Shown in pieces: positions 1 to 64,000 of a stretch of 64,000 nucleotides of DNA. The stretch's first letter is position 1, and each line of letters starts with the position of its first letter. Below the pieces are notes generated by a model that worked only from the letters and a program-made list of their open reading frames with translations, searched no databases and had not been told where the DNA came from. Both the position numbers and the translations under genes were made by a program. The stretch comes from Ensifer adhaerens. Lineage in GTDB: Bacteria > Pseudomonadota > Alphaproteobacteria > Rhizobiales > Rhizobiaceae. Location of the stretch: assembly GCF_001270265.1 (NCBI RefSeq), contig NZ_LGAP01000015.1, forward strand, positions 1-64,000, read 5' to 3'.

Positions 1-84
1 GCAGATCACCATACCGGCCAGCGGCTTTTGACATGCCGCATTCAAAGGCCTGACAGAAGACCGCACTCGATCACTGGCATATTT

Positions 85-1126
85 GGGTTAGAAACTTCTT
101 GCCACACGGGCGGCAACCACAGAAGAGACCGCGGTTTGCATTGTTGATGAAACGGGCAAGATTTGCCGGGAGACGAAGGTTGCTACTCACCCCGATGATT
201 TGATCTCGGTGATGAAGGATCCGAAGTGGCAGATTGAGCGGATCGGTCTTGAAGCCGGACCACTGTCGCAATGGCTTTATGAGGGACTTGCTAAGGCAGG
301 TTTGCCGGTGATCTGCATTGAGACCAGGCATGCCAAGGCGTTTTTGAAAGCTCAACCGAATAAGACTGACCGCAACGATGCGCGTGGAATAGCTCAGATG
401 ATGCGCGTCAATCTCTATCGGCCTGTGCATGTGAAGACACTGACGAGCCAGAAGCACCGGGCATTGCTGACCGCACGCAAACTCTTGCAGGAAAAAGCCA
501 TCGCCATCGAGAATGACATTCGCGGATTGTTGCGCAATTTCGGCCTGAAAGTCGGATTGGTTGGCAAGGTCAAATTCGAGGAGCGGATCAATGAGCTCGT
601 CGAAGACGGGTCTGATCTTCGCGAAATCATGCAGCCTTTGTTGACTGCACGCAAACTGTTGCGCGAAGAGTTCACCAGGCTGCACAAGAAGGTTTTGGAT
701 TTGGTCCGTGAGGATGACGTCTGCCGTCGGTTGACGACGATCCCCGGTGTCGGGCCCGTTGTCGCTCTCACCTACACGGCAACCATCGATATTCCCGCGC
801 GGTTTGCACATTCAAAGGCGGTGGGTTCTGTGCTCGGCCTGACGCCGAGGCTGAACGAGTCTGGTGAAAGCAAACGGGTCGGGCGAGTATCCTGTTGTGG
901 TGACGCGATGATGCGATCCCTGCTTTACGAAGCAGCGCAAGTCCTGCTGGCAAATGTTAAGAAATGGTCGTGGCTAAAAGCCTGGGCGATGAATATTGCC
1001 AAACGCCGCGGCAGGCAAAAGGCGGTTGTAGCCTTGGCCCGACGGCTTGCGGTGATCATGCACCGCATGTGGAGTGACGGAACCGAATTCTGCTGGACAC
1101 GGGAGAGCTTGCCTGTTGCTGCGTAA
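85..1126 (+). pseudogene. IS110-family transposase, 5'-damaged remnant
   Basis: The open frame reads from a TTG at 200 to the stop at 1126 (308 aa), but homology-like sequence continues upstream in the same frame to about 122 (EETAVCIVDETGK). IS110 transposases carry an N-terminal RuvC-like DEDD domain and a C-terminal Tnp20 domain. Visible here are the second acidic motif (GLEAGPLSQWLYEGL), the KTDRNDA motif and the C-terminal GRVSCCGDAMMR block with its serine. The first acidic motif, usually G(I/L)DVS, is not readable in frame: there is a stop at 89. A degenerate GLETS appears at 85-99 in another frame, about 19 nt out of register. Lacking the first catalytic Asp and a proper start, it is probably inactive. 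The left end of the element may lie before the window. Confidence 0.8.
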
Positions 1127-1425
1127 TTAGCAATCAGGGTAACGAGAACCAGAGGAGACAAGAAGATTCCGCCGCCGGTGGAACGATGTCCTTCGCAGGA
1201 CGACGGATGGGGTGAGTTCGCGTGGTTGTCTGTTGCGGTCGCTCATCGCGATCAGGTCGCCGATTAGATTGTTCCGCCCCATTCTTCTGGTCCCATAATG
1301 GGAGGGCCACACAGGCCGAGCCCGGAGAGAAGCGCGATACTGCGAAGACATCAATCACCATAGGCACGGATAGGCACGGATAGTCAGAAGGTGCTTGACC
1401 TCACCACGCCAAATAGAGAAGACAA
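1127..1425 (+). mobile_element. Non-coding 3' part of the IS110-type element
   Basis: About 300 nt follow the transposase stop without any convincing gene. IS110/IS1111-type elements keep non-coding ends next to the transposase, and one end encodes the guide (bridge/seek) RNA. The stretch contains a tandem 10-mer, TAGGCACGGA, at 1361-1370 and 1371-1380, followed by TAG. I cannot place the right boundary of the element. It must stop before the terminator hairpin at 1426. That this piece is IS sequence is inferred from its position only. Confidence 0.4.
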
Positions 1426-1445
1426 CCCGCCCCTCAAGGGGCGGG
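1426..1445 (-). terminator. Rho-independent terminator of the DUF1344 gene
   Basis: CCCGCCCCT and AGGGGCGGG form a 9-bp perfect stem with a 2-nt loop. It lies 20 nt beyond the minus-strand stop at 1465 and is followed on the minus strand by a pyrimidine-rich TTGTCTTCTCTATTT. Confidence 0.7.
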
Positions 1446-1464
1446 ACTTGGCTCTTAAATAGTC

Positions 1465-1725
1465 TTACTGAACGATTTCCAGATCGTTGATCACGCGCTT
1501 GCCGTCGACCTCGGTATAGAACACGAGAACTTTGACGCCGGCGGTGAGGCCTTCGAAGTTGAATTCTTCAGGCGCCTGGTAGCTCTTGCCGTCGTCAAGC
1601 TGGAGGCTGAGGCGATCGGTATCGACGCCGGTAATGACAGCCTCTACGTCGGCACTTTCGGCAAGGGCCGACAAAGGCGAAAGCAAGCCGGCGGTGGCCA
1701 TGAGCGCGGCAATGACAAAACGCAT
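1465..1725 (-). CDS. DUF1344 family small secreted protein
   Basis: An 86-aa protein starting MRFVIAAL at 1725. A longer frame extends to 1890, but the ATG at 1725 has a purine-rich AGAGGG upstream and directly begins a signal peptide (about residues 1-23, ending ALA). The mature part has ADVEAVITGVDTDRLSLQLDDGK followed by a second short beta-rich segment ending in VDGKRVINDLEIVQ. This matches the small rhizobial DUF1344 family, periplasmic proteins of unknown role that probably form a small beta-barrel. It is monocistronic: the terminator at 1426-1445 follows it and a divergent GGDEF/EAL gene lies upstream. Confidence 0.75.
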   Translation of the reverse strand: MRFVIAALMATAGLLSPLSALAESADVEAVITGVDTDRLSLQLDDGKSYQAPEEFNFEGLTAGVKVLVFYTEVDGKRVINDLEIVQ

Positions 1726-2022
1726 CTTTCTTGCCCTCTTCAATGTATCTGCGATTCTTCTTGTCATCACCCTTTGATCCCCGATTGTGGCAAAAATTGC
1801 CTTGCACCGTAGCTTTTGACAGGCATTTCCCCCGTTTTGGGGCTGCCCGGCCGGTCGAGGGAGACTGAACGCCAAGCGTGCAGTTTTCAAGCATTCTGCC
1901 GGTGGCGCCGGCGGTGCTTCCGCATTGTATCCCCATGAATTGTAGGGTTTTCCAAAGAAATGTGACGAAAGCCAATCTTAAGACTCGATCGCTACCTTCG
2001 GTTGGGGATCGAGGGGAAGAGA

Positions 2023-5000
2023 GTGAAGATTGTTGACGTTCTGCGCCAACGCATTCGGGCGGCAGCCAGATTTGCGAAACCGTCGCTGATACCGGCAGCC
2101 ATCGCAGGCATCGTCGTCTTTAGCGGCGGCCACATCTATGAGCGCCAAAATCGCGAAAACTTCCGCAGCGATCTGAGGATCGACGTCGAGAATGAGCTGA
2201 ACCTCATTGCCAATCGCCTCCAGTCGGAGGTCAACACCAACATCGCCGCCCTCAACGGTTTCGCCAACAGCATCGGCGTTCATCCTGAGATGACCGCCGA
2301 TGATTTCACGGTCCTGTCGACCAAGCTCTTGTTGCAGAACCCGCAGATGGTGCGCGTGTCGGCCGCCCCGGGCGCTGTGGTGCGCATCGCCTTTCCGCGC
2401 GAAAGCCAGCAATGGTTCGTCGGCACCGACTTCAACAAGTTCGGCGCGACCCGGCGTGCCGTGGAGCGGGCTTCGTCCACGGTGAAACCGGTCATGATCG
2501 GCCCGATCCGGCTTCCGAGCGGGCGCAGCGGCTTTGAGCTTTTCCTGCCCGTCTTCGCCAAGATCCAGGGGCGCATGGAGCGGTGGGGCTATGTCGAGGC
2601 GATTCTCGACGAAAGGGCTGTCTATCGATCCGCCCGACTGCTTGAGGACGGTGTTGAAACGCCGGAAACGACCGGTGACCATCGCCATGTCGACGTACAT
2701 CTCGCAATCCGCGATGTGTCGGAACCGGAACGCATCCAGGATGCCTTCTTCGGCGATGACAGTGTTTTTCGTGCGGGGCCGGCCAAGCGCCAACTCGTTC
2801 TGCCTGGCGGCGTTTGGGAGTTGGCGGCAACCCCGAACGGCGGTTGGGAACAGTTGCCCGAAAACAGCAACGACCTGCGTCTGGCGATTGCGGCCGCGGT
2901 CGCCGTCGTCGTCATCCCCATTCTGCTGACAGGCGGCCTGGTCAACGAGCGCCAGCGCAACATCGCCAAGCTCAGGGCGCGCGAAGGCGAAGTGATGACG
3001 CTTTCGCATCGCCTCAACCTGGCGCTCGAGGCCTCCAAGATCGGTATATGGGAAATCGATCTGGAAACGCAGGAGCGGTCCTGGGACGACCGCATGTTCC
3101 ATCTGCACGGGCTGGCCGCCCATGAGGAGGAGCCGACCTATAATGAATGGCGTTCAACCGTTCATCCCGACGATGTCGGCATTGCCGCCAACGCGCTCTT
3201 CCGCAGCCTTGACGAGGGCCTCGAGTACCGGTCCCAGTATCGGGTGGCGCTGGCCGACGGCAGTATACGCCACATCCGCAATGTCGGCTCCGGCCATCAG
3301 GGGGTCGACGGTCGCTCGAAGATCACCGGCATCAGCTGGGACGTGACCGACGACGTGCTCAAGAACGAAAGGCTCGGGGCTGCCAAGGCCCAGGTCGATC
3401 AGCAGAACCTGGAGCTCGAGCGCGCCTTGAAGGGGCTCTACGAGCGCGAGCAGGATCTGGAGAAGCTGTCGCGCCGCCTCGATCTGGCGCTCGACAGCTA
3501 TCGCTGCGGCATGTGGGAGGCGGATCTCGACAACAACGTCGCCTATTGGGACGAGCGCATGCATCAGCTCTACGGGCTGGTCTATACCGACGGTGCCACC
3601 AACGAAGCCACATGGCTCAATGCGCTGCATCCCGATGATCGCGGTTCCGCGCTTCTGGCCGTCAACACGGCGATCGGCGCCCGCGAAACCTATGTGCACC
3701 AGTCCCGCGTGGTTCTGGCGGAAGGTGCCGTTCGCCACATTCGCTCGGTCGGCAAATTGCATGTCTCGCCGGAGGGGCGCAGGAAGCTGGTCGGCATCGC
3801 GCTTGATGTCACCGACGACGTGGTGATGACCGAACAATTGCGCGCCGCCAAGGCGATGGCCGACGCCAAGAATGCCGAGCTCGAACAGGCGCGGACCCGC
3901 ATCGAACACAATTCGCTGCACGATCCGCTGACCGGCCTCGGCAATCGCCGCATGCTGGACAAGGCGCTTGAGCGACTGACCGGCCAGAGCACCGATGCGC
4001 CCCAGAGTATCGCCATCCTTCACATCGACCTCGACCGTTTCAAGCAGATCAACGACACGCTCGGCCATGCGGCCGGCGATGCGATGCTGGTTCATGCGTC
4101 AGAGATCCTGCGCGCCAACATTGCGCCTGCTGATATCGTGGCGCGCATCGGCGGCGACGAATTCGTCGTCGTCGTAACCGGCGCGCCGGGCGATGCGGCA
4201 CTTGCGGCGCTGTGCGACCGGATCATCGCGGAAATGCGCCAACCCGTCGATTACAACGGGTTTCCCTGTCGATTCGGGGTCAGCATCGGCGTTGCCGTGG
4301 TGCGCCAGGCGCACGCCGATGCACGCAAGCTGCTCGTCAATGCCGACATGGCGCTCTACCGTGCGAAGGAGAACGGCCGCAACCGCTATCAGTTCTTCAC
4401 CCAGGTCCTCCAGGCAGAAGTCGTCACCGCCAAGCGCGTCGCCGATGAAATCCTCGAGGGCATCGAGCGCGACGAGTTCGTGCCCTGGTACCAGCCGCAA
4501 TTCGATGCCTCGACATTGGCGCTCTCCGGCGTGGAGGCGCTCATTCGCTGGCGCCATCCGCGTCAGGGCATTCTGACGCCGGACAAGTTCCTGGCGATCG
4601 CCGATGAACTGAACGTCACCGCGGCCCTCGACCGCCTCGTCCTGGAGAAATCGCTGGCCGACCAGATGCGATGGGCGGCCGCCGGCCTGCGGGTTCCGAA
4701 GATCTCCGTCAATGTGTCGGCCAAGCGCCTGCAGGACGAGCGGCTGCTTGCCTCGCTCGAGGGCCTGAGCATCGTGCCGGGGCAGCTTTCCTTCGAACTG
4801 GTGGAGTCGATCTTCCTCGATGAAAGCGACGATATCGTCACCGCCAACATCGAGGGCATCAAGAAGCTCGGCATCGACATCGAGATCGACGATTTCGGCA
4901 CCGGCCATACGTCGATCGTCAGCCTGCTCAGGATCAAGCCGAAGCGGCTGAAGATCGACCGGCAGCTCGTGATTCCGGTGCTCAGCGCCCGTACCGAACA

Positions 5001-5202
5001 GGCGCTGATCCGGTCGATCATCGACATTGCCCGTTCGCTCGGCATCGAGACTGTGGCCGAGGGGGTGGAGACCATGGCTCATGCCGAAATGCTCGGCATT
5101 CTCGGCTGCGATCTGCTGCAGGGCTATGCTTTCTCCAAGCCGCTGAGCGCGGAGAACTTCCTGGCATTCGCTACGGAGCGGGGGCTCAGGCTCGCCTCCT
5201 GA
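2023..5202 (+). CDS. Membrane CHASE-PAS-PAS-GGDEF-EAL cyclic-di-GMP protein
   Basis: 1059 aa from the GTG at 2023. The GAGGGGAAGA ribosome site just before it favours this over the TTG at 2002. Two membrane segments (about 23-40 and 287-307) flank a periplasmic CHASE-type sensor domain. Two PAS domains follow (about 329-445 and 484-605), each ending in a DVTDDV sequence, then GGDEF (about 629-792) and EAL (about 812-1052). The diguanylate cyclase motif is intact (RIGGDEF, residues about 708-714). The phosphodiesterase residues are also present: EALIRW near 837, DDFGTG, and AEGVET. Both activities are therefore possible, with the sensor and PAS domains presumably choosing between them. No operon partner is seen. 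Confidence 0.9.
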   Translation: MKIVDVLRQRIRAAARFAKPSLIPAAIAGIVVFSGGHIYERQNRENFRSDLRIDVENELNLIANRLQSEVNTNIAALNGFANSIGVHPEMTADDFTVLSTKLLLQNPQMVRVSAAPGAVVRIAFPRESQQWFVGTDFNKFGATRRAVERASSTVKPVMIGPIRLPSGRSGFELFLPVFAKIQGRMERWGYVEAILDERAVYRSARLLEDGVETPETTGDHRHVDVHLAIRDVSEPERIQDAFFGDDSVFRAGPAKRQLVLPGGVWELAATPNGGWEQLPENSNDLRLAIAAAVAVVVIPILLTGGLVNERQRNIAKLRAREGEVMTLSHRLNLALEASKIGIWEIDLETQERSWDDRMFHLHGLAAHEEEPTYNEWRSTVHPDDVGIAANALFRSLDEGLEYRSQYRVALADGSIRHIRNVGSGHQGVDGRSKITGISWDVTDDVLKNERLGAAKAQVDQQNLELERALKGLYEREQDLEKLSRRLDLALDSYRCGMWEADLDNNVAYWDERMHQLYGLVYTDGATNEATWLNALHPDDRGSALLAVNTAIGARETYVHQSRVVLAEGAVRHIRSVGKLHVSPEGRRKLVGIALDVTDDVVMTEQLRAAKAMADAKNAELEQARTRIEHNSLHDPLTGLGNRRMLDKALERLTGQSTDAPQSIAILHIDLDRFKQINDTLGHAAGDAMLVHASEILRANIAPADIVARIGGDEFVVVVTGAPGDAALAALCDRIIAEMRQPVDYNGFPCRFGVSIGVAVVRQAHADARKLLVNADMALYRAKENGRNRYQFFTQVLQAEVVTAKRVADEILEGIERDEFVPWYQPQFDASTLALSGVEALIRWRHPRQGILTPDKFLAIADELNVTAALDRLVLEKSLADQMRWAAAGLRVPKISVNVSAKRLQDERLLASLEGLSIVPGQLSFELVESIFLDESDDIVTANIEGIKKLGIDIEIDDFGTGHTSIVSLLRIKPKRLKIDRQLVIPVLSARTEQALIRSIIDIARSLGIETVAEGVETMAHAEMLGILGCDLLQGYAFSKPLSAENFLAFATERGLRLAS

Positions 5203-5223
5203 GGCGGGCGCAAAATCCCAATG

Positions 5224-5325
5224 CATGTCGCGCAAAAGTGTGCCGCGGTTTTGCGATAACGACATGCGCAAGAACAAGAGCTTAAAGCGCAACAAGCGAA
5301 TCCTGGAGATCCCGACGCGCTTTAG
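5224..5325 (+). repeat. Dispersed palindromic rhizobial repeat, family B, copy 1
   Basis: This ~102-nt unit recurs in inverted orientation at 48549-48649, at roughly 90 percent identity by eye. It begins CATGTCGCGCAAAA and returns as TTTTGCGATAACGACATG, so the first 40 nt form a hairpin. A second part runs from AAAGCGC to GCGCTTT. It lies between the GGDEF/EAL gene and aroC. It resembles the abundant intergenic mosaic palindromes of Rhizobiaceae; I cannot assign a formal family name. Confidence 0.8.
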
Positions 5326-5427
5326 CGATGATCGGAAAGACTTCCCCCTGTCCCGGCTTTCCACTAAGAGAGTGGTGCCCGTACATGAAACATGTACGTC
5401 CGTTGCTTCTTAGAGTTCGGTTGCCTC

Positions 5428-6528
5428 ATGTCTCACAATACCTTCGGTCACCTCTTCCGCGTCACCACCTGGGGCGAAAGCCACGGCCCGGCGCTTGGCT
5501 GCGTGGTGGATGGTTGCCCACCCGGCATTCGTTTCACGCTGGCCGAACTGCAGGCCTGGCTCGACAAGCGCAAGCCCGGCCAGTCGCGCTTCGTCACGCA
5601 GCGCCGTGAGGACGATCTCGTCAAGGTTCTCTCCGGTGTGATGCTGGATGAGGACGGCGAGACGATGATCTCCACCGGCACGCCGATCTCGATGTTGATC
5701 GAAAACACCGACCAGCGCTCGAAGGATTATTCGGAGATCTCCAAACGCTATCGCCCGGGGCATGCCGATTACACCTACGACGTCAAATACGGCATTCGCG
5801 ATTATCGTGGTGGCGGTCGTTCGTCGGCGCGCGAAACGGCGGCGCGCGTTGCCGCCGGTGGCATCGCCCGCAAGGTGGTGCCGGGATTGATTGTGCGCGC
5901 CGCTCTCGTGCAGATCGGCAAGCACAAGATCGACCGTGCCAATTGGGATTGGGCCGAGGTCAACAACAATCCGTTCTTCGCGCCGGATCCGGCGATCGTG
6001 CCCGTCTGGGAGGAGTATCTCGATGGTATCCGCAAGTCCGGGTCGTCCATCGGCGCCGTCGTCGAAGTGGTGGCCGAGGGCGTGCCGGCCGGCATCGGAG
6101 CGCCGATCTATGCCAAGCTTGACCAGGACATTGCCGCAAACCTGATGTCGATCAACGCCGTCAAGGGCGTCGAGATCGGCAACGGTTTTGGCGCCGCCGA
6201 AATCACCGGCGAGGAAAATGCCGACGAGATGCGCATCGGCGAAGACGGCAAGCCGGCCTTCCTCTCCAACAATGCCGGCGGTATTCTTGGCGGCATCTCA
6301 ACCGGCCAGCCGGTCATCGCCCGCTTTGCGATCAAGCCGACCTCTTCTATCCTCACCGAGCGTCGTTCGATCGACAGTGACGGCAACGAGGTGGACGTGC
6401 GCACCAAGGGGCGTCATGACCCCTGCGTCGGCATTCGCGCCGTGCCGATCGGCGAAGCGATGGTTGCCTGCACGATTGCGGATCACTACCTGCGTGACCG
6501 CGGCCAGACCGGCCGGCTTACTGCATAA
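5428..6528 (+). CDS. aroC: Chorismate synthase
   Basis: 366 aa from the ATG at 5428 ([20 protein letters not shown]). The upstream in-frame extension to 5392 lacks family similarity. AroC converts 5-enolpyruvylshikimate-3-phosphate to chorismate in the cytoplasm using reduced FMN, the last shared step of aromatic biosynthesis. The family signatures are present: GESHGPALG near the N terminus, the [16 protein letters not shown] segment, and the C-terminal RHDPCVG block. Length is normal for the long bacterial form. The last codons and the TAA stop lie inside the left arm of the RIME1-like palindrome that starts at 6521. Confidence 0.97.
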
Positions 6529-6622
6529 TTCCTCAAATCGGAATCGATTTAAGGGTAAAATTATGCAGCAACTCAAAGTGTTCCAGCGACCTTTGCGCGT
6601 CTAAATAGACGCGCGGCGCTGT
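6521..6622 (+). repeat. RIME1-like repeat, copy 1
   Basis: A 102-nt unit made of two palindromes. The first runs from CTGCATAATT to AATTATGCAG (6521-6568). The second is centred on GCGCGTCTAAATAGACGCGC, flanked by AGCG and CGCT. Two further copies lie at 56786-56887 and 58475-58578. The two-palindrome layout and size of about 105 nt fit the published description of Rhizobium-specific intergenic mosaic elements (RIME1). The aroC stop codon lies within the first palindrome. Confidence 0.8.
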
Positions 6623-6643
6623 CAGTAATTCGGGAAGACCAAG

Positions 6644-7744
6644 ATGTCCTATGACCAGAAGCTTGTCGTTGATGCCATCCGTGCCTTCGAAGCCGGCGAG
6701 ATTGTCGTCGTCACCGACGATGGCGGCCGCGAGAACGAAGGCGACCTGATCGTCGCCGCGGTCCATTGCACGCCGGAGAAGATGGCTTTCATCGTGCGCC
6801 ACACCTCGGGCATCGTCTGCACGCCGATGCCGCGCGAGGAGGCAAAGCGCCTCAACCTCAACGCCATGGTGGCGGAGAACGACTCGGCGCACACCACGGC
6901 CTTTACCGTCTCGGTCGACTTCAAGCACGGCACGACCACCGGCATCTCGGCCGACGACCGGACGTTGACCGTGCGCAACCTCGCCAACCCCAATGTTGGG
7001 CCGACCGATTTCGTGCGCCCGGGCCATATCTTCCCGCTGGTCGCCCGCGAAGGCGGCGTTCTGATGCGTTCGGGCCACACGGAGGCCGCCGTCGATCTCT
7101 GCAAGCTCGCAAGCCTGCCGCCGATCGGCGTCATCTGCGAACTGGTCAATGATGACGGTACCGTAACGCGCGGCCCGCAGGTCAGCGCGTTTGCTGAAAA
7201 GCACGGTTTGAAGCAGGTCTCCGTCGCCGATCTGATCGCCTACCGGCAGCGCAAGGAAACGCTGATCGAGCAGGGCGGTTCGTTCGACATCGAGACACCG
7301 TACGGCAAGGCCAAGGGACATTCCTATTCGTTGCCCTGGGATCCGATGCAGCACCTCGCCGTCGTCTTCGGCGACATCCGTGACGGCGTCGATATTCCGG
7401 TTCGCCTGCATCTTGAGAATGTCGGCGCTGACGTTTTCGGCAAGGACTGCCAGATCGACCGAATCATGAAGCGCATGGCCGAAGAGGGCAGGGGCGTCAT
7501 TGTCTATCTGCGCGAAGGCTCGGTCGGCGTCGGCGTGTCGCAGACCGCCCGCAAGGGCAAGCATGAACGCGAAGTCCATGACGAGGCGCAGGCCCGCGAA
7601 AGCGAATGGCTTGAGATCGGCCTCGGCGCGCAGATCCTGAAAGATCTCGGCATCAGCTCGATCCGTCTCATCGCCTCGCGCGAGCGCCACTATGTCGGCC
7701 TCGAAGGCTTCGGCATCAAGATCGCCGCGACTGACATTATCTAA
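6644..7744 (+). CDS. ribB: 3,4-dihydroxy-2-butanone 4-phosphate synthase with degenerate GTP cyclohydrolase II domain
   Basis: 366 aa, ATG at 6644 preceded by GGAAGACC. The N-terminal ~200 residues are RibB, which turns ribulose 5-phosphate into the 4-carbon precursor of riboflavin. DDGGRENEGDL and the RSGHTEAAVDL block are intact. The C-terminal ~160 residues have the GTP cyclohydrolase II fold (EEGRGVIVYLREG). However, the zinc cysteines of RibA (SEC and RCDC in the family) read LEN and KDC here, and the RQEGRNIG active-site segment reads REGSVGVG. This is the RibBX-type arrangement, so a separate ribA would be needed. A terminator follows at 7770. Confidence 0.93.
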   Translation: MSYDQKLVVDAIRAFEAGEIVVVTDDGGRENEGDLIVAAVHCTPEKMAFIVRHTSGIVCTPMPREEAKRLNLNAMVAENDSAHTTAFTVSVDFKHGTTTGISADDRTLTVRNLANPNVGPTDFVRPGHIFPLVAREGGVLMRSGHTEAAVDLCKLASLPPIGVICELVNDDGTVTRGPQVSAFAEKHGLKQVSVADLIAYRQRKETLIEQGGSFDIETPYGKAKGHSYSLPWDPMQHLAVVFGDIRDGVDIPVRLHLENVGADVFGKDCQIDRIMKRMAEEGRGVIVYLREGSVGVGVSQTARKGKHEREVHDEAQARESEWLEIGLGAQILKDLGISSIRLIASRERHYVGLEGFGIKIAATDII

Positions 7745-7769
7745 CCCGTTTTCCACCATTCCGATCGGT

Positions 7770-7803
7770 GAAGCCCGGACGAAAGTCCGGGCTTCTTTGT
7801 TTT
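7770..7803 (+). terminator. Terminator of ribB
   Basis: GAAGCCCGGAC, loop GAAA, GTCCGGGCTTC (11-bp perfect stem), then TTTGTTTT. It lies 25 nt after the ribB stop. Confidence 0.9.
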
Positions 7804-7826
7804 GCCTGCTTCTCGGCGGCGGAAAC

Positions 7827-7853
7827 GAAAAAGCCGCGCACGAGGCGCGGCTT
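7827..7853 (-). terminator. Terminator of the IalB gene
   Basis: On the minus strand AAGCCGCGC, loop CTCGT, GCGCGGCTT and a U run (plus-strand AAAA at 7827-7830). It lies 26 nt beyond the IalB stop, back to back with the ribB terminator. Confidence 0.85.
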
Positions 7854-7879
7854 CGGAAAGCGGTTTGTAATGGCTGCCT

Positions 7880-8410
7880 TTACGGCAGGGCGTCGTAGCC
7901 TTCGCCGAAACCTTTGAGATCGACTGGAATGCCGATGCCTTCTTCCGGCGACTGGAAGACGATGAAGGTTGCCGTCGCGCCCGAGCGGAAGGTCTTCAGC
8001 AGTTCGTCTTCAAGCACGACCTCGGCATAGCAGCCATCGGAGAAGCAGCGCACGAAATAGGCGCGGCCGATATCCTTGCCGTCGACATTGAGGCCGAGGC
8101 CGTTCGGCAGCAGCACGCCGAGTGGCGCCAGAACGCGCAGGATCTTCGCCTTGCGGTCGGCGGTCTTGAGCACGACGACCGAGAGACCGACTTCCGGCCG
8201 GTCTTCGGCGATGACGTTCTGCATCAGGGCGCATTGGTCGGCCGATGCACCTGCCGGCTGATCGCAGACGATTGACCATGCGCCATGGTTGGACTTGACC
8301 GTTCCGGGCGCGCCAGCGGGTTGTTGGGCAGCACTCGCCGTGGGAAGGGCGAGAACGGCAAATCCGAGAGCGGCAAGAGCCGACAGTCGGGAGAAAAGGG
8401 GCAGGCCCAT
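7880..8410 (-). CDS. Invasion-associated locus B (IalB) family periplasmic protein
   Basis: 176 aa from the ATG at 8410, which has GAGG 9 nt upstream; an ATG at 8434 would add eight residues. A signal peptide occupies about residues 1-30 (ALPTASAAQ). The mature domain has the IalB pattern: SIVCDQ, QCALMQNV, and a CFSDGCYAEV cysteine pair. IalB proteins are named from Bartonella but are common in free-living rhizobia; the molecular function is unknown. It is divergent from the cox operon, sharing a ~355-nt intergenic region, and has its own terminator. Confidence 0.88.
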   Translation of the reverse strand: MGLPLFSRLSALAALGFAVLALPTASAAQQPAGAPGTVKSNHGAWSIVCDQPAGASADQCALMQNVIAEDRPEVGLSVVVLKTADRKAKILRVLAPLGVLLPNGLGLNVDGKDIGRAYFVRCFSDGCYAEVVLEDELLKTFRSGATATFIVFQSPEEGIGIPVDLKGFGEGYDALP

Positions 8411-8731
8411 GTAAACCTCAAAACGTCGAATCATCAGGGCTATTCTTGAAGCGCGCAGGGAGAAATGAAAAGCCCTGTGGGGTACATTCCAGCGCCATAT
8501 GGCGGAAATTGGGCTCGCTGAGCGCCATTGTCGCGCTGACGTGGCGTGATAGCGCCGTCGGCGGCGCAGATCGAGCCATATAAGTCGATTCGCTTGGGGT
8601 TCCGAGGGGTGCCTGTGAGAAAAGTCGCGTTTGTGCAAAAATGCCGCATGGGGTTGATTGCACAGATGTTGCGGCGCTGGGCAAACTGTGGTTTGAAGCG
8701 CTGCAGTATCGCAGGGATTCTGCGTTCCGGT
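8411..8731. promoter_or_regulatory. Divergent promoter region between the IalB gene and coxB
   Basis: About 320 nt without a gene separate the two divergently transcribed units, so both promoters must lie here. I see no confident -35/-10 pair. The only clear sequence signal in the interval is the FNR/FixK-type box listed separately at its coxB end. Confidence 0.55.
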
Positions 8732-8745
8732 TTGATCCTGATCAA
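8732..8745 (+). promoter_or_regulatory. Perfect FNR/FixK/Anr-type box before coxB
   Basis: TTGATCCTGATCAA matches the consensus TTGAT-N4-ATCAA exactly and is fully symmetric. Its right edge is 20 nt upstream of the coxB GTG at 8766 and only 7 nt before the GGGGAGA ribosome site. Activating FNR-type boxes normally sit near -41 of a promoter. This box is so close to the start codon that it more likely overlaps or follows the transcription start, which would make it repressing. That fits the need to shut down the low-affinity aa3 oxidase when oxygen is scarce. Confidence 0.65.
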
Positions 8746-8765
8746 GCGCATTGGGGAGACATATT

Positions 8766-11359
<2,594 letters not shown>

Positions 11360-11372
11360 TGGGAAAGAAACA

Positions 11373-11396
11373 GAAGCCGCCGGTTCCGGCGGCTTC
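11373..11396 (+). other. Intercistronic hairpin between coxA and ctaB
   Basis: GAAGCCGCCGG, loop TT, CCGGCGGCTTC: an 11-bp perfect stem 14 nt after the coxA stop, without a following U run. It may protect the 3' end of coxBA mRNA or partly attenuate the downstream assembly genes, which are needed in smaller amounts. Confidence 0.6.
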
Positions 11397-11457
11397 ACCC
11401 CGCCGGAGAGCCGGCAAAAGACGGCCCGTATGGGCAAAAGACGATCAAGGACGAGAC

Positions 11458-12414
11458 ATGACGGTCATCGACAATCACGAAGCAGTTGGCAGGGATGGTG
11501 CACCGCGCCTGTCCGAGGCCTCTGCACGCGATTATTTCGAGCTTCTAAAGCCCCGCGTCATGTCGCTCGTCGTGTTCACGGCGCTTGCCGGCCTCGTGCT
11601 CGCGCCCGGACACATCAATCCCTTCATCGGTTTCATCGCCATCCTGTGCATCGCAGTCGGTGCTGGCGCCTCTGGCGCGCTCAACATGTGGTATGACGCC
11701 GACATCGACGCGGTCATGACCCGCACCGCCAAGCGCCCGATCCCGGCAGGCAAGATCCTGCCCGAGGAAGCGCTGGCTTTCGGTCTGACGCTCTCCGCCT
11801 TTTCCGTGATCATCCTCGGGCTCGCCGTCAATTGGCTCGCAGCCGGGTTGCTCGCCTTCACCATCTTCTTCTACGCCGTCATCTATACGATGTGGCTCAA
11901 GCGCTCGACGCCGCAGAACATCGTCATCGGCGGTGCTGCCGGCGCCTTCCCGCCCATGATCGGCTGGGCCTGCGTGACCGGCAGCGTATCGGTGGAAAGC
12001 ATCGTCCTCTTCCTCATCACCTTCCTGTGGACACCGGCGCATTTCTGGGCGCTCGCACTGTTCAAGATGGGCGACTACGGCTCCGTCGGCGTACCGATGC
12101 TGCCCAATGTCTGCGGCCAGGCGACCACCAAGAAGCAGATCGTCATCTATGCGGTTCTGACGGCCCTGATCGGCATCTGTCCCACCGTGCTCGGCTTTGC
12201 GAGCATCGGTTACGGGGCGGTTGCAGCAGCGCTTGGTCTCGGCTTTATCTGGTATTCGATCGGCGTGCTGCGCATGCCTGAGACGGATGAGCGCATGCTG
12301 CCCGCCAAGAAGCTTTTCGCCTTCTCGATCATGTATCTGTTCGTGATCTTTTCCGCTCTGATGGCGGATCACCTGATCGTCAATATCTGGCTGAATGCCG
12401 GGAGTGTTGCCTGA
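11458..12414 (+). CDS. ctaB: Protohaem IX farnesyltransferase (haem O synthase)
   Basis: 318 aa from the ATG at 11458 ([11 protein letters not shown]). The open frame reaches back to 10780, but that part is a shadow of coxA. It is a UbiA-family integral membrane prenyltransferase that adds farnesyl to haem B to make haem O, precursor of the haem A used by CoxA. The aspartate-rich motif [19 protein letters not shown] and a second loop ([15 protein letters not shown]) are present, along with eight or nine hydrophobic segments. Its stop overlaps the coxF start (TGATG), indicating translational coupling. Confidence 0.95.
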
Positions 12415-12554
12415 TGGAAACCGTCAAGCTGAACGAAGCCCAGAAGAAGTCCCGCCGCGGCCGCAACATTGCGCTCGGCGTCGTGCTGGCTGGCCTGGTC
12501 GTCCTCTTCTATGTCGTCACGCTGATCAAGTTCGGCAACGGCATGGTCAACTGA
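12414..12554 (+). CDS. coxF: CoxF-like small membrane protein of the oxidase operon
   Basis: A 46-aa protein starting [16 protein letters not shown], with a basic cytoplasmic N terminus and one membrane helix (about residues 18-39), ending GNGMVN. The start ATG overlaps the ctaB stop (TGATG), and ctaG begins 12 nt after its stop. Many rhizobial cox clusters carry such a small ORF, called CoxF, between ctaB and ctaG; it is presumed to help assembly. Position, coupling and topology support it as real. The exact role is unknown. Confidence 0.8.
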   Translation: METVKLNEAQKKSRRGRNIALGVVLAGLVVLFYVVTLIKFGNGMVN

Positions 12555-12566
12555 GGGAAGCGCGAT

Positions 12567-13166
12567 ATGACGACCTCCCAGAACCCCGAGCAGAAGCCGC
12601 GTTCCAACGGCGTCATCGTCGGTACCTGCCTCGCCTTCGTTGTCGGCATGACCGGCATGGCCTACGCGGCAGTACCGCTCTACGACATGTTCTGCCGCGT
12701 CACCGGCTATAACGGCACGACAAAGCGCGTCGAGCAGGCATCGGACGTCATTCTTGACGAGAAGGTCAAGGTCACCTTCGACGCCAATACCTCGGGCGGC
12801 CTGCCTTGGGAGTTCAAGCCGGTTCAGCGCGACATTGACGTCAGGATCGGCGAGACCGTGCAGGTGATGTACCGCGCCAAGAACCTTTCGTCGAAGCCGA
12901 CGACGGGCCAAGCGACGTTCAACGTCACGCCGATGCAGGCCGGCGCCTACTTCAACAAGGTTCAATGCTTCTGCTTTACCGAGACGACCCTGCAGCCGGG
13001 AGAGGAGATGGAGATGCCGGTGGTATTCTTCGTCGATCCGGACATGGTCAATGCGGTCGAGACCAAGGACATCAAGACACTGACACTTTCCTACACCTTC
13101 TACCCGCGCGAGCCGTCGAAGCCGGTCGCACAGGTGAAGACGGGCGAAACTGAGAACAAACTTTGA
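12567..13166 (+). CDS. ctaG: Cytochrome c oxidase copper-assembly protein CtaG/Cox11
   Basis: 199 aa, ATG at 12567 preceded by GAGGGAAG. A short cytoplasmic N terminus is followed by one membrane helix (about 13-33) and a periplasmic immunoglobulin-like domain. The copper-binding CFCF motif is present (KVQCFCFTE), as is a third cysteine just after the helix ([11 protein letters not shown]). Cox11 delivers copper to the CuB site of CoxA. A small hairpin (TTTCGGC-TAT-GCCGAAA, 13178-13194) lies between this gene and coxC. Confidence 0.95.
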
Positions 13167-13230
13167 CTGGAGGCCCGTTTCGGCTATGCCGAAAGGGCGA
13201 CAAGAGAAAGACCTATCGGGGATTACTGAC

Positions 13231-14109
13231 ATGGCCGATGCGCATCAGAAGAATCACGACTACCACATCATCGACCCGAGCCCCTGGCCGTTGCTTGCCT
13301 CGATCGGCGCATTCGTCATGGCGTTCGGCGGTGTCGGCTACATGCGCTATCTCTCGGGCGGCTCCTTCAAGCTGTTCGGCGCAGAGCTCGCCAATCCGTG
13401 GGTCTTCTTCATCGGTCTCGTCGTCGTTCTCTACACCATGTACGGCTGGTGGTCGGACACGGTGAAGGAAGCGCACGAGGGTCACCACACCCGCGTCGTC
13501 TCGCTGCACCTGCGCTACGGCATGATCATGTTCATCGCTTCGGAAGTGATGTTCTTCGTCGCCTGGTTCTGGGCCTATTTCGATGCCAGCCTCTTCCCCG
13601 GTGAAGCCATCCAGGCGAGCCGTACGGCCTTTACCGGTGGCGTCTGGCCGCCGAAGGGCATCGAGGTTCTCGATCCCTGGCACCTGCCGCTCTACAACAC
13701 CGTTATCCTGCTGCTTTCCGGCACGACGGTCACCTGGGCGCACCACGCTCTGCTGCACAACGACCGCAAGGGCCTCGTCTACGGCCTGACGCTGACCGTC
13801 CTGCTTGGCGTGCTGTTCTCCTACGTTCAGGGCTTCGAATACGCCCACGCTCCGTTCGCCTTCAAGGACTCGATCTACGGCGCGACCTTCTTCATGGCGA
13901 CCGGCTTCCACGGCTTCCACGTCCTGGTCGGCACGATCTTCCTGCTGGTCTGCCTGCTGCGCGCGCTGCGCGGAGACTTCACACCGAAGCAGCACTTCGG
14001 CTTCGAAGCGGCCGCCTGGTACTGGCACTTCGTTGACGTCGTCTGGCTGTTCCTCTTCTTCTCCATCTACATCTGGGGTGGTTGGGGCGCGCCTGTCGCT
14101 CACATGTAA
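13231..14109 (+). CDS. coxC: Cytochrome c oxidase (aa3) subunit III
   Basis: 292 aa from the ATG at 13231 ([20 protein letters not shown]); the frame extends upstream to 13186 without family similarity. Seven membrane helices; conserved features include [15 protein letters not shown], the [13 protein letters not shown] segment and the C-terminal [14 protein letters not shown]. Subunit III stabilises the proton-pumping core and lengthens its catalytic life. It is the last gene of the oxidase operon, closed by a strong terminator at 14139. Confidence 0.97.
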
Positions 14110-14138
14110 GAGGATTTGAGCTCGAGCTCTTCTCGATC

Positions 14139-14172
14139 AGGCGGCTGCGACCATGCAGCCGCCTTATTTTTT
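14139..14172 (+). terminator. Terminator of the cox operon
   Basis: AGGCGGCTGC, loop GACCAT, GCAGCCGCCT (10-bp perfect stem), followed by TATTTTTTG, 30 nt after the coxC stop. Confidence 0.92.
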
Positions 14173-14208
14173 GTTTGTCTTGTGGTGGCATCGATGGGGC
14201 AAGCCGAC

Positions 14209-14703
14209 ATGAAAATACGCGTGGCTATGGTGACGGCAGCATGGCTTCTGGCGGGATGCTTTTCAGCCTTTGCCGGCGATCTGGCCGACCGCGTCGTGGT
14301 GCACAAGGAAAAGCGGATCCTGCAGCTCTATCGCGGCGGTGAGATGTTGCGCCAATATGCGATCGCTCTTGGTGGCAATCCCATCGGCCACAAGCAGCGC
14401 GCAGGCGACCGGCGAACGCCGGAAGGTCTCTATGTCCTGGACTGGCGCAATGACAAGAGCGGTTATCATCTGTCGATGCACGTCTCCTATCCCCGGCCCG
14501 AGGATATCACGGCAGCGGCAGCCAAGGGTGTCGATCCCGGCGGCATGATCATGATCCACGGCCAGCCCAATTATTTCGGCTGGCTGGCGTTTATGACGCA
14601 GATGTTCGATTGGACGGATGGCTGCATTGCGGTTACGAATGCCGAAATGGACGAAATCTGGGACATGGTTCCCAACAACACCCCGATCGAGATCAATCCG
14701 TGA
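14209..14703 (+). CDS. L,D-transpeptidase (YkuD-fold) family protein
   Basis: 164 aa from the ATG at 14209 (MKIRVAMVTAAWLLAGC); the frame continues upstream through the cox terminator, so longer starts are unlikely. The signal region holds LLAGC, a possible lipobox, but could also be cleaved after AFA. The catalytic YkuD motif is visible as MIHGQPN and DWTDGCIAV with the active cysteine. Such enzymes make or cut 3-3 peptidoglycan cross-links or anchor proteins in the periplasm. The downstream DUF983 gene overlaps by 4 nt (GTGA). Confidence 0.88.
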   Translation: MKIRVAMVTAAWLLAGCFSAFAGDLADRVVVHKEKRILQLYRGGEMLRQYAIALGGNPIGHKQRAGDRRTPEGLYVLDWRNDKSGYHLSMHVSYPRPEDITAAAAKGVDPGGMIMIHGQPNYFGWLAFMTQMFDWTDGCIAVTNAEMDEIWDMVPNNTPIEINP

Positions 14704-15083
14704 GTGACGACAAAGCCCTCTATCCGCCGGTCGACCCGGTCATGACAGGCATCAAGGGCCTGTGCCCGCGATGCGGCCAGGGAAAGCTGTTCGACGGGTT
14801 CCTGACGGTAAAGCCCGCCTGCGCCAGCTGCGATCTCGACTATCGCTTCGCCGATTCGGGCGATGGTCCGGTTGTCTTCGTCATCCTGATTGTCGGCTTC
14901 GTCGTCGTCGGCGCGGCACTCTGGATGGAGGTCAATCTCAATCCGCCGCTATGGCTGCATTTCCTGCTCTGGATACCGCTTGCGATCGTGCTCAGCCTTG
15001 GCCTGACGCGCATGCTGAAGGGCATCCTGATCAACCTGCAATATCGCAACAACGCGCGGCCTGGCGAGATCGATCGTGGCTGA
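14700..15083 (+). CDS. DUF983 zinc-ribbon membrane protein
   Basis: 127 aa from the GTG at 14700, which overlaps the previous stop by 4 nt. It starts with a zinc ribbon (CPRCGQGKLF and CASCDLDY, two CxxC pairs), followed by two membrane helices (about 60-80 and 85-105). DUF983 proteins are commonly found beside cox assembly genes in alphaproteobacteria, and here the next gene is SURF1. That suggests a link to oxidase or membrane biogenesis, but no activity is known. The stop overlaps the SURF1 start by 8 nt. Confidence 0.85.
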   Translation: MSDDKALYPPVDPVMTGIKGLCPRCGQGKLFDGFLTVKPACASCDLDYRFADSGDGPVVFVILIVGFVVVGAALWMEVNLNPPLWLHFLLWIPLAIVLSLGLTRMLKGILINLQYRNNARPGEIDRG

Positions 15084-15819
15084 GATTGAGACCAAGAAGA
15101 AGGGCGGCCTTGTCGGGCGCGTCGGCGCATTCCTCCTGCTCGCCATCACCTTCGCCATCCTTATCTCGCTCGGCACCTGGCAGATGCAGCGCCTGCAGTG
15201 GAAGGAAGGTCTGCTTCAGGCGATCGCCGCGCGCCGCTCGGCGCCACCGGTGACGCTCGCCGAGATCGAGAAGATTTCAGCCGAAGGCGGGGACATCGAT
15301 TATCGCACCGTCACCGTTTCCGGCACCTTCGACCACGGCAAGGAGCGACACTTCTTCGCTACCCATAACGGCCGCACCGGCTACTATGTCTTTACGCCCC
15401 TCAATATCGAGGACGGCCGTGCCTTGTTCGTCAACCGGGGGTTCGTTCCTTACGAATTGAAGGACGCGTCGACGCGGCTCGCCGGCGAGCTTCCGGCCTC
15501 CGTGGCGATCCATGGCCTCGCAAGGCCGAAGCTCACCGAAAAGCCGTCGTCGCTGGTCCCGGACAATGACCTTGCGAAGAACATCTTCTACTGGAAGGAC
15601 CTCGACACGATGGCATCGTCGGTCGGGCTTTCCGCCGACAAGGTCCTGCCGCTCTTCGTCGATGCCGATGCGACGCCCAATCCGGGCGGACTTCCGATCG
15701 GCGGCGTGACCCAGTTCGACCTGCCCAACAGTCATCTGCAATACGCGCTGACCTGGTACGGCCTTGCCGCGGCCCTGGTCGTCGTCAGCGGCGTCTTTGT
15801 CATGCGGCGCAAGCCATAG
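15076..15819 (+). CDS. SURF1 family oxidase assembly protein
   Basis: 247 aa from the GTG at 15076. Topology is classic SURF1: an N-terminal membrane helix ending in GTWQMQRLQWK, a large periplasmic domain, and a C-terminal helix (about 222-242). The VNRGFVP segment and the closing FDLPNSHLQYALTWYGLA block are family hallmarks. SURF1 aids insertion of haem A into CoxA. Its place 1 kb after the cox operon, coupled to DUF983, supports this role. No terminator separates it from DUF1304. Confidence 0.92.
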   Translation: MAEIETKKKGGLVGRVGAFLLLAITFAILISLGTWQMQRLQWKEGLLQAIAARRSAPPVTLAEIEKISAEGGDIDYRTVTVSGTFDHGKERHFFATHNGRTGYYVFTPLNIEDGRALFVNRGFVPYELKDASTRLAGELPASVAIHGLARPKLTEKPSSLVPDNDLAKNIFYWKDLDTMASSVGLSADKVLPLFVDADATPNPGGLPIGGVTQFDLPNSHLQYALTWYGLAAALVVVSGVFVMRRKP

Positions 15820-15873
15820 GCGGCCCGCCGACGCCGTGCTATCGCTGACCGACGCAGTTTAGGGGCATGGGCA

Positions 15874-16239
15874 ATGGGCTTGATATCGACGATCCTGATC
15901 GCGCTGACGGCGCTTTTGCATCTCGGCTTTCTCGTGCTGGAGATGTTTCTGTGGACCAGGCCTGAGGGGCGTTCGGTTTTCCGCATGACGGTCGAGCAGG
16001 CGGAGGCGACCCGGGTGCTCGCCGCCAACCAGGGGCTCTATAACGGCTTTCTCGCAGCCGGCCTTTTCTGGTCCCTCCTGCAGCCGGATGCGTCATTTGC
16101 CTTCGAGCTGAAGGTGTTCTTCCTTGTGTGCGTGATCGTTGCCGCTATATATGGCGCGTGGTCCGTCAAGCCGCGCATCCTGTTGATCCAGGGCGGCCCG
16201 GCGATTGCAGCCCTTGTTTTCGTTCTACTGGCATCCTGA
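15874..16239 (+). CDS. DUF1304 family membrane protein
   Basis: 121 aa with four hydrophobic helices and a conserved N-terminal ALLHLGFLVLEMFLW stretch, then ANQGLYNGFLAAGLFW, both typical of the DUF1304 (YqjF-like) family. Function unknown; inner-membrane location expected. It lies 54 nt after SURF1 and ends 3 nt before ispH, so the two are probably co-transcribed. Confidence 0.85.
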   Translation: MGLISTILIALTALLHLGFLVLEMFLWTRPEGRSVFRMTVEQAEATRVLAANQGLYNGFLAAGLFWSLLQPDASFAFELKVFFLVCVIVAAIYGAWSVKPRILLIQGGPAIAALVFVLLAS

Positions 16240-16242
16240 TCC

Positions 16243-17250
16243 ATGGCATCATCCGCGGCAAAATCTCCGATCACCATTCGCCTTTGCGGGCCGCGCGGCT
16301 TCTGCGCCGGCGTCGACCGGGCGATCCAGATCGTCGTCCTGGCGCTGAAGGAATTCGGTGCACCGGTCTATGTCCGCCACGAGATCGTGCACAACCGTTA
16401 TGTGGTCGAAGGACTTGAGGCCAAGGGCGCGATTTTCGTCGAGGAACTCGACGAGATCCCGCCGGAGCATCGCAAACAGCCGGTGGTGTTTTCCGCCCAT
16501 GGCGTGCCGAAATCGGTGCCTGCGGATGCCGATACGCGCAACCTCTTCTACCTCGACGCCACATGCCCCCTGGTCTCGAAGGTCCACAAGCAGGCGATGC
16601 GCCACAACCGGCTCGGCCGCCACGTGGTGCTGATCGGCCATGCCGGCCATCCGGAAGTCATCGGCACGATGGGGCAGCTCCCGGAGGGTGCCGTTTCGCT
16701 GGTCGAGACGATCGAGGATGCGGATGTCTACATGCCGCCCGATCCGGACAATCTCGGTTTCGTCACACAGACGACGCTTTCCGTCGACGACACTGCCGGC
16801 GTCATCAAGCGGCTGCACGAGCGCTTCCCCAACCTGACGGCGCCGGCAGCCGACTCGATCTGCTATGCCACCACCAACCGCCAGGAAGCAGTCAAGCAGG
16901 CGGCACCCGGCTGCGATCTGTTCCTGGTCGTCGGTGCGCCGAATTCGTCGAATTCCAAGCGCCTTGTCGAAGTGGCGCTGAAGGCCGGCGCGAAAAAATC
17001 CGTTCTCGTTCAGCGGGCAGCCGAAATCGACTGGGATTCGATCGGCGATATCTCGACCGTCGGCCTGTCTGCAGGCGCATCGGCGCCTGAGGTGATTGTC
17101 AACGAGATCATCGAGGCGTTCCGCGAGCGTTACGACGCAGTCGTTGAACTTGCCGACACCGTCGAGGAAAACGAGAACTTCCTCGTCAATCGCGAGATCC
17201 GGCACGTGCCGCTGACCGCCGCCGACATGGCCTTCGTCAACGGCGAATAA
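16243..17250 (+). CDS. ispH: 4-hydroxy-3-methylbut-2-enyl diphosphate reductase
   Basis: 335 aa, ATG at 16243. The last enzyme of the MEP isoprenoid pathway: a cytoplasmic [4Fe-4S] protein making IPP and DMAPP from HMBPP. The three cluster cysteines are visible in [25 protein letters not shown] and [12 protein letters not shown]. Substrate-binding histidines ([29 protein letters not shown]) and the [11 protein letters not shown] loop are intact. It precedes thrB by 26 nt. Confidence 0.97.
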
Positions 17251-17276
17251 CCCGCATATCTTGAAAGTGAAGAACC

Positions 17277-18257
17277 GTGGCAGTTTACACCGATATCACG
17301 GAAGACGACCTGGGCGCTTTCCTCGAGGCCTATGACGTCGGCCAGCTGACCTCCTACAAGGGCATCGCCGAGGGCGTCGAAAACTCCAACTTCCTGCTGC
17401 ACACGACGAAGGGCGCCTACATCCTGACGCTCTACGAGAAGCGCGTGAACGCAGGCGACCTGCCGTTCTTCCTGGGGCTGATGCATCACCTGGCCGATGG
17501 CGGGCTTTCCTGCCCGCTGCCCTTGCCGCGCGCCGATGGCGAGCTCCTGGGCGAATTGTCGGGCCGTCCGGCCGCCGTGATCTCTTTCCTCGAAGGCATG
17601 TGGCTTCGCAAGCCGGAGGCCAAGCATTGCCGCGAGGTCGGCAGGGCGCTGGCAGAGATGCATGTCGCAGGTCAGGGCTTTGGCCTGAAGCGCGCCAATG
17701 CGCTTTCCGTCGGTGGCTGGCGGCCGCTGTGGGTCAATTCCGAGGCGCGCGCCGACGAGGTGCAGACCGGTCTCAAGGACGAGATTTCCGCCGAACTCGA
17801 GCATCTCGAACGCAACTGGCCGAAGTCGTTGCCGGATGGCGTCATCCATGCCGATCTGTTCCCCGACAATGTCTTCTTCCTCGGCGACCAGCTGTCCGGC
17901 CTGATCGACTTCTACTTCGCCTGCAACGATTATCTCGCCTACGATGTGGCCGTCTGCCTCAACTCGTGGTGCTTCGAGAAGAACGGTTCCTACAACATCA
18001 CCAAGGGCATGGCGCTGCTTTCGGGCTATGAGAGCGTGCGCAAGCTGACGGCGGACGAGGTCGAAGCCCTGCCGCTGCTCTGCCGCGGTTCGGCGCTGCG
18101 CTTCTTCCTGACGCGTCTCTATGATTGGCTGATGACGCCGGCCGGCGCCCTGGTCGTCAAGAAGGACCCGCTTGAGTATCTGACGAAGATCCGCTTCCAC
18201 CGGGCGATCGTTTCCAGCGCCGAGTATGGCCTCCGGCTGGAAGAGGCTTCGGCATGA
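17277..18257 (+). CDS. thrB: Homoserine kinase (APH-fold, ThrB type II)
   Basis: 326 aa from the GTG at 17277 ([20 protein letters not shown]). It phosphorylates homoserine for threonine synthesis; the product feeds thrC, found at 26246-27646 in this window. Motifs are those of aminoglycoside-phosphotransferase-like kinases: [11 protein letters not shown] near the N terminus, the catalytic [13 protein letters not shown] loop and [10 protein letters not shown] for metal binding. It overlaps rnhA by 4 nt (ATGA). The order ispH-thrB-rnhA is a common rhizobial arrangement. Confidence 0.95.
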
Positions 18258-18730
18258 AGCACGTGGACATCTTCACCGACGGCGCCTGCTCGGGCAATCC
18301 CGGGCCGGGCGGCTGGGGCGCGGTGCTGCGCTATGGCGAGGTGGAAAAGGACCTCTGCGGCGGCGAGGCGGAAACGACCAACAACCGCATGGAGCTTCTG
18401 GCTGCGATCTCGGCGCTCGACGCGCTGAAGAGCGCCTGCGAGGTCGACCTGCACACCGACAGCAAATACGTGATGGACGGCATCTCCAAGTGGATCCACG
18501 GCTGGAAGAAGAACGGCTGGAAGACCGCGGACAAGAAGCCGGTGAAGAACGGCGAACTCTGGCAGGCGCTGGACGAGGCCAACCGACGCCATAAGGTCAC
18601 CTGGCATTGGGTCAAGGGCCATGCCGGCCATCCGGAAAATGAACGCGCCGACGAACTCGCCCGCAAGGGCATGGAGCCCTACAAGAAAGGGCGCCGTCCA
18701 GATCCTCTCTCAATAAAAAACGGGCCGTAG
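18254..18730 (+). CDS. rnhA: Ribonuclease HI
   Basis: 158 aa; the ATG overlaps the thrB stop. It degrades RNA in RNA-DNA hybrids, including R-loops and primers. The catalytic acidic residues are visible in [17 protein letters not shown] (D), TNNRMELLA (E), LHTDSKYV (D) and ENERADELA (D), with the basic handle [15 protein letters not shown]. The length matches E. coli RNase HI. The TAG stop lies in the loop of the terminator hairpin that ends the operon. Confidence 0.97.
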
Positions 18731-18746
18731 GGGCCCGTTTCTTTTT
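18719..18746. terminator. Terminator of rnhA, overlapping its stop codon
   Basis: AACGGGCC, loop GTAGG, GGCCCGTT, followed by TCTTTTTTG and preceded by AATAAAAAA, so it could act in both directions. The rnhA TAG (18728-18730) is in the loop. The convergent peroxiredoxin gene ends at 18763 and can use the same hairpin. Confidence 0.9.
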
Positions 18747-18762
18747 TGATCGATGTCTGCGC

Positions 18763-19248
18763 TCAGAGCTGTTCCAGCATCGCGGCTGCACCCGATACCG
18801 TCGCCTGGCCCGGGCTTTCCTCGAGGTTGAGCGTCTTCACCACGCCGTCTTCGACGAGCATGGAATAACGCTTGGAGCGGATGCCGAGCGTGCCGGCGGA
18901 AAGATCGATATCCATGCCAAGCGCCTTGGTGAAGGCGGCATTCCAGTCCGAGAGGAAATGGATCTTGCCCATGCCGCCCGACGACGTCGCCCACGCGCCC
19001 ATGACATGCAGGTCGTTGACGGCAACCACGGCAATATCATCGATACCGCGCGACAGGATCGCGTCACGGTTTTCGAGATAGCCGGGAAGATGGTTGAGCG
19101 AGCAGGTTGGCGTGAACGCGCCCGGCACGGCGAAGAGCACGACGCGCTTGCCCTTGAAAAGCTGTTCGGTCGTCACTTCCACCGGACCATCGGCGGTCTT
19201 TTCCTTGAAGGTTGCAGCAGGCAGCTTGTCTCCGACGGCAATGGTCAC
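18763..19248 (-). CDS. Peroxiredoxin, Prx5/PrxII type, single cysteine
   Basis: 161 aa from the GTG at 19248, which has a perfect AAGGAG 8 nt upstream; the frame extends to 19287 without support. The Prx5 active site is present as VPGAFTPTCS, peroxidatic Cys at residue 49. It is the only cysteine in the protein, so the resolving thiol must come from a partner such as glutathione or glutaredoxin. It reduces peroxides in the cytoplasm. Monocistronic, convergent with rnhA. Confidence 0.93.
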   Translation of the reverse strand: MTIAVGDKLPAATFKEKTADGPVEVTTEQLFKGKRVVLFAVPGAFTPTCSLNHLPGYLENRDAILSRGIDDIAVVAVNDLHVMGAWATSSGGMGKIHFLSDWNAAFTKALGMDIDLSAGTLGIRSKRYSMLVEDGVVKTLNLEESPGQATVSGAAAMLEQL

Positions 19249-19389
19249 GGCATTCTCCTTGCGTTGCGCGCGTGGCCAGACCGGCATTCCGGCAGGCGTT
19301 GTCGCGGCTTGAGTTGTCTTGCTTCCGGGCGTCTCCTGCGGGCGTCTTTGGACGCTATCGCCTGAAACCGGCAGGACTATAGAGGCGCA

Positions 19390-20238
19390 TCAATCAAAGG
19401 CAAGGGTCGTTTCCATGCTGCGTCCGTCCGCACGCACGGTGACGATGACCGGCTTTCCCTTCAGGCTCTTGTCCTTGCCGGAGAGCCGAACGGGGATCTC
19501 CGCCTGGAGCTCGGCGCCGTCCATCTTGGTAATCACCGGCTTGCCGAAGGAGACGCCGGAGGCGCCGGCAAGAAACAGTTCGCGGTGATCCTTGCCGGTA
19601 TCCGGCGGCAGCCGCACCGAGAGGTGCACGGCTGCCTTCTGCTCGTCATAGGTGGCTGTCGTCACCTTGAAATCTTCGGAGGGAGGTTCCGGCAGGGCAG
19701 CGACTGCGTCATCGATGCGGGCGGCATCGAGCGGGTTGTCGAAGTCGTCGTGCTTGAGCGTCAGGTCCAATTCGCCCTGCACCGGAATGCAGATGTCCTC
19801 GCATATCCCGAGAAACACCGAGGCGCGGATTTTCACGTCTCCCTCACCGAGCAGGCGCTTTAGGGTGAGCGGGAAGGCAACCGACTTGTCGTAGCCGACA
19901 TAGCGCACGACACCGTCGTCGAAGGTCTTGGGAACGGGAAAGCCGATCTTCTCAAGAACGACGCCCGCGGCTGGATCGAGCGTGATCTGCGGGGGAATGC
20001 CGCTGGCGCCGGGCTCGCGCCAATAGGTCTTCCAGCCGGGGTTTAGCTTGACCTCGAGCGTTGCGCGGATCGTGCCGTCCTGCTGCGGCGGAGCAGCGAC
20101 AAGTCGGATCATGCCGCCGGCCGACGTCATCCATTCGCTGGTCGCGGCTTGAGCGCCGGCGGGCAGAAAAAATGCGACGAGAAGGCTTGCCGTGCCGATG
20201 CGCTGGACCATCTTCTTATATGTGGGGCGTTTGATCAT
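19390..20238 (-). CDS. DsbD N-terminal-domain-like periplasmic protein
   Basis: 282 aa with a signal peptide ending near AGAQA (residue 31). The sequence follows the alpha domain of DsbD/ScsB: a beta-rich body with GWKTYWREPGASGIPP and the redox pair CEDICIP (about residues 144-149). It lacks the membrane and thioredoxin parts of full DsbD, so it is a free periplasmic module that probably passes electrons to or from an unlinked transporter. It is divergent from yqgE, 169 nt apart. Confidence 0.8.
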   Translation of the reverse strand: MIKRPTYKKMVQRIGTASLLVAFFLPAGAQAATSEWMTSAGGMIRLVAAPPQQDGTIRATLEVKLNPGWKTYWREPGASGIPPQITLDPAAGVVLEKIGFPVPKTFDDGVVRYVGYDKSVAFPLTLKRLLGEGDVKIRASVFLGICEDICIPVQGELDLTLKHDDFDNPLDAARIDDAVAALPEPPSEDFKVTTATYDEQKAAVHLSVRLPPDTGKDHRELFLAGASGVSFGKPVITKMDGAELQAEIPVRLSGKDKSLKGKPVIVTVRADGRSMETTLAFD

Positions 20239-20407
20239 GGCTAAAGCAATATCGCTTTTGCCGGCAGCGCTCCAGCCGCCCCTTTGGGCGCGGAGATCAT
20301 AAATGTTTGATCAGGCAGGGCACGGCAAACGCGGTACGTGCATTATTTGGCGGTCGCGACGTTGAAGCGCTTTTCATTTCGCGGCGAATTGGTAGGCTGT
20401 CTGCATT

Positions 20408-21013
20408 ATGGCAATACCCATGGCACAGAAGAAACGGGAACGCGGTTTCCTTGACGGTCAGTTCTTGATCGCCATGCCTGGGATGTTTGACACGAATTTT
20501 GCTCGCACCGTCATCTTCATCTGCGCCCATTCGGATGACGGCGCCATGGGGTTCATCCTCAATCGGCCGCAGCAACTCACCTTCGCCGATGTTCTGATGC
20601 ACCTTGAGATTCTCGACGAGGACGAGGCGATCCGTCTGCCGGCGATGACGCGCGACTTCCAGATTCAGACTGGCGGGCCGGTCGAGACCGGGCGTGGTTT
20701 CGTGCTGCATTCGGACGACTATTTGAGCGATTCCAGCATTCCGGTCAGCGATGACATTTGCCTGACCGCCACGCTCGACATCGTCCGCGCGATCTCGCGC
20801 GGGGAGGGGCCGCATCGGGCAACGATGATGCTGGGTTATGCGGGCTGGGGTCCCGGCCAGCTCGAGGCGGAAATCACGCAGAATGGCTGGCTGACCTGCC
20901 CGGCGCACGAGGAACTGATCTTCGACAAGGCCCTCGGCGACAAATACGACCGCGCCCTCGCTTTGATGGGCGTCAGCCCGGCGATGCTGTCGATCGATGC
21001 CGGCCACGCCTGA
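20408..21013 (+). CDS. YqgE/AlgH family protein (UPF0301)
   Basis: 201 aa from the ATG at 20408; a second ATG at 20420 is possible and neither has a strong ribosome site. Family hallmarks are [22 protein letters not shown], the [10 protein letters not shown] segment, [14 protein letters not shown] and the [14 protein letters not shown] block. A cytoplasmic protein of unresolved function, found across proteobacteria. A palindromic repeat separates it from the next, convergent gene. Confidence 0.9.
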
Positions 21014-21114
21014 TACCGGGCGCCGCATTTCCGGACAATTCGCATCATCCACGTTGAGACACAGAGGTAGCGGCAACGTTCGCCACGTCGACGTGGCTCG
21101 TCCCGGTTGGGCTT

Positions 21115-21214
21115 AGAGCAATTCCAGGAAAAGTGTGAAACGGTTTTCCGCCCTGAATTGCGTAGTTTCAAAGAGTTGGATCATTTCGCTGTTTCGATGA
21201 AACAATGAAATGAT
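21115..21214 (+). repeat. Dispersed palindromic rhizobial repeat, family C
   Basis: Two nested palindromes: AGCAATTCCAGGAAAA pairs with TTTTCC...GAATTGCGT, and GATCATTTC-GCT-GTTTC pairs with GAAAC-AAT-GAAATGAT. I recognise this type as very common between genes in Rhizobiales, but only one copy is in this window. It reaches to the stop codon of the minus-strand gene at 21215 and may serve as its terminator-like 3' structure. Confidence 0.65.
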
Positions 21215-24124
21215 TTAGGCCCGTTTCATCAGCGGAAATCGCTCTTTCAACAGCCGCAGGATCGACTCCGAGCCGATCGGCGGGCCGAACAGGAAGCTCT
21301 GGCCGTAATCGCAGCCCATCTGCGAAAGCTGGATCGCGTCTTCCTCGGATTCGATCCCTTCGGCCACGACCTGCATGTCGAGTTCGCGCGCCATGGTGAT
21401 CACCGAGCGCAGCAGAATACCGCGTTTGTCGCTCGGGTCGCGCACCAGCGCCTTGTCGATCTTGATCGTATCGAAGGGGAAGCGGGTGAGATAGGAGAGC
21501 GACGAGTGGCCCGTGCCGAAGTCGTCGAGCGCCAGCTTCAGCCCGGCTTCCTTCAGTTTCTCGAGAACGAGCCGCGCCTGCTCCGGATTCTCCATTACGA
21601 GAGATTCCGTCAGCTCCATCTTCACCTTGGCCGGATCGCAACGGTTCTTGTTGAGAACCGCCCGAACGTCGTCATAGAGCTCGTTGTTGAGAAGCTGTGC
21701 GCTGGAGAGATTGATCGACACGAAGATCGGCAGGTCGCCGGTCTGGATCTGCCATTCCGTGAGGTCGCTGGTTGCCTTGTCGAAGGCGAACATGCCGAGC
21801 TGGTTGATCAGCTCGGAATTCTCGGCGATCGGGATGAATTCGGTCGGCGAGACATTGCCGCGCTTGGGGTGATCCCAGCGCATCAGCGCCTCGAAGCCGG
21901 CGATCTCGGCGTCGCTGAGCCGGACGATCGGCTGGTAGACCAACGACAGTTCCTTGCGCTCGATGGCGCGCTTGAGGTCGGCTTCGAGCTGCATGCGATC
22001 CGAGCCGGAGGTTCTAAAGGCCGGGCGGAAAGGCTCGACGCGGTTGCCGCCCTCCTTCTTGGCGCGGAACATCGCCAGCTCCGCATCGTCGATCAGGCCG
22101 GCAGCACTCTGTTCCTGGTCGAGCCAGGAGACGAGGCCGATGGAGGCGGTGAGGTTGATTTCCCGGTTGCCGTAGTTGAGCGGCACCATGATCGCCTTGC
22201 TGACCGCATCGGCGAAATCGGCGACCTTGGCGGGGTCGCGCTCCGACATCAGGATCAACCCGAACTGGTCGCCGCCGAGCCGAGCGAGCGTATCTTGCGG
22301 GCGCAGCAGACGGCGCAGCCGGCGCGTCAGTGCGATCAGGATGTTGTCGCCGGCAGCAATGCCGAGCAGGTCGTTGACCTGCTTGTAGCGGTCGATGTCG
22401 ATCGCAAGCACGGTCGGGCGTGCCGTCGTTGAGCTGTCGGCCATCAGCAGAATGGCCTGCAGGCGGTCGAGGAAGACCTGACGATTGGGAAGGCCGGTCA
22501 GATTGTCGTGAAGAGCGTTGTGCAGCAGGCGCTCGACCGAATTGCGCTGCTCGGTGATGTCGATGATCGTGCCGACGCAGCGGATGATCTCGCCATTGGC
22601 GCCAAGCACCGGGCGAGCGCGGATCGACAGCCAGTGATAATGGCCATCCTCTGCACGCACGCGGAATTCGTGGTTGAGTTTGCCGCGGCGGTGTTCGAGC
22701 AGGACATCGAGAGTGGCGCGAAAGCGATCGCGGTCATCCGGGTGCAGGCGCGGCAGCCAGTTGCGCAAGGGGCCGTGCATCGAGCCCATCGACAGGCCGA
22801 GCTGCAGGGAGATGTCGGGAATGGTGACGACGCGGTCACGCGCCACGTCCCAGTCCCAGACCGTATCGCCGGAGCCCGTCAGCGCCAGCGACTGGCGCTC
22901 CAGATCGGAAAACAGGCCCTGCTGGTAGGCGCCGCCGGCAAAGGCGTGCTGCATGACGGTGAAACCGATCAAGAGCACGATCAGGACGAGACCACCGCCG
23001 AGCGCCGGCTGAACGATGTCGTTGGCCAGCTGGCCGGTGACCGTGAGCCAGGCACCGAAGAGCCAGACCAGAATGAGCAGCCAGGCCGGTACCAGCAGAA
23101 TGGCACGGTCGTAGCGGTTGAAGCCGAGATAGGCGATCAGCACGATCCCGACCGTTGCCGTAAGTGCGAAAGAGAGGCGGGCGATACCCGACGCGATTGC
23201 CGGATCATAGACGGCAACGCCGAAGAGCAGGCCGAGGCCGAGGATCCAGGCGAGCGTCGCGTAGCCCAGATGCTGGTGCCAGCGATTGAGGTTGAGATAG
23301 GTGAAGAGGAAGATCACGAGACCTGCCGCCAGGAAGACCTCGGTGCCCGCTCGCCATATTCGCTCGTCGCCGGCCGTCACACTGATGAGCTTGGACAGAA
23401 AGCCGAAATCGACGCAGATATAGGCCAGCACCGCCCAGGCGAGCGCCGCCGTCGCCGGCAGCATTGACGTCCCCTTGACCACGAACAGGATCGTCAGGAA
23501 CACGGCAAGAAGGCCGGCGATGCCGAGCACGATGCCGCGATAGAGCGTGAAGGCGTTGACCGTGTCCTTGTAGGCGTCCGGCTGCCAGAGGTAGATCTGC
23601 GGCAGCTCCGGGGTCGCCAGCTCGGCGACGAAGGTGATGACGGCGCCCGGGTTGAGGGTGATCTGGAAGACGTCCGAATCGTCGCTCGGCAGCCGTTCGA
23701 GCGCAAAGCCCTCGCTCGGCGTGATCGACAGGATGCGTTGCGACCCGAGGTCGGGCCAGAAGAGCTTGGAATTCACCAGGCGGAAATGCGGCGCGACGAT
23801 CACGCGATCGAGCTGCTCGCCCGAGACGTTGGCGAGCGCGAAAACCGCCCAGTCGCCCTGATGGTTCTCGGTGCTGGAGCGCACCTCGATGCGCCGGACG
23901 ATGCCGTCGGCACCCGGCGCTGTCGAAACCTGGAAGGCCTCGCTGCGGCCGCTGTAGATCTCGGTCGTCGCGGTCAGGTCGAGTGCGGTGTCTTCGCGCG
24001 AAATCTTGACCGGCTCAAGAGCATGGGCAATGCCGCCAAACGCGCAGAAAAGCGTCGTGAGTGCAATCAGAAACGCTGCCAGCTTCGAGGCTGACCATGC
24101 GAAGGGCGAGCGGGTTAGAGGCAT
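21215..24124 (-). CDS. 7TMR-DISM sensor with PAS, altered GGDEF and EAL domains
   Basis: 969 aa from the ATG at 24124, which overlaps the GNAT stop (TGATG). It has a signal sequence, a periplasmic 7TMR-DISM-like domain (about 45-170), seven membrane helices (about 195-405), PAS (about 420-540), GGDEF (about 545-700) and EAL (about 715-960). The GGDEF motif reads GGDQF (residues 617-621): the catalytic Glu is Gln, so cyclase activity is doubtful. The EAL residues are intact: FEALMRW, MELTES, LDDFGTG, AEGIES. It is probably a phosphodiesterase in which the GGDEF part binds GTP as a regulator. Last gene of the thrC-M16-GNAT run. Confidence 0.9.
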   Translation of the reverse strand: MPLTRSPFAWSASKLAAFLIALTTLFCAFGGIAHALEPVKISREDTALDLTATTEIYSGRSEAFQVSTAPGADGIVRRIEVRSSTENHQGDWAVFALANVSGEQLDRVIVAPHFRLVNSKLFWPDLGSQRILSITPSEGFALERLPSDDSDVFQITLNPGAVITFVAELATPELPQIYLWQPDAYKDTVNAFTLYRGIVLGIAGLLAVFLTILFVVKGTSMLPATAALAWAVLAYICVDFGFLSKLISVTAGDERIWRAGTEVFLAAGLVIFLFTYLNLNRWHQHLGYATLAWILGLGLLFGVAVYDPAIASGIARLSFALTATVGIVLIAYLGFNRYDRAILLVPAWLLILVWLFGAWLTVTGQLANDIVQPALGGGLVLIVLLIGFTVMQHAFAGGAYQQGLFSDLERQSLALTGSGDTVWDWDVARDRVVTIPDISLQLGLSMGSMHGPLRNWLPRLHPDDRDRFRATLDVLLEHRRGKLNHEFRVRAEDGHYHWLSIRARPVLGANGEIIRCVGTIIDITEQRNSVERLLHNALHDNLTGLPNRQVFLDRLQAILLMADSSTTARPTVLAIDIDRYKQVNDLLGIAAGDNILIALTRRLRRLLRPQDTLARLGGDQFGLILMSERDPAKVADFADAVSKAIMVPLNYGNREINLTASIGLVSWLDQEQSAAGLIDDAELAMFRAKKEGGNRVEPFRPAFRTSGSDRMQLEADLKRAIERKELSLVYQPIVRLSDAEIAGFEALMRWDHPKRGNVSPTEFIPIAENSELINQLGMFAFDKATSDLTEWQIQTGDLPIFVSINLSSAQLLNNELYDDVRAVLNKNRCDPAKVKMELTESLVMENPEQARLVLEKLKEAGLKLALDDFGTGHSSLSYLTRFPFDTIKIDKALVRDPSDKRGILLRSVITMARELDMQVVAEGIESEEDAIQLSQMGCDYGQSFLFGPPIGSESILRLLKERFPLMKRA

Positions 24125-24735
24125 CAAAGGGGCAATTTCCTGTTCGGTACGGCATCATCGGACAGGAGAGAGAAAAGCACATGGTCGCGCCATTGCCCGT
24201 TTATCCTCAAGTACTGTCTTAAGTAGCCTTCACGCTCAAAACCGGCCTTTTCAAGGAGCCGGATGCTCCTTGAGTTCTCCGGAATACAGGCTGCTTCAAT
24301 ACGGTGCAACTCAAGGCTCGAAAAGATGTAGGGAATCGCGAGCTTGAGGGCGGCAAACATGTGGCCGTGGCCGGCATGGCGCTCGCCCATCCAGTAGCCG
24401 ATCATGCAGTTTTGCCCGGCGCCACGGCGGATGTGACCGATGGTGAGCCCTCCGAGCAGGGTCTCTGCTGGCTTGTGGAAAAGAAAAAGCGGCACGGCCT
24501 GGCCGGACGCGAATTCCTGCTCGTTGCGGATGACGCGGCCGCGGAAGGCGCTCTCCGTCATTTCGTCGGCGCGCCAGGTCGGTTCCCACGGCTCCAGAAA
24601 GCTGCGGCTCTCGCTTCTAAGCTGGTACCATTGGCGATAATCGGCGTAGCGGGGGAGGCGGAGCAGGTAATCCTGATTGGCGATCTCGATCGTCTCGGGC
24701 TGCCGCGACAGGAACCGAAAAACCGATCGTGTCAT
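24124..24735 (-). CDS. GNAT acetyltransferase, RimJ/RimL type
   Basis: 203 aa from the ATG at 24735, which has GGAGG 5-6 nt upstream; a longer frame reaches 24873 without support. The acetyl-CoA binding segment is visible around IGYWMGERHAGHGHMFAALK, and the RimJ/L-type C terminus reads CIPENSRSIRLLEKAGFEREG. It probably acetylates the N terminus of ribosomal or other proteins. It is translationally coupled to the GGDEF/EAL gene downstream (TGATG) and follows the M16 peptidase by 192 nt. Confidence 0.9.
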   Translation of the reverse strand: MTRSVFRFLSRQPETIEIANQDYLLRLPRYADYRQWYQLRSESRSFLEPWEPTWRADEMTESAFRGRVIRNEQEFASGQAVPLFLFHKPAETLLGGLTIGHIRRGAGQNCMIGYWMGERHAGHGHMFAALKLAIPYIFSSLELHRIEAACIPENSRSIRLLEKAGFEREGYLRQYLRINGQWRDHVLFSLLSDDAVPNRKLPL

Positions 24736-24927
24736 ATGTGCCTCCGAGGCCTTCCAGTTGAACGCGCGGAAGATCCTTAACCGCCCGGCGGACAGCGCCC
24801 TTTGCGCTGTCGCAAATCCAAGCGTTGCACAACTTTGCGCACAAATCGAATCCGATTTTACGAAAAGTCGCAAACACTTCGCCGACCGGGCGCCATGATG
24901 GGCCCGGCCGAAACCAGGTGTTCCGGA

Positions 24928-26229
24928 TCAGCTTGCGACGGCGTGTGCGACGACGGTTTTTCCGGTGAGCGACGACAGGATGTCGTTCATCGGCGCCAAC
25001 TGTTCGAGCGGTCCGATCGCCGACAGCGTCGGAGCGGTGTCGAAGAACAGGCGGCCTGCCAGATCGGTCAGGCGCTCGATGGTGATGCCCGACAGGCGCT
25101 CCATCAGCTCCTCGTTCGGGATCGGGCGACCGTAGAGCATCATCTGGCGGGCGATCTGGCCCGCGCGCGCAGCCGGGCTTTCCTGGCCCATCAGCAGTTG
25201 GGCGCGGATCTGGGCGCGGGCGCGCTCGATTTCCTGCTGTTCGATGTTCATCGACGATTTGCGCAGCTCATCGACGATGACGGGCATCAGTTCCGGCAGG
25301 TTTTCTCCGCCGGTTGCCGCATGTACGCCGAAGATGCCGGTGTCGGAGAAGCCCCAATGGAAGGCATAGACCGAGTAGCAGAGGCCGCGGTGCTCGCGCA
25401 CTTCCTGGAAAAGGCGCGAAGACATGCCGCCACCGAGAATGTTGGCGAGGATCTGTGAACAGTAGAAGTCGCGGGCGTGATAGGCCTTGCCTTCGAACCC
25501 GAGCAGGATCTGCGCGTCCATCAGGTCGCGGGTTTCGCGGCTTTCGCCGCCGGTGTAGATCGCGGTTTCGAGGACCGGCGTTGTGAGCGGCGTGCGCGGC
25601 AGCGTCGAGAAACGTTCCTCGACCTGGCGCACGAAAGCCTCGTGCTCGACGGCGCCGGCCGCGACGACGAACATCCGGTCGGTGGTGTAGTTGCGGCCGA
25701 GATACTGGCGGATCTGGTCGGCGGAGAACGACATCACCGTCTCGGGCGTGCCGAGGATCGGGCGTCCAACCGTCTGGTCGCGGTACGCGGTTTCGGCGAA
25801 GCGGTCGAAGACGACGTCGTCAGGCGTGTCGTCGGCAGCGCCGATCTCCTGCAGGATCACGTGTTTTTCGCGGCGCAGTTCTTCCTCGTCGAAACTCGAC
25901 TCGGTGAGGATGTCGGCGAGGATGTCGACCGCCAGCGGCACGTGATCCTTGAGGACGCGCGCGTAGTAGGACGTCGTTTCGGTCGAGGTCGCGGCGTTGA
26001 CTTCGCCGCCGACATTCTCGATTTCCTCGGCGATCTGGCGGGCGGTGCGCCGGCTTGTGCCTTTGAAAGCCATGTGCTCAAGCAAATGGGCGATGCCATG
26101 TTCGCCCACGGTTTCGTTGCGTGAACCCGATTTGATCCACACGCCGAGCGCCACGCTTTCGAGATGCGGCATCTGCTCGGTTACCACCGTCAACCCGGAA
26201 GGGAGCCGGGTGCACTCAACTTTCATCAT
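24928..26229 (-). CDS. M16 family zinc peptidase (mitochondrial-processing-peptidase-like)
   Basis: 433 aa, ATG at 26229 (a second ATG follows immediately at 26226). Pitrilysin-family inverted zinc motif HLLEHMAFKGT (HxxEH) near residue 60, with the third ligand in a downstream EN..GGEVNA region. The GxxSRLFQEVREHRGLCYSVYAF segment of the C-terminal half is typical of MPP/PqqL-type proteins. It cleaves peptides or presequence-like segments; its location is uncertain as no clear signal peptide is seen. It lies 16 nt after thrC. Confidence 0.93.
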   Translation of the reverse strand: MMKVECTRLPSGLTVVTEQMPHLESVALGVWIKSGSRNETVGEHGIAHLLEHMAFKGTSRRTARQIAEEIENVGGEVNAATSTETTSYYARVLKDHVPLAVDILADILTESSFDEEELRREKHVILQEIGAADDTPDDVVFDRFAETAYRDQTVGRPILGTPETVMSFSADQIRQYLGRNYTTDRMFVVAAGAVEHEAFVRQVEERFSTLPRTPLTTPVLETAIYTGGESRETRDLMDAQILLGFEGKAYHARDFYCSQILANILGGGMSSRLFQEVREHRGLCYSVYAFHWGFSDTGIFGVHAATGGENLPELMPVIVDELRKSSMNIEQQEIERARAQIRAQLLMGQESPAARAGQIARQMMLYGRPIPNEELMERLSGITIERLTDLAGRLFFDTAPTLSAIGPLEQLAPMNDILSSLTGKTVVAHAVAS

Positions 26230-26245
26230 ACGTTTCTTCTCGTTC

Positions 26246-27646
26246 TTACCCCTGGAGACGGGTGCGCTCGCCGATAAAGGTCTCGACGCTCTTCAGGTCC
26301 GCATCCAGGATATCGAAACGCTCCTCCCTGTTCATCAGGTCAGCAAGCCACGTCGGAAGCGCCGGGTCAATACCACTTGCCGATTTTACGGCGTCGGGGA
26401 ATTTCGCGGGATGGGCGGTTGCAAGCGTCACCATCGGGGCCGAAGCCTTCTCGTGCTTGGCGGCGACGAAGACACCGATGGCGCTGTGCGGGTCGAGCAG
26501 GTAGCCGGTGTCTCCCAGGGTCTTGGCAATGGTCTTGGCGACGTCCTTTTCGGAAGCGCGCCCGGAGCGGAACTCCTTGCGGATCGCCTTCAGCGCCTTT
26601 TCGCGGATGGCAAAGGAGCCGGACTGCTTGAGGCTGTCCATCGCCGAGCGCACTTCGGCCGGGTCGCGATCGTTGGCTTCGAACAGAAGCCGTTCGAAGT
26701 TGGACGAGATCTGGATATCCATCGACGGCGACGTGGTCGCCTTGACCTCGCGCATTTCGTAGCGGCCGGTCTTCAGTGTGCGGGCGAGAATGTCGTTTTC
26801 GTTGGTGGCGACGATCAGCTTGTCGATCGGCAGGCCCATGCGCTTGGCGACGTAGCCGGCGAAGATATCGCCGAAATTGCCCGTCGGCACGGTGAAGGAA
26901 ATCTTGCGGTCCGGTCCACCGAGCGCGATCGCGGTGGTGAAATAGTAGACGATCTGGGCCATGATCCGCGCCCAGTTGATCGAGTTGACGCCCGAAAGCT
27001 TGACGCGATCGCGGAAGGCGGCGTCGTTGAACATGCCTTTGACGAGGTTCTGGCAGTCGTCGAAATTGCCCTTGACGGCGATGGCGTGGACGTTGCCGGC
27101 CTTCGACGTCGTCATCTGGCGCTGCTGCACCGGCGAAACCTTGCCATGCGGAAAGAGGATGAAGATGTCGGTGCGCTCGCGCCCGGCAAAGGCGTCGATG
27201 GCCGCACCTCCGGTATCGCCCGAGGTCGCGCCGACGATGGTCGCCCGTTCGCCGCGCTCGGCGAGCACATAGTCCATCAGGCGGGCGAGCAACTGCATCG
27301 CCACGTCCTTGAAGGCGAGCGTCGAGCCGTGGAACAGTTCCATGACGAAGGCATTGGGGCCGGTCTGGACGAGGGGGGCGATAGCCGGGTGACGGAACGT
27401 GGCATAGGCCTCGTCGATCATCTCGCGAAACTTTGCCGAGGGGATCTCGCCGTGGATGAAGGGCTCGAGTACGGCGAAGGCGATGTCCTGATAGGATTTG
27501 CCGCGCAGCGCTCGAATTTCTTTCTTCGACAGCGTCGGCCATTCCTTGGGAAGGTAGAGACCACCGTCGCGCGCAAGGCCCGCAAGCAGCGCATCGCAGA
27601 AGCCGAGAGGAGCGGCCTCGCCGCGCGTCGAGATATACTTCACCAT
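26246..27646 (-). CDS. thrC: Threonine synthase
   Basis: 466 aa starting MVKYISTRGEAAPLGFCDALL. A PLP enzyme converting O-phosphohomoserine to threonine. The PLP lysine lies in FHGSTLAFKDVAMQLL (about residue 112); the SGDTGGAAIDAF phosphate loop and the VPTGNFGDIFAGY segment are intact. The length is that of the long proteobacterial type. It is first in a minus-strand run with the M16 peptidase. The kinase supplying its substrate (thrB) is about 9 kb away. Confidence 0.97.
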   Translation of the reverse strand: MVKYISTRGEAAPLGFCDALLAGLARDGGLYLPKEWPTLSKKEIRALRGKSYQDIAFAVLEPFIHGEIPSAKFREMIDEAYATFRHPAIAPLVQTGPNAFVMELFHGSTLAFKDVAMQLLARLMDYVLAERGERATIVGATSGDTGGAAIDAFAGRERTDIFILFPHGKVSPVQQRQMTTSKAGNVHAIAVKGNFDDCQNLVKGMFNDAAFRDRVKLSGVNSINWARIMAQIVYYFTTAIALGGPDRKISFTVPTGNFGDIFAGYVAKRMGLPIDKLIVATNENDILARTLKTGRYEMREVKATTSPSMDIQISSNFERLLFEANDRDPAEVRSAMDSLKQSGSFAIREKALKAIRKEFRSGRASEKDVAKTIAKTLGDTGYLLDPHSAIGVFVAAKHEKASAPMVTLATAHPAKFPDAVKSASGIDPALPTWLADLMNREERFDILDADLKSVETFIGERTRLQG

Positions 27647-27925
27647 CCTAGTCCTTCGTCTTGCCTTCGGATCGCGGCGACCCTATGCGAACCGGCCGCG
27701 GCGCGTCTGTCTTATTGCGTCAGTCCTTGACAAAGTCCCCACGCATTCTTGTCACCGGTGCAATTTCCGGCCTTAGCGTCGTTTCGGAAAAATCCGATCG
27801 AGGTGGCTGACCCAATCGATTTTTCAATTCGCCGCTGCTATAGACGATGCCCGAAGGCCATGAAAGGCCTTCCGGCCGAGATTTCGGTCAAGGAGTTTCA
27901 ACCGGTTCAGTAGAGGTTGTTCAAC

Positions 27926-28474
27926 GTGTTTGGCAAAGTATCCCGGCCTGTCCTCGCAATATCCTTTCTCGCGGTCCTCGCCGGCTGTAACAAGACGCAA
28001 TCCGGCGGAGCGATCGATGCGGGTGGCAGCGCCGCAGCACCGACGCCGGCCGTCGTCCAGGCCGCATGCCCGCAGGTGGTCTTGAGAGACGGCACCTCGT
28101 CGTTCCGGACCTATGCGAAGGGCGGCAAGGACGATCCGACCAAGGTCATCTACCAGGCGTCGCTGGCCGACACGACGCGGCAATGCGTTCAGAGCGAAAA
28201 CGCCCTGACGGTCACCGTCGTGGTTCAGGGCCGTGTCGTCAGCGGTCCCGCGGGTGGTCCCGGCAAGATCACCATGCCGATCCGTGTCGCCGCAACCGAC
28301 GAAGAAAAGACGCTCTATTCCGAGCTGACGCAGCACGCCGTTGAGATCCCGGCAAACGGCTCGACCCAGTTCGTCTTCACCAAGACGGACGTCGCGCTGC
28401 CGGCCGGCGCAGGGTCCAACGCCAAGGTCTTCGTCGGCTTCGACGAAGGTCCGCCGGCCAAGCGCAAGAAGTAA
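27926..28474 (+). CDS. Lipoprotein of unknown function
   Basis: 182 aa from the GTG at 27926, 9 nt after AGAGG; the TTG at 27917 is too close to that site. A lipobox (LAVLAGC) puts the lipidated cysteine near residue 21. A Gly/Ala/Pro-rich linker leads to a beta-rich domain with ACPQVVLRDGTSSFRTY, RQCVQSENALTVTV and VVSGPAGGPGKITMPIRV. It resembles the small outer-membrane lipoproteins common in rhizobia, but I know no function. It ends at a bidirectional terminator shared with the Liv-type binding protein. Confidence 0.8.
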   Translation: MFGKVSRPVLAISFLAVLAGCNKTQSGGAIDAGGSAAAPTPAVVQAACPQVVLRDGTSSFRTYAKGGKDDPTKVIYQASLADTTRQCVQSENALTVTVVVQGRVVSGPAGGPGKITMPIRVAATDEEKTLYSELTQHAVEIPANGSTQFVFTKTDVALPAGAGSNAKVFVGFDEGPPAKRKK

Positions 28475-28500
28475 GCAACTGTAACGGTTGCCTGAAACGA

Positions 28501-28528
28501 AAAACGCCGGGGCAAGCCCCGGCGTTTT
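28501..28528. terminator. Bidirectional terminator
   Basis: AAAACGCCGGGGC, loop AA, GCCCCGGCGTTTT: a 13-bp perfect stem with an A run on one side and a T run on the other. It lies between the convergent stops at 28474 and 28549. Confidence 0.93.
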
Positions 28529-28548
28529 CATTTGGTGACTACAAGAAA

Positions 28549-29655
28549 TTACTCGGCAGCGACGCTCTTGCCGCCTTCCCACTTGTAGAGCGAGAAAGCT
28601 TGCGAGGTGAGGTCGCCGGCCTCGCCGTAGGTGAGCTTGCCGAGTACCGTTTCGATCGGCTCGCCGGACTTGATCGCGGTCGCAACCGCGGTCGCATCCT
28701 CGGCGGAGCCGGCCTTCTCGATGCCGGCCTTCAGCACCTGCACGGCGGCGTAGGCGTTGAGCGTGAAGGCTTCGGCCGGAATGTTCTTCGCCTTCAGCGC
28801 CTCGACGGCCGGAGCCGACGCCGGGTTGCGGGTCGCATCGCTGGCATTGGTGTAGATCGTGCCGGTCGCAGCTTCGCCACCGATCGCCCAGAACTCGGTG
28901 TTGGACAGGCCGTCGCCGCCGAAGATCTGCGCGGTCACGCCCTGGTCGTGCATCTGGCGTGCGAGCAGACCGCCTTCCGGATGATAGCCGCCGAAATAGA
29001 CGACATCGACATTTTCCGCCTTCAGACGGGTGACGATCGCGCTGAAGTCCTTGTCGCCCGGGTTGAGACCTTCGTAGACGACTTCAGTGATGCCGCCGGC
29101 GTTGATCCCTTTCTTGAAGCCGTCGGCAAGGCCCTTGCCGTAGGGAGCCTTGTCGTGCAGGACGGCGATCTTCTTGTCCTTGAGGTTCTTGACCACATAG
29201 GCCGCCGCGACCTCGGCCTGCTGGTCGTCGCGACCGCAGGTGCGCAGCACGTTCCACAGGCCGCGGGTGGTCAGGTCAGGCGTGGTTGCCGTCGGCGTCA
29301 CCATCAGGATGCCGTTTTCGGCGAGAACGTCCGAAGCTGCCATCGACGTGCCCGACAGGACCGGCCCGACGACGAAGCGGATGCCTTCACCGGCCGCCTG
29401 GTTTGCGACCGACACGGCCTGCTTCGGGTCGCCGGCATCGTCCATCATCTTCAGCACGATCTTTTCGCCGTTGATGCCTCCGGCTTTATTGATCTCTTCC
29501 GCGGCCGCTTCCGCGCCGTTCTTGACCTGCTCGCCATAGGCCGCGACCGGGCCGGTCAGCGGCGTGATGACACCAACGGTGATATCGGCAAAGGCGAGCG
29601 GCCCGAAGGCGACGCTGGCTGCCAGGGTCAAGCCCGTCAACAGTGAAAGACGCAT
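28549..29655 (-). CDS. Branched-chain amino acid ABC transporter substrate-binding protein (LivJ/K type)
   Basis: 368 aa from the ATG at 29655, preceded by TAGGAGGAAACATC; the frame extends upstream to 29751 without support. A signal peptide ends at LAFA (about residue 23). The mature start [20 protein letters not shown], the [21 protein letters not shown] segment and the [15 protein letters not shown] block are typical of type-I periplasmic binding proteins for leucine, isoleucine and valine. No permease or ATPase genes adjoin, so it presumably serves an unlinked Liv transporter. Confidence 0.93.
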
Positions 29656-29885
29656 GATGTTTCCTCCTAGAAAAATACCCCTGTGGGGCTTGCTTGATAT
29701 GGCCCTCGTGCGCGGTGCGAAAACCGGGGAGATCTTCGGAGGGACAGCCATGGCACATCAATGTGACATCGTGTCCCTCGGCGCCTAATCGGACGCCCGC
29801 CGTGGTGGCCGAGAGCTTTTTCCCGCCCCGGTGAACGGCCGGGGCGAAAGGGGTCTGCAGGCGGCTTGAGCCAGGCTTTGCCGGA

Positions 29886-30581
29886 TCAGGCCGTCATCGA
29901 TTCCGACCACTCGGAAAGAGCGGCGATCACACCCGGCAGCGCCGACATGCGCGAAATCACCGTTTCGGCACCCGCATCGGTCAGCTGGTCGGCATGCGAG
30001 GGATGGGTGTGCGAGCCGCCGGTAAAGCCGACGACGCGCATGCCGGCCGCGCGCGCGCCATGGATGCCGTGCACGGAATCCTCGATCACCAGGATGCGCG
30101 ATGGGGCGACGCCCATCTGCTTGGCGCCGTGCAGGAAGATGTCCGGCTTCGGCTTGACGCGGTCCGCTCCAAGGTCGCGGGCGGAATAGATGTGGCGGCC
30201 GAAGTGGTCCTTGATGCCGACCTTGCCGAGCATCATGGCAAGCCGCGCCGAGGTCGAGTTGGAGCAGATGCAATGCGGCAGCGTCAGCTGCGCCAGCATC
30301 GGCTTGACGCCTTCGATGATTTTGAGATCGCGCGCAAGGCGCTCGTCGAGGATCGTGTCGACCTTGCTGATGAGCGAGGCCGAAAGCGGGATGCTCGCTT
30401 CCTTTTCGATCTGCAGCAGCGTGTTCTGCCAGGTCATGCCGGCAAAGCGTTCGGCCATCTCCTCGACGCTGATCGGGTAGCCGGCTTCGGTCAAAAGGGC
30501 CGCTTCGACTTCCGAGGCGATGATTTCCGAATCGACGAGAACGCCGTCGCAATCGAAAATGATGAGGTCGATATCGTTCAT
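29886..30581 (-). CDS. HAD-superfamily phosphatase (phosphoglycolate-phosphatase-like)
   Basis: 231 aa. HAD motif I is FDCDGVLVDSE at residues 9-19, motif II is the SNST segment, motif III KPKPDIF and motif IV VIEDSVHGIHGA. An alpha-helical cap is inserted after motif I, as in the beta-phosphoglucomutase / phosphoglycolate phosphatase subgroup. The substrate cannot be told from sequence. It is divergent from a GntR regulator. Confidence 0.88.
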   Translation of the reverse strand: MNDIDLIIFDCDGVLVDSEIIASEVEAALLTEAGYPISVEEMAERFAGMTWQNTLLQIEKEASIPLSASLISKVDTILDERLARDLKIIEGVKPMLAQLTLPHCICSNSTSARLAMMLGKVGIKDHFGRHIYSARDLGADRVKPKPDIFLHGAKQMGVAPSRILVIEDSVHGIHGARAAGMRVVGFTGGSHTHPSHADQLTDAGAETVISRMSALPGVIAALSEWSESMTA

Positions 30582-30760
30582 TTGGGTCAGTTCCCTGGGA
30601 GAAGGAGGCGCCGCAGGCAGGGGGAGGGTCTCTTTCGCGGCGCGTGCTTTTGTACGCCGAAGGTTTATACGATGGCGGCCGAAATCTCAACCTTTGGAAA
30701 TCGTCGAAAGGCCGTCGCCGCTTGCTCGACAGGCCCTGCCAGCACCTCTAGATGTAACCG

Positions 30761-31429
30761 ATGGACAAGCAACGGGACGATACCATCGCAAGCCGCATCA
30801 GCCGGGCACTGGCCGAGAGGATCATCTCGGGTGTGCTGACGCCGGGCGAGCGCTTGCGTCAGGATCACATTGCCGAGGAATTCGGCGCCAGCCACGTGCC
30901 GGTGCGCGAGGCGTTCAGGCTCTTGGAGGCGCAGGGGCTCGCCGTCAGCGAACCGCGTCGCGGCGTCCGCGTTGCAGCGTTCGACCTCAAGGAAGTCCGC
31001 GAGGTTGCCGAGATGCGCGCGGTTCTCGAGGTGCTGGCGCTCCGTCATGCGATCCCGCATCTGACCGCTGCCATCCTCGATCGCGCCGAGGCGGCAACGG
31101 TGGCCGCGGACACCTCGCGTGATGTACGCTCCTGGGAGGCTGCCAATCGCGCTTTCCACCGGCTGATCCTTGAGCCCTGCGCCATGCCGCGGCTGCTGGC
31201 CTCGATCGACGACCTGCATGCGGCCAGCGCCCGTTTTCTGTTTTCAGCCTGGCGGACCAGCTGGGAAGCGCGCACCGACCATGACCATCGCGCGATCCTT
31301 GCCGCCTTGCGGGAAGGGCGAGGCGACGAGGCGGCAAAAATCCTCGAGCGCCATGTCGGCTGGATCGGCAAGACGCCGGTCAAGACCGCTGCCGGCGAGA
31401 CGCGCGAGGCGTTTTCCATCGTCGGATAA
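30761..31429 (+). CDS. GntR family transcriptional regulator (FadR/FCD type)
   Basis: 222 aa. N-terminal winged helix (about 10-75) with PGERLRQDHIAEEFGASHVPVREAFRLLEAQG, then an all-helical FCD ligand domain (about 85-205). Metal/ligand histidines are visible in NRAFHRLI and HDHRAIL. These repressors usually sense small carboxylates or sugar acids. The adjacent divergent gene is a HAD phosphatase, about 180 nt away; no catabolic operon adjoins, so the target is unknown. Confidence 0.9.
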   Translation: MDKQRDDTIASRISRALAERIISGVLTPGERLRQDHIAEEFGASHVPVREAFRLLEAQGLAVSEPRRGVRVAAFDLKEVREVAEMRAVLEVLALRHAIPHLTAAILDRAEAATVAADTSRDVRSWEAANRAFHRLILEPCAMPRLLASIDDLHAASARFLFSAWRTSWEARTDHDHRAILAALREGRGDEAAKILERHVGWIGKTPVKTAAGETREAFSIVG

Positions 31430-31669
31430 GCGTTCGAGCGCAGCCGTTAGTCGCAACACTCGCGGCGATCTGGGACATCCTTGACAGGCGCGCCGAACCG
31501 GGATCGGTGCTGGTGCTCGATGCCAGCAGGTTGCAACGGTTGCGTTCGGCCTTCGCCAGGGGACGGACCCGCGGCGGCCTGCGCCGAATGCGAATGGGCC
31601 GTTCTCTGCGGCAAAGTATCGAGTGACGGTTTTAGGGGTGTCCTGGTGCGTGTGGGCCCGGACTCGTGT

Positions 31670-32350
31670 TCACTGCGGGAAGAGGCCTGAAAAGGCCTTC
31701 TCGCCGCTATCGGTGAAGCGGATGGCGCGGCTGTTGTTCTCGCGTTTTGCCCAGCCCTTGTCGAGGAAGAGCGTCAGCAGCGCCTCGCCGAGCGAGCCTG
31801 CGAGATGCGAGCGGCGCTCGCTCCAGTCGAGGCAGGTTCGGCAGATCGGCCGGCGGGATTTCTTCAGGGATGCGTAGCTTATGCCGAGCGCCTCGATGCG
31901 GATCTGGCCCGCATCGGTCAAGGCGAGATCGTCGCCCGCAACCTCGATCTGTTTTGCCGCGATCAGGCTGTCGAGCATGCGCACGCCGTAGTCTCCGGCC
32001 AGGTGGTTGTAGCAGACGCGGGCCTTGCGCAGCGCCGGATCCTTGGGCCCGGGGCGATGCCGGTTCATGCCGCGGCTGGCGGCAAACCCCATGAGGTTTT
32101 CGAGCATCAGCCCGACCTCGTCTTCGGCCAGCTGGTAGTAGCGGTGACGGCCCTGCTTGCGCTGGGTCAGCAGGCCCCCGGCCTCGAGCTTGGAAAGATG
32201 CGAACTGGCCGTCTGCAGCGTGATGCCCGCATGGGTGGCAAGCTCCGTTGGCGTCAGCGCTCGTCCGCCCATCAGCGCGGTCAGCATGTTGGCGCGGGCC
32301 GGATCGCCGATCAGCGAACCGATGAGAGCGATGTCTGGACCTTCCTTCAT
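31670..32350 (-). CDS. ArsR family transcriptional regulator
   Basis: 226 aa, ATG at 32350. ArsR-type winged helix in the first ~90 residues: IGDPARANMLTALMGGRALTPTELATHAGITLQTASSHLSKLEAGGLLTQ. The C-terminal half is an additional domain containing CRTCLDW and SLGEALLTLFLDKGWAKRE, found in rhizobial relatives. No canonical arsenic cysteine motif is seen, so it is not a typical metal sensor. It is divergent from the NIPSNAP gene, with a dyad operator in the 80-nt gap. Confidence 0.9.
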   Translation of the reverse strand: MKEGPDIALIGSLIGDPARANMLTALMGGRALTPTELATHAGITLQTASSHLSKLEAGGLLTQRKQGRHRYYQLAEDEVGLMLENLMGFAASRGMNRHRPGPKDPALRKARVCYNHLAGDYGVRMLDSLIAAKQIEVAGDDLALTDAGQIRIEALGISYASLKKSRRPICRTCLDWSERRSHLAGSLGEALLTLFLDKGWAKRENNSRAIRFTDSGEKAFSGLFPQ

Positions 32351-32351
32351 A

Positions 32352-32369
32352 CTTCGATGGTAGTCGAAG
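32352..32369. promoter_or_regulatory. Inverted repeat in the ArsR / NIPSNAP divergent promoter
   Basis: CTTCGA-TGGTAG-TCGAAG forms a perfect 6-bp dyad with a 6-nt spacer, immediately upstream of the arsR-type ATG (32350) and 62 nt before the NIPSNAP ATG. Such placement fits autorepression by the ArsR protein together with control of the divergent pair. Confidence 0.6.
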
Positions 32370-32430
32370 CATTAAGGGCCGGCAAGCGGGCATAGTGGGT
32401 TCATCGAAAGACACAAATGAGGAACCGAAA

Positions 32431-32751
32431 ATGATCACCTGCTTCATCCGCTACGAAATCGACCCCTTCAAGAAGGAGGAGTTCGCAACCTATTCCCGCA
32501 ACTGGGGCGAGGCGATCCCGCGCTGTGGCGCCGATCTCATCGGTTACTTCGGGCCACACGAGGGTTCCGCGACGACGGCCTACGGCGTCTATAATATCGA
32601 CAGCCTTGCCGCCTACGAAGCCTATCGTGCCCGGCTTGCCGCCGACCCTCTGGGCCGTGAGAACTATGCGTTCGCGCGCAAAGAACGTTTTATCCTTAGG
32701 GAGGACCGAATCTTCCTGAAAAACGTTTCGGTGCCGGGTGGAAGGGATTGA
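32431..32751 (+). CDS. NIPSNAP family protein
   Basis: 106 aa from the ATG at 32431 (MITCFIRYEIDPFKKEEFATY), preceded by GAGGAACC. A small dimeric alpha-beta-barrel-like protein of the NIPSNAP family, usually about 105 aa. The W-G-E-A-I-P block and the AYEAYRARLAADPLG segment are characteristic. Role unknown; often encoded with ABM-type monooxygenases. The next gene starts 4 nt after its stop. Confidence 0.88.
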   Translation: MITCFIRYEIDPFKKEEFATYSRNWGEAIPRCGADLIGYFGPHEGSATTAYGVYNIDSLAAYEAYRARLAADPLGRENYAFARKERFILREDRIFLKNVSVPGGRD

Positions 32752-32755
32752 GCTC

Positions 32756-33103
32756 ATGATCGCCGTTATTTTCGAAGTGCTGCCGGCCGAAGGCCGTCGC
32801 GATACCTACCTCGGCATCGCCGCCGACCTGCGCCCGCTGCTCGACGGCATCGACGGGTTCATCTCGATCGAGCGCTTTCAAAGCCTCGCCGATCCGAACA
32901 AAGTCCTGTCGCTGTCGTTCTGGCGCGATGAGGCTGCCGTCAAGGAATGGCGTAACGGTGCCGAGCACCGCGCCGCCCAGGAAGCCGGCCGTCGGGATGT
33001 CTTTGCCGACTACCGACTGCGCATCGCGTCGGTCGTGCGCGACTATGGCTTGAACGAGCGGCATCAGGCGCCGCTCGACAGCCGCGCTTTTCACGAGGCT
33101 TGA
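32756..33103 (+). CDS. Antibiotic-biosynthesis-monooxygenase (ABM) domain protein
   Basis: 115 aa from the ATG at 32756 (MIAVIFEVLPAEGRRDTYL), with GGAAGGGA upstream. A single dimeric ferredoxin-like ABM domain: GFISIERFQSLADPNKVLSLSFWRDEAAVKEWR and HRAAQEAGR. Such proteins include quinol monooxygenases and haem-degrading enzymes; many have no known substrate. It forms a two-gene unit with NIPSNAP, probably controlled by the ArsR-type regulator. Confidence 0.85.
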   Translation: MIAVIFEVLPAEGRRDTYLGIAADLRPLLDGIDGFISIERFQSLADPNKVLSLSFWRDEAAVKEWRNGAEHRAAQEAGRRDVFADYRLRIASVVRDYGLNERHQAPLDSRAFHEA

Positions 33104-33144
33104 CGGCCACCGGCAGGCGAACCGATTGGCCCTGCATCGTTAAT

Positions 33145-33197
33145 ACGAAATTTTTCGTGATGGCCTTCAGGCTTTGGTAACCATCTTCGGTAACCAT
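33145..33197 (+). promoter_or_regulatory. ccrM upstream control region
   Basis: Two copies of GGTAACCAT stand in direct repeat at 33176-33184 and 33189-33197, 13 nt apart. They resemble the TTAACCAT box bound by CtrA in alphaproteobacteria with one mismatch (GTAACCAT). Upstream, ACGAAA-TT-TTTCGT (33145-33158) is a perfect 6-bp dyad. The repeat ends 45 nt before the ccrM ATG. CtrA control of ccrM is established in Caulobacter and related species; the assignment here is inference. Confidence 0.45.
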
Positions 33198-33208
33198 AAG
33201 CTCCATAG

Positions 33209-34372
<1,164 letters not shown>

Positions 34373-34447
34373 TCAACCAGTTCCGCCAGGTCCTTCGAAA
34401 AGCACTCTGCCCGGTTTATGTACCTTCAGTCCCGGAAGGAGAGCTTT

Positions 34448-34488
34448 AAACGCCCGGAATCCGCAAGGCTTCCGGGCGTTTGTATTTT
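34448..34488 (+). terminator. Terminator of ccrM
   Basis: AAACGCCCGGAA, loop TCCGCAAGGC, TTCCGGGCGTTT (12-bp perfect stem), then TGTATTTT. It can also serve the convergent gene ending at 34497. Confidence 0.9.
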
Positions 34489-34496
34489 CCGAATTG

Positions 34497-34856
34497 TCAA
34501 TCGTCGTCGAAAACCTCGACCGCGACGATCCGTCCTTCGTCGTCGAAATGAAGAAACTCGACACCTGAACGCTCTATCCGCTCGCCGGTCCTGGCGTTCG
34601 TTGCCACCAGCTGCCATTTGGCTCGCGCCGACGAGGGCGAAAGCGTTTCGATCAAGCTGTCTTCAGCCACCTGGTCCGGATAAACCAGAAAATAGTCGCG
34701 AAAGGCGGAGAGGATTGCGGCCCGTCCGGCAAGCGTGCCGACGCCGTTTGAGACGTAGCGCGCATTCTCGGCGAAAGCGTCGGCTATGGTCTGGAAATCG
34801 AGCGCGTTGATCGCCGCATGGTAGCGTGCGGTCAGCGCGGAGGGATCGCCGGGCAT
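34497..34856 (-). CDS. NTF2-like / SnoaL-fold protein
   Basis: 119 aa from the ATG at 34856 (MPGDPSALTARYHAAINALD), 14 nt after the HAD gene stop. A single NTF2-like cone domain: NALDFQTIADAFAENARYVSNG, GRAAILSAFRDYF and a C-terminal VEFLHFDDEGRIVAVEVF strand pair. Such domains bind small hydrophobic molecules or act as isomerases; function unknown here. Probably co-transcribed with the HAD gene. Confidence 0.82.
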   Translation of the reverse strand: MPGDPSALTARYHAAINALDFQTIADAFAENARYVSNGVGTLAGRAAILSAFRDYFLVYPDQVAEDSLIETLSPSSARAKWQLVATNARTGERIERSGVEFLHFDDEGRIVAVEVFDDD

Positions 34857-34870
34857 CGCGATAACCCGGA

Positions 34871-35488
34871 TCAGCGCTGGACGCCGTAGGCGGCGAGATC
34901 GGCTTTCAGTTTTTCCGGGTCGGTGAAATGCACCGCGTGCCAGCCGGCCAGACGCGCGCCCTCGACATTGGGCATGCTGTCGTCGATGAACAGCGTCGCC
35001 GGTGGGTAGAGGTCGAAGGCGCGGGCATGAGTCTCGTAGATCGCGACATCCGGCTTGATCAGGCCAACATCGCCCGAGACGGTGACGCCGCGCGGCAGGG
35101 TGAGGAACGGATAGAGCTGCTGCGCCTCGCGGAACGTGTCGGAGGCGAAATTGGTCAGCATCGTCACGTCGCGGCCCTCGGCGATCAGGTTCTCCATCAA
35201 CGAGACCGTTTCGACATAGGCGTGCGGTACCATCTCCTGCCAATGCTTGCGGAAGGCGCGGATCTGCTCTTCCCGGTCGGGATGATCCTTGATCAGCAGA
35301 GCCTCTGCTTCTTCCCAGGAGCGGCCACGATCCTGCTCGATATTCCAGTCATGGGTGCAGACATTGGCGAAGAACCATTGCCGCTCGGCCTCGTCGGGAA
35401 TGATGCGGCTGAAGGGCAGGTTCGGGTCGTAGTGGATCAGCACCCTGCCGATGTCGAAGACGATGTGGCGGATTTCGATGCTGCTCAT
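34871..35488 (-). CDS. HAD-superfamily hydrolase, YihX-like
   Basis: 205 aa. Motif I is VFDIGRVLIHYD: the nucleophile Asp is present and the usual second Asp is Gly, as is normal in the DxG (YihX/epoxide-hydrolase-N-like) subgroup. Later motifs are TNFASDTF, GLIKPDVAIYE and LFIDDSMPNVEGA. YihX dephosphorylates glucose-1-phosphate in E. coli; the substrate here is not known. It lies 24 nt downstream of mutY. Confidence 0.85.
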   Translation of the reverse strand: MSSIEIRHIVFDIGRVLIHYDPNLPFSRIIPDEAERQWFFANVCTHDWNIEQDRGRSWEEAEALLIKDHPDREEQIRAFRKHWQEMVPHAYVETVSLMENLIAEGRDVTMLTNFASDTFREAQQLYPFLTLPRGVTVSGDVGLIKPDVAIYETHARAFDLYPPATLFIDDSMPNVEGARLAGWHAVHFTDPEKLKADLAAYGVQR

Positions 35489-35512
35489 GAACCTGTTCCT
35501 CGTTCGATCTTC

Positions 35513-36601
35513 TCAGCGCTCGGCTTTGAAGGCATCTGGTATCGCCTGGGCGATCGCTTTTTTCATAACCGTCGGCAGTGCTTGGGCTTTCAGCGACGAG
35601 ACCGGCTCCCACCAGCCGTCGTTTCCGGTCTCGGCGCGCGCGACATTGGCCCTGTAGATCGACAGGCGCAACTCGAAATGCGTGAAGACATGGGTAATGG
35701 TGCCGCAGTCTTCCCAGGCCGCCGCAAATGGCTGGGCCTCGACCGAAGTCTCGCCGTCCTGCCGTGCCGTCCAAGCGGTGCCGGGCACTTCGGTCATGCC
35801 GCCGAGAAGGCCGGTTTCGCCGCGCTTGCGCAGATAGACGGTGTCGCGAGCATCGATCGCCACGAAGGCGGCGCCGAGCCTCAGCGGCTTGTCCTTCTTC
35901 TTCGCCTTGCGCGGAAAGGTCTCGGGATCGGCGACGGAAAGCGCCAGACAGTGCGGCCGAAACGGACAGAGCGAACAGGCGGGGCGCTTCGGCGTGCAGA
36001 TCGTCGCGCCGAGATCCATCATTGCCTGGGCGAAATCGCCCGGCCTGTCGGCGGGCGTCAAAGCTGCGACTTGGCTACGCATTTCCGGCTTGGCCGCCGG
36101 CAGCGGCGTTTCGATGGCATAGAGCCGCGAGATCACCCGCTCGACATTGCCGTCAAGCACAGCACTTTGGCGGTTGAACGCGATGGCGGCGACAGCTGCG
36201 GCGGTATAGTCGCCAATGCCGGGCAGGGCCTTCAGCCCTTCCTCGGTGTCGGGGAAGCGGCCGCCGTGATCGCGCGCCACGGCCTCGGCGCATTTCTTCA
36301 GATTGCGCGCCCGTGCGTAGTAGCCGAGCCCGGCCCAGGCCTTCATCACGTCTTCATTGTCGGCGGCGGCGAGATCTTCGACCGCCGGCCACAAGGTCAG
36401 GAACTTCTCGAAATAGGCCTTCACCGCCTGCACGGTCGTCTGCTGCAGCATGACCTCCGACATCCAGATATGATACGGATTGGCGACCCCGCCCTGACGC
36501 GCCATCGGCGGCGAGCCCCGCCACGGAAGCTCGCGGTGGTGCCGGTCGTACCATTCAAGAAGAAGCGGGGCGGCCTTCGCCGCCGTGATTGTATTTTCCA
36601 T
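35513..36601 (-). CDS. mutY: Adenine DNA glycosylase MutY
   Basis: 362 aa. Removes adenine mispaired with 8-oxoguanine. The catalytic Glu lies in MSEVMLQQTTV, the helix-hairpin-helix in LPGIGDYTAAAV, and the catalytic Asp in VLDGNVERV. The [4Fe-4S] ligands are spaced C-x6-C-x2-C-x5-C (CTPKRPACSLCPFRPHC). The C-terminal NUDIX-like 8-oxoG recognition domain (about 235-355) is complete. It is divergent from the DUF721 gene, 94 nt apart. Confidence 0.96.
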   Translation of the reverse strand: MENTITAAKAAPLLLEWYDRHHRELPWRGSPPMARQGGVANPYHIWMSEVMLQQTTVQAVKAYFEKFLTLWPAVEDLAAADNEDVMKAWAGLGYYARARNLKKCAEAVARDHGGRFPDTEEGLKALPGIGDYTAAAVAAIAFNRQSAVLDGNVERVISRLYAIETPLPAAKPEMRSQVAALTPADRPGDFAQAMMDLGATICTPKRPACSLCPFRPHCLALSVADPETFPRKAKKKDKPLRLGAAFVAIDARDTVYLRKRGETGLLGGMTEVPGTAWTARQDGETSVEAQPFAAAWEDCGTITHVFTHFELRLSIYRANVARAETGNDGWWEPVSSLKAQALPTVMKKAIAQAIPDAFKAER

Positions 36602-36694
36602 GATTTGCCGGAGGTTCCTTTTCCGGCCTATACTTGGCGAAGGCGAGCCGGCGCATCAAGGCTCAATCGACATTGCATACAGAAAGTCGCGTTC

Positions 36695-37201
36695 GTGAGT
36701 GAACAGAAGTCCCGCAGGGGTGTGGTCCAGATCAGCGAGGTCGCCAACGGCCTGATCGATCCGGTGCTCGCCAAGCGCGCCGGCATCAACACCATGCTGC
36801 TCGGCTCCTGGGACGAGATCGCCGGCGCTGATTTCGCCGACTGCACCCGGCCGGAAAAGATCGTATGGCCGCGCCGTGCCTCCGAAATTGCCGGCGAGGG
36901 TGGCCACCAGCCCGGCGTCCTCACCGTCGCCTGCGAGGGTGCGCGTGCACTTTTTCTCACGCATGCCCAGGGCGAGCTGATCCAGCGCATCAACGGCTTC
37001 TTCGGCTTTTACGCCATCGGCCAACTGCGGATCGTGCAGAAGCCGGTATCGCCGCCGCCCAAACGCAATCGCACGCCACGCCCGCTTTCCGGCGAACCGG
37101 CCCGCCGGCTCGAAACCATGGTCGAGGGTATCGAGAGCGAAGAGTTGAAGGCAGCGCTGCGGCGGCTCGGGACTGCAGTGATGTCGCAACGCCGGCGTTA
37201 G
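36695..37201 (+). CDS. DUF721 (DciA-like) family protein
   Basis: 168 aa from a GTG at 36695 (MSEQKSRRGVVQISEVANGL). The very long open frame running in from 34928 is antisense to mutY and not coding. The core LLGSWDEIAGADFADCTRPEKI and LTVACEGARALFLTHAQGELIQRINGFFG is the DUF721 fold shared with DciA, the widespread loader of replicative helicase. Placement between mutY and smc supports a DNA-related role, though this alphaproteobacterial branch is not proven to be DciA. Confidence 0.8.
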   Translation: MSEQKSRRGVVQISEVANGLIDPVLAKRAGINTMLLGSWDEIAGADFADCTRPEKIVWPRRASEIAGEGGHQPGVLTVACEGARALFLTHAQGELIQRINGFFGFYAIGQLRIVQKPVSPPPKRNRTPRPLSGEPARRLETMVEGIESEELKAALRRLGTAVMSQRRR

Positions 37202-37321
37202 GGCCGCACCATCACGCGGTCACAATTCTTTGAATTCTGTTGAAACGCTGCCCCTTGCCGCCCCGCGCGCGGCAAGATATCGAATCCGCACTGTAATTCC
37301 CTCCGAACACGGGTAAAATTC

Positions 37322-38176
37322 ATGTCCGCTTCCGCAATGAACCTTTCGAAACGCCTGCTCAGCGGTGTTGCCATCGCGACCGTCGCTCTTGTGCTTGCCG
37401 CCTGCAGCGATGAGAAGAAGGAGCAGGCCTCGGCGACCCCGACCGAAACCACGGAAACGGCCGCCAAAACCGATGCCAAGCCAGCCGATGCCAAGCCGGC
37501 CGACGCGATGACCACCGCTTCGACGACGAGTGCCGCAACAACGACCACGGAAGCCAAGCCCGCCGGCACCGAAGTCGCTCAGTCGACGGCTGCCCCGGCA
37601 GCAAAGGTCGAGCTGCCGAGCTCGGAAGGCTCCGTCGACATGGCCAAGCTGCTCGAGCCCGGTGCATTGCCGGAAATGGCGATCGGCGATGCCAACGCGC
37701 CGGTGACCATCGTCGAATACATGTCGATGACCTGCCCGCACTGCGCCGCCTTCCACAACAACACCTTCGAAGCGATCAAGACGAAGTACATCGACAGCGG
37801 CAAGGTTCGCTTCATCCTGCGCGAATTCCCGTTCGATCCGCGGGCGGCGGCCGCTTTCATGCTGGCCCGTTGCGCGCCGGAGGGACAGTATTTCCCGATG
37901 GTCTCGATGCTGTTCAAGCAGCAGCAGCAGTGGGCCGCGGCCCAGAATGGTCGCGATGCATTGCTGCAGATGTCCAAACTCGCCGGTTTTACACAGGAGA
38001 GCTTCGAGTCCTGCTTGACGAACCAAAAACTTCTGGATGATGTGAACGCAGTCATGCAAAAGGGCGCAAAGGACTTTGGCGTGCAATCGACGCCGACCTT
38101 CTTCGTCAATGGAGAGCACTATTCTGGGGATATGTCGGTTGACGTTATGTCGGCCCTCATCGACAGCAAGCTCTGA
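37322..38176 (+). CDS. DsbA-family thiol:disulfide lipoprotein
   Basis: 284 aa, ATG at 37322 (an ATG at 37337 is possible). A lipobox (LVLAAC) gives a lipidated Cys near residue 28. About 65 residues of Thr/Ala/Lys/Pro-rich linker follow, with repeated AKPADAKPADA, then a thioredoxin-fold domain (about 115-284) with active site CPHC (MSMTCPHCAAFH) and the cis-Pro segment STPTFFVNGEHY. It is a membrane-tethered oxidase or isomerase in the periplasm, conserved between mutY/DUF721 and smc in Rhizobiaceae. Confidence 0.92.
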   Translation: MSASAMNLSKRLLSGVAIATVALVLAACSDEKKEQASATPTETTETAAKTDAKPADAKPADAMTTASTTSAATTTTEAKPAGTEVAQSTAAPAAKVELPSSEGSVDMAKLLEPGALPEMAIGDANAPVTIVEYMSMTCPHCAAFHNNTFEAIKTKYIDSGKVRFILREFPFDPRAAAAFMLARCAPEGQYFPMVSMLFKQQQQWAAAQNGRDALLQMSKLAGFTQESFESCLTNQKLLDDVNAVMQKGAKDFGVQSTPTFFVNGEHYSGDMSVDVMSALIDSKL

Positions 38177-38278
38177 TCCTTCGCTTTTCCTGAAAACGGG
38201 CGACGGCAGCAGCCGTGCGCCCGTTTTTTATGCCCGGCAGTCGGGTGACGAGGGGCGCTCTGCGCCAGCGTTTGCCGC

Positions 38279-41200
38279 ATGAAGTTCAACAAGCTTCGTC
38301 TGCTCGGCTTCAAATCCTTCGTCGAACCCAGCGAATTCATCATCGAGCGCGGCCTGACCGGCATCGTCGGCCCGAACGGCTGCGGCAAGTCGAACCTTGT
38401 CGAGGCATTGCGCTGGGTGATGGGCGAAAACTCCTACAAGAACATGCGCGCGTCCGGCATGGACGACGTGATCTTTTCGGGATCCGGCAATCGCCCGGCG
38501 CGCAACACCGCCGAAGTCGGCCTCTACCTCGACAACAGCGATCGCACCGCGCCGGCCGCCTTCAATGACAGCGACGAAATCCAGGTGACGCGCCGCATCG
38601 AGCGTGAACAGGGCTCGGTTTACAGGATCAACGGCAAGGAAGCGCGCGCCAAGGATGTGCAGCTGCTCTTTGCCGACGCGTCCACCGGCGCCCGCTCGCC
38701 ATCGATGGTCGGCCAGGGCCGCATCGGCGAACTGATTGCGGCCAAGCCGCAGGCCCGACGCCAGCTTCTTGAAGAGGCGGCCGGCATTTCCGGCCTGCAT
38801 TCGCGCCGGCACGAGGCCGAGCTGCGGCTGAAGGCGGCCGAAACCAACCTCGAGCGCCTGGACGATGTCACCTCGCAGCTCGAAAGCCAGATCGAGAGCC
38901 TGAAACGGCAGGCGCGCCAGGCCAATCGCTTCAAGATGCTGTCTGCCGATATCCGCAAGCATGAGGCGATCCTGTTCCACATCCGCTGGGTTCACGCCAA
39001 GGAAGCCGAAGCCGAGGCGACCAGCCAGCTCAACCAGGTGACGGCACTCGTCGCCGAAAAGGCGCAGGCCCAGATGCAGGCCGCCAAGGATCAGGCGATT
39101 TCCAGCCTGAAACTGCCGGAGCTGCGCGAGAACGAGGCGAAACTGGCCGCCGCATTGCAGCGCCTGCAGATCGCCCGTTCGCAGCTGGAGGAAGATGCCG
39201 GCCGCATCCTGCGCCGCCGTGATGAGTTGCAGCGCCGCCTGGCGCAGCTGGCCGAAGATATCGCTCGCGAGGAGCGCCTGGTTGCCGACAATGCCGGCAT
39301 TCTCGCTCGCCTCGACGAAGAAGACGAGGAACTGCGCGAGCTGCTTGCCGAGGCGGACGACCGGGCAAGCGAAGCCCGGGAACGGCTGGAAGAGGCAAAC
39401 GAAAAGCTCTCAGTGAGCGAAGCCGATCTGAGCCGGCTGACGGCCGAGCGTGCCGAGGCACAGGCCGGCCGCAACCAGCTTGAGCGCGCGCTGCGTGATC
39501 TCTCGGAGCGGCAGGCGCGGCTGGCGCGCCAGCTCTCCGATCAGGCCCGTGATCTTGACGAACTCGACCGGCAGATGGCGACGCTGCCCGACCCGCACGA
39601 GAAGCAGGGCCAGGTCGAAGTGGCCGAGGCCGCACTTGAAGACGCCGAGGCGAATGTCGCCGATATCGAAGAAGCCCTTGCCGAAACCCGCCGCGCCGAG
39701 GCTGACGCCCGCCCGCCGGTCGATCGGGCGCGGGCTGTCCTGAACGGCATCGAGACCGAGGCGCGCACGATCCGCCGTATGCTCGAAGCAGCTGGCGGTG
39801 GCGCCTATCCGGCGGTTGTCGAGGAGATGAAGGTTGACCGCGGCTTCGAGACGGCGCTTGGCGCGGCACTTGGCGACGATCTCGATTCGCCGCTCGATAG
39901 CGCCGCACCCGCCCATTGGCGCGCACCGGGCGACCATTCCGGCGATGCCGCCTTGCCGCAAGGGGTGCGTTCGCTGATCGAGCATGTTCGCGCGCCGCAG
40001 GCGTTGACGCGTGCCTTGAGCCAGATCGGCATCGTCGACAGCGAGGCCGAGGCCGAGCGGCTGATGCCGCTGCTGAAGTCCGGCCAGAGCCTGGTGACGA
40101 AGCAGGGCTCCGTCTGGCGGTGGGACGGCCATGTGACCGGTTCCGAGGCGCCGAGTGCGGCTGCACTCAGGCTCGCCCAGAAGCACCGCCTTGCCGAACT
40201 CGACGCGGAGGCGGACGATGCCGGAGAGGCGCTCCGCCGTGCCGAGGCCGATCTTGCCGCTGCCGGCTCGCGCATCCGCGCGGAGGATGAACGGTTAAGG
40301 CTTGCCCGCGACGCCCAGCGCATGATCACCCGCCAGCTTGGCGAAGCGCGTGATGCGCTGGCGGCGGCCGAGCGCGCATCGGGCGATCTGTCGCGCCGCC
40401 GTGCGGTTGTTGCCGAAACCAAGAGCCAGCTCGAAAGCCAGCTCGAAGAGATCGCCGAACAGATCGAGACGGCCAACGACGCCCTTGCCGATGCGCCGGA
40501 TCTTTCCGAGCTCGAGCTGAAGCTGCGCACGCAAACGGCAGATGTCGCGGCCGACCGCGCAGCGGTTGCCGAAAGGCGCGCAGCCCATGATGGTCTTGCG
40601 CGCGAGAACGAAGCGCGCCAGCGCCGCATCACGGCGATATCAGGCGAGCGCCAGACCTGGAAGGCTAGGGCGGCCAGCGCCGAGGAGCATATCGCCACCC
40701 TCAGGGATCGCGAGGCGGAAGCGCGCGACGAGGTCGAAGACCTGATGGATGCGCCCGACGAGTTCGAGGACAAGCGGCGCGCGCTGATGAACGAGTTGCA
40801 GAAGGCCGAGGCTTCACGCCGCGAGGCCGCCGATATCCTGGCCGAGGCCGAGGGTCGCCAGCGTGAGGCCGACCGCATGGCCGCGACCGCGCTCTCGGAG
40901 CTGGCGGAATCGCGTGAAAAGCGTGGCCGCGCCGAGGAGCGGCTGGTGTCGAGCCGCGAGCGCCGCGTCGAGATCGAGGCCCGCATCCAGGAGGCGCTTT
41001 CCTGCGCTCCGCACGAGGTGATGCGGCTGACCGGGCTTGCCGCCGACGAGGCGCTGCCGGATATGCGCAATGTCGAGCGCGAACTGGAACGGCTGAAGAT
41101 CGAGCGCGAGCGCCTTGGCGCCGTCAACCTCCGGGCCGAAGAGGAACAGAAGGAGCTTTCCGAGCGGCTGGCTCTGCTCTTGAAGGAGCGCGACGACGTC

Positions 41201-41740
41201 ATCGAGGCGATCCGCAAGCTGCGCAGCGCCATCCAGAACCTCAATCGTGAGGGTCGAGAGCGGCTGATCGTCGCCTTCGACGTGGTCAACGCCCAGTTCC
41301 AGCGGCTCTTCACCCATCTCTTCGGCGGCGGCACGGCCGAACTGCAACTGATCGAGAGCGACGACCCGCTTGAAGCCGGCCTTGAAATCCTTGCCCGCCC
41401 GCCGGGCAAGAAGCCACAGACCATGACATTGCTGTCGGGCGGCGAACAGGCGCTGACAGCGATGGCGCTGATCTTCGCGGTCTTCCTCACCAATCCGGCG
41501 CCGATCTGCGTGCTCGACGAAGTCGACGCGCCGCTCGACGACCACAATGTCGAGCGCTACTGCAACCTGATGGACGAGATGGCGGCTTCGACCGAAACCC
41601 GCTTCGTCATCATCACCCATAACCCGATCACCATGGCCCGCATGAACCGCCTGTTCGGCGTCACCATGGCGGAGCAGGGCGTGTCCCAGCTCGTTTCCGT
41701 CGACCTGCAGACGGCAGAGCGGCTCCGGGAAGTGGTCTAA
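38279..41740 (+). CDS. smc: Chromosome segregation ATPase SMC
   Basis: 1153 aa, ATG at 38279. Condensin ATPase that organises and segregates chromosomes with ScpA/ScpB. The N-terminal head has Walker A GPNGCGKSN near residue 33. Two long coiled coils surround a hinge (about 500-640), which here contains a HWRAPGDHSGDAALPQG segment. The C-terminal head has the signature LLSGGEQALTAMAL near 1050 and Walker B ICVLDEVDAPLDD near 1079. Its stop is only 4 nt from the stop of the convergent caspase-like gene, with no terminator between them. Confidence 0.97.
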   Translation: MKFNKLRLLGFKSFVEPSEFIIERGLTGIVGPNGCGKSNLVEALRWVMGENSYKNMRASGMDDVIFSGSGNRPARNTAEVGLYLDNSDRTAPAAFNDSDEIQVTRRIEREQGSVYRINGKEARAKDVQLLFADASTGARSPSMVGQGRIGELIAAKPQARRQLLEEAAGISGLHSRRHEAELRLKAAETNLERLDDVTSQLESQIESLKRQARQANRFKMLSADIRKHEAILFHIRWVHAKEAEAEATSQLNQVTALVAEKAQAQMQAAKDQAISSLKLPELRENEAKLAAALQRLQIARSQLEEDAGRILRRRDELQRRLAQLAEDIAREERLVADNAGILARLDEEDEELRELLAEADDRASEARERLEEANEKLSVSEADLSRLTAERAEAQAGRNQLERALRDLSERQARLARQLSDQARDLDELDRQMATLPDPHEKQGQVEVAEAALEDAEANVADIEEALAETRRAEADARPPVDRARAVLNGIETEARTIRRMLEAAGGGAYPAVVEEMKVDRGFETALGAALGDDLDSPLDSAAPAHWRAPGDHSGDAALPQGVRSLIEHVRAPQALTRALSQIGIVDSEAEAERLMPLLKSGQSLVTKQGSVWRWDGHVTGSEAPSAAALRLAQKHRLAELDAEADDAGEALRRAEADLAAAGSRIRAEDERLRLARDAQRMITRQLGEARDALAAAERASGDLSRRRAVVAETKSQLESQLEEIAEQIETANDALADAPDLSELELKLRTQTADVAADRAAVAERRAAHDGLARENEARQRRITAISGERQTWKARAASAEEHIATLRDREAEARDEVEDLMDAPDEFEDKRRALMNELQKAEASRREAADILAEAEGRQREADRMAATALSELAESREKRGRAEERLVSSRERRVEIEARIQEALSCAPHEVMRLTGLAADEALPDMRNVERELERLKIERERLGAVNLRAEEEQKELSERLALLLKERDDVIEAIRKLRSAIQNLNREGRERLIVAFDVVNAQFQRLFTHLFGGGTAELQLIESDDPLEAGLEILARPPGKKPQTMTLLSGGEQALTAMALIFAVFLTNPAPICVLDEVDAPLDDHNVERYCNLMDEMAASTETRFVIITHNPITMARMNRLFGVTMAEQGVSQLVSVDLQTAERLREVV

Positions 41741-41744
41741 GCGG

Positions 41745-43565
41745 TCACTCGAATTCGAGGACGAGACCGCCCGTTCCATCGGTTGACCCCATATCATCCC
41801 ACGTGTCGACGTAAACGGACTTCGTGTCGACTTTGCCCTTTCGATGAGCGTAGTACATGCCGATATCGTCGCCCTTCTTGTTTTCGTTCGGCATGTCGGT
41901 GAACCATTTTGTGTAGGTCAACGCGGTGCCATTGTCCCACCGCCAGCCGCCCTTTGGCTCCCTTCCCTGCGGGTCTTGCGTAAGGCCAATCCAGGGGCCC
42001 ATCTTGTAGCTGACGTTTCCCGAGGGGTCGTAGCCCATCTCGAAGAAGCTCTGGTCGGCATTGAAAAGCGATGCGACGAAGGCGTTCTCTTCCTCTGAGG
42101 AAATCGCTGCAAGGTGCGCCCCGCAGCCGCTGGCGATCCCCCGCGCATACACTGCCAGGATCGTTCCCGTTCGCACGGCAACATAGAGGTGCCCGCCGAA
42201 CACGCCATATACGGTCTCGAAGTGGCGCAGGCAGGTCAGCGCCTCCAGCACGCGCTTGTCGGTTTCAAGGCCTTCGAGGTTGGCGACATCGTAGCGGCGG
42301 GCTTTCGGCGCGCTGTAGATCCCCTCCGAACTGTCATTGACCTTTATGCCGAGGGTTGCTGCCGTGCGCTCGGTGATGAAACCGCTGGCTGGCTGGCGGT
42401 TGGTGCTCTGGAAGAGTTTGATCGCCTCCCGCGTCCGCCCCCCGAAAACGCCATCCGCGACGCCGGCCGCAAATCCCTTGGCGGCGAGTGCCAGCTGGAC
42501 GTTTCGTCGCCGGTCCTTGTCCGGCAGAAGCCGCGCTTCGACCGACTGCGGCAGATGCGACTGGTTGCGTGACCCCGCGGGTTCGATCTGCGCCAGCGTC
42601 TGGCGTCCGAGTTCCGCGTATTCGCCCGTGCGATGCTTTTCGACGAAGAAGTGCCAGATCCGTGGCGTGCCGACCCTGAGGGTCTTCTTGAAATCCTTCT
42701 CCGCCTCGAGTGCCGCGGAGTCCGTCGTTGGCACTGGTAGTACCGGCAGGGCGGCCTGGGCCTGCGGAGCCGCTTCCTCCGGCCCAAAGTAGAATTCCAG
42801 TGACAGGGAGGAAAGGATCTGTGGGGATTGTTTGCCGCCCGTATCCTTGCGCACGTCGCGAACCACCCGCTTGAAGGCAGTGCCGACCTCAAGCCCGGGG
42901 CCGGACAGGTTGGCGATCAGCGCACGGGTGAAGGGCGAATGCCCGTCGGTGCCGTCGGCGGCGACCTGTCCCGGGGCGGCAGCAAAAGCGACCAGCGTGC
43001 CGGCCCCTTGCATTTCTATCGGTGCAAGTCCGCGCGTGGCACCGCCGCGGGTGGCGCCGTCGACGTCGACATTCAGCTTGTTGGCAAGCGGATTGTTGCG
43101 GCAGGCGTCGAGGAATACCAGGGATATCCTTGCGCGCTTTTCGAGTGCGTTGATGATCTCGGACAGTGCCACGGTTTCTGCCGGTACATCGAACTCGCTT
43201 TCAAGCCTGGCATCCGTTCCGATCAGAAAATTCTCGCCGTGGAGCTGCATGCCATGGCCGGCAAAATAGAACAGCGCAATATCCTGCGGCCCGATCTTCC
43301 GGGAGAAGCGTGCGAGCGCCTCGGCAAAGCTCCTTCGATCGGCATTCAGCACGAGATCGGCTTCAAATCCTTGGCGCTGCAGGAAGCCGCTGAAGGCTTC
43401 GGCGTCGCGAGATGCGTTCGGCAAGGTGCCGGCGATCGCGTAATTGCTCATGCCGACGATAAGCGCCAGCCGCTTGCCGACATTGTCGGCGAAGGCGGGG
43501 CCTGCGGCAAACAACAGCACCAGAAACGAAAGCACCGAAAAGCTCAGTTCCGCACGACATTTCAT
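41745..43565 (-). CDS. Secreted caspase-fold / peptidoglycan-binding / C-type-lectin fusion protein
   Basis: 606 aa from the ATG at 43565, with GGAGG 8 nt upstream. A signal peptide covers residues 1-26. A caspase-like C14 domain (about 30-260) follows, with catalytic His104 in YFAGHG and Cys155 in FLDACRNNP. A linker of ~90 aa leads to a peptidoglycan-binding-1 domain (about 351-405: GVADGVFGGRTREAIKLFQ). A C-terminal C-type-lectin-like domain (about 452-606) shows GGHLYVAV, GAHLAAISSEEEN, WIGLTQDP, WRWDNGTALTYTKW and DTWDDMG. It is therefore probably an exported cysteine peptidase held at the cell wall with a ligand-binding tail. The AraC-type gene lies upstream on the same strand. Confidence 0.85.
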   Translation of the reverse strand: MKCRAELSFSVLSFLVLLFAAGPAFADNVGKRLALIVGMSNYAIAGTLPNASRDAEAFSGFLQRQGFEADLVLNADRRSFAEALARFSRKIGPQDIALFYFAGHGMQLHGENFLIGTDARLESEFDVPAETVALSEIINALEKRARISLVFLDACRNNPLANKLNVDVDGATRGGATRGLAPIEMQGAGTLVAFAAAPGQVAADGTDGHSPFTRALIANLSGPGLEVGTAFKRVVRDVRKDTGGKQSPQILSSLSLEFYFGPEEAAPQAQAALPVLPVPTTDSAALEAEKDFKKTLRVGTPRIWHFFVEKHRTGEYAELGRQTLAQIEPAGSRNQSHLPQSVEARLLPDKDRRRNVQLALAAKGFAAGVADGVFGGRTREAIKLFQSTNRQPASGFITERTAATLGIKVNDSSEGIYSAPKARRYDVANLEGLETDKRVLEALTCLRHFETVYGVFGGHLYVAVRTGTILAVYARGIASGCGAHLAAISSEEENAFVASLFNADQSFFEMGYDPSGNVSYKMGPWIGLTQDPQGREPKGGWRWDNGTALTYTKWFTDMPNENKKGDDIGMYYAHRKGKVDTKSVYVDTWDDMGSTDGTGGLVLEFE

Positions 43566-43732
43566 GACATGCCTCCAAGCCTACAGGACTGAAACGGATC
43601 GCCATGATGGGATATTCGTCGATGTGCCCCTCATCGCCTCATAATATTAGATGTTGATGATGGATGCTGCAATGTGCGCCCGTTGACATGCCTCTGAGGC
43701 GTCGGTCGCCATTGCGGCCGATAGGCTCCGCT

Positions 43733-44854
43733 CTATGCCGCTTCCCGAAGATCGGGAATGCCCCGTTGCTCGCGCCAGGACGACGGATTTTTGCCGGTGA
43801 CACGGAGGAACTCGCGGTTGAAGTTCGATTTCGTCAGGAAACCGGCCTCGAAGGCAATCTGCGTGATCGCCTCGTCGGTGGTCAGAAGCAGCCGGCAGGC
43901 TTCCTCGACCCGGTAGTTGTTGACGTATTGCGAGACGCTGATGCCGTGGATCCGGTTGATGGCGTTGGAAATGCGCCGTGCCGGCACGCCGAGTTTGCGC
44001 GCGATCCGCGAGAGGTTGAGCTCGAGATCCTTGTAGAGTGCCTTCTTGCGCATCAGTTCCTGGACTGCGTTGACGACTTCGGCATCTTCTTCCGTTGCGG
44101 CGCGCTCTTGCGGCGAAGGCGCCGCCTCCTGGCGTTCGCTGTCGGTGGATGTGTCGAAGCTGGCGATCGACGCGGCGGTGCCGAGTATCAGCAGGGCGAG
44201 CACGTTGCCGGCCGCCACGATCGCGCCGGAATAGGCGCCACCGTTGCGCATCTGGTCGAAGCCGATGGCGACGTCGCTGAGGGCTGACGCAACGAGCGCC
44301 CATCCCGTGATCTGCAGCGAGCGGTAGGATCGAAGCACGCCGTCGAGGCGCGATGTGACCAGTCCATTCGGTCCCAGCCGCGCAAGCCAGAGCAAGGCAA
44401 TGCCGTAGCTAAGAAAGAACAGGATGATCGCGGTGCCGACCGCATCGCGCCAGGCAAACATCATTGCCCCGACGATGAGCGCGGGCAGGAGGTGCCAGGC
44501 GATCGGCCCCAGGCGTGGCTGACTGTCGCTTGTCAGGCTGCTGAAACATACCCACGCCAAGGCCGCGTTGAAGGTCGCAAGCATCGCCTGTGCCGGCAGA
44601 ATGGCGCGAATATCATAGCCCCACCGGATGCCGATCAGCATGGATTGCAGCGCATAGGCACACACGAGCAGCAGGAACAGGCGCTGCTCGAATGTCATGG
44701 CCTCGTCACGTTGCCAAAGCATCCGGACGATCACGATGAGCAGCAGCAGGGAAACGATGAAGGGTAACGGCACGAACAGCATGAGCAGATGGATTCTTCG
44801 GAGGGGACGGTGGAGACGACAGATGCAGGCGATGATGCCCTTGATCGCGTTCAC
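43733..44854 (-). CDS. Membrane-anchored AraC-family transcriptional regulator
   Basis: 373 aa from a GTG at 44854; an ATG at 44782 (MLFVPLPFIVS) is an alternative giving 349 aa. The first ~225 residues form about seven hydrophobic helices. After a charged linker (SERQEAAPSPQERAATEEDAE) comes a complete AraC double helix-turn-helix (about 270-365: LSRIARKLGVPARRISNAI and ITQIAFEAGFLTKSNFNREFLRVTGKNPSSWRE). It is a one-component sensor-regulator in the inner membrane. It lies 167 nt upstream of the caspase-like gene on the same strand and is divergent from a secreted protein gene. Confidence 0.85.
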   Translation of the reverse strand: MNAIKGIIACICRLHRPLRRIHLLMLFVPLPFIVSLLLLIVIVRMLWQRDEAMTFEQRLFLLLVCAYALQSMLIGIRWGYDIRAILPAQAMLATFNAALAWVCFSSLTSDSQPRLGPIAWHLLPALIVGAMMFAWRDAVGTAIILFFLSYGIALLWLARLGPNGLVTSRLDGVLRSYRSLQITGWALVASALSDVAIGFDQMRNGGAYSGAIVAAGNVLALLILGTAASIASFDTSTDSERQEAAPSPQERAATEEDAEVVNAVQELMRKKALYKDLELNLSRIARKLGVPARRISNAINRIHGISVSQYVNNYRVEEACRLLLTTDEAITQIAFEAGFLTKSNFNREFLRVTGKNPSSWREQRGIPDLREAA

Positions 44855-44952
44855 GGTCGACCCAAAACGCGATCAAGGTCGCCGCTACGTTGGATGTCGG
44901 GCGAGCTATTCCGGTCCGGCGATGGTGCCGGATCGAACGAATGGAGCGTCAC

Positions 44953-45663
44953 ATGCTGATCGCACTGCCAGCAATGGTTCTTGCCCCCATCCTTATCGTC
45001 GCCATGGCGAGTAATGCCGAGACATCGCCGACTGAGATCGATATCGCCGGCGTCACGGCAATTGTCGCGAGGGGGGAGGCAAGCACAATCGAACTCACCA
45101 GCAATGAGGCTTTGCCCTACAGGGCTTCTGCCCGCAGCCACCGTTCCGGTTGGTTTGCACCCTTCTATTCCAGTTGGTTCTATAGCGACTGCGTAACGGA
45201 CAGCCGGATGCGTGTCGAAGTTTCGACCCTTTACATCGATGTGGCGGCACCGTCCTGGCCGGAACTGGAGGACTGCAAGGTCGAGCTTCACGCCAACCTG
45301 AAAAAAGGAGCAACGGTCTCGATCGAGCAACCGGCATTCCAGGCGAGGCTTGACGGTGAGTTTTCGGCGGTTGTCCTCAAAGGCAAGGCGGCAGACGTTT
45401 CGATCGAGGGGCATGTCGGACAGGCCAGGCTCGATGTAGACGCCCTGCGAGCGCGGCTGATCTATGAAAAGACGCAGCAGTCCGAGACCGTGGAGATCTC
45501 CGGAAAGGCACTCGACATTCATCTTGGCTTCGATACGGCAAGTTTCATCGATTATCAGGTGGCGGCCACGGCCTCCTGGGTCGACAGTTCGCGAACGGCG
45601 ATCCCCGGTGCCAAGCCACAAGTTCGCATCAGCGGGGAGATGGTGCGTGCGACGATCCGCTGA
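44953..45663 (+). CDS. Secreted protein of unknown family
   Basis: 236 aa from the ATG at 44953, preceded by GGAG; the ATG at 44941 is also possible. A signal sequence (about 1-22) is followed by an all-beta mature part. Repeating short strands (VSIEQPAFQARLDGEFSAVV, VSIEGHVGQARLDVDALRA, VEISGKALDIHL) suggest a beta-solenoid such as in DUF4097-type proteins. Two cysteines (YSDCVTD, LEDCKVE) could form a disulfide. I do not recognise the family. It shares a ~100-nt divergent promoter region with the membrane AraC regulator, which may control it. Confidence 0.65.
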   Translation: MLIALPAMVLAPILIVAMASNAETSPTEIDIAGVTAIVARGEASTIELTSNEALPYRASARSHRSGWFAPFYSSWFYSDCVTDSRMRVEVSTLYIDVAAPSWPELEDCKVELHANLKKGATVSIEQPAFQARLDGEFSAVVLKGKAADVSIEGHVGQARLDVDALRARLIYEKTQQSETVEISGKALDIHLGFDTASFIDYQVAATASWVDSSRTAIPGAKPQVRISGEMVRATIR

Positions 45664-45803
45664 GCCTCGCCTTCCACCCCGCCGTGCGCGCGACAGTCGC
45701 AAAAAATGATGCGCTGCAGCATAAAACTTCGGCGGATGCATTTCCAGGCCGAAGCATATACTGTAAATCGTCATAAAAGACTGTTTCTGGGTGGAGAGCA
45801 GGC

Positions 45804-48470
45804 ATGAGGAAATGGGTTTACACCTTCGGTGGGGGCAAGGCCGAAGGGCGTGCTGGTGATCGTGACCGGCTGGGCGGCAAGGGTGCGAACCTTGCCGAAA
45901 TGTGCAGTCTCGGCCTGCCGGTGCCGCCGGGATTGACCATCATCACCGATGCCTGCAACAGCTATTTCGACAACGGCCGCGAAATGCCGGAGGGCCTGCA
46001 CGATCAGGTGCGTGAAGGCATTCGCCGGATGGAGGAGGTCACCGGCCGAATCTTCGGCGACACCAACCGTCCGCTGCTGCTTTCCGTGCGTTCGGGCGCC
46101 CGCGCCTCGATGCCGGGCATGATGGACACGGTTTTGAATCTTGGCCTCAACGACCAATCGGTGCATGCGCTCGGTCACGACGCCGGCGATGCGCGCTTTG
46201 CCTGGGATAGCTACCGCCGCTTCATCCAGATGTATGGCGACGTCGTCATGGGCGTCGACCATGATGTGTTCGAAGAGATCCTGGAAGACGAGAAGGCCCG
46301 CCTCGGCCACGAGCAAGATCCCGAGCTCTCCGCGGTCGAATGGCAGCATGTCATCAGCCGCTACAAGGAAGCGATCGAGGAAGCGCTCGGCGAGCCGTTT
46401 CCGCAGGATCCGGAAATCCAGCTCTGGGGCGCCATCGGCGCCGTCTTCTCCAGCTGGATGAACCCGCGCGCCATCACCTACCGCCACCTGCACAGCATCC
46501 CGGCGGCCTGGGGCACGGCGGTCAACGTCCAGGCGATGGTCTTCGGCAATCTCGGCAATTCGTCGGCAACCGGCGTCGCGTTTACCCGCAATCCGTCGAC
46601 AGGAGAAAATGAGCTTTACGGCGAGTTCCTCGTCAATGCGCAGGGTGAGGACGTCGTTGCCGGCATCCGCACGCCGCAAAACATCACCGAGGCTGCCCGT
46701 ATCGCATCCGGCTCCGACAAGCCGTCGCTCGAAAAGTTGATGCCGGAGGCCTTCGCCGAATTCCGCGCGATCTGCGACAAGCTCGAGCACCACTATCGCG
46801 ACATGCAGGATCTCGAATTCACCATCGAGCGCGGCACCCTCTGGATGCTGCAGACACGCTCCGGCAAGCGCACGGCCAAGGCAGCCCTGAAGATAGCCGT
46901 CGACATGGCGGAGGAGGGACTGGTCTCAAAGAACGAGGCGGTTGCCCGCATCGATCCGGCTTCGCTCGACCAGTTGCTGCACCCGACGATCGATCCGCAT
47001 GCGCGCCGCGATATCATCGGCTCCGGCCTGCCGGCTTCGCCGGGAGCTGCGACCGGCGAGATCGTGTTCACCTCGGAAGAAGCCGTTCAGGCTGACAAGG
47101 AAGGCCGCAAGGTCATTCTCGTGCGCATCGAGACCAGCCCGGAAGACATCCACGGCATGCACGCCGCCGAAGGCATCCTGACGACGCGCGGCGGCATGAC
47201 CAGCCACGCCGCGGTGGTGGCGCGCGGCATGGGCACCCCTTGCGTCTCCGGTGCCGGCAGCATCCGCGTCGATCCGCGCAACGAGTTGCTGATCACCCCC
47301 AGCGTGACGCTGAAGAAGGGCGATATCATCACCATCGACGGCTCGTCCGGCCAGGTGCTGAAAGGCGTGATCGCCATGCTTCAGCCGGAACTGTCGGGCG
47401 ACTTTGGAAAGATCATGGCCTGGGCGGACGCCAGCCGCCGCATGACCGTGCGCACCAACGCCGAAACGCCGGCCGATGCGCGTGCCGCCCGCTCCTTCGG
47501 TGCCGAGGGCATCGGCCTTTGCCGTACCGAGCACATGTTCTTCGAGGACGGCCGCATCAATGTCATGCGCGAGATGATTCTGGCGGAAGACGAGGCTGGC
47601 CGGCGGCTGGCGCTTGCCAAGCTGCTGCCGATGCAGCGCTCGGACTTCGTAGAGCTCTTTTCCATCATGCATGGGCTGCCGGTGACGATCCGTCTGCTTG
47701 ACCCGCCGTTGCACGAATTCCTGCCGAAGACCGACGAGGAGATCGCCGATGTCGCCGGTGTCTTGTCGCTTGATCCATCCGCCCTGCGCCAGCGTGTCGA
47801 CCATTTGCACGAGTTCAACCCGATGCTCGGCCACCGCGGCTGCCGATTGGCCATTTCCTATCCGGAGATCGCCGAGATGCAGGCCCGCGCGATCTTCGAG
47901 GCGGCGGTCGAAGCCGCGCGCGAAACCGGTGCTCCTGTCGTGCCTGAAATCATGGTGCCGCTCGTCGGCCTGCGCGCCGAACTCGACTACGTCAAGGAGC
48001 GCATCGATGCGGTGGCAAAGGCGGTCATCGGCGAAGCCGGCATCGACATCGACTATCTCGTCGGTACGATGATCGAGCTGCCGCGCGCGGCACTTCGCGC
48101 CGATGTGATCGCGGAAGCAGCCGACTTCTTCTCGTTTGGTACCAACGACCTGACACAGACGACGTTCGGCATTTCGCGCGATGACGCCTCGCAGTTTCTG
48201 GCGACTTACCAGCAGAAGGGCATCATCGATCAGGACCCCTTCGTCTCGCTCGACTTCGATGGCGTCGGCGAACTGATCCAGATTGCTGCGGAGCGTGGGC
48301 GTCGGACCAAGAACGGACTGAAACTCGGCATCTGCGGCGAGCATGGCGGCGATCCGGCCTCGATCCGCTTCTGTGAAGAAACAGGTCTCGACTATGTCTC
48401 CTGTTCGCCCTTCCGCGTGCCGATCGCCCGGCTGGCCGCCGCGCAGGCGGCGATCAACGGCAAGGCGTAA
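45804..48470 (+). CDS. ppdK: Pyruvate, phosphate dikinase
   Basis: 888 aa, ATG at 45804. Interconverts pyruvate, ATP and phosphate with PEP, AMP and PPi. The N-terminal ATP-grasp domain shows GGKGANLAEMCSLGLPVPPG and SVRSGARASMPGMMDTVLN. The phosphohistidine is H468 in TRGGMTSHAAVVARGMGTPCVSG, and the C-terminal TIM barrel carries the acid/base Cys844 in LGICGEHGGDP. Length is normal. Rhizobial PPDK contributes to gluconeogenesis from dicarboxylates. It is followed by a family-B repeat, not an obvious terminator. Confidence 0.97.
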   Translation: MRKWVYTFGGGKAEGRAGDRDRLGGKGANLAEMCSLGLPVPPGLTIITDACNSYFDNGREMPEGLHDQVREGIRRMEEVTGRIFGDTNRPLLLSVRSGARASMPGMMDTVLNLGLNDQSVHALGHDAGDARFAWDSYRRFIQMYGDVVMGVDHDVFEEILEDEKARLGHEQDPELSAVEWQHVISRYKEAIEEALGEPFPQDPEIQLWGAIGAVFSSWMNPRAITYRHLHSIPAAWGTAVNVQAMVFGNLGNSSATGVAFTRNPSTGENELYGEFLVNAQGEDVVAGIRTPQNITEAARIASGSDKPSLEKLMPEAFAEFRAICDKLEHHYRDMQDLEFTIERGTLWMLQTRSGKRTAKAALKIAVDMAEEGLVSKNEAVARIDPASLDQLLHPTIDPHARRDIIGSGLPASPGAATGEIVFTSEEAVQADKEGRKVILVRIETSPEDIHGMHAAEGILTTRGGMTSHAAVVARGMGTPCVSGAGSIRVDPRNELLITPSVTLKKGDIITIDGSSGQVLKGVIAMLQPELSGDFGKIMAWADASRRMTVRTNAETPADARAARSFGAEGIGLCRTEHMFFEDGRINVMREMILAEDEAGRRLALAKLLPMQRSDFVELFSIMHGLPVTIRLLDPPLHEFLPKTDEEIADVAGVLSLDPSALRQRVDHLHEFNPMLGHRGCRLAISYPEIAEMQARAIFEAAVEAARETGAPVVPEIMVPLVGLRAELDYVKERIDAVAKAVIGEAGIDIDYLVGTMIELPRAALRADVIAEAADFFSFGTNDLTQTTFGISRDDASQFLATYQQKGIIDQDPFVSLDFDGVGELIQIAAERGRRTKNGLKLGICGEHGGDPASIRFCEETGLDYVSCSPFRVPIARLAAAQAAINGKA

Positions 48471-48548
48471 GGCGTTATCAACACCGCTTACAAGGTCAAC
48501 GCCCCGGGAGCGCGATGCCCCCGAGGCGTTGGTATATAGTTTCAGGGT

Positions 48549-48649
48549 TAAAGCGCGTGGCGATCTCCAGGATTCGCTTGCTGCGCTTTGAGTTCTTGTT
48601 TGTGCGCATGTCGTTATCGCAAAACCGCTGCACGCTTTTGCGCGACATG
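48549..48649 (-). repeat. Dispersed palindromic rhizobial repeat, family B, copy 2 (inverted)
   Basis: Reverse-complement copy of the unit at 5224-5325, differing at roughly ten positions by eye. The CATG end abuts the TTA stop codon of the minus-strand lipoprotein gene at 48652. It fills the gap between ppdK and that convergent gene. Confidence 0.8.
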
Positions 48650-48651
48650 CT

Positions 48652-48924
48652 TTAGTTTGCCTGCACGATAACCGGGCGCGCAATCACGACCGGGCGGTTC
48701 CAGCCCCACATCATCGTATCATTGTCGTAGCGGAAGCTGCGCGCTTCGGCGCGGCGGTCGAGCTCGATGCGTTGCAGGCAAGTGGCGAACGCATCGGTGC
48801 CTCGCCGGAAGCCGTAGGAGGCGCAGGTGTTGCCGTCGGCGGCGCGCCGCTCTTCGGGCGTCATCGTCTGGCAGGCCGCAAGCAAGAGCCCGACGGCGGC
48901 AAGGGTCAGCAGTTTGGTTTTCAT
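48652..48924 (-). CDS. Small lipoprotein
   Basis: 90 aa from the ATG at 48924 (MKTKLLTLAAVGLLLAACQTM). AGGAGG lies 10 nt upstream of this ATG and only 1 nt before the alternative ATG at 48933. The lipobox LLAAC gives a lipidated Cys at residue 18. The mature part is short and charged: MTPEERRAADGNTCASYGFRRGTDAFATCLQRIELDRR, with one cysteine pair. The TCASYGF..GTDAFATC pattern recurs in many small rhizobial lipoproteins. Function unknown. Confidence 0.78.
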   Translation of the reverse strand: MKTKLLTLAAVGLLLAACQTMTPEERRAADGNTCASYGFRRGTDAFATCLQRIELDRRAEARSFRYDNDTMMWGWNRPVVIARPVIVQAN

Positions 48925-49291
48925 CGTATTCATGCCTCCTGAGCGGATGCAGACCGGTTCGGCGAAAGATCGTCTTTGCCTGTGCCCGAAACTCGTCCTT
49001 GTCAGGAGGTCGGGCACACCGCGCCGCTCAGGTCTTTGCCGCCGCCTGCAGGACAGAGCTCTGCCGCATGAAAGGCTGTCGTGTCCACCCTGATTTTTTC
49101 GGGAATCGCCGTGAAGACCGACGTGGCAGATCGTGCAATCGCCGGTCGAGGCTTCGGTGCAGCCACAAGGCCAATTCGGGACCTCAGGCAGGAACGCACC
49201 ACGCGGATTTTGCATTCACGATTCAATCGCATGGAGGCATGATGGGCCTGCCGGTATCCAGCCGTCAATCCGTTTCGGCACGCCCCGATAA
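48925..49291. other. Intergenic stretch without a supported gene
   Basis: 367 nt. Open frames on both strands lack ribosome sites and resemble nothing I know. The only structure is an inverted repeat, TGTGCCCGA (48981-48989) and TCGGGCACA (49010-49018), with a 20-nt loop and no U run. The promoter of the small lipoprotein gene must lie near its left end. Confidence 0.4.
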
Positions 49292-49681
49292 TCACATACG
49301 CTCGAGCACGCCGACAAAGGATTCGGCGAAGCTCTTCAGGTCCTGGGTACTCTCGCCGGGGTGCTCGAGCCGGATCGTCGAGCCTTCTTCCTCAAGGCAA
49401 ACGAACAGGATTGGCGAGGCGTCGCCTTCGGTCTCGCCGAGGCGAAGGACGGCGATGCTCAGGCAGTCCTCGATCAGGCCGGAAGCCGGCAAGGCGAAGA
49501 GAAATTCGCCGCCAACATTGTCGGCCATCGTTCGGATGAAGGCGGTGAAATCGTCCTTGCTTCCGGAGAAGCTGTCGAGGGAGAGCTCCAGCTCAAGCAG
49601 CGCCATCGGTATGCCGGCGTCAGCCGTTGGGGGCGGTGCGGCGTGGGTGGCGGTTGCCACGGCTGCTTGCGATGCGACCAT
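49292..49681 (-). CDS. Hypothetical protein
   Basis: 129 aa from the ATG at 49681 (MVASQAAVATATHAAPPPTADAG), with GGAGAG 7 nt upstream. An Ala/Pro-rich disordered N terminus (about 30 aa) precedes an alpha/beta domain. That domain has LELELSLDSFSGSKDDFTAFIRTMADNVGGEFLFALP, LSIAVLRLGE and ILFVCLEEEGSTIRLEH. No signal peptide or membrane segment. I do not recognise the family. Monocistronic, divergent from DUF1499. Confidence 0.6.
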   Translation of the reverse strand: MVASQAAVATATHAAPPPTADAGIPMALLELELSLDSFSGSKDDFTAFIRTMADNVGGEFLFALPASGLIEDCLSIAVLRLGETEGDASPILFVCLEEEGSTIRLEHPGESTQDLKSFAESFVGVLERM

Positions 49682-49941
49682 GATGTCTCTCCGTCTTGCC
49701 GTGCTGGATCCGTTCCCAGGCGTCGGCCATTGCCTCCGGTTGATGATCCACTGCGGTCTTTGCCGCCGTGCGGGCATATTCCTGATGTCTGATAGGTGGT
49801 TAACGAGAATGGCGATTTTGCGGCAAGGCTTGCCTTGCGCTCAACCCATGTCACCAGCCGCACTCTATTGCCTGTTTTCATGGCCCCGGCCATGGTCTAA
49901 GAATGCAGGTCTGTTTCGATGCAGGGGATTGATTCCGTTAC

Positions 49942-50850
49942 ATGATGGTCCGGTACGAGCGCCCCTATTCCTATGCCGCCCATTGGGCGCGCCGCTTTGC
50001 CCGCATAGCCTTTGCGATCTTCGCACTGTCCCTGCTTGCGCACCGGTTCGGCCCGTTGACGACGCCGCATCTCCTTGGACTGGTCGGGCTTTCCGGTGCC
50101 TTTGCGCTGCTCGGCGTCCTGCTTGCCGTGGTAGGGCTCGCTCGACTTTGGCAGGTTGCCGCGATCGGCGGCATCGCCTCCGCCTCGGCACTTGTCTATG
50201 CCGCGCCGACGCTCGGTTTCATCGGCTTCGGCGTCGCGCAGTATCTGACCCGACCGGCGATCTACGATGTCAGCACCGACACGGTGACGCCGCCGCCGTG
50301 GCTGAAGGTTCCGCAGACGGAAGAGAGCTGGCTGAAGCGCAATCCGGCCGTGACGCCCGAGGATCGCGAAGCACAGATCGTTGCCTATCCCGGCCTGACC
50401 GGGCGACGTTACGACGGCGCGCTCGACCGCGTGTTCCAGGGGGTGCGCAATGTCGTCGAGAAGACGCGCGTCGGCATCACGCAGGAACTCGGCGTTGAAA
50501 ATACGCGCGCCGATCTCGAGGATCTGGCGGTCCGGCCGAATGCCGGGGCGGACGCCGCCGCCGAGCCGGAGAATATACCCGTGCCGGAAACCCGGCCGGA
50601 AATGGCGCTCGAGGGCGCAATCCCGGGACGGCGTTCCAGCGACGTCGTGCTTCAGGGGGAATGGCGCACGCTGATTGCCGGTTTTCGTTTCGACGTGCTG
50701 ATCCGCCTGCGCGAAGAAGCGGAAACGACGTTCGTCGACCTGCGTGTCGCGTCCCGCTACGGTCAGCACGATCTCGGTATCGGCGCCGCCTTCGCCGATC
50801 AGTTTCTGCGGGCGCTCGATGCGCAGCTGCTCGGTATCGCCGGCGATTGA
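49942..50850 (+). CDS. DUF1499 family membrane protein
   Basis: 302 aa, ATG at 49942. Three hydrophobic helices in the first ~100 residues (RIAFAIFALSLLAHRFG, FALLGVLLAVVGLARLW, VAAIGGIASASALVYAAP). A soluble DUF1499-type domain follows, which includes RRSSDVVLQGEWRTLIAGFRFDVLIRLREE and VDLRVASRYGQHDLGIGAAFADQFLRAL. The VASRYGxxDLG block is the family hallmark. An acidic Ala-rich insert (about 190-220) is an oddity. Function unknown. Confidence 0.8.
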   Translation: MMVRYERPYSYAAHWARRFARIAFAIFALSLLAHRFGPLTTPHLLGLVGLSGAFALLGVLLAVVGLARLWQVAAIGGIASASALVYAAPTLGFIGFGVAQYLTRPAIYDVSTDTVTPPPWLKVPQTEESWLKRNPAVTPEDREAQIVAYPGLTGRRYDGALDRVFQGVRNVVEKTRVGITQELGVENTRADLEDLAVRPNAGADAAAEPENIPVPETRPEMALEGAIPGRRSSDVVLQGEWRTLIAGFRFDVLIRLREEAETTFVDLRVASRYGQHDLGIGAAFADQFLRALDAQLLGIAGD

Positions 50851-50871
50851 TCGATCAAGGCGCTGTGCGCC

Positions 50872-51324
50872 TCACGCGATGAACCGCCCGCGTTCTTCCG
50901 CAGTCGGCACCATGCAGGTCTGGCGGCGTCCGGCGATGCGATAGCGGTTTTTCGCGACGAGATCGTAGAGCGGGTCGCGAACGGCCGCGGGCAGGATGCG
51001 GCAGATATTCACCAGCGACCATGGCAGGCCTAACCCTGCAAGCGTGCGGATCGATCCGTCCGACTTGAAACGCGCGATGCCGTTCTCGATCAGGATGTTG
51101 CTTTCATAGTTGTCCTCATCGAGGCCGTAATGCCTGTAGAGCGCCCGGCCGAGCGGCGACTGCGCCGTCAGGTAGCGATAGCGTGCCTGCCGGTCATGCC
51201 GCAGCATGAAGCGCACCCAGCCCGAGCAGAAGATGCATTCGCCGTCGAAGACGATCACCGGGCGATCGTCGGGAAAGTGCGGCACCGTCGGGTCGTCGCG
51301 GTAGCTGTGGGCTCGTTGCCGCAT
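50872..51324 (-). CDS. DCC-family thiol-disulfide oxidoreductase (DUF393)
   Basis: 150 aa. The family motif DGECIFCSGWVRF (DxxCxxC) is at about residues 27-39, and the rest has a thioredoxin-like pattern with YRYLTAQSPLGRALYRHYGL and the C-terminal DLVAKNRYRIAGRR block. Predicted cytoplasmic redox protein of unknown partner. It ends 21 nt from the convergent DUF1499 gene. The metallo-beta-lactamase-fold gene stops 2 nt upstream of its start on the same strand, so the two form an operon. Confidence 0.85.
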   Translation of the reverse strand: MRQRAHSYRDDPTVPHFPDDRPVIVFDGECIFCSGWVRFMLRHDRQARYRYLTAQSPLGRALYRHYGLDEDNYESNILIENGIARFKSDGSIRTLAGLGLPWSLVNICRILPAAVRDPLYDLVAKNRYRIAGRRQTCMVPTAEERGRFIA

Positions 51325-51326
51325 GT

Positions 51327-52250
51327 TCAGCCGGCTCCCCCCGGCGCCAGGCGATAGTCGCCGAAAAGGGAAGGCGGCCCATCGGTCTCAACGCGCCCCT
51401 GTTCGAGCAGGTCTTCGAGATGCGCCAGCACGGAGAGGGCGGCCGCGCCATGCAATCTGAGGTCGGTCGAGGCATAGATCACCTTGACCATGTCGGGGAT
51501 CTTGCTGTCGCCGGCCCGGACACGTTCGAGCACGGCGCGCTCCCGCATGCGGCGATGAGCGCGCAGCCCCCGGAGAAACGATGCCGGCTCGATGACAGGC
51601 CCGCCATGGCCGGGCAGATACAGCCGGTCGTCGCGCGTGAGCAGCTTTTCCAGCGAGGCCATGTAATCCGCCATGGCGCCATCCGGCGGGGCGACGATCG
51701 TCGTCGCCCAGGCCATGACGTGATCGGCGGAAAACACGGTGCCGGTGCCGTCGAGCGCAAAGACCATATGGTTGGCGGTGTGGCCGGGGGTGGCAAGCCC
51801 CGTCAGCGCCCAGCCGTCACCTTCGATCCGCCCGCCATCGGCAAGAACGATGTCGGGCGAAAATTCCATGTCGGAGCTCTCGGCGAAGGGGTTGATCTCG
51901 CCTTCATGCAAAGGTCTGGCGGCGCGGTGTGGCCCTTCGCCGACGATCGTTGCCCCAGTCGCGGCCTTCAGCCGTCGCGCCAGCGGCGAGTGATCGCGGT
52001 GGGTGTGGCTGACGGCGATGTGGGTTACTTCCCGGCCTTTGAGCGCCGTCATCAGCGCCTGAAAATGCGCTTCATCGTCCGGGCCTGGATCGATCACCGC
52101 CACCGAGCGGTCGCCGACGATATAGCTGTTGGTGCCGTGAAAGGTGAAGGGGCCGGGATTGTTGACGGTGATGCGCTGAACGCCGTCGGCAACGGTCACG
52201 GCCTCGCCATGCGCCGGCTTGAAATCGAGGTCGAAGTCGGGGCCTTGCAT
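51327..52250 (-). CDS. Metallo-beta-lactamase-fold hydrolase (LACTB2-like)
   Basis: 307 aa from the ATG at 52250, which has AGGA upstream; the frame runs on to 52655 without support. The zinc motif HxHxDH is SHTHRDH, followed by GHTANH and SADHVM for the other ligands and PGHGGPV. A C-terminal winged-helix-like tail (RMRERAVLERVRAGDSKIPDM, LHGAAALSVLAHLEDLLEQG) is typical of the LACTB2/glyoxalase-II-like group. These are hydrolases of thioesters or RNA; the substrate here is unknown. It lies 17 nt downstream of a cupin gene. Confidence 0.88.
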   Translation of the reverse strand: MQGPDFDLDFKPAHGEAVTVADGVQRITVNNPGPFTFHGTNSYIVGDRSVAVIDPGPDDEAHFQALMTALKGREVTHIAVSHTHRDHSPLARRLKAATGATIVGEGPHRAARPLHEGEINPFAESSDMEFSPDIVLADGGRIEGDGWALTGLATPGHTANHMVFALDGTGTVFSADHVMAWATTIVAPPDGAMADYMASLEKLLTRDDRLYLPGHGGPVIEPASFLRGLRAHRRMRERAVLERVRAGDSKIPDMVKVIYASTDLRLHGAAALSVLAHLEDLLEQGRVETDGPPSLFGDYRLAPGGAG

Positions 52251-52267
52251 GCGTCTTTTCCTGGCCT

Positions 52268-52564
52268 TCACTTGTATTCGATCTCGATGAACGACATCGG
52301 TGCGCTGCCGGCATTGACGACATTGTGCGCCATTCCGGCCTCGCGCCGGTAGGCCGCTCCCTTGGCGATGTCTATCCGCCGGCTGCCGCCTTCCTCCTCC
52401 AGCAGGAACTGGCAGTCGGTCATCGGCACGACGACATAACCCAGACCATGGACATGATGGCCGGTATCGGCACCGGGCGCGAAGTCCCATCGGGTAATGC
52501 GCACCACGGCATCGTCGACGAGAATGCTGGGCACGGCAGGCGGACGGGCGCGAAACTGGCTCAT
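52268..52564 (-). CDS. Cupin-domain protein
   Basis: 98 aa from the ATG at 52564 (MSQFRARPPAVPSILVDD), with GGAG 7 nt upstream; METPM at 52576 is an alternative. A single cupin barrel with metal ligands in GADTGHHVHGLGYVVVP and a second motif AYRREAGMAHNVVNAGS. Small cupins of this kind are often metal-dependent dioxygenases or regulators. It is the first gene of a minus-strand group cupin, MBL-fold, DCC. Confidence 0.85.
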   Translation of the reverse strand: MSQFRARPPAVPSILVDDAVVRITRWDFAPGADTGHHVHGLGYVVVPMTDCQFLLEEEGGSRRIDIAKGAAYRREAGMAHNVVNAGSAPMSFIEIEYK

Positions 52565-52778
52565 CGGGGTCTCCATTCGCGCCGGAGAATAGGAGGTGAC
52601 GGTCGCGAAGGGAAGGGCGATGCGGCGCCAGGCGCTGGCGTTTCGCCGGGGGCAAAGTGAATGCTGGCGAACAAAGCCCAACAAAACCGCTGAAACCGCA
52701 AACTTAATCATTGTGACACGGCACGAGCTTTGCTAATCAGGCGCTCGATTTGGCGAGTCTATTTCTCGCCAGCTCCGT

Positions 52779-52853
52779 TGGGGCGTAGCCAAGCGGTAAG
52801 GCAGCGGTTTTTGGTACCGCCATCCCCTGGTTCGAATCCAGGCGCCCCAGCCA
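52779..52853 (+). tRNA. tRNA-Gln (anticodon TTG)
   Basis: 75 nt including an encoded CCA. Acceptor stem TGGGGCG/CGCCCCA, D arm AGCC-AAGCGGTAA-GGC, anticodon stem GCGGT/ACCGC with loop TTTTGGT (anticodon TTG), T arm CCTGG-TTCGAAT-CCAGG. It opens the accessory strip that follows. Confidence 0.97.
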
Positions 52854-53054
52854 TTATCTTGTTATCTAATGAAATCAACTAGTTATGATGTATCGGAAGA
52901 TGCGAAACCGGAACACTTTTCCGGTGCATAATTCCGGATCATGGCGCGCCTTCTTGATCGTGATTCATAGTGCGGCATTCTGCATCATCGCCTGCCTTGG
53001 CTGGATCCCACGACAACACCACCTCTGCCTTGTTCTAGAGACAGGGAGAGCATT

Positions 53055-53243
53055 ATGCCCGAAACTATCAAATGCATGGCGTGTGGGGCGGAGTATGAAG
53101 TCTGCTTCAATTCGAAGAAGGGGCACGTGACCGACGTCTTGTCCTGTCACCAGTGCCCGACTGACTTCGGACCCTATCAGGGTACGTATAGATTTCTGAA
53201 GCAGATATGGAACGCCTCTATTGCGGAGCAACGGCGCTCATAA
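53055..53243 (+). CDS. Small zinc-ribbon-like hypothetical protein
   Basis: 62 aa, ATG at 53055 preceded by GGGAGAG. Two cysteine pairs, CMACGAEYEVC and CHQC, suggest a zinc ribbon; the rest (GPYQGTYRFLKQIWN) is short. Base composition is lower in GC than the core genes around it. It lies 200 nt after tRNA-Gln and its 3' end overlaps the convergent Abi-alpha gene by 26 nt. Family not recognised. Confidence 0.6.
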   Translation: MPETIKCMACGAEYEVCFNSKKGHVTDVLSCHQCPTDFGPYQGTYRFLKQIWNASIAEQRRS

Positions 53244-53970
53244 ACTTGATGCCGAAGTCAGTTAAGCGAAGCTCCTTAAAGATTCTGGTGCCGGTCTGTG
53301 GCTCGCCTCTGCCATTCGCATAAAGCGGTTCCTGCTTGGCGCTGTCGTAGAAGGCGCTAAGTCCGAGTGCATAAAGGTGTTGACCGTAAAACTCGATGTT
53401 GTCAGGGAAGGTCAAACCGTCGCGAGGAATTTCATCGACTTCAACGTGATGCCCGGTGAAGATGTTCTTTGCGGCGTCATAGTCACTCGTATACTGCTGA
53501 CGAATTGCGCTGCCTTCCTTGAAGCGACTCCACATTGCTTGAAGCAATAATGCCTCGTCGGATGATATCTGTTTGATCAAAAGCGGAAACGCCGGGTGCG
53601 CATTGTGAACGCGTTCGCTATCCATGCTGGACGTCAGCAATTGTGAAAACATCTCATCAATTGGCGTGCCTTCCGGCTCATACCGGATACCCTCAAGGAC
53701 CGGCCCCAAGATCTGAGGCGGTGGGGCTATGCGGTTCGCCTCTGGCACGCGGCGAATCGACGTGTCGATGTATTGCCGAAATCGATCTTGCAAGGCTGCC
53801 GTCAATTGGAAGGGCGCGAGAACCAAATGAAGAGTCTTGGTCAAGTCCTCGATCACCGAACCGATCTGCTTCGCGCCGGGCTTCACGGCATCGTCATAGG
53901 CATCTTTGACGGGGATTTGCTTCGCGACTTCTGTCGCGATTGCTACGGCAAGGTCTGTTCCTTCCGCCAT
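53218..53970 (-). CDS. Abi-alpha (DUF4393) family protein, possible phage-defence gene
   Basis: 250 aa from the ATG at 53970, with a strong AGGAGATCAAG site; the longer frame to 54024 is not needed. The N terminus (ATEVAKQIPVKDAYDDAVKPGAKQIGSVIEDLTKTLHLVLAP) and the segment YEPEGTPIDEMFSQLLTSSMDSERVHNAHPAFPLLIKQISSDEALLLQA match the DUF4393 pattern, also named Abi-alpha after abortive infection genes. No signal peptide. A helical N terminus is followed by a mixed domain. Mid-to-low GC and placement beside tRNA-Gln suggest acquisition by transfer. Defence activity is inferred from the family name only. Confidence 0.72.
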   Translation of the reverse strand: MAEGTDLAVAIATEVAKQIPVKDAYDDAVKPGAKQIGSVIEDLTKTLHLVLAPFQLTAALQDRFRQYIDTSIRRVPEANRIAPPPQILGPVLEGIRYEPEGTPIDEMFSQLLTSSMDSERVHNAHPAFPLLIKQISSDEALLLQAMWSRFKEGSAIRQQYTSDYDAAKNIFTGHHVEVDEIPRDGLTFPDNIEFYGQHLYALGLSAFYDSAKQEPLYANGRGEPQTGTRIFKELRLTDFGIKFMSAVAPQ

Positions 53971-54166
53971 CTTGATCTCCTGGTGGTTCGGCGTTGCCTC
54001 ACTTAGTAACAAAAAGTCCGCCAATCCAATTTTCCTGTTTGGGCTGGGCGACCGATGCCTTGCATTAGCCGATTTCTACCTACGTTGTGATCGTGGACGC
54101 TAAATTAAATGGCGCGCATAAACTTAATTTTTATTTGGTTATATTTGAAAATTTAGGAGATATGAA

Positions 54167-54451
54167 TTGGGACAAGCAAAAGCAGAAATGATGCGTCGAG
54201 AGGACCTACGCAACTTGGCCGACGAAGTGGCTTTAAGGGCCAAAGCAATCCATGAATGTGAAAGACACAGCGGCATATATTTGACTAACTCTGATCCGGA
54301 TGCCGAGCGGCTTGCCTATGCCATGGGCACGAACATGGTGAAAAACCGCGAAGTTGACGGTTCGCGACAAGAGTTCATGGATGCAATCAAAGAAGCGATC
54401 TCAGAAGCGGGATGGGAGTGCCCATCGTGCGAGAAAGACAGGCATGATTGA
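54167..54451 (+). CDS. Hypothetical protein
   Basis: 94 aa from a TTG at 54167, 6 nt after AGGAGA; the ATG at 54162 is out of frame and leads to an early stop. Mostly helical and charged (MGQAKAEMMRREDLRNLADEV) with a C-terminal CPSC pair (GWECPSCEKDRHD) that may bind zinc. The upstream ~60 nt is notably AT-rich, consistent with a foreign promoter. A terminator follows at 54460. Family not recognised. Confidence 0.6.
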   Translation: MGQAKAEMMRREDLRNLADEVALRAKAIHECERHSGIYLTNSDPDAERLAYAMGTNMVKNREVDGSRQEFMDAIKEAISEAGWECPSCEKDRHD

Positions 54452-54459
54452 GTAAGTTA

Positions 54460-54489
54460 GAAGCCCGCCCACTGAGGTCGGCGGGCTTC
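54460..54489 (+). terminator. Terminator after the 54167 gene
   Basis: GAAGCCCGCC and GGCGGGCTTC form a 10-bp stem with a 10-nt loop, 8 nt after the stop. It lacks a good U run (CGATTC follows), so strength is uncertain. Confidence 0.6.
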
Positions 54490-54492
54490 GAT

Positions 54493-54606
54493 TCAGGTCT
54501 GGCGCTCCTTCCACGCGTCTATCATTGCGTTGATCTTCGGTTGCACCATACGCCGTGCCACCTCGCGATCCACGCCTTCTAAAAGCAGCGTATCGTAGTG
54601 GGTCAT
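54493..54606 (-). pseudogene. Remnant C-terminus of an unidentified protein
   Basis: A clean 37-codon frame starts MTHYDTLLLEG and ends DAWKERQT, with charged, helix-like composition (VDREVARRMVQPKINAM). It lacks a ribosome site at its only ATG and reads back in frame a little further (HASPHT). This looks like the tail of a longer gene that has been lost. Source unknown. Confidence 0.3.
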
Positions 54607-54694
54607 GGTGTGTGGCGAAGCGTGATCTGCATGGTGTGCCGACCGCCTCATCTATGGTAGCGCCGTTCCAATCCATCCTTGCAATTTCTGCAAC

Positions 54695-54724
54695 AAAAAA
54701 CCCGCCAACGGACGCTGGCGGGTC
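54695..54724 (-). terminator. Terminator of the 54755 lipoprotein gene
   Basis: On the minus strand ACCCGCCA, 8-nt loop, TGGCGGGT and then TTTTTT (plus-strand AAAAAA at 54695-54700). It lies about 30 nt beyond the stop. Confidence 0.9.
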
Positions 54725-54754
54725 TCGAATGTCTGTCGTTGGATGCGCTGGCTA

Positions 54755-55189
54755 TCAGCTCGCCGCTGCAGCCGGCTTCTCCGCCTTGGCGCCGCCGAGG
54801 AATTCTTCGCACCAGCTCGGGCCGTCGGCGCGCTTGTGGTCGCCGACCAGGCGGATTGAGCGGATGACATAGTCGGAAGAGACGGTCAGTTGCACCGAGC
54901 AGCTCAGATATTCCGTGCGGGCCGAGGAAATTCGCTTGCCGCGCTTGCCGTCCTTGCCGGTTTCGTATTGGGCCGCAACCTTGCGGGTCTTGTAGCCGCC
55001 CTTCCAGTTGTAGACGGTGGAGCTGCCGCTTTCGACGTCGGAAAGCGGGGGGCCATACTGGGCGAAGAAGCCGCCGGCCGGCTGACCGAGCCAACGGGAT
55101 TCAACCGCGTTCTTGGAAATCCCCGTCGTCGTGGTGCAGCCTGCGAGCGCAAGCGCGAGGCCTGCCACCGTCATCATGCGGAAGTTCAT
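54755..55189 (-). CDS. Lipoprotein of unknown function
   Basis: 144 aa. Lipobox LALAGC with the lipidated Cys at residue 18. The mature part (WLGQPAGGFFAQYGPPLSDVESGSSTVYNWKGGY, TEYLSCSVQLTVSSDYVIRSIRLVGDH, WCEEFLG) looks like a small beta-rich SmpA/BamE-like fold: the GxPxxxFFAQYGPP opening is a shared pattern of rhizobial outer-membrane lipoproteins. Strong terminator downstream. The start overlaps the stop of a possible 42-codon ORF (ATGA). Confidence 0.78.
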   Translation of the reverse strand: MNFRMMTVAGLALALAGCTTTTGISKNAVESRWLGQPAGGFFAQYGPPLSDVESGSSTVYNWKGGYKTRKVAAQYETGKDGKRGKRISSARTEYLSCSVQLTVSSDYVIRSIRLVGDHKRADGPSWCEEFLGGAKAEKPAAAAS

Positions 55190-55314
55190 GTTTTCGTCCC
55201 TTTGGCTCTCGTTCTGAAATAGGCGTGGCGCGCGGGCCCCAATCCCCTGAGTTTGCGCGCTTTCCGTTGAGCCTCTAGCGCCAAAAGCCGGTAAAGAAAA
55301 TCCGCAGTCTGCAT
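55186..55314 (-). CDS. Possible small basic protein upstream of the lipoprotein gene
   Basis: 42 codons starting MQTADFLYRLLALEAQRK and ending YFRTRAKGTKT. Its TGA overlaps the lipoprotein ATG (ATGA), and AAAGGGACG inside it can serve as that gene's ribosome site. No ribosome site of its own is visible at 55314. Basic and helical. It may be a leader ORF or chance. Beyond it, 55315-55806 shows no gene I can support. Confidence 0.3.
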   Translation of the reverse strand: MQTADFLYRLLALEAQRKARKLRGLGPARHAYFRTRAKGTKT

Positions 55315-55806
55315 TCTGTTTAAGGAAAATGCGGAGCGTTGCAGAAAGTCCCTATTTGGCCCGGCAAGCTCACCGCAACGGGATCCGTTGGGACGGATTT
55401 CGATCTGATCAACCGCCGCTGCGGGCATGGGAAACCGTGCCACATATCGATGCGAATCGTTCTGTCGAGGGACGGCCGTTGGCAAAGTCGGCGACGAGAT
55501 GGAAAGGCTGTCTGCCTGCTGCCGCGCAGGCACGGATTGCCCCGGTGCATCTGGCAAGGAGGGTTCCGGTCGGCGGACTATTCTCCGATCAGCTTGCAGC
55601 CGATCTTGGTGTCGCTTCCGGCGATCGCGTTCAGCGGGCCATCACAGACATCGCAGTCGAGCAGGTTGTCCGGGCCTGGAGAGAGCCGGCCTCGGTTTCT
55701 GCCTCGGTTTTCCACAGCTCCGGCTTTTTTGGCGAGACCGAGAAGGTTTTTCGCAATAGGCGCTTGTGCAATCCAAAAGCCTGTTCTATAGAGGCGCCGC
55801 TGGTCA

Positions 55807-55883
55807 CGGAGTGTAGCGCAGTCTGGTAGCGCACCACGTTCGGGACGTGGGGGTCGCAAGTTCGAATCTTGCCACTCCGACCA
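55807..55883 (+). tRNA. tRNA-Pro (anticodon CGG)
   Basis: 77 nt including an encoded CCA. Acceptor stem CGGAGTG/CACTCCG, anticodon stem CCACG/CGTGG with loop TTCGGGA (anticodon CGG), T arm with TTCGAAT. Standard bacterial features. Confidence 0.97.
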
Positions 55884-56218
55884 GCTAAATCAATCCCTTA
55901 ATTCATATTCTGTTCGGCCCGTATCTTGATGCGGACCGATTGCGGACGTTTTCAGCGCACGCAAGCCGTGCTTTGTAAAAGGCCCGCCTCTCACGCCGAT
56001 AGACTTGCTCCAAATTCGGCGCAGGCCGCCGATCCGCTCTCTCGTTCAACGTCTTCTTCAAATCCCATAGCGGTCGTCCAACTCCCCCGGCGCGCAGTTT
56101 GCAGCCCGGATTGCGCTGTTCGTCGAATAACAGTGCATTATTGGATGTTCGACTTGTTGGATCGTAACCAAGGGTTGTAAGCTCGGTAGCTACATTATCG
56201 TTGTCGAGAGGAGAAGGA
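55884..56218 (-). other. Gap after tRNA-Pro with a possible gene remnant
   Basis: 335 nt. A minus-strand frame ending at 55903 reads SNNALLFDEQRNPGCKLR, then WDLKKTLNERADRRPAP and YRRERRAFYKARLACAE. The charged, helical composition resembles a decayed integrase-like or phage-type protein end, but I cannot identify it. It has no start signal, and the frame continues senselessly into the antisense of the next gene. Position beside a tRNA fits integration debris. Confidence 0.25.
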
Positions 56219-56638
56219 ATGTTCATCAGGCGGGCAATAGCCGCATCGGCGCTGGTTCTGGCGAGCCATGGCCTGGCGCAGGCACAGAGCTGCGAAAAGA
56301 ATTTCAAGGTATCCGGTGTGCCGTTGGTCACGGCCATCAGCTACAAGACCTGGCAGGAATTCGCCAAGCTGAAACCTGAAACCGCGTTGCAGCGACTTGC
56401 CCAAGGTGTTGCCGCCGAAGGGTTCTCGGGCATCAAGGTCAACAAGTCGCTCGGCACCGTTGACGCATTTCAGGAAACGACGGGTTCGGGCCGGATCCAG
56501 ACATTGCGCGTCGTCGCCCGCAAGCGCGGCGCCGGCACGCGCGTCGATGCCATCTTTGATATCCAGGCCGGGCAGATGACCTCCAAGGACATCGTGCGCG
56601 ACGGTCTCTGCAACATCATTCGCTCGGCGACGGAATAG
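56219..56638 (+). CDS. Secreted hypothetical protein
   Basis: 139 aa from the ATG at 56219, preceded by GAGAGGAGAAGGA. A signal peptide ends near LAQAQ (residue 23). The mature part (CEKNFKVSGVPLVTAISYKTWQEFAKLKPETALQRLAQGVAAEGFSGI) is an alpha/beta domain ending in a second cysteine (RDGLCNIIRSATE), which may pair with the first. The pattern is common among small rhizobial periplasmic proteins; function unknown. A RIME1-like repeat follows 150 nt downstream. Confidence 0.75.
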   Translation: MFIRRAIAASALVLASHGLAQAQSCEKNFKVSGVPLVTAISYKTWQEFAKLKPETALQRLAQGVAAEGFSGIKVNKSLGTVDAFQETTGSGRIQTLRVVARKRGAGTRVDAIFDIQAGQMTSKDIVRDGLCNIIRSATE

Positions 56639-56785
56639 CCGTCAGGCAGTATCTCTGGCCGCCCGATTGCGAAGTGATCCGCAAATCCATTCGAGATGGT
56701 GGAGGCAGAATTGTACGGTGGACGGCTCGCTGCCATTGTGCGACCTGATGGGGCGGCAAGCGAAGGGCTCCGATCAGCGCGGCCA

Positions 56786-56887
56786 CTGCATGTGTCCTTA
56801 AATCCTAGCCGATTTAAGGACAAAAACATGCAGCAATTCAAAGCGCTACAGCGACCTTTGCGCGTCTGATAAGACGCGCGGCGCTGT
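56786..56887 (+). repeat. RIME1-like repeat, copy 2
   Basis: Same two-palindrome unit as at 6521-6622. CTGCATGT to ACATGCAG forms the first palindrome, and GCGCGTCTGATAAGACGCGC the second. It sits between convergent small genes. Confidence 0.85.
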
Positions 56888-56915
56888 AGGTGGCCGCATC
56901 GACCGGCCGGCATTC

Positions 56916-57095
56916 TCAGCCCTGCTTTTCCAGAGCCTTCAGGAAGGATTGGCCGATTGCCTGCGCCTGCAGCATCGAGGAAAAATTTCCCTGTGCCGGA
57001 TGGGTGACGCCGCGATACTTTACGACAAAGCACCATTTGCCGTTCATTCGTTTCTCGACGGTCACGGTCGTTTCCGGTTTTTTGTCCGTGGTCAT
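56916..57095 (-). CDS. Small hypothetical protein
   Basis: 59 aa from the ATG at 57095 (MTTDKKPETTVTVEKRMNG), with GGGAGACGAAG just upstream. It reads as a beta-hairpin-rich segment (KWCFVVKYRGVTHPAQG) and a C-terminal helix (MLQAQAIGQSFLKALEKQG). No signal or membrane segment. Family not recognised. Confidence 0.55.
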   Translation of the reverse strand: MTTDKKPETTVTVEKRMNGKWCFVVKYRGVTHPAQGNFSSMLQAQAIGQSFLKALEKQG

Positions 57096-57694
57096 CTTCG
57101 TCTCCCTGAGATGCTGCGCGTCGTCGCGTGAGAACTGGATATCCGCATGATGCGGCTGATGTCCATATGCATCGGGTTTGTCATGGCTTGACCGGCACAA
57201 GGTCGGGACATCCGGCCGCTTTTTGGGCATGTCGATGCGGTAGGCCAGGGCGCCGAGCCGGCGTCAGTACGCGCTGATCGAGAATTGGACAGTAGATGAT
57301 GGGAGAGGGCTCGCAAGGGCCCTTTCTTGTTGCCTGGCCGGATCCTGAGCGGATCGATGGTCAGGCGGACTGTCCCACGACGTTCGGAAACGATGAAACA
57401 GCCCTATCGATCATCATGATCGACGCGCCAACTTACAAATGCGTCCGCGAATTTGAAGACACGTATTTCGCGACCGCCGATCAAGGTGAAGCAATTTCGA
57501 GGGGTGTCCCATTTCGGGACAATCCCGCTTTCGTCATTGCAAGGACTACGATCTCTCGACCGTTATCGCGGCGGCGGAAGCCTCGGGTGAGGGGCAGTCT
57601 CCATCGCTGCATCCGAAGCGCTCGCCGTGTCGGCATCTGATCCCTGCGGATGCAGATCGACGAATTCAAGCCGCGTGTTCGGGGTATCGAGGCT
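57096..57694. other. Intergenic stretch without a supported gene
   Basis: About 600 nt. Frames of up to 114 codons exist (for example 57296-57640 plus) but have no ribosome site, odd composition and no recognisable motif. GGGCTCGCAAGGGCCCTTTCTTGTT near 57308-57332 could be a weak hairpin. This may be gene debris. Confidence 0.35.
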
Positions 57695-58069
57695 CTAGCC
57701 GGTGACGCGGCCGCCGCCTTTTTCGCGCAGGGGAGCAGCACCCGTCAGAACGAAACCCGGCAGGCCCGGATCGTAGCCGCCGGAAACGGTATAGGCCGCC
57801 GCGTCGCATCCCCTGCGGAAGGTGAACGCGGTTCCACGGGTTTTACCGCGCGGCGTAATCTCGCCGGAAAAGGCGACAAGGCCGGGTCTGACGAAAGCGC
57901 TCAGCGACGATTTCACCGTCTGGTAGGGTGATGCACCGCGCTGGTAGTCGATCGCCATCAGCGAGCCATTGTGGTCGAAGAGCGCCTCGTCGGCACGTGC
58001 CGCGCTCAACGCTGCAGTGAGCGTGGCAACGACGGCGAAGCTGCTCGATAGCGTCTTGGGCGCAATCAT
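57695..58069 (-). CDS. Secreted hypothetical protein
   Basis: 124 aa from an ATG at 58069 (MIAPKTLSSSFAVVATLTAAL); a GTG at 58081 is an alternative. A signal peptide ends near AARAD (residue 27). The mature part has ALFDHNGSLMAIDYQRGASPYQTVKSSLSAFVRPGLVAFSGEITPRGKTRGTAFTFRRGC and a C-terminal Gly-rich tail. It is probably periplasmic. Family not recognised; the ribosome site is weak. Confidence 0.55.
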   Translation of the reverse strand: MIAPKTLSSSFAVVATLTAALSAARADEALFDHNGSLMAIDYQRGASPYQTVKSSLSAFVRPGLVAFSGEITPRGKTRGTAFTFRRGCDAAAYTVSGGYDPGLPGFVLTGAAPLREKGGGRVTG

Positions 58070-58326
58070 CTGCGTGTTCACGTCTCGCGGGTTGGCCGGA
58101 TCCTGTCTGAAGTGAAGCAGATCGGTGGACGGAGTCAATCTCCCGGCCCGTTCTCGGTACCGGGATCCGAGACGCGACGACAGCGTAGGGAAAGCGCATG
58201 GGCGCCCAACGCGTCACGCTCCGTTATTGTTCAATTTGAAACGGCCTGTTCACTGAGTGATGTCTTATCAGGGTGAACAATAAAGGCGATATTGTCTTCA
58301 ACAATCGTTCTCCCCGTGAGGCTCAG

Positions 58327-58470
58327 ATGTTGAAGGAACCGATATTCACATTTCGCGAGATCGCCATATGGTCTGCCATCCTCGGCAGCGTGGTCGGCTA
58401 CCAGCTTTGGCAGCACGCAGATCCCGCCCCGCTGACGATGGTGCTTCCGGGCATCGAGCAACGGTCGTGA
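58327..58470 (+). CDS. Possible small membrane protein
   Basis: 47 aa from the ATG at 58327, with GAGG 6 nt upstream (MLKEPIFTFREIAIWSAIL). One hydrophobic segment (about 12-28: IAIWSAILGSVVGYQLW), then a short polar tail. A GTG at 58273 would add 18 residues. It ends 4 nt before a RIME1-like repeat. Small size keeps confidence low. Confidence 0.45.
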   Translation: MLKEPIFTFREIAIWSAILGSVVGYQLWQHADPAPLTMVLPGIEQRS

Positions 58471-58474
58471 TTGA

Positions 58475-58578
58475 CTGCATTATTCCTTGAATCGAAATCG
58501 ATCTAAGGGGAAAATCATGCAGCAAGATTAAAGCGCTAACCGCGTCCTTTGCGCGTCATCTTTGACGCGCGGCGCTGT
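58475..58578 (+). repeat. RIME1-like repeat, copy 3
   Basis: CTGCATTATTCC to AATCATGCAG forms the first palindrome, and GCGCGTCATCTTTGACGCGC the second. It is slightly more divergent than copies 1 and 2. Confidence 0.82.
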
Positions 58579-58602
58579 AACGGCATTTCGGCGCAGGTGG
58601 TA

Positions 58603-58797
58603 TTACTCCTCCGGCATTCCGTTGCGCCGCGCGGCCTGCAGCAGTTCGATCTCGCCGGCCTTGGGGCCAAACTGGCTTTGGAGCCGTTCTGTTTCCTCCG
58701 CGTCGAGCCGATACTTTCGTGCGAAGGCCTCGATCGTCACGGCCCGCCCAGGAAAGCCTCGGCGCGGCACCTCTTCCCGTTCATGGTTCAGCATCAT
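58603..58797 (-). CDS. Small conserved-looking cytoplasmic protein
   Basis: 64 aa from the ATG at 58797 (a second ATG follows at 58794), with a strong GGAGGAGCAGCC site. The sequence EEVPRRGFPGRAVTIEAFARKYRLDAEETERLQSQFGPKAGEIELLQAAR is helical and resembles small DNA-binding-like orphan proteins of rhizobia. No function known. It lies beyond the cysN terminator on the same strand, so it has its own promoter. Confidence 0.65.
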   Translation of the reverse strand: MMLNHEREEVPRRGFPGRAVTIEAFARKYRLDAEETERLQSQFGPKAGEIELLQAARRNGMPEE

Positions 58798-58898
58798 GGC
58801 TGCTCCTCCTTCCCGATCCCTGCGAAGTAGCGCGACAGGTCGTTTCGGGAAGGTGCGCCGGAGCAATTTGGCGAGGTGTCGAATAGAGATGCAGAAAC

Positions 58899-58926
58899 GG
58901 AAAAGGGCCCGGAGGGGCCCTTTTCT
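58899..58926 (-). terminator. Terminator of the cysHDN operon
   Basis: AAAAGGGCCC, loop GGAG, GGGCCCTTTT: a 10-bp perfect stem just beyond the cysN stop (58946), with a U run on the minus strand. Confidence 0.92.
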
Positions 58927-58945
58927 GATCTTGGTTGACCGGCGG

Positions 58946-60451
58946 TCAGCCGTCGATCGTGTCGATGATCTCGCTCGCCTTGCCGGCGCTGACGCGACGC
59001 ACTTCGGCATCCTCGCGACGACCCGCGAACAACTCGGTTGCCATCAGCTGATCGGCGAGATCGGCAGGCAGCGACAGGATCACACGGGCGTCTTCCGTAT
59101 GGATGCCGCCGAGTGCCGAGCGCTTGGCCGTGATCATGCCGCCGGCCACCGTGTTGTTGGTGTCGGGGTCGATCAGGATGAAGGCGCCCGTCGTCCGGTT
59201 CTGCTCGTAGGGATCGAAAATCGCCTGTTCGTCGAAGACAAGGTGAATCTTGCCGATCGCGTTCATCGACAACTGCTCGGCGTGTTCCCATTTGCCCGTC
59301 TGCAGGTCCAGCTGGCTTGCCGGCTGCACCTGGACACGCTGGCGGCGGCTACCGCTCTTCAGCCAGTAGCGCTTGCCCGGCTGGATGCCGTCCGGCTGCA
59401 ATGCAACGATATGGGCGTCGAAGGCAAGGCCCGTCAGCGGCTGGCTGTCGATGGCGACGATCATGTCGCCGCGCGAAACGTCGACCTGGCGGTCGAGCAC
59501 CAGCGTGATGGCATCGCCGGCAACCGCGGCGTTGCGCACGAGGTCGAAGGTGACGATCTTGGTGACGTTGGCGACCATGCCGGAGGGCAGGATCACGACG
59601 CTGTCGCCCGGCTTGACCGAGCCGCCGGCAACCGTTCCCTGGTAGCCGCGGAAGCTTTCGCCCGGGCGCGAGACGCGCTGCACCGGCAGGCGGAAGCCGA
59701 CGGTCTGGGCGGAGCGTGTCGTCGCCAGCTCAAGCACCTCGACCAGTGTCGGGCCATCGTACCAGGGCATCGAAGCGCGGCCGTCGTAAACGACGTTTTC
59801 GCCCTTCAGCGCCGAAAGCGGAATTGCCGTCACCTGGCGCACGCCGAGCGACAGTGCCAGCTCGCGAAACTCGTGGCTGATCTGTTCGAACCGGGCGCGG
59901 TCGTAGTCCGTCAAATCGATCTTGTTGACCGCCAGAACGAACTGCTTGATGCCCATCAGGGTTGCGATGGTGGCGTGCCGCCGGGTCTGCTCGAGCAGCC
60001 CGACGCGGGCGTCGACCAGCAACACCGCGAGGTCGGCCGTCGAGGCGCCGGTTGCCATGTTGCGGGTGTACTGTTCGTGGCCGGGCGTGTCGGCGACGAT
60101 GAAGGATCGTTTGTCGGTCGAGAAATAGCGATAGGCAACGTCGATGGTGATGCCCTGTTCGCGCTCGGCCTGGAGGCCGTCGAGCAGAAGTGCAAAATCC
60201 GGCAGACCCAGATCGTTCTGCTTGCCGTTGGAATCACGCCGCAGCGTGGCCGCCTGGTCTTCCTTGACCGCCTTGGTGTCCCAAAGCAGCCGGCCGATCA
60301 GCGTCGACTTCCCGTCGTCGACCGAACCGCAGGTGATGAGGCGGAGGGGACGGCTGTCGCGCGTGGCGCGCGCCGTGTCGGCGGCCGGAAACGCCAGAAC
60401 GTGGCCGGCTGCGTCTTCCTGAACGGCATTCGCGGTTGCTGGTGCGGTCAT
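58946..60451 (-). CDS. cysN: Sulfate adenylyltransferase subunit 1 (GTPase)
   Basis: 501 aa; the ATG overlaps the cysD stop (TGATG). It is an elongation-factor-like GTPase that drives ATP sulfurylase. P loop GSVDDGKSTLIGRLL, switch II DTPGHEQYTRNM and the specificity motif NKID are intact; beta-barrel domains follow. There is no C-terminal APS kinase (CysC) domain, in contrast to the NodQ/CysNC fusions of rhizobia. That fits direct use of APS by the APS-reductase-type CysH here. Confidence 0.97.
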   Translation of the reverse strand: MTAPATANAVQEDAAGHVLAFPAADTARATRDSRPLRLITCGSVDDGKSTLIGRLLWDTKAVKEDQAATLRRDSNGKQNDLGLPDFALLLDGLQAEREQGITIDVAYRYFSTDKRSFIVADTPGHEQYTRNMATGASTADLAVLLVDARVGLLEQTRRHATIATLMGIKQFVLAVNKIDLTDYDRARFEQISHEFRELALSLGVRQVTAIPLSALKGENVVYDGRASMPWYDGPTLVEVLELATTRSAQTVGFRLPVQRVSRPGESFRGYQGTVAGGSVKPGDSVVILPSGMVANVTKIVTFDLVRNAAVAGDAITLVLDRQVDVSRGDMIVAIDSQPLTGLAFDAHIVALQPDGIQPGKRYWLKSGSRRQRVQVQPASQLDLQTGKWEHAEQLSMNAIGKIHLVFDEQAIFDPYEQNRTTGAFILIDPDTNNTVAGGMITAKRSALGGIHTEDARVILSLPADLADQLMATELFAGRREDAEVRRVSAGKASEIIDTIDG

Positions 60452-61404
60452 CAGAAATATCCTTCGCGTTTCTTCTTTTCCATCGAGCCGGATTGATCGC
60501 GGTCGATGGCGCGGCCCTGGCGTTCGGATACGGTCGCGGTTTCAAGTTCGGAGATGATGTCGTCGAGCGACGTGGCGTCGGAGCGGATCGCGCCGGTCAG
60601 CGGGAAGCATCCGAGCGTGCGGAAGCGGATCACTTCGTCGCGCTTGGTTTCACCCGGCAGCAGTTCGAGGCGCTGATCTTCGGCAAGGATCATCATGCCG
60701 TCGCGTTCGACGACAGGGCGCTTCTTGGCGAAATAAAGCGGCACGATCGGAATGTCTTCGGCCTGGATATAACGCCAGATGTCCACTTCGGTCCAGTTCG
60801 ACAACGGGAAGGCGCGCACGCTTTCGCCCTTGCGCACCATGCCGTTATAGACGTTCCAGAGCTCAGGGCGCTGGTTGCGCGGATCCCAGCGGTGGTCGGG
60901 GGTGCGGAAGGAGTAGATGCGCTCCTTGGCGCGCGAGGCCTCTTCGTCGCGGCGAGCGCCGCCGAAGGCGGCGTCATATTGGCCGGCGTCGAGCGCCTGG
61001 CGTAGCGCCTCGGTCTTCATGATGTCGGTATAGAGCGCCGAACCGTGGCTGAACGGCGTGACGCTCTCGGCGGCACCGCGCGGATTGACGTGCTCGATCA
61101 GGTCGAGATCGTAGCGCTTCACGATCTCGTCGCGAAACGCGATCATCTCGGCGAACTTCCAGCCGGTGTTGACGTGCAGCAGCGGAAAGGGAACGCGGCC
61201 GGGATAGAAGGCCTTGCGCGCCAGATGCAGCAGCACCGAGGAATCCTTGCCGATCGAATAGAGCATCACCGGCCGTTCGAACTCGGCGGCCACTTCGCGG
61301 AAGATGTGGATCGCTTCGTTTTCCAGGGCCTTCAGATGCGGATCAAGCGGCGGCTTGGTGCTCTGCGGATTGTGCAGTTCCGTTTCCGGATGGGTATGGG
61401 GCAT
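60451..61404 (-). CDS. cysD: Sulfate adenylyltransferase subunit 2
   Basis: 317 aa from the ATG at 61404, with GGAGACTGAA upstream; the frame extends to 61623 without support. It is the catalytic subunit of ATP sulfurylase, making APS from sulfate and ATP. The PP-loop motif [17 protein letters not shown] is present, along with [34 protein letters not shown] and the C-terminal [12 protein letters not shown]. Coupled to cysN by TGATG and 46 nt downstream of cysH. Confidence 0.97.
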
Positions 61405-61450
61405 TTCAGTCTCCGGGAGGATCTTTGTCTTGGGAGGAGCGCGCCAGCCC

Positions 61451-62206
61451 TCAGGCGGCGCTGCTCGAGTTCGGGATGGTTGAGACGGCAGCTTCAGGCA
61501 CGTGAAGACCACATTCGCGCTTCTCGTCGTTTTCCCACCACCAGCGGCCGGCCCGTTCGGGCTCGCCCGGCTTGATGGCGCGGGTACAGGGCTCGCAGCC
61601 GATCGAGGGGTAACCGCGGGCATGCAGCGGGTTTACCGGGACCGCGTTGGTAGCGACGTGAGCGCGAATGGTTTCGATGTCCCAGTCGGCCAGCGGATTG
61701 ATCTTGATGAGGCCACGTTCGGCATCCGCTTCGGCAAAGGGGGTCGCTGCCCGGTTGCCGGACTGGCCGCGGCGAAGTCCCGTCACCCAGTAGCTGGCGC
61801 CCTCAAGTGCGCGCGCAAGCGGCTTCAGCTTGCGCACGTCACAACAGGCATGCCTGGCCTCGACGCTGTCGTAAAAACCGTTGAGGCCATACTGCGCCGC
61901 GTAGGCGTCGACGTCGGCCTTTTCCGGATGGTAACGCTTGATCAGGATGCCGTAGGTCTCTTCCGTCTCGTCGATCAGTGCCACCGTCTCATTGAAGAGG
62001 CGACCGGTTTCAAGCGTGGCAACATCGACCGCCAGCTTGTTCTTGCCGATGACGGCCGTGATCACCTGATCTTCGATGCCGAGCGACGTCGTAAAGACGG
62101 TGCGACCTTCAAGGCCGGCAACGAGCGCCAGACGCCCTGCGAGATCCAGGCCTTCAAGCGCTTCGTTCAGAGCTTTTGCGGTGGCGTCGAGGGATGACGT
62201 GGTCAT
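61451..62206 (-). CDS. cysH: Adenylyl-sulfate (APS) reductase, assimilatory
   Basis: 251 aa from the ATG at 62206, with AGGACGC upstream. It reduces APS to sulfite using thioredoxin. The PP-loop region [11 protein letters not shown] and [12 protein letters not shown] precede the iron-sulfur ligands [11 protein letters not shown] (CC) and GCEPCTRAI (CxxC), which mark the [4Fe-4S] APS-type rather than the PAPS-type enzyme. The catalytic cysteine is in ECGLH. It is first gene of cysH-cysD-cysN. A perfect dyad lies about 140 nt upstream. Confidence 0.95.
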
Positions 62207-62341
62207 GGCTGCGTCCTGTTCCAACTTCAGCGGAATATCGCAGCCAGGTGTGACGAGGGACAGAAATAGCGGTTTCTAATGCTGCGCGTTTGGAGCAAAT
62301 CTGCCTCTCAGATCGAAAAGCAGTGAAAAACACAAGATAAG

Positions 62342-62356
62342 CTAGTAAAATACTAG
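62342..62356 (-). promoter_or_regulatory. Dyad upstream of cysHDN
   Basis: CTAGTATTTTACTAG is a perfect 6-bp inverted repeat with a 3-nt centre. It lies in the AT-rich promoter region 136 nt upstream of the cysH ATG. This is the kind of site bound by dimeric regulators, for instance Rrf2 or LysR types that control sulfur genes. The regulator is not identified. Confidence 0.45.
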
Positions 62357-62421
62357 ACTTTATACTTCAATTCGCGGTCGCTGATGTCGAGCCTTTGAGC
62401 CGTATCCGCTGCCATTTGCAG

Positions 62422-62463
62422 CTCTACCCCGGGGACGCGCTTGTTCGCGCCCCCGGGGTAGAG
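62422..62463. other. Long hairpin after the chemotaxis receptor gene
   Basis: CTCTACCCCGGGG-(A/G)CGCGC pairs across a 4-nt loop with its complement, giving a stem of about 19 bp with one mismatch. It begins 2 nt beyond the receptor stop (62465). No U run follows on the minus strand, so it is either an unusual terminator or an mRNA 3' end stabiliser. Confidence 0.6.
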
Positions 62464-62464
62464 C

Positions 62465-64000
62465 TCAGAATTCGGTCCAGTTGGCGGCCTGCTGCGCCTT
62501 GCCGCCGAAGGTGCCCGCCAGTTTACGGCCGAGAGCATGGACAGGGGAGGGCGCGGCCTCCCGCATGGTCGTGGTGGCTGTGACAGACGTGGGCGCCTGG
62601 CGCTCGCTGCCGGTCTTGAAGCGCATCAGCAGATCGTTGAGCGCACCGGCCTCGCGGGCGAGGCTGTGGCTTGCCGCCGTCGACTGCTCCACCATCGCCG
62701 CATTCTGCTGGGTGCCCTGGTCGATCGAATTGACCGCGGTGTTGATCTGCTGGATGCCGGCCGCCTGCTCGCGGGCGCTTTCGACGATCGCCGTCACATG
62801 CGCGCTGATTTCCTGCACCTCGGCAATGATGCCCTCGAGCGCGGATCCGGTTTCGCGAACCAGGCTGACGCCGGATTTGACCTGGGCGCCGGAGGTGGCA
62901 ATCAGGACCTTGATCTCCTTGGCGGCCTGCGCCGAGCGCTGGGCGAGTTCGCGCACCTCCTGGGCAACGACGGCAAAGCCCTTGCCGGCCTCACCGGCGC
63001 GGGCAGCCTCGACGCCGGCATTGAGCGCCAGCAGGTTGGTCTGGAAGGCGATATCGTCGATCACGCCGATGATGCTGGAGATCTCACGGGAGGAGGCCTC
63101 GATGCCGCTCATGGCGGTGACGGCATTGCCGACGATTTCGCCGGATTTTTCCGCCGCGCCGCGGGTTCTGGCCACCAGGCTTCCGGCTTCCTCTGCGCGC
63201 CGGCTGGCATCCGCCACGGTCGTTGCGATCTGGTCGAGTGCCGCGGCCGTCTCCTCGACGGAGGCCGCCTGCTGTTCTGTCCGTTTCGACAGGTCGCCGG
63301 CCGCCGAGCGGATCTCGCTGGCGCCGGCATTGATGCTGCGGGCGTTGTCGCCGACGGAGCGCAGGGCATCCTCGAGATTGCCGACCGAACTGTTGAAGTT
63401 GGTGCGAAGCGCGTCCAGCCGATCGGCAAGTGCTGCGCCGATGCGATAGGTAAGGTCGCCTTCGGCAAGGCGACCGAGCCCGAAGGCCAGCGCTTCGACG
63501 GCCGCCTGGACTTCGGCTGTTTCTCGGGCTTTTTGTGCCTCGCGCTGTTCCCGTTCACGCTCCGAAAGCGAGCGATTTGCCTCCGCTTCCTGCTCCAATC
63601 GCTGGCGCTCAAGCGCGTTGTCGCGGAAGACGGCGACGGCGCCGGCCATCTGGCCGATCTCGTCCCGGCGTCCTTCGCCGGAGATCGCCACCTTGAGATC
63701 GCCGGCGGCAAGCCGGCGCATGGCTTCGCGCAGTTTCGTCAGCGGCCGGAAGAGGCCTGAGATGACGAACCACACTGTCGCTGCGAGTATAGCCAGTGCG
63801 AAGCCGGTGATGACGGTTTGCCAGAGGGTCAGATTGTCCTTTTCGGCCTTGGCCGCCTTGAGTTCATTGTTTGCCTCGGAAAGCTGCAGCTTGATCAAGT
63901 CGCTGATCGGCGCGGCGAGGGGGTCGACGGAGGTATAGAGCCTGATATCGACGAAGCGTTCGAGTTCCGCCTTGTCCTGCCGCTCCAGGATCTGCATGAG
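62465..64000 (-). CDS. Methyl-accepting chemotaxis protein (partial, cut by the window edge)
   Basis: At least 510 aa; the N terminus lies beyond 64000, so the Met at 63997 is probably internal. A membrane helix ([21 protein letters not shown]) is followed by a HAMP domain ([18 protein letters not shown]), a second HAMP-like segment ([15 protein letters not shown]) and a full MCP signalling hairpin. The conserved tip reads [32 protein letters not shown]. The protein ends in NWTEF, matching the xWxxF pentapeptide that docks CheR/CheB. The ligand domain is outside the window. Confidence 0.93.

What the first reader, a model, noticed from the sequence alone, without database searches (positions are those of the whole stretch)
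41745..45663. Exported caspase-fold / peptidoglycan-binding / C-type-lectin protein with a membrane AraC regulator
One 606-aa protein joins a signal peptide, a caspase-type peptidase with intact His104/Cys155, a peptidoglycan-binding domain and a C-terminal C-type-lectin-like domain. Prokaryotic caspase homologues are usually cytoplasmic or tied to other sensor domains; this combination implies a cell-wall-tethered protease that reads a ligand. Directly upstream on the same strand is a seven-helix membrane AraC regulator, and divergent from that is a secreted beta-rich protein of unknown family. The three may form a surface sensing or cell-death module. The grouping is inference from proximity.
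Basis: partly seen in the sequence, partly recalled or inferred. Interest (0 to 1): 0.7.

Follow-up and report, generated by a model that had tools for sequence, protein, structure and literature searches.

The report
Exported caspase-like protease with swappable lectin
Soil bacteria related to Ensifer carry an exported protein that joins a caspase-like protease, a cell-wall-binding part and a lectin-fold "reader"; in some genomes two copies have nearly the same protease half but different reader halves, which looks like one protease fitted with different sensors.

Summary
Window 41745-43565 (-) encodes a 606-aa protein with a signal-peptide-like N-terminus, caspase domain (intact His104/Cys155), peptidoglycan-binding domain and C-type-lectin-fold domain. 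The proposed three-gene module is not supported. The membrane AraC gene and the divergent secreted gene form their own pair, found in 6 of 16 genus genomes; 2 of those 6 keep an intact caspase gene at the slot, and 8 genomes have it without the pair. In the 4 other-genus loci inspected the pair has no caspase gene nearby.

Unexpected: the gene sits in an old smc-ppdK slot with tandem duplication, decay and loss, and it is a mosaic. In 3 of 6 genomes with several copies (3 of 10 within-genome pairs) the caspase-coding half is 97-98% identical in DNA while the C-terminal half is strongly diverged, also at synonymous sites. The lectin halves fall into discrete types that the caspase tree does not follow.

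Best reading: an envelope, peptidoglycan-tethered protease gated by a ligand reader, diversified by recombination between copies. Architecture and mosaicism are shown; ligand, substrate and role are inferred. New variant of a known kind.

The parts
41745..43565 (-). Gene for the 606-aa exported caspase / peptidoglycan-binding / C-type-lectin-fold protein
43485..43565 (-). Signal-peptide-like N-terminus, about residues 1-27
   Evidence: one hydrophobic segment 3-21; cleavage site judged by eye
42789..43475 (-). Caspase (Peptidase_C14) domain, residues 31-259, His104/Cys155 intact; the part homogenised between paralogues in some relatives
42351..42515 (-). PG_binding_1 domain, residues 351-405
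41748..42215 (-). C-type-lectin-fold domain, residues 451-606 (type A of the six types named in this study)
43566..43695 (-). Upstream stretch with blocks conserved in 9 genomes, 7 of them lacking the AraC gene at the slot: putative own promoter region
   Evidence: no sigma-70 consensus match was found
43733..44854 (-). Membrane AraC-type regulator (HTH_18); belongs with the next gene, not with the caspase gene
44890..45663 (+). Secreted-looking protein without a known family, divergent partner of the AraC gene
38279..41740 (+). smc: constant flank of the slot
45804..48470 (+). ppdK (pyruvate phosphate dikinase): constant flank of the slot

Best explanation
The gene encodes an envelope-located, ligand-gated protease. 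Shown: a caspase domain with an intact catalytic dyad, a peptidoglycan-binding domain and a C-type-lectin-fold domain in one chain with a signal-like N-terminus; several discrete types of the lectin half, most of them found in several species; and caspase halves homogenised between copies in three genomes. Inferred: the signal peptide takes it to the periplasm; the peptidoglycan-binding domain holds it at the wall; the lectin domain binds a glycan or protein ligand and so places or unlocks the caspase domain, which then cleaves an envelope protein, probably after Arg or Lys as in metacaspases and paracaspases (recalled). Different lectin types would give different ligand specificities to one constant protease. 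The frequent duplication, decay and loss at an otherwise fixed chromosomal slot suggest a non-essential function under changing selection, such as sensing of phages, competitors or host glycans, rather than housekeeping. The AraC gene and the secreted-protein gene are a separate two-gene unit.
For: Domains. Catalytic dyad. Lectin fold; profile hits to C-type lectins in the PDB. Slot: an intact copy between smc and ppdK in 10 of 16 genus genomes, broken in 1, remnants in 3, none seen in 2; the same slot in Rhizobium herbae (L107) and in L110 and, split over two frames, in G057. Mosaicism: fourfold-degenerate differences, caspase against rest, are 6/139 vs 57/103 (G155, p 4e-20), 13/137 vs 46/117 (G158, 2e-8) and 11/137 vs 61/114 (G163, copies on two contigs, 7e-16); the ortholog control G155a/G163 is 44/131 vs 64/164 (p 0.39); ppdK differs between species at 21-38% in 8 of 9 pairs and 13% in the close pair G000/G161 (near-identical counts). 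Main tract ends at aa 260-270. Trees: types A-E are each one clade in the lectin tree; AU tests reject types A (3e-5) and B (8e-48) as clades in the caspase tree and reject the three same-genome pairs as clades in the lectin tree (4e-10 to 1e-83). Purifying selection: type A orthologs G155a/G163 keep 92% aa identity in the lectin domain with 33% fourfold differences.
Against: No ligand, substrate, localisation or expression data. Recent homogenisation is clear in only 3 of 10 within-genome pairs (3 of 6 genomes). The other seven have caspase halves 36-58% different at fourfold sites: G151a/b 44/121, G151a/c3 52/96, G151b/c3 54/93, G159a/b 47/124, G159b/c 52/116, G159a/c 55/115, G164/c35 52/118. 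In the caspase tree the lectin-type labels are still clustered more than in shuffles (9 changes against a shuffled mean of 13.4, as low in 1 of 200), so exchange is not free. Types were named by eye from the alignment and the three pairs were chosen after seeing their identity, so the AU p-values are not blind. The tract may end at the domain border only because homology ends there; G158 has a second, shorter tract at aa 319-358 (88.5%). The lectin domain has only Cys445 and Cys481, and the calcium-site-like residues are partial (MPN, WDD) and gone in type E, so sugar binding is not assured. The full-length model is weak (pLDDT 68.7, pTM 0.46, low around the active site). Within a type the lectin domain is not hypervariable.
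Confidence: 0.45

Rival explanations
1. Housekeeping periplasmic processing protease: the lectin-fold domain is a fixed substrate-docking or structural part and the types are ordinary paralogues.
For: Lectin domain is under purifying selection within a type; position between smc and ppdK is shared between genera; type labels remain partly clustered in the caspase tree.
Against: Gene broken, reduced to a remnant or not seen at the slot in 6 of 16 genus genomes, and present in up to 2 intact slot copies plus copies elsewhere in others; lectin halves disagree with caspase halves in ancestry.
Confidence: 0.25
2. Three-gene surface sensing or cell-death module controlled by the membrane AraC regulator.
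For: Adjacency and same strand in the window and in G156.
Against: Pair and caspase gene come and go independently: intact caspase with 2 of 6 pairs, and 8 genomes with it but no pair; no nearby caspase in the 4 other-genus loci inspected; own conserved upstream blocks.
Confidence: 0.05
3. Exported effector acting on other cells or on a host: the lectin domain aims it and the caspase domain is the active part.
For: Signal-like N-terminus and lectin fold; multiple reader types.
Against: No secretion-system or immunity gene was recognised among the immediate window neighbours scanned; a peptidoglycan-binding domain argues for retention at the wall.
Confidence: 0.15
4. Variable protein of a diversity-generating retroelement.
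For: C-type-lectin fold at the C-terminus joined to a caspase domain, as in cyanobacterial examples (PMC7517822, passages).
Against: The 2 reverse transcriptase matches in the genome lie on other contigs (C44, C56; the window is on C7); variation is between discrete types, with high identity within a type.
Confidence: 0.02

Closest known systems
Orthocaspases / bacterial metacaspase homologues (Pfam Peptidase_C14), including those with a peptidoglycan-binding domain (11 of 671 in PMC3501461, passages read)
   Same: Caspase p20-like domain with a His/Cys dyad; N-terminal signal-like helix and peptidoglycan-binding domain are described for some.
   Different: The passages read name no lectin domain ('lectin' occurs 0 times in the main text); a recombination mosaic is not described in the passages read.
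Cyanobacterial DGR variable proteins and paralogues with orthocaspase and CLec domains (PMC7517822, passages read)
   Same: Caspase-type domain joined to a C-terminal C-type-lectin fold.
   Different: No reverse transcriptase match on the window's contig; signal-like N-terminus and wall-binding domain here; diversity as discrete types exchanged between copies.
Conflict systems with trypsin- or caspase-type effectors and CLec sensors (PMC10907252, passages read; PMC7159879 seen as search listing and start of abstract only)
   Same: Sensor plus protease effector logic.
   Different: No STAND, MoxR or adapter partner recognised next to the gene; the only PADLOC match is a generic caspase model (E 4e-12).
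MALT1 paracaspase (PDB sequence match)
   Same: Residues 32-158 align with MALT1, including LDACR/LDMCR around the catalytic Cys (E 9e-4).
   Different: Cytosolic eukaryotic signalling protein with other partner domains (recalled).
Animal C-type lectin domains (CD23, mannose receptor, RegIII)
   Same: Fold.
   Different: Only two cysteines in the domain; calcium-site-like motifs only partial.

Membership tests
Bacterial caspase homologue (Peptidase_C14 / orthocaspase) | Caspase p20-like domain over family cut-off | tested here: met
   PF00656, 123.9 bits against a cut-off of 21.4, E 1e-35
Bacterial caspase homologue (Peptidase_C14 / orthocaspase) | Catalytic His/Cys dyad | tested here: met
   H104 and C155 invariant in 21 of 21
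Bacterial caspase homologue (Peptidase_C14 / orthocaspase) | Cleavage after Arg/Lys | not testable with these tools
   Asp153, two residues before Cys155, aligns with the Asp of MALT1 LDMC; the role of that Asp in P1 choice is recalled
NCBIfam caspase, EACC1-associated type | Score over curated cut-off | tested here: not met
   59.7 bits against a cut-off of 140
C-type lectin-like domain | C-type lectin fold | tested here: met
   AlphaFold2 pLDDT 87.2; Foldseek best E 1.1e-6, probability 1.00
C-type lectin-like domain | Canonical disulfides | tested here: not met
   Only Cys445 and Cys481 in the C-terminal part, both conserved in 23 of 23 rows; the canonical two-disulfide pattern is recalled
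C-type lectin-like domain | Calcium/sugar site (EPN or QPD, WND) | tested here: inconclusive
   MPN and WDD in the window protein; absent in 3 of 3 type E rows; motif roles recalled
DGR variable protein | Reverse transcriptase near the gene | tested here: not met
   RVT_1 matches only on contigs C44 and C56, window on C7
DGR variable protein | Template repeat / variable repeat pair | not tested
   No repeat search was run for this
NTP-dependent conflict system | STAND/MoxR NTPase or effector-associated adapter partner next to the gene | tested here: not met
   Neighbours scanned are a thioredoxin-like protein, SMC, AraC, a secreted protein without family, and PPDK; partners elsewhere in the genome were not searched for
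AraC-controlled three-gene module | The three genes are kept together | tested here: not met

The most novel reading that the evidence does not exclude
A bacterial family of wall-tethered receptor-proteases in which a constant caspase module is kept uniform between copies by gene conversion, in some genomes, while several old lectin-fold readers are retained and exchanged between copies and replicons: an envelope surveillance or recognition system diversified by recombination instead of by a retroelement.
Probability: 0.3. Interest if true: 0.8.

Novelty: new variant of a known kind. Interest (0 to 1): 0.55.

Why it matters
What bacterial caspase homologues do is largely open, and exported ones have been noticed in surveys. 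Here nature has set up a comparison: nearly the same caspase half, in one genome, joined to different reader halves. Comparing these natural copies would show whether a lectin-fold domain decides when and where a bacterial caspase acts. It would also connect caspase plus lectin-fold designs outside the cytoplasm with the retroelement-diversified ones in multicellular bacteria.

Tried and rejected
Rejected: the three-gene module; a retroelement target; hypervariability of the lectin domain (identity within type A is about as high as in the caspase domain); whole-gene recent duplication followed by fast change of the C-terminal half (synonymous sites are already strongly diverged there, and the lectin types group across species).

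Led nowhere: a sigma-70 and terminator scan of 43400-45000 found 0 sites of each kind. Neighbours of two copies outside the slot (L076, L077; those of L078 were not scanned) and of two Rhizobium loci (L106, L108) gave no common partner: 10 proteins scanned, 7 with a family hit; L076 lies near a TraD-like gene. The three copies in G931, a genome of another family of the class, are near-full-length matches but only 30.9-35.1% identical to the window protein, with Lectin_C over cut-off in 2 of 3. The script's motif filter kept only one of them, beside another caspase protein, so homogenisation was not tested there. Paper searches listed no description of this architecture in Rhizobiaceae. I read passages only of PMC3501461, PMC10907252, PMC7517822, PMC2275737 (its one 'caspase' is a reference title) and PMC4550343 (one passing mention of peptidase C14); the rest were seen as listings. 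(second structural aligner) did not run, and no fold search was made with the full-length model.
Full report
WHAT IS THERE. The protein is one of 5 caspase-family matches in its own genome and carries the only Lectin_C match. Sequence comparison with solved structures gives MALT1 for the caspase part and C-type lectins for the C-terminus. The isolated C-terminal 187 residues, predicted from 14 aligned sequences, form a confident model (pLDDT 87.2) whose 50 shown PDB matches are dominated by C-type lectin domains. The full-length model is weak (pLDDT 68.7, pTM 0.46, low around the active site), so the arrangement of the domains is not known.

WHERE IT SITS. In the 16 genomes of the genus, smc and ppdK bracket one slot. 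An intact caspase-lectin gene is in the slot in 10 of 16 (G000, G151, G152, G155, G156, G158, G159, G160, G163, G164). It is broken in G153, reduced to a remnant in G154, G157 and G162, and not seen in G071 and G161. Four genomes have two intact copies there (G151, G155, G158, G159); G159 has a broken copy between its two. Further full copies lie on other contigs in G163, G151 and G164, and fragments in G156. Matching contig lengths and record titles indicate that the genus includes Ensifer adhaerens and Ensifer sp. strains. The slot is older than the genus: Rhizobium herbae (L107) and a Rhizobiales isolate (L110) have the gene between smc and ppdK, and G057 has a copy split over two frames there. 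Three other Rhizobium loci (L105, L106, L108) have the gene without smc or ppdK in the 12.6 kb held. Of 19 loci found in named genomes, 10 carry a full caspase-lectin gene, 1 is cut by the contig end, 1 is broken, 1 is a remnant, and 6 are lectin-like stretches without a match to the caspase part.

HOW COMMON IT IS. Lectin_C occurs in 15 of 394 genomes sampled from the family. The lectin-half profile found 5 of 397 genomes sampled from the order. Of the four other than the window's, two (G441, G470) are caspase plus peptidoglycan-binding proteins by Pfam, without Lectin_C at E 0.01; one (G029) has no match to the caspase part, and one (G581) gave no match to the window protein. In the class, 34 of 385 genomes sampled match the family profile at 1e-60 (at most 3 candidates scored per genome); among the listed matches only the window's own protein and three in G931, within about 25 kb, span nearly the whole length. 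Lectin_C is over cut-off in 2 of those 3.

THE AraC PAIR IS SEPARATE. The AraC gene (86% identity or more) and the secreted-protein gene occur in exactly the same 6 of 16 genomes, between the caspase position and ppdK. Only G000 and G156 of these have an intact caspase gene there; G154, G157 and G162 have remnants and G161 none. Eight genomes have the caspase gene without the pair. The secreted protein occurs in 37 of 394 family genomes, 35 of them outside the genus; the four other-genus loci that I inspected all have an AraC homologue (51-60% identity) divergent from it and no caspase match within about 3.7 kb. The 130 bases before the caspase start contain blocks conserved in 9 genomes aligned, 7 without the AraC gene at the slot. 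This suggests a promoter of its own, although no sigma-70 consensus was found.

THE MOSAIC. Copies within one genome can share nearly the same caspase half and differ elsewhere. In G155 the two slot copies are 98.1% identical in DNA from aa 29 to 260; in G158 97.3% from aa 25 to 268, with a second shorter stretch of 88.5% at aa 319-358; in G163, where the copies are on two contigs, 97.1% from 97 bases upstream to aa 270. Outside, identity falls to about 30-90% in 60-base windows. Fourfold-degenerate sites, which do not depend on the amino acid, show the same break: 6/139 against 57/103, 13/137 against 46/117, 11/137 against 61/114. The ppdK background between species is 21-38% for 8 of the 9 pairs computed and 13% for the close pair G000/G161. 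So I infer that these caspase halves were made alike after the species separated and that the C-terminal halves are older. The window gene and its G156 counterpart show a break between species: caspase 39/128, rest 73/107 (p 1e-8), with ppdK at 21%.

CONTROLS AND MISSES. The ortholog pair G155a/G163 shows no break (p 0.39) and G000/G164 a weak one in the other direction (59/124 vs 57/163, p 0.04). In all, 10 within-genome pairs from 6 genomes were counted. Seven show no recent homogenisation, with caspase halves 36-58% different: G151a/b 44/121 vs 38/62 (p 0.002, two patches of higher identity), G151a/c3 52/96 vs 53/87, G151b/c3 54/93 vs 47/61, G159a/b 47/124 vs 24/51, G159b/c 52/116 vs 12/17, G159a/c 55/115 vs 30/62, G164/c35 52/118 vs 51/72 (p 3e-4). 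For the G159 middle copy only the open first part was used.

TREES (23 rows). In the lectin tree the types A to E, which I had assigned by eye from the alignment, are each one clade with 100% bootstrap support; type F is one row. In the caspase tree A needs 7 changes, B 3, C 2 and E 2, and only D is one clade; the G155, G158 and G163 pairs are sisters across types, the G151, G159 and G164 copies are not supported as sisters. The labels together need 9 changes on the caspase tree against a shuffled mean of 13.4, as low in 1 of 200 shuffles, so they are not free of ancestry. AU tests reject A and B as clades in the caspase tree (p 3e-5, 8e-48) and reject the three same-genome pairs as clades in the lectin tree (p 4e-10, 1e-83, 3e-35); these groups were not named blind. 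Tract ends near the domain border may reflect where homology ends as well as selection.

HOW IT MOST LIKELY WORKS. Shown: the parts, their conservation, and the exchange in some lineages. Inferred: export to the periplasm, anchoring to the wall, ligand binding by the lectin fold, and ligand-controlled cleavage by the caspase domain. The lectin part has only two cysteines, and the calcium-site-like motifs are partial (MPN, WDD) and absent in type E, so the ligand need not be a sugar. Frequent gain and loss at a fixed place speaks against an essential role and for interaction with a changing partner. This last step is the weakest.

RELATION TO KNOWN THINGS. A survey of 671 bacterial caspase homologues reports 11 with a peptidoglycan-binding domain and 33 with an FGE-sulfatase domain and does not mention lectins in its main text (PMC3501461, passages). 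Caspase plus C-type-lectin-fold proteins are known as targets, or paralogues of targets, of retroelements in cyanobacteria (PMC7517822, passages), and lectin-fold sensors with caspase-like effectors occur in conflict systems (PMC10907252, passages). The present family shares the effector-plus-reader idea, but it has a signal-like N-terminus, carries a wall-binding domain, has no reverse transcriptase match on its contig, and shows exchange by recombination. My paper searches did not find this family described; the library holds open-licence papers only, and most hits were seen as listings.

Noticed in passing
window 43733-45663: The membrane AraC gene and the divergent secreted-protein gene are a conserved pair of their own: together in 6 of 6 genus genomes that have either close homologue, and in 4 of 4 other-genus loci inspected; the secreted protein has no Pfam name and occurs in 37 of 394 family genomes.
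   Followed up: partly
L136 and L137 (G931): A genome of another family in the class has three near-full-length matches to this protein within about 25 kb, plus further caspase-domain matches.
   Followed up: partly
L038-L040, L042, L043 (G012): A genome of the same family has three divergent caspase-lectin proteins and 10 matches to the window protein in all.
   Followed up: no
L044, L045, L046: Other caspase-family proteins of the window's genome: one with a weak peptidoglycan-binding match (E 0.004, under the curated cut-off), one with Sel1 repeats and a peptidoglycan-binding domain, and two neighbouring caspase matches at C1:575567-577833.
   Followed up: partly
L123 (G029): A relative of the lectin half in a 412-aa frame whose start looks like an adenylate-cyclase-type protein (by eye), with no match to the caspase part.
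   Followed up: no
L076 (G163): The second-contig copy whose caspase half matches the slot copy lies near a TraD-like conjugation gene, hinting at exchange between chromosome and a plasmid.
   Followed up: no
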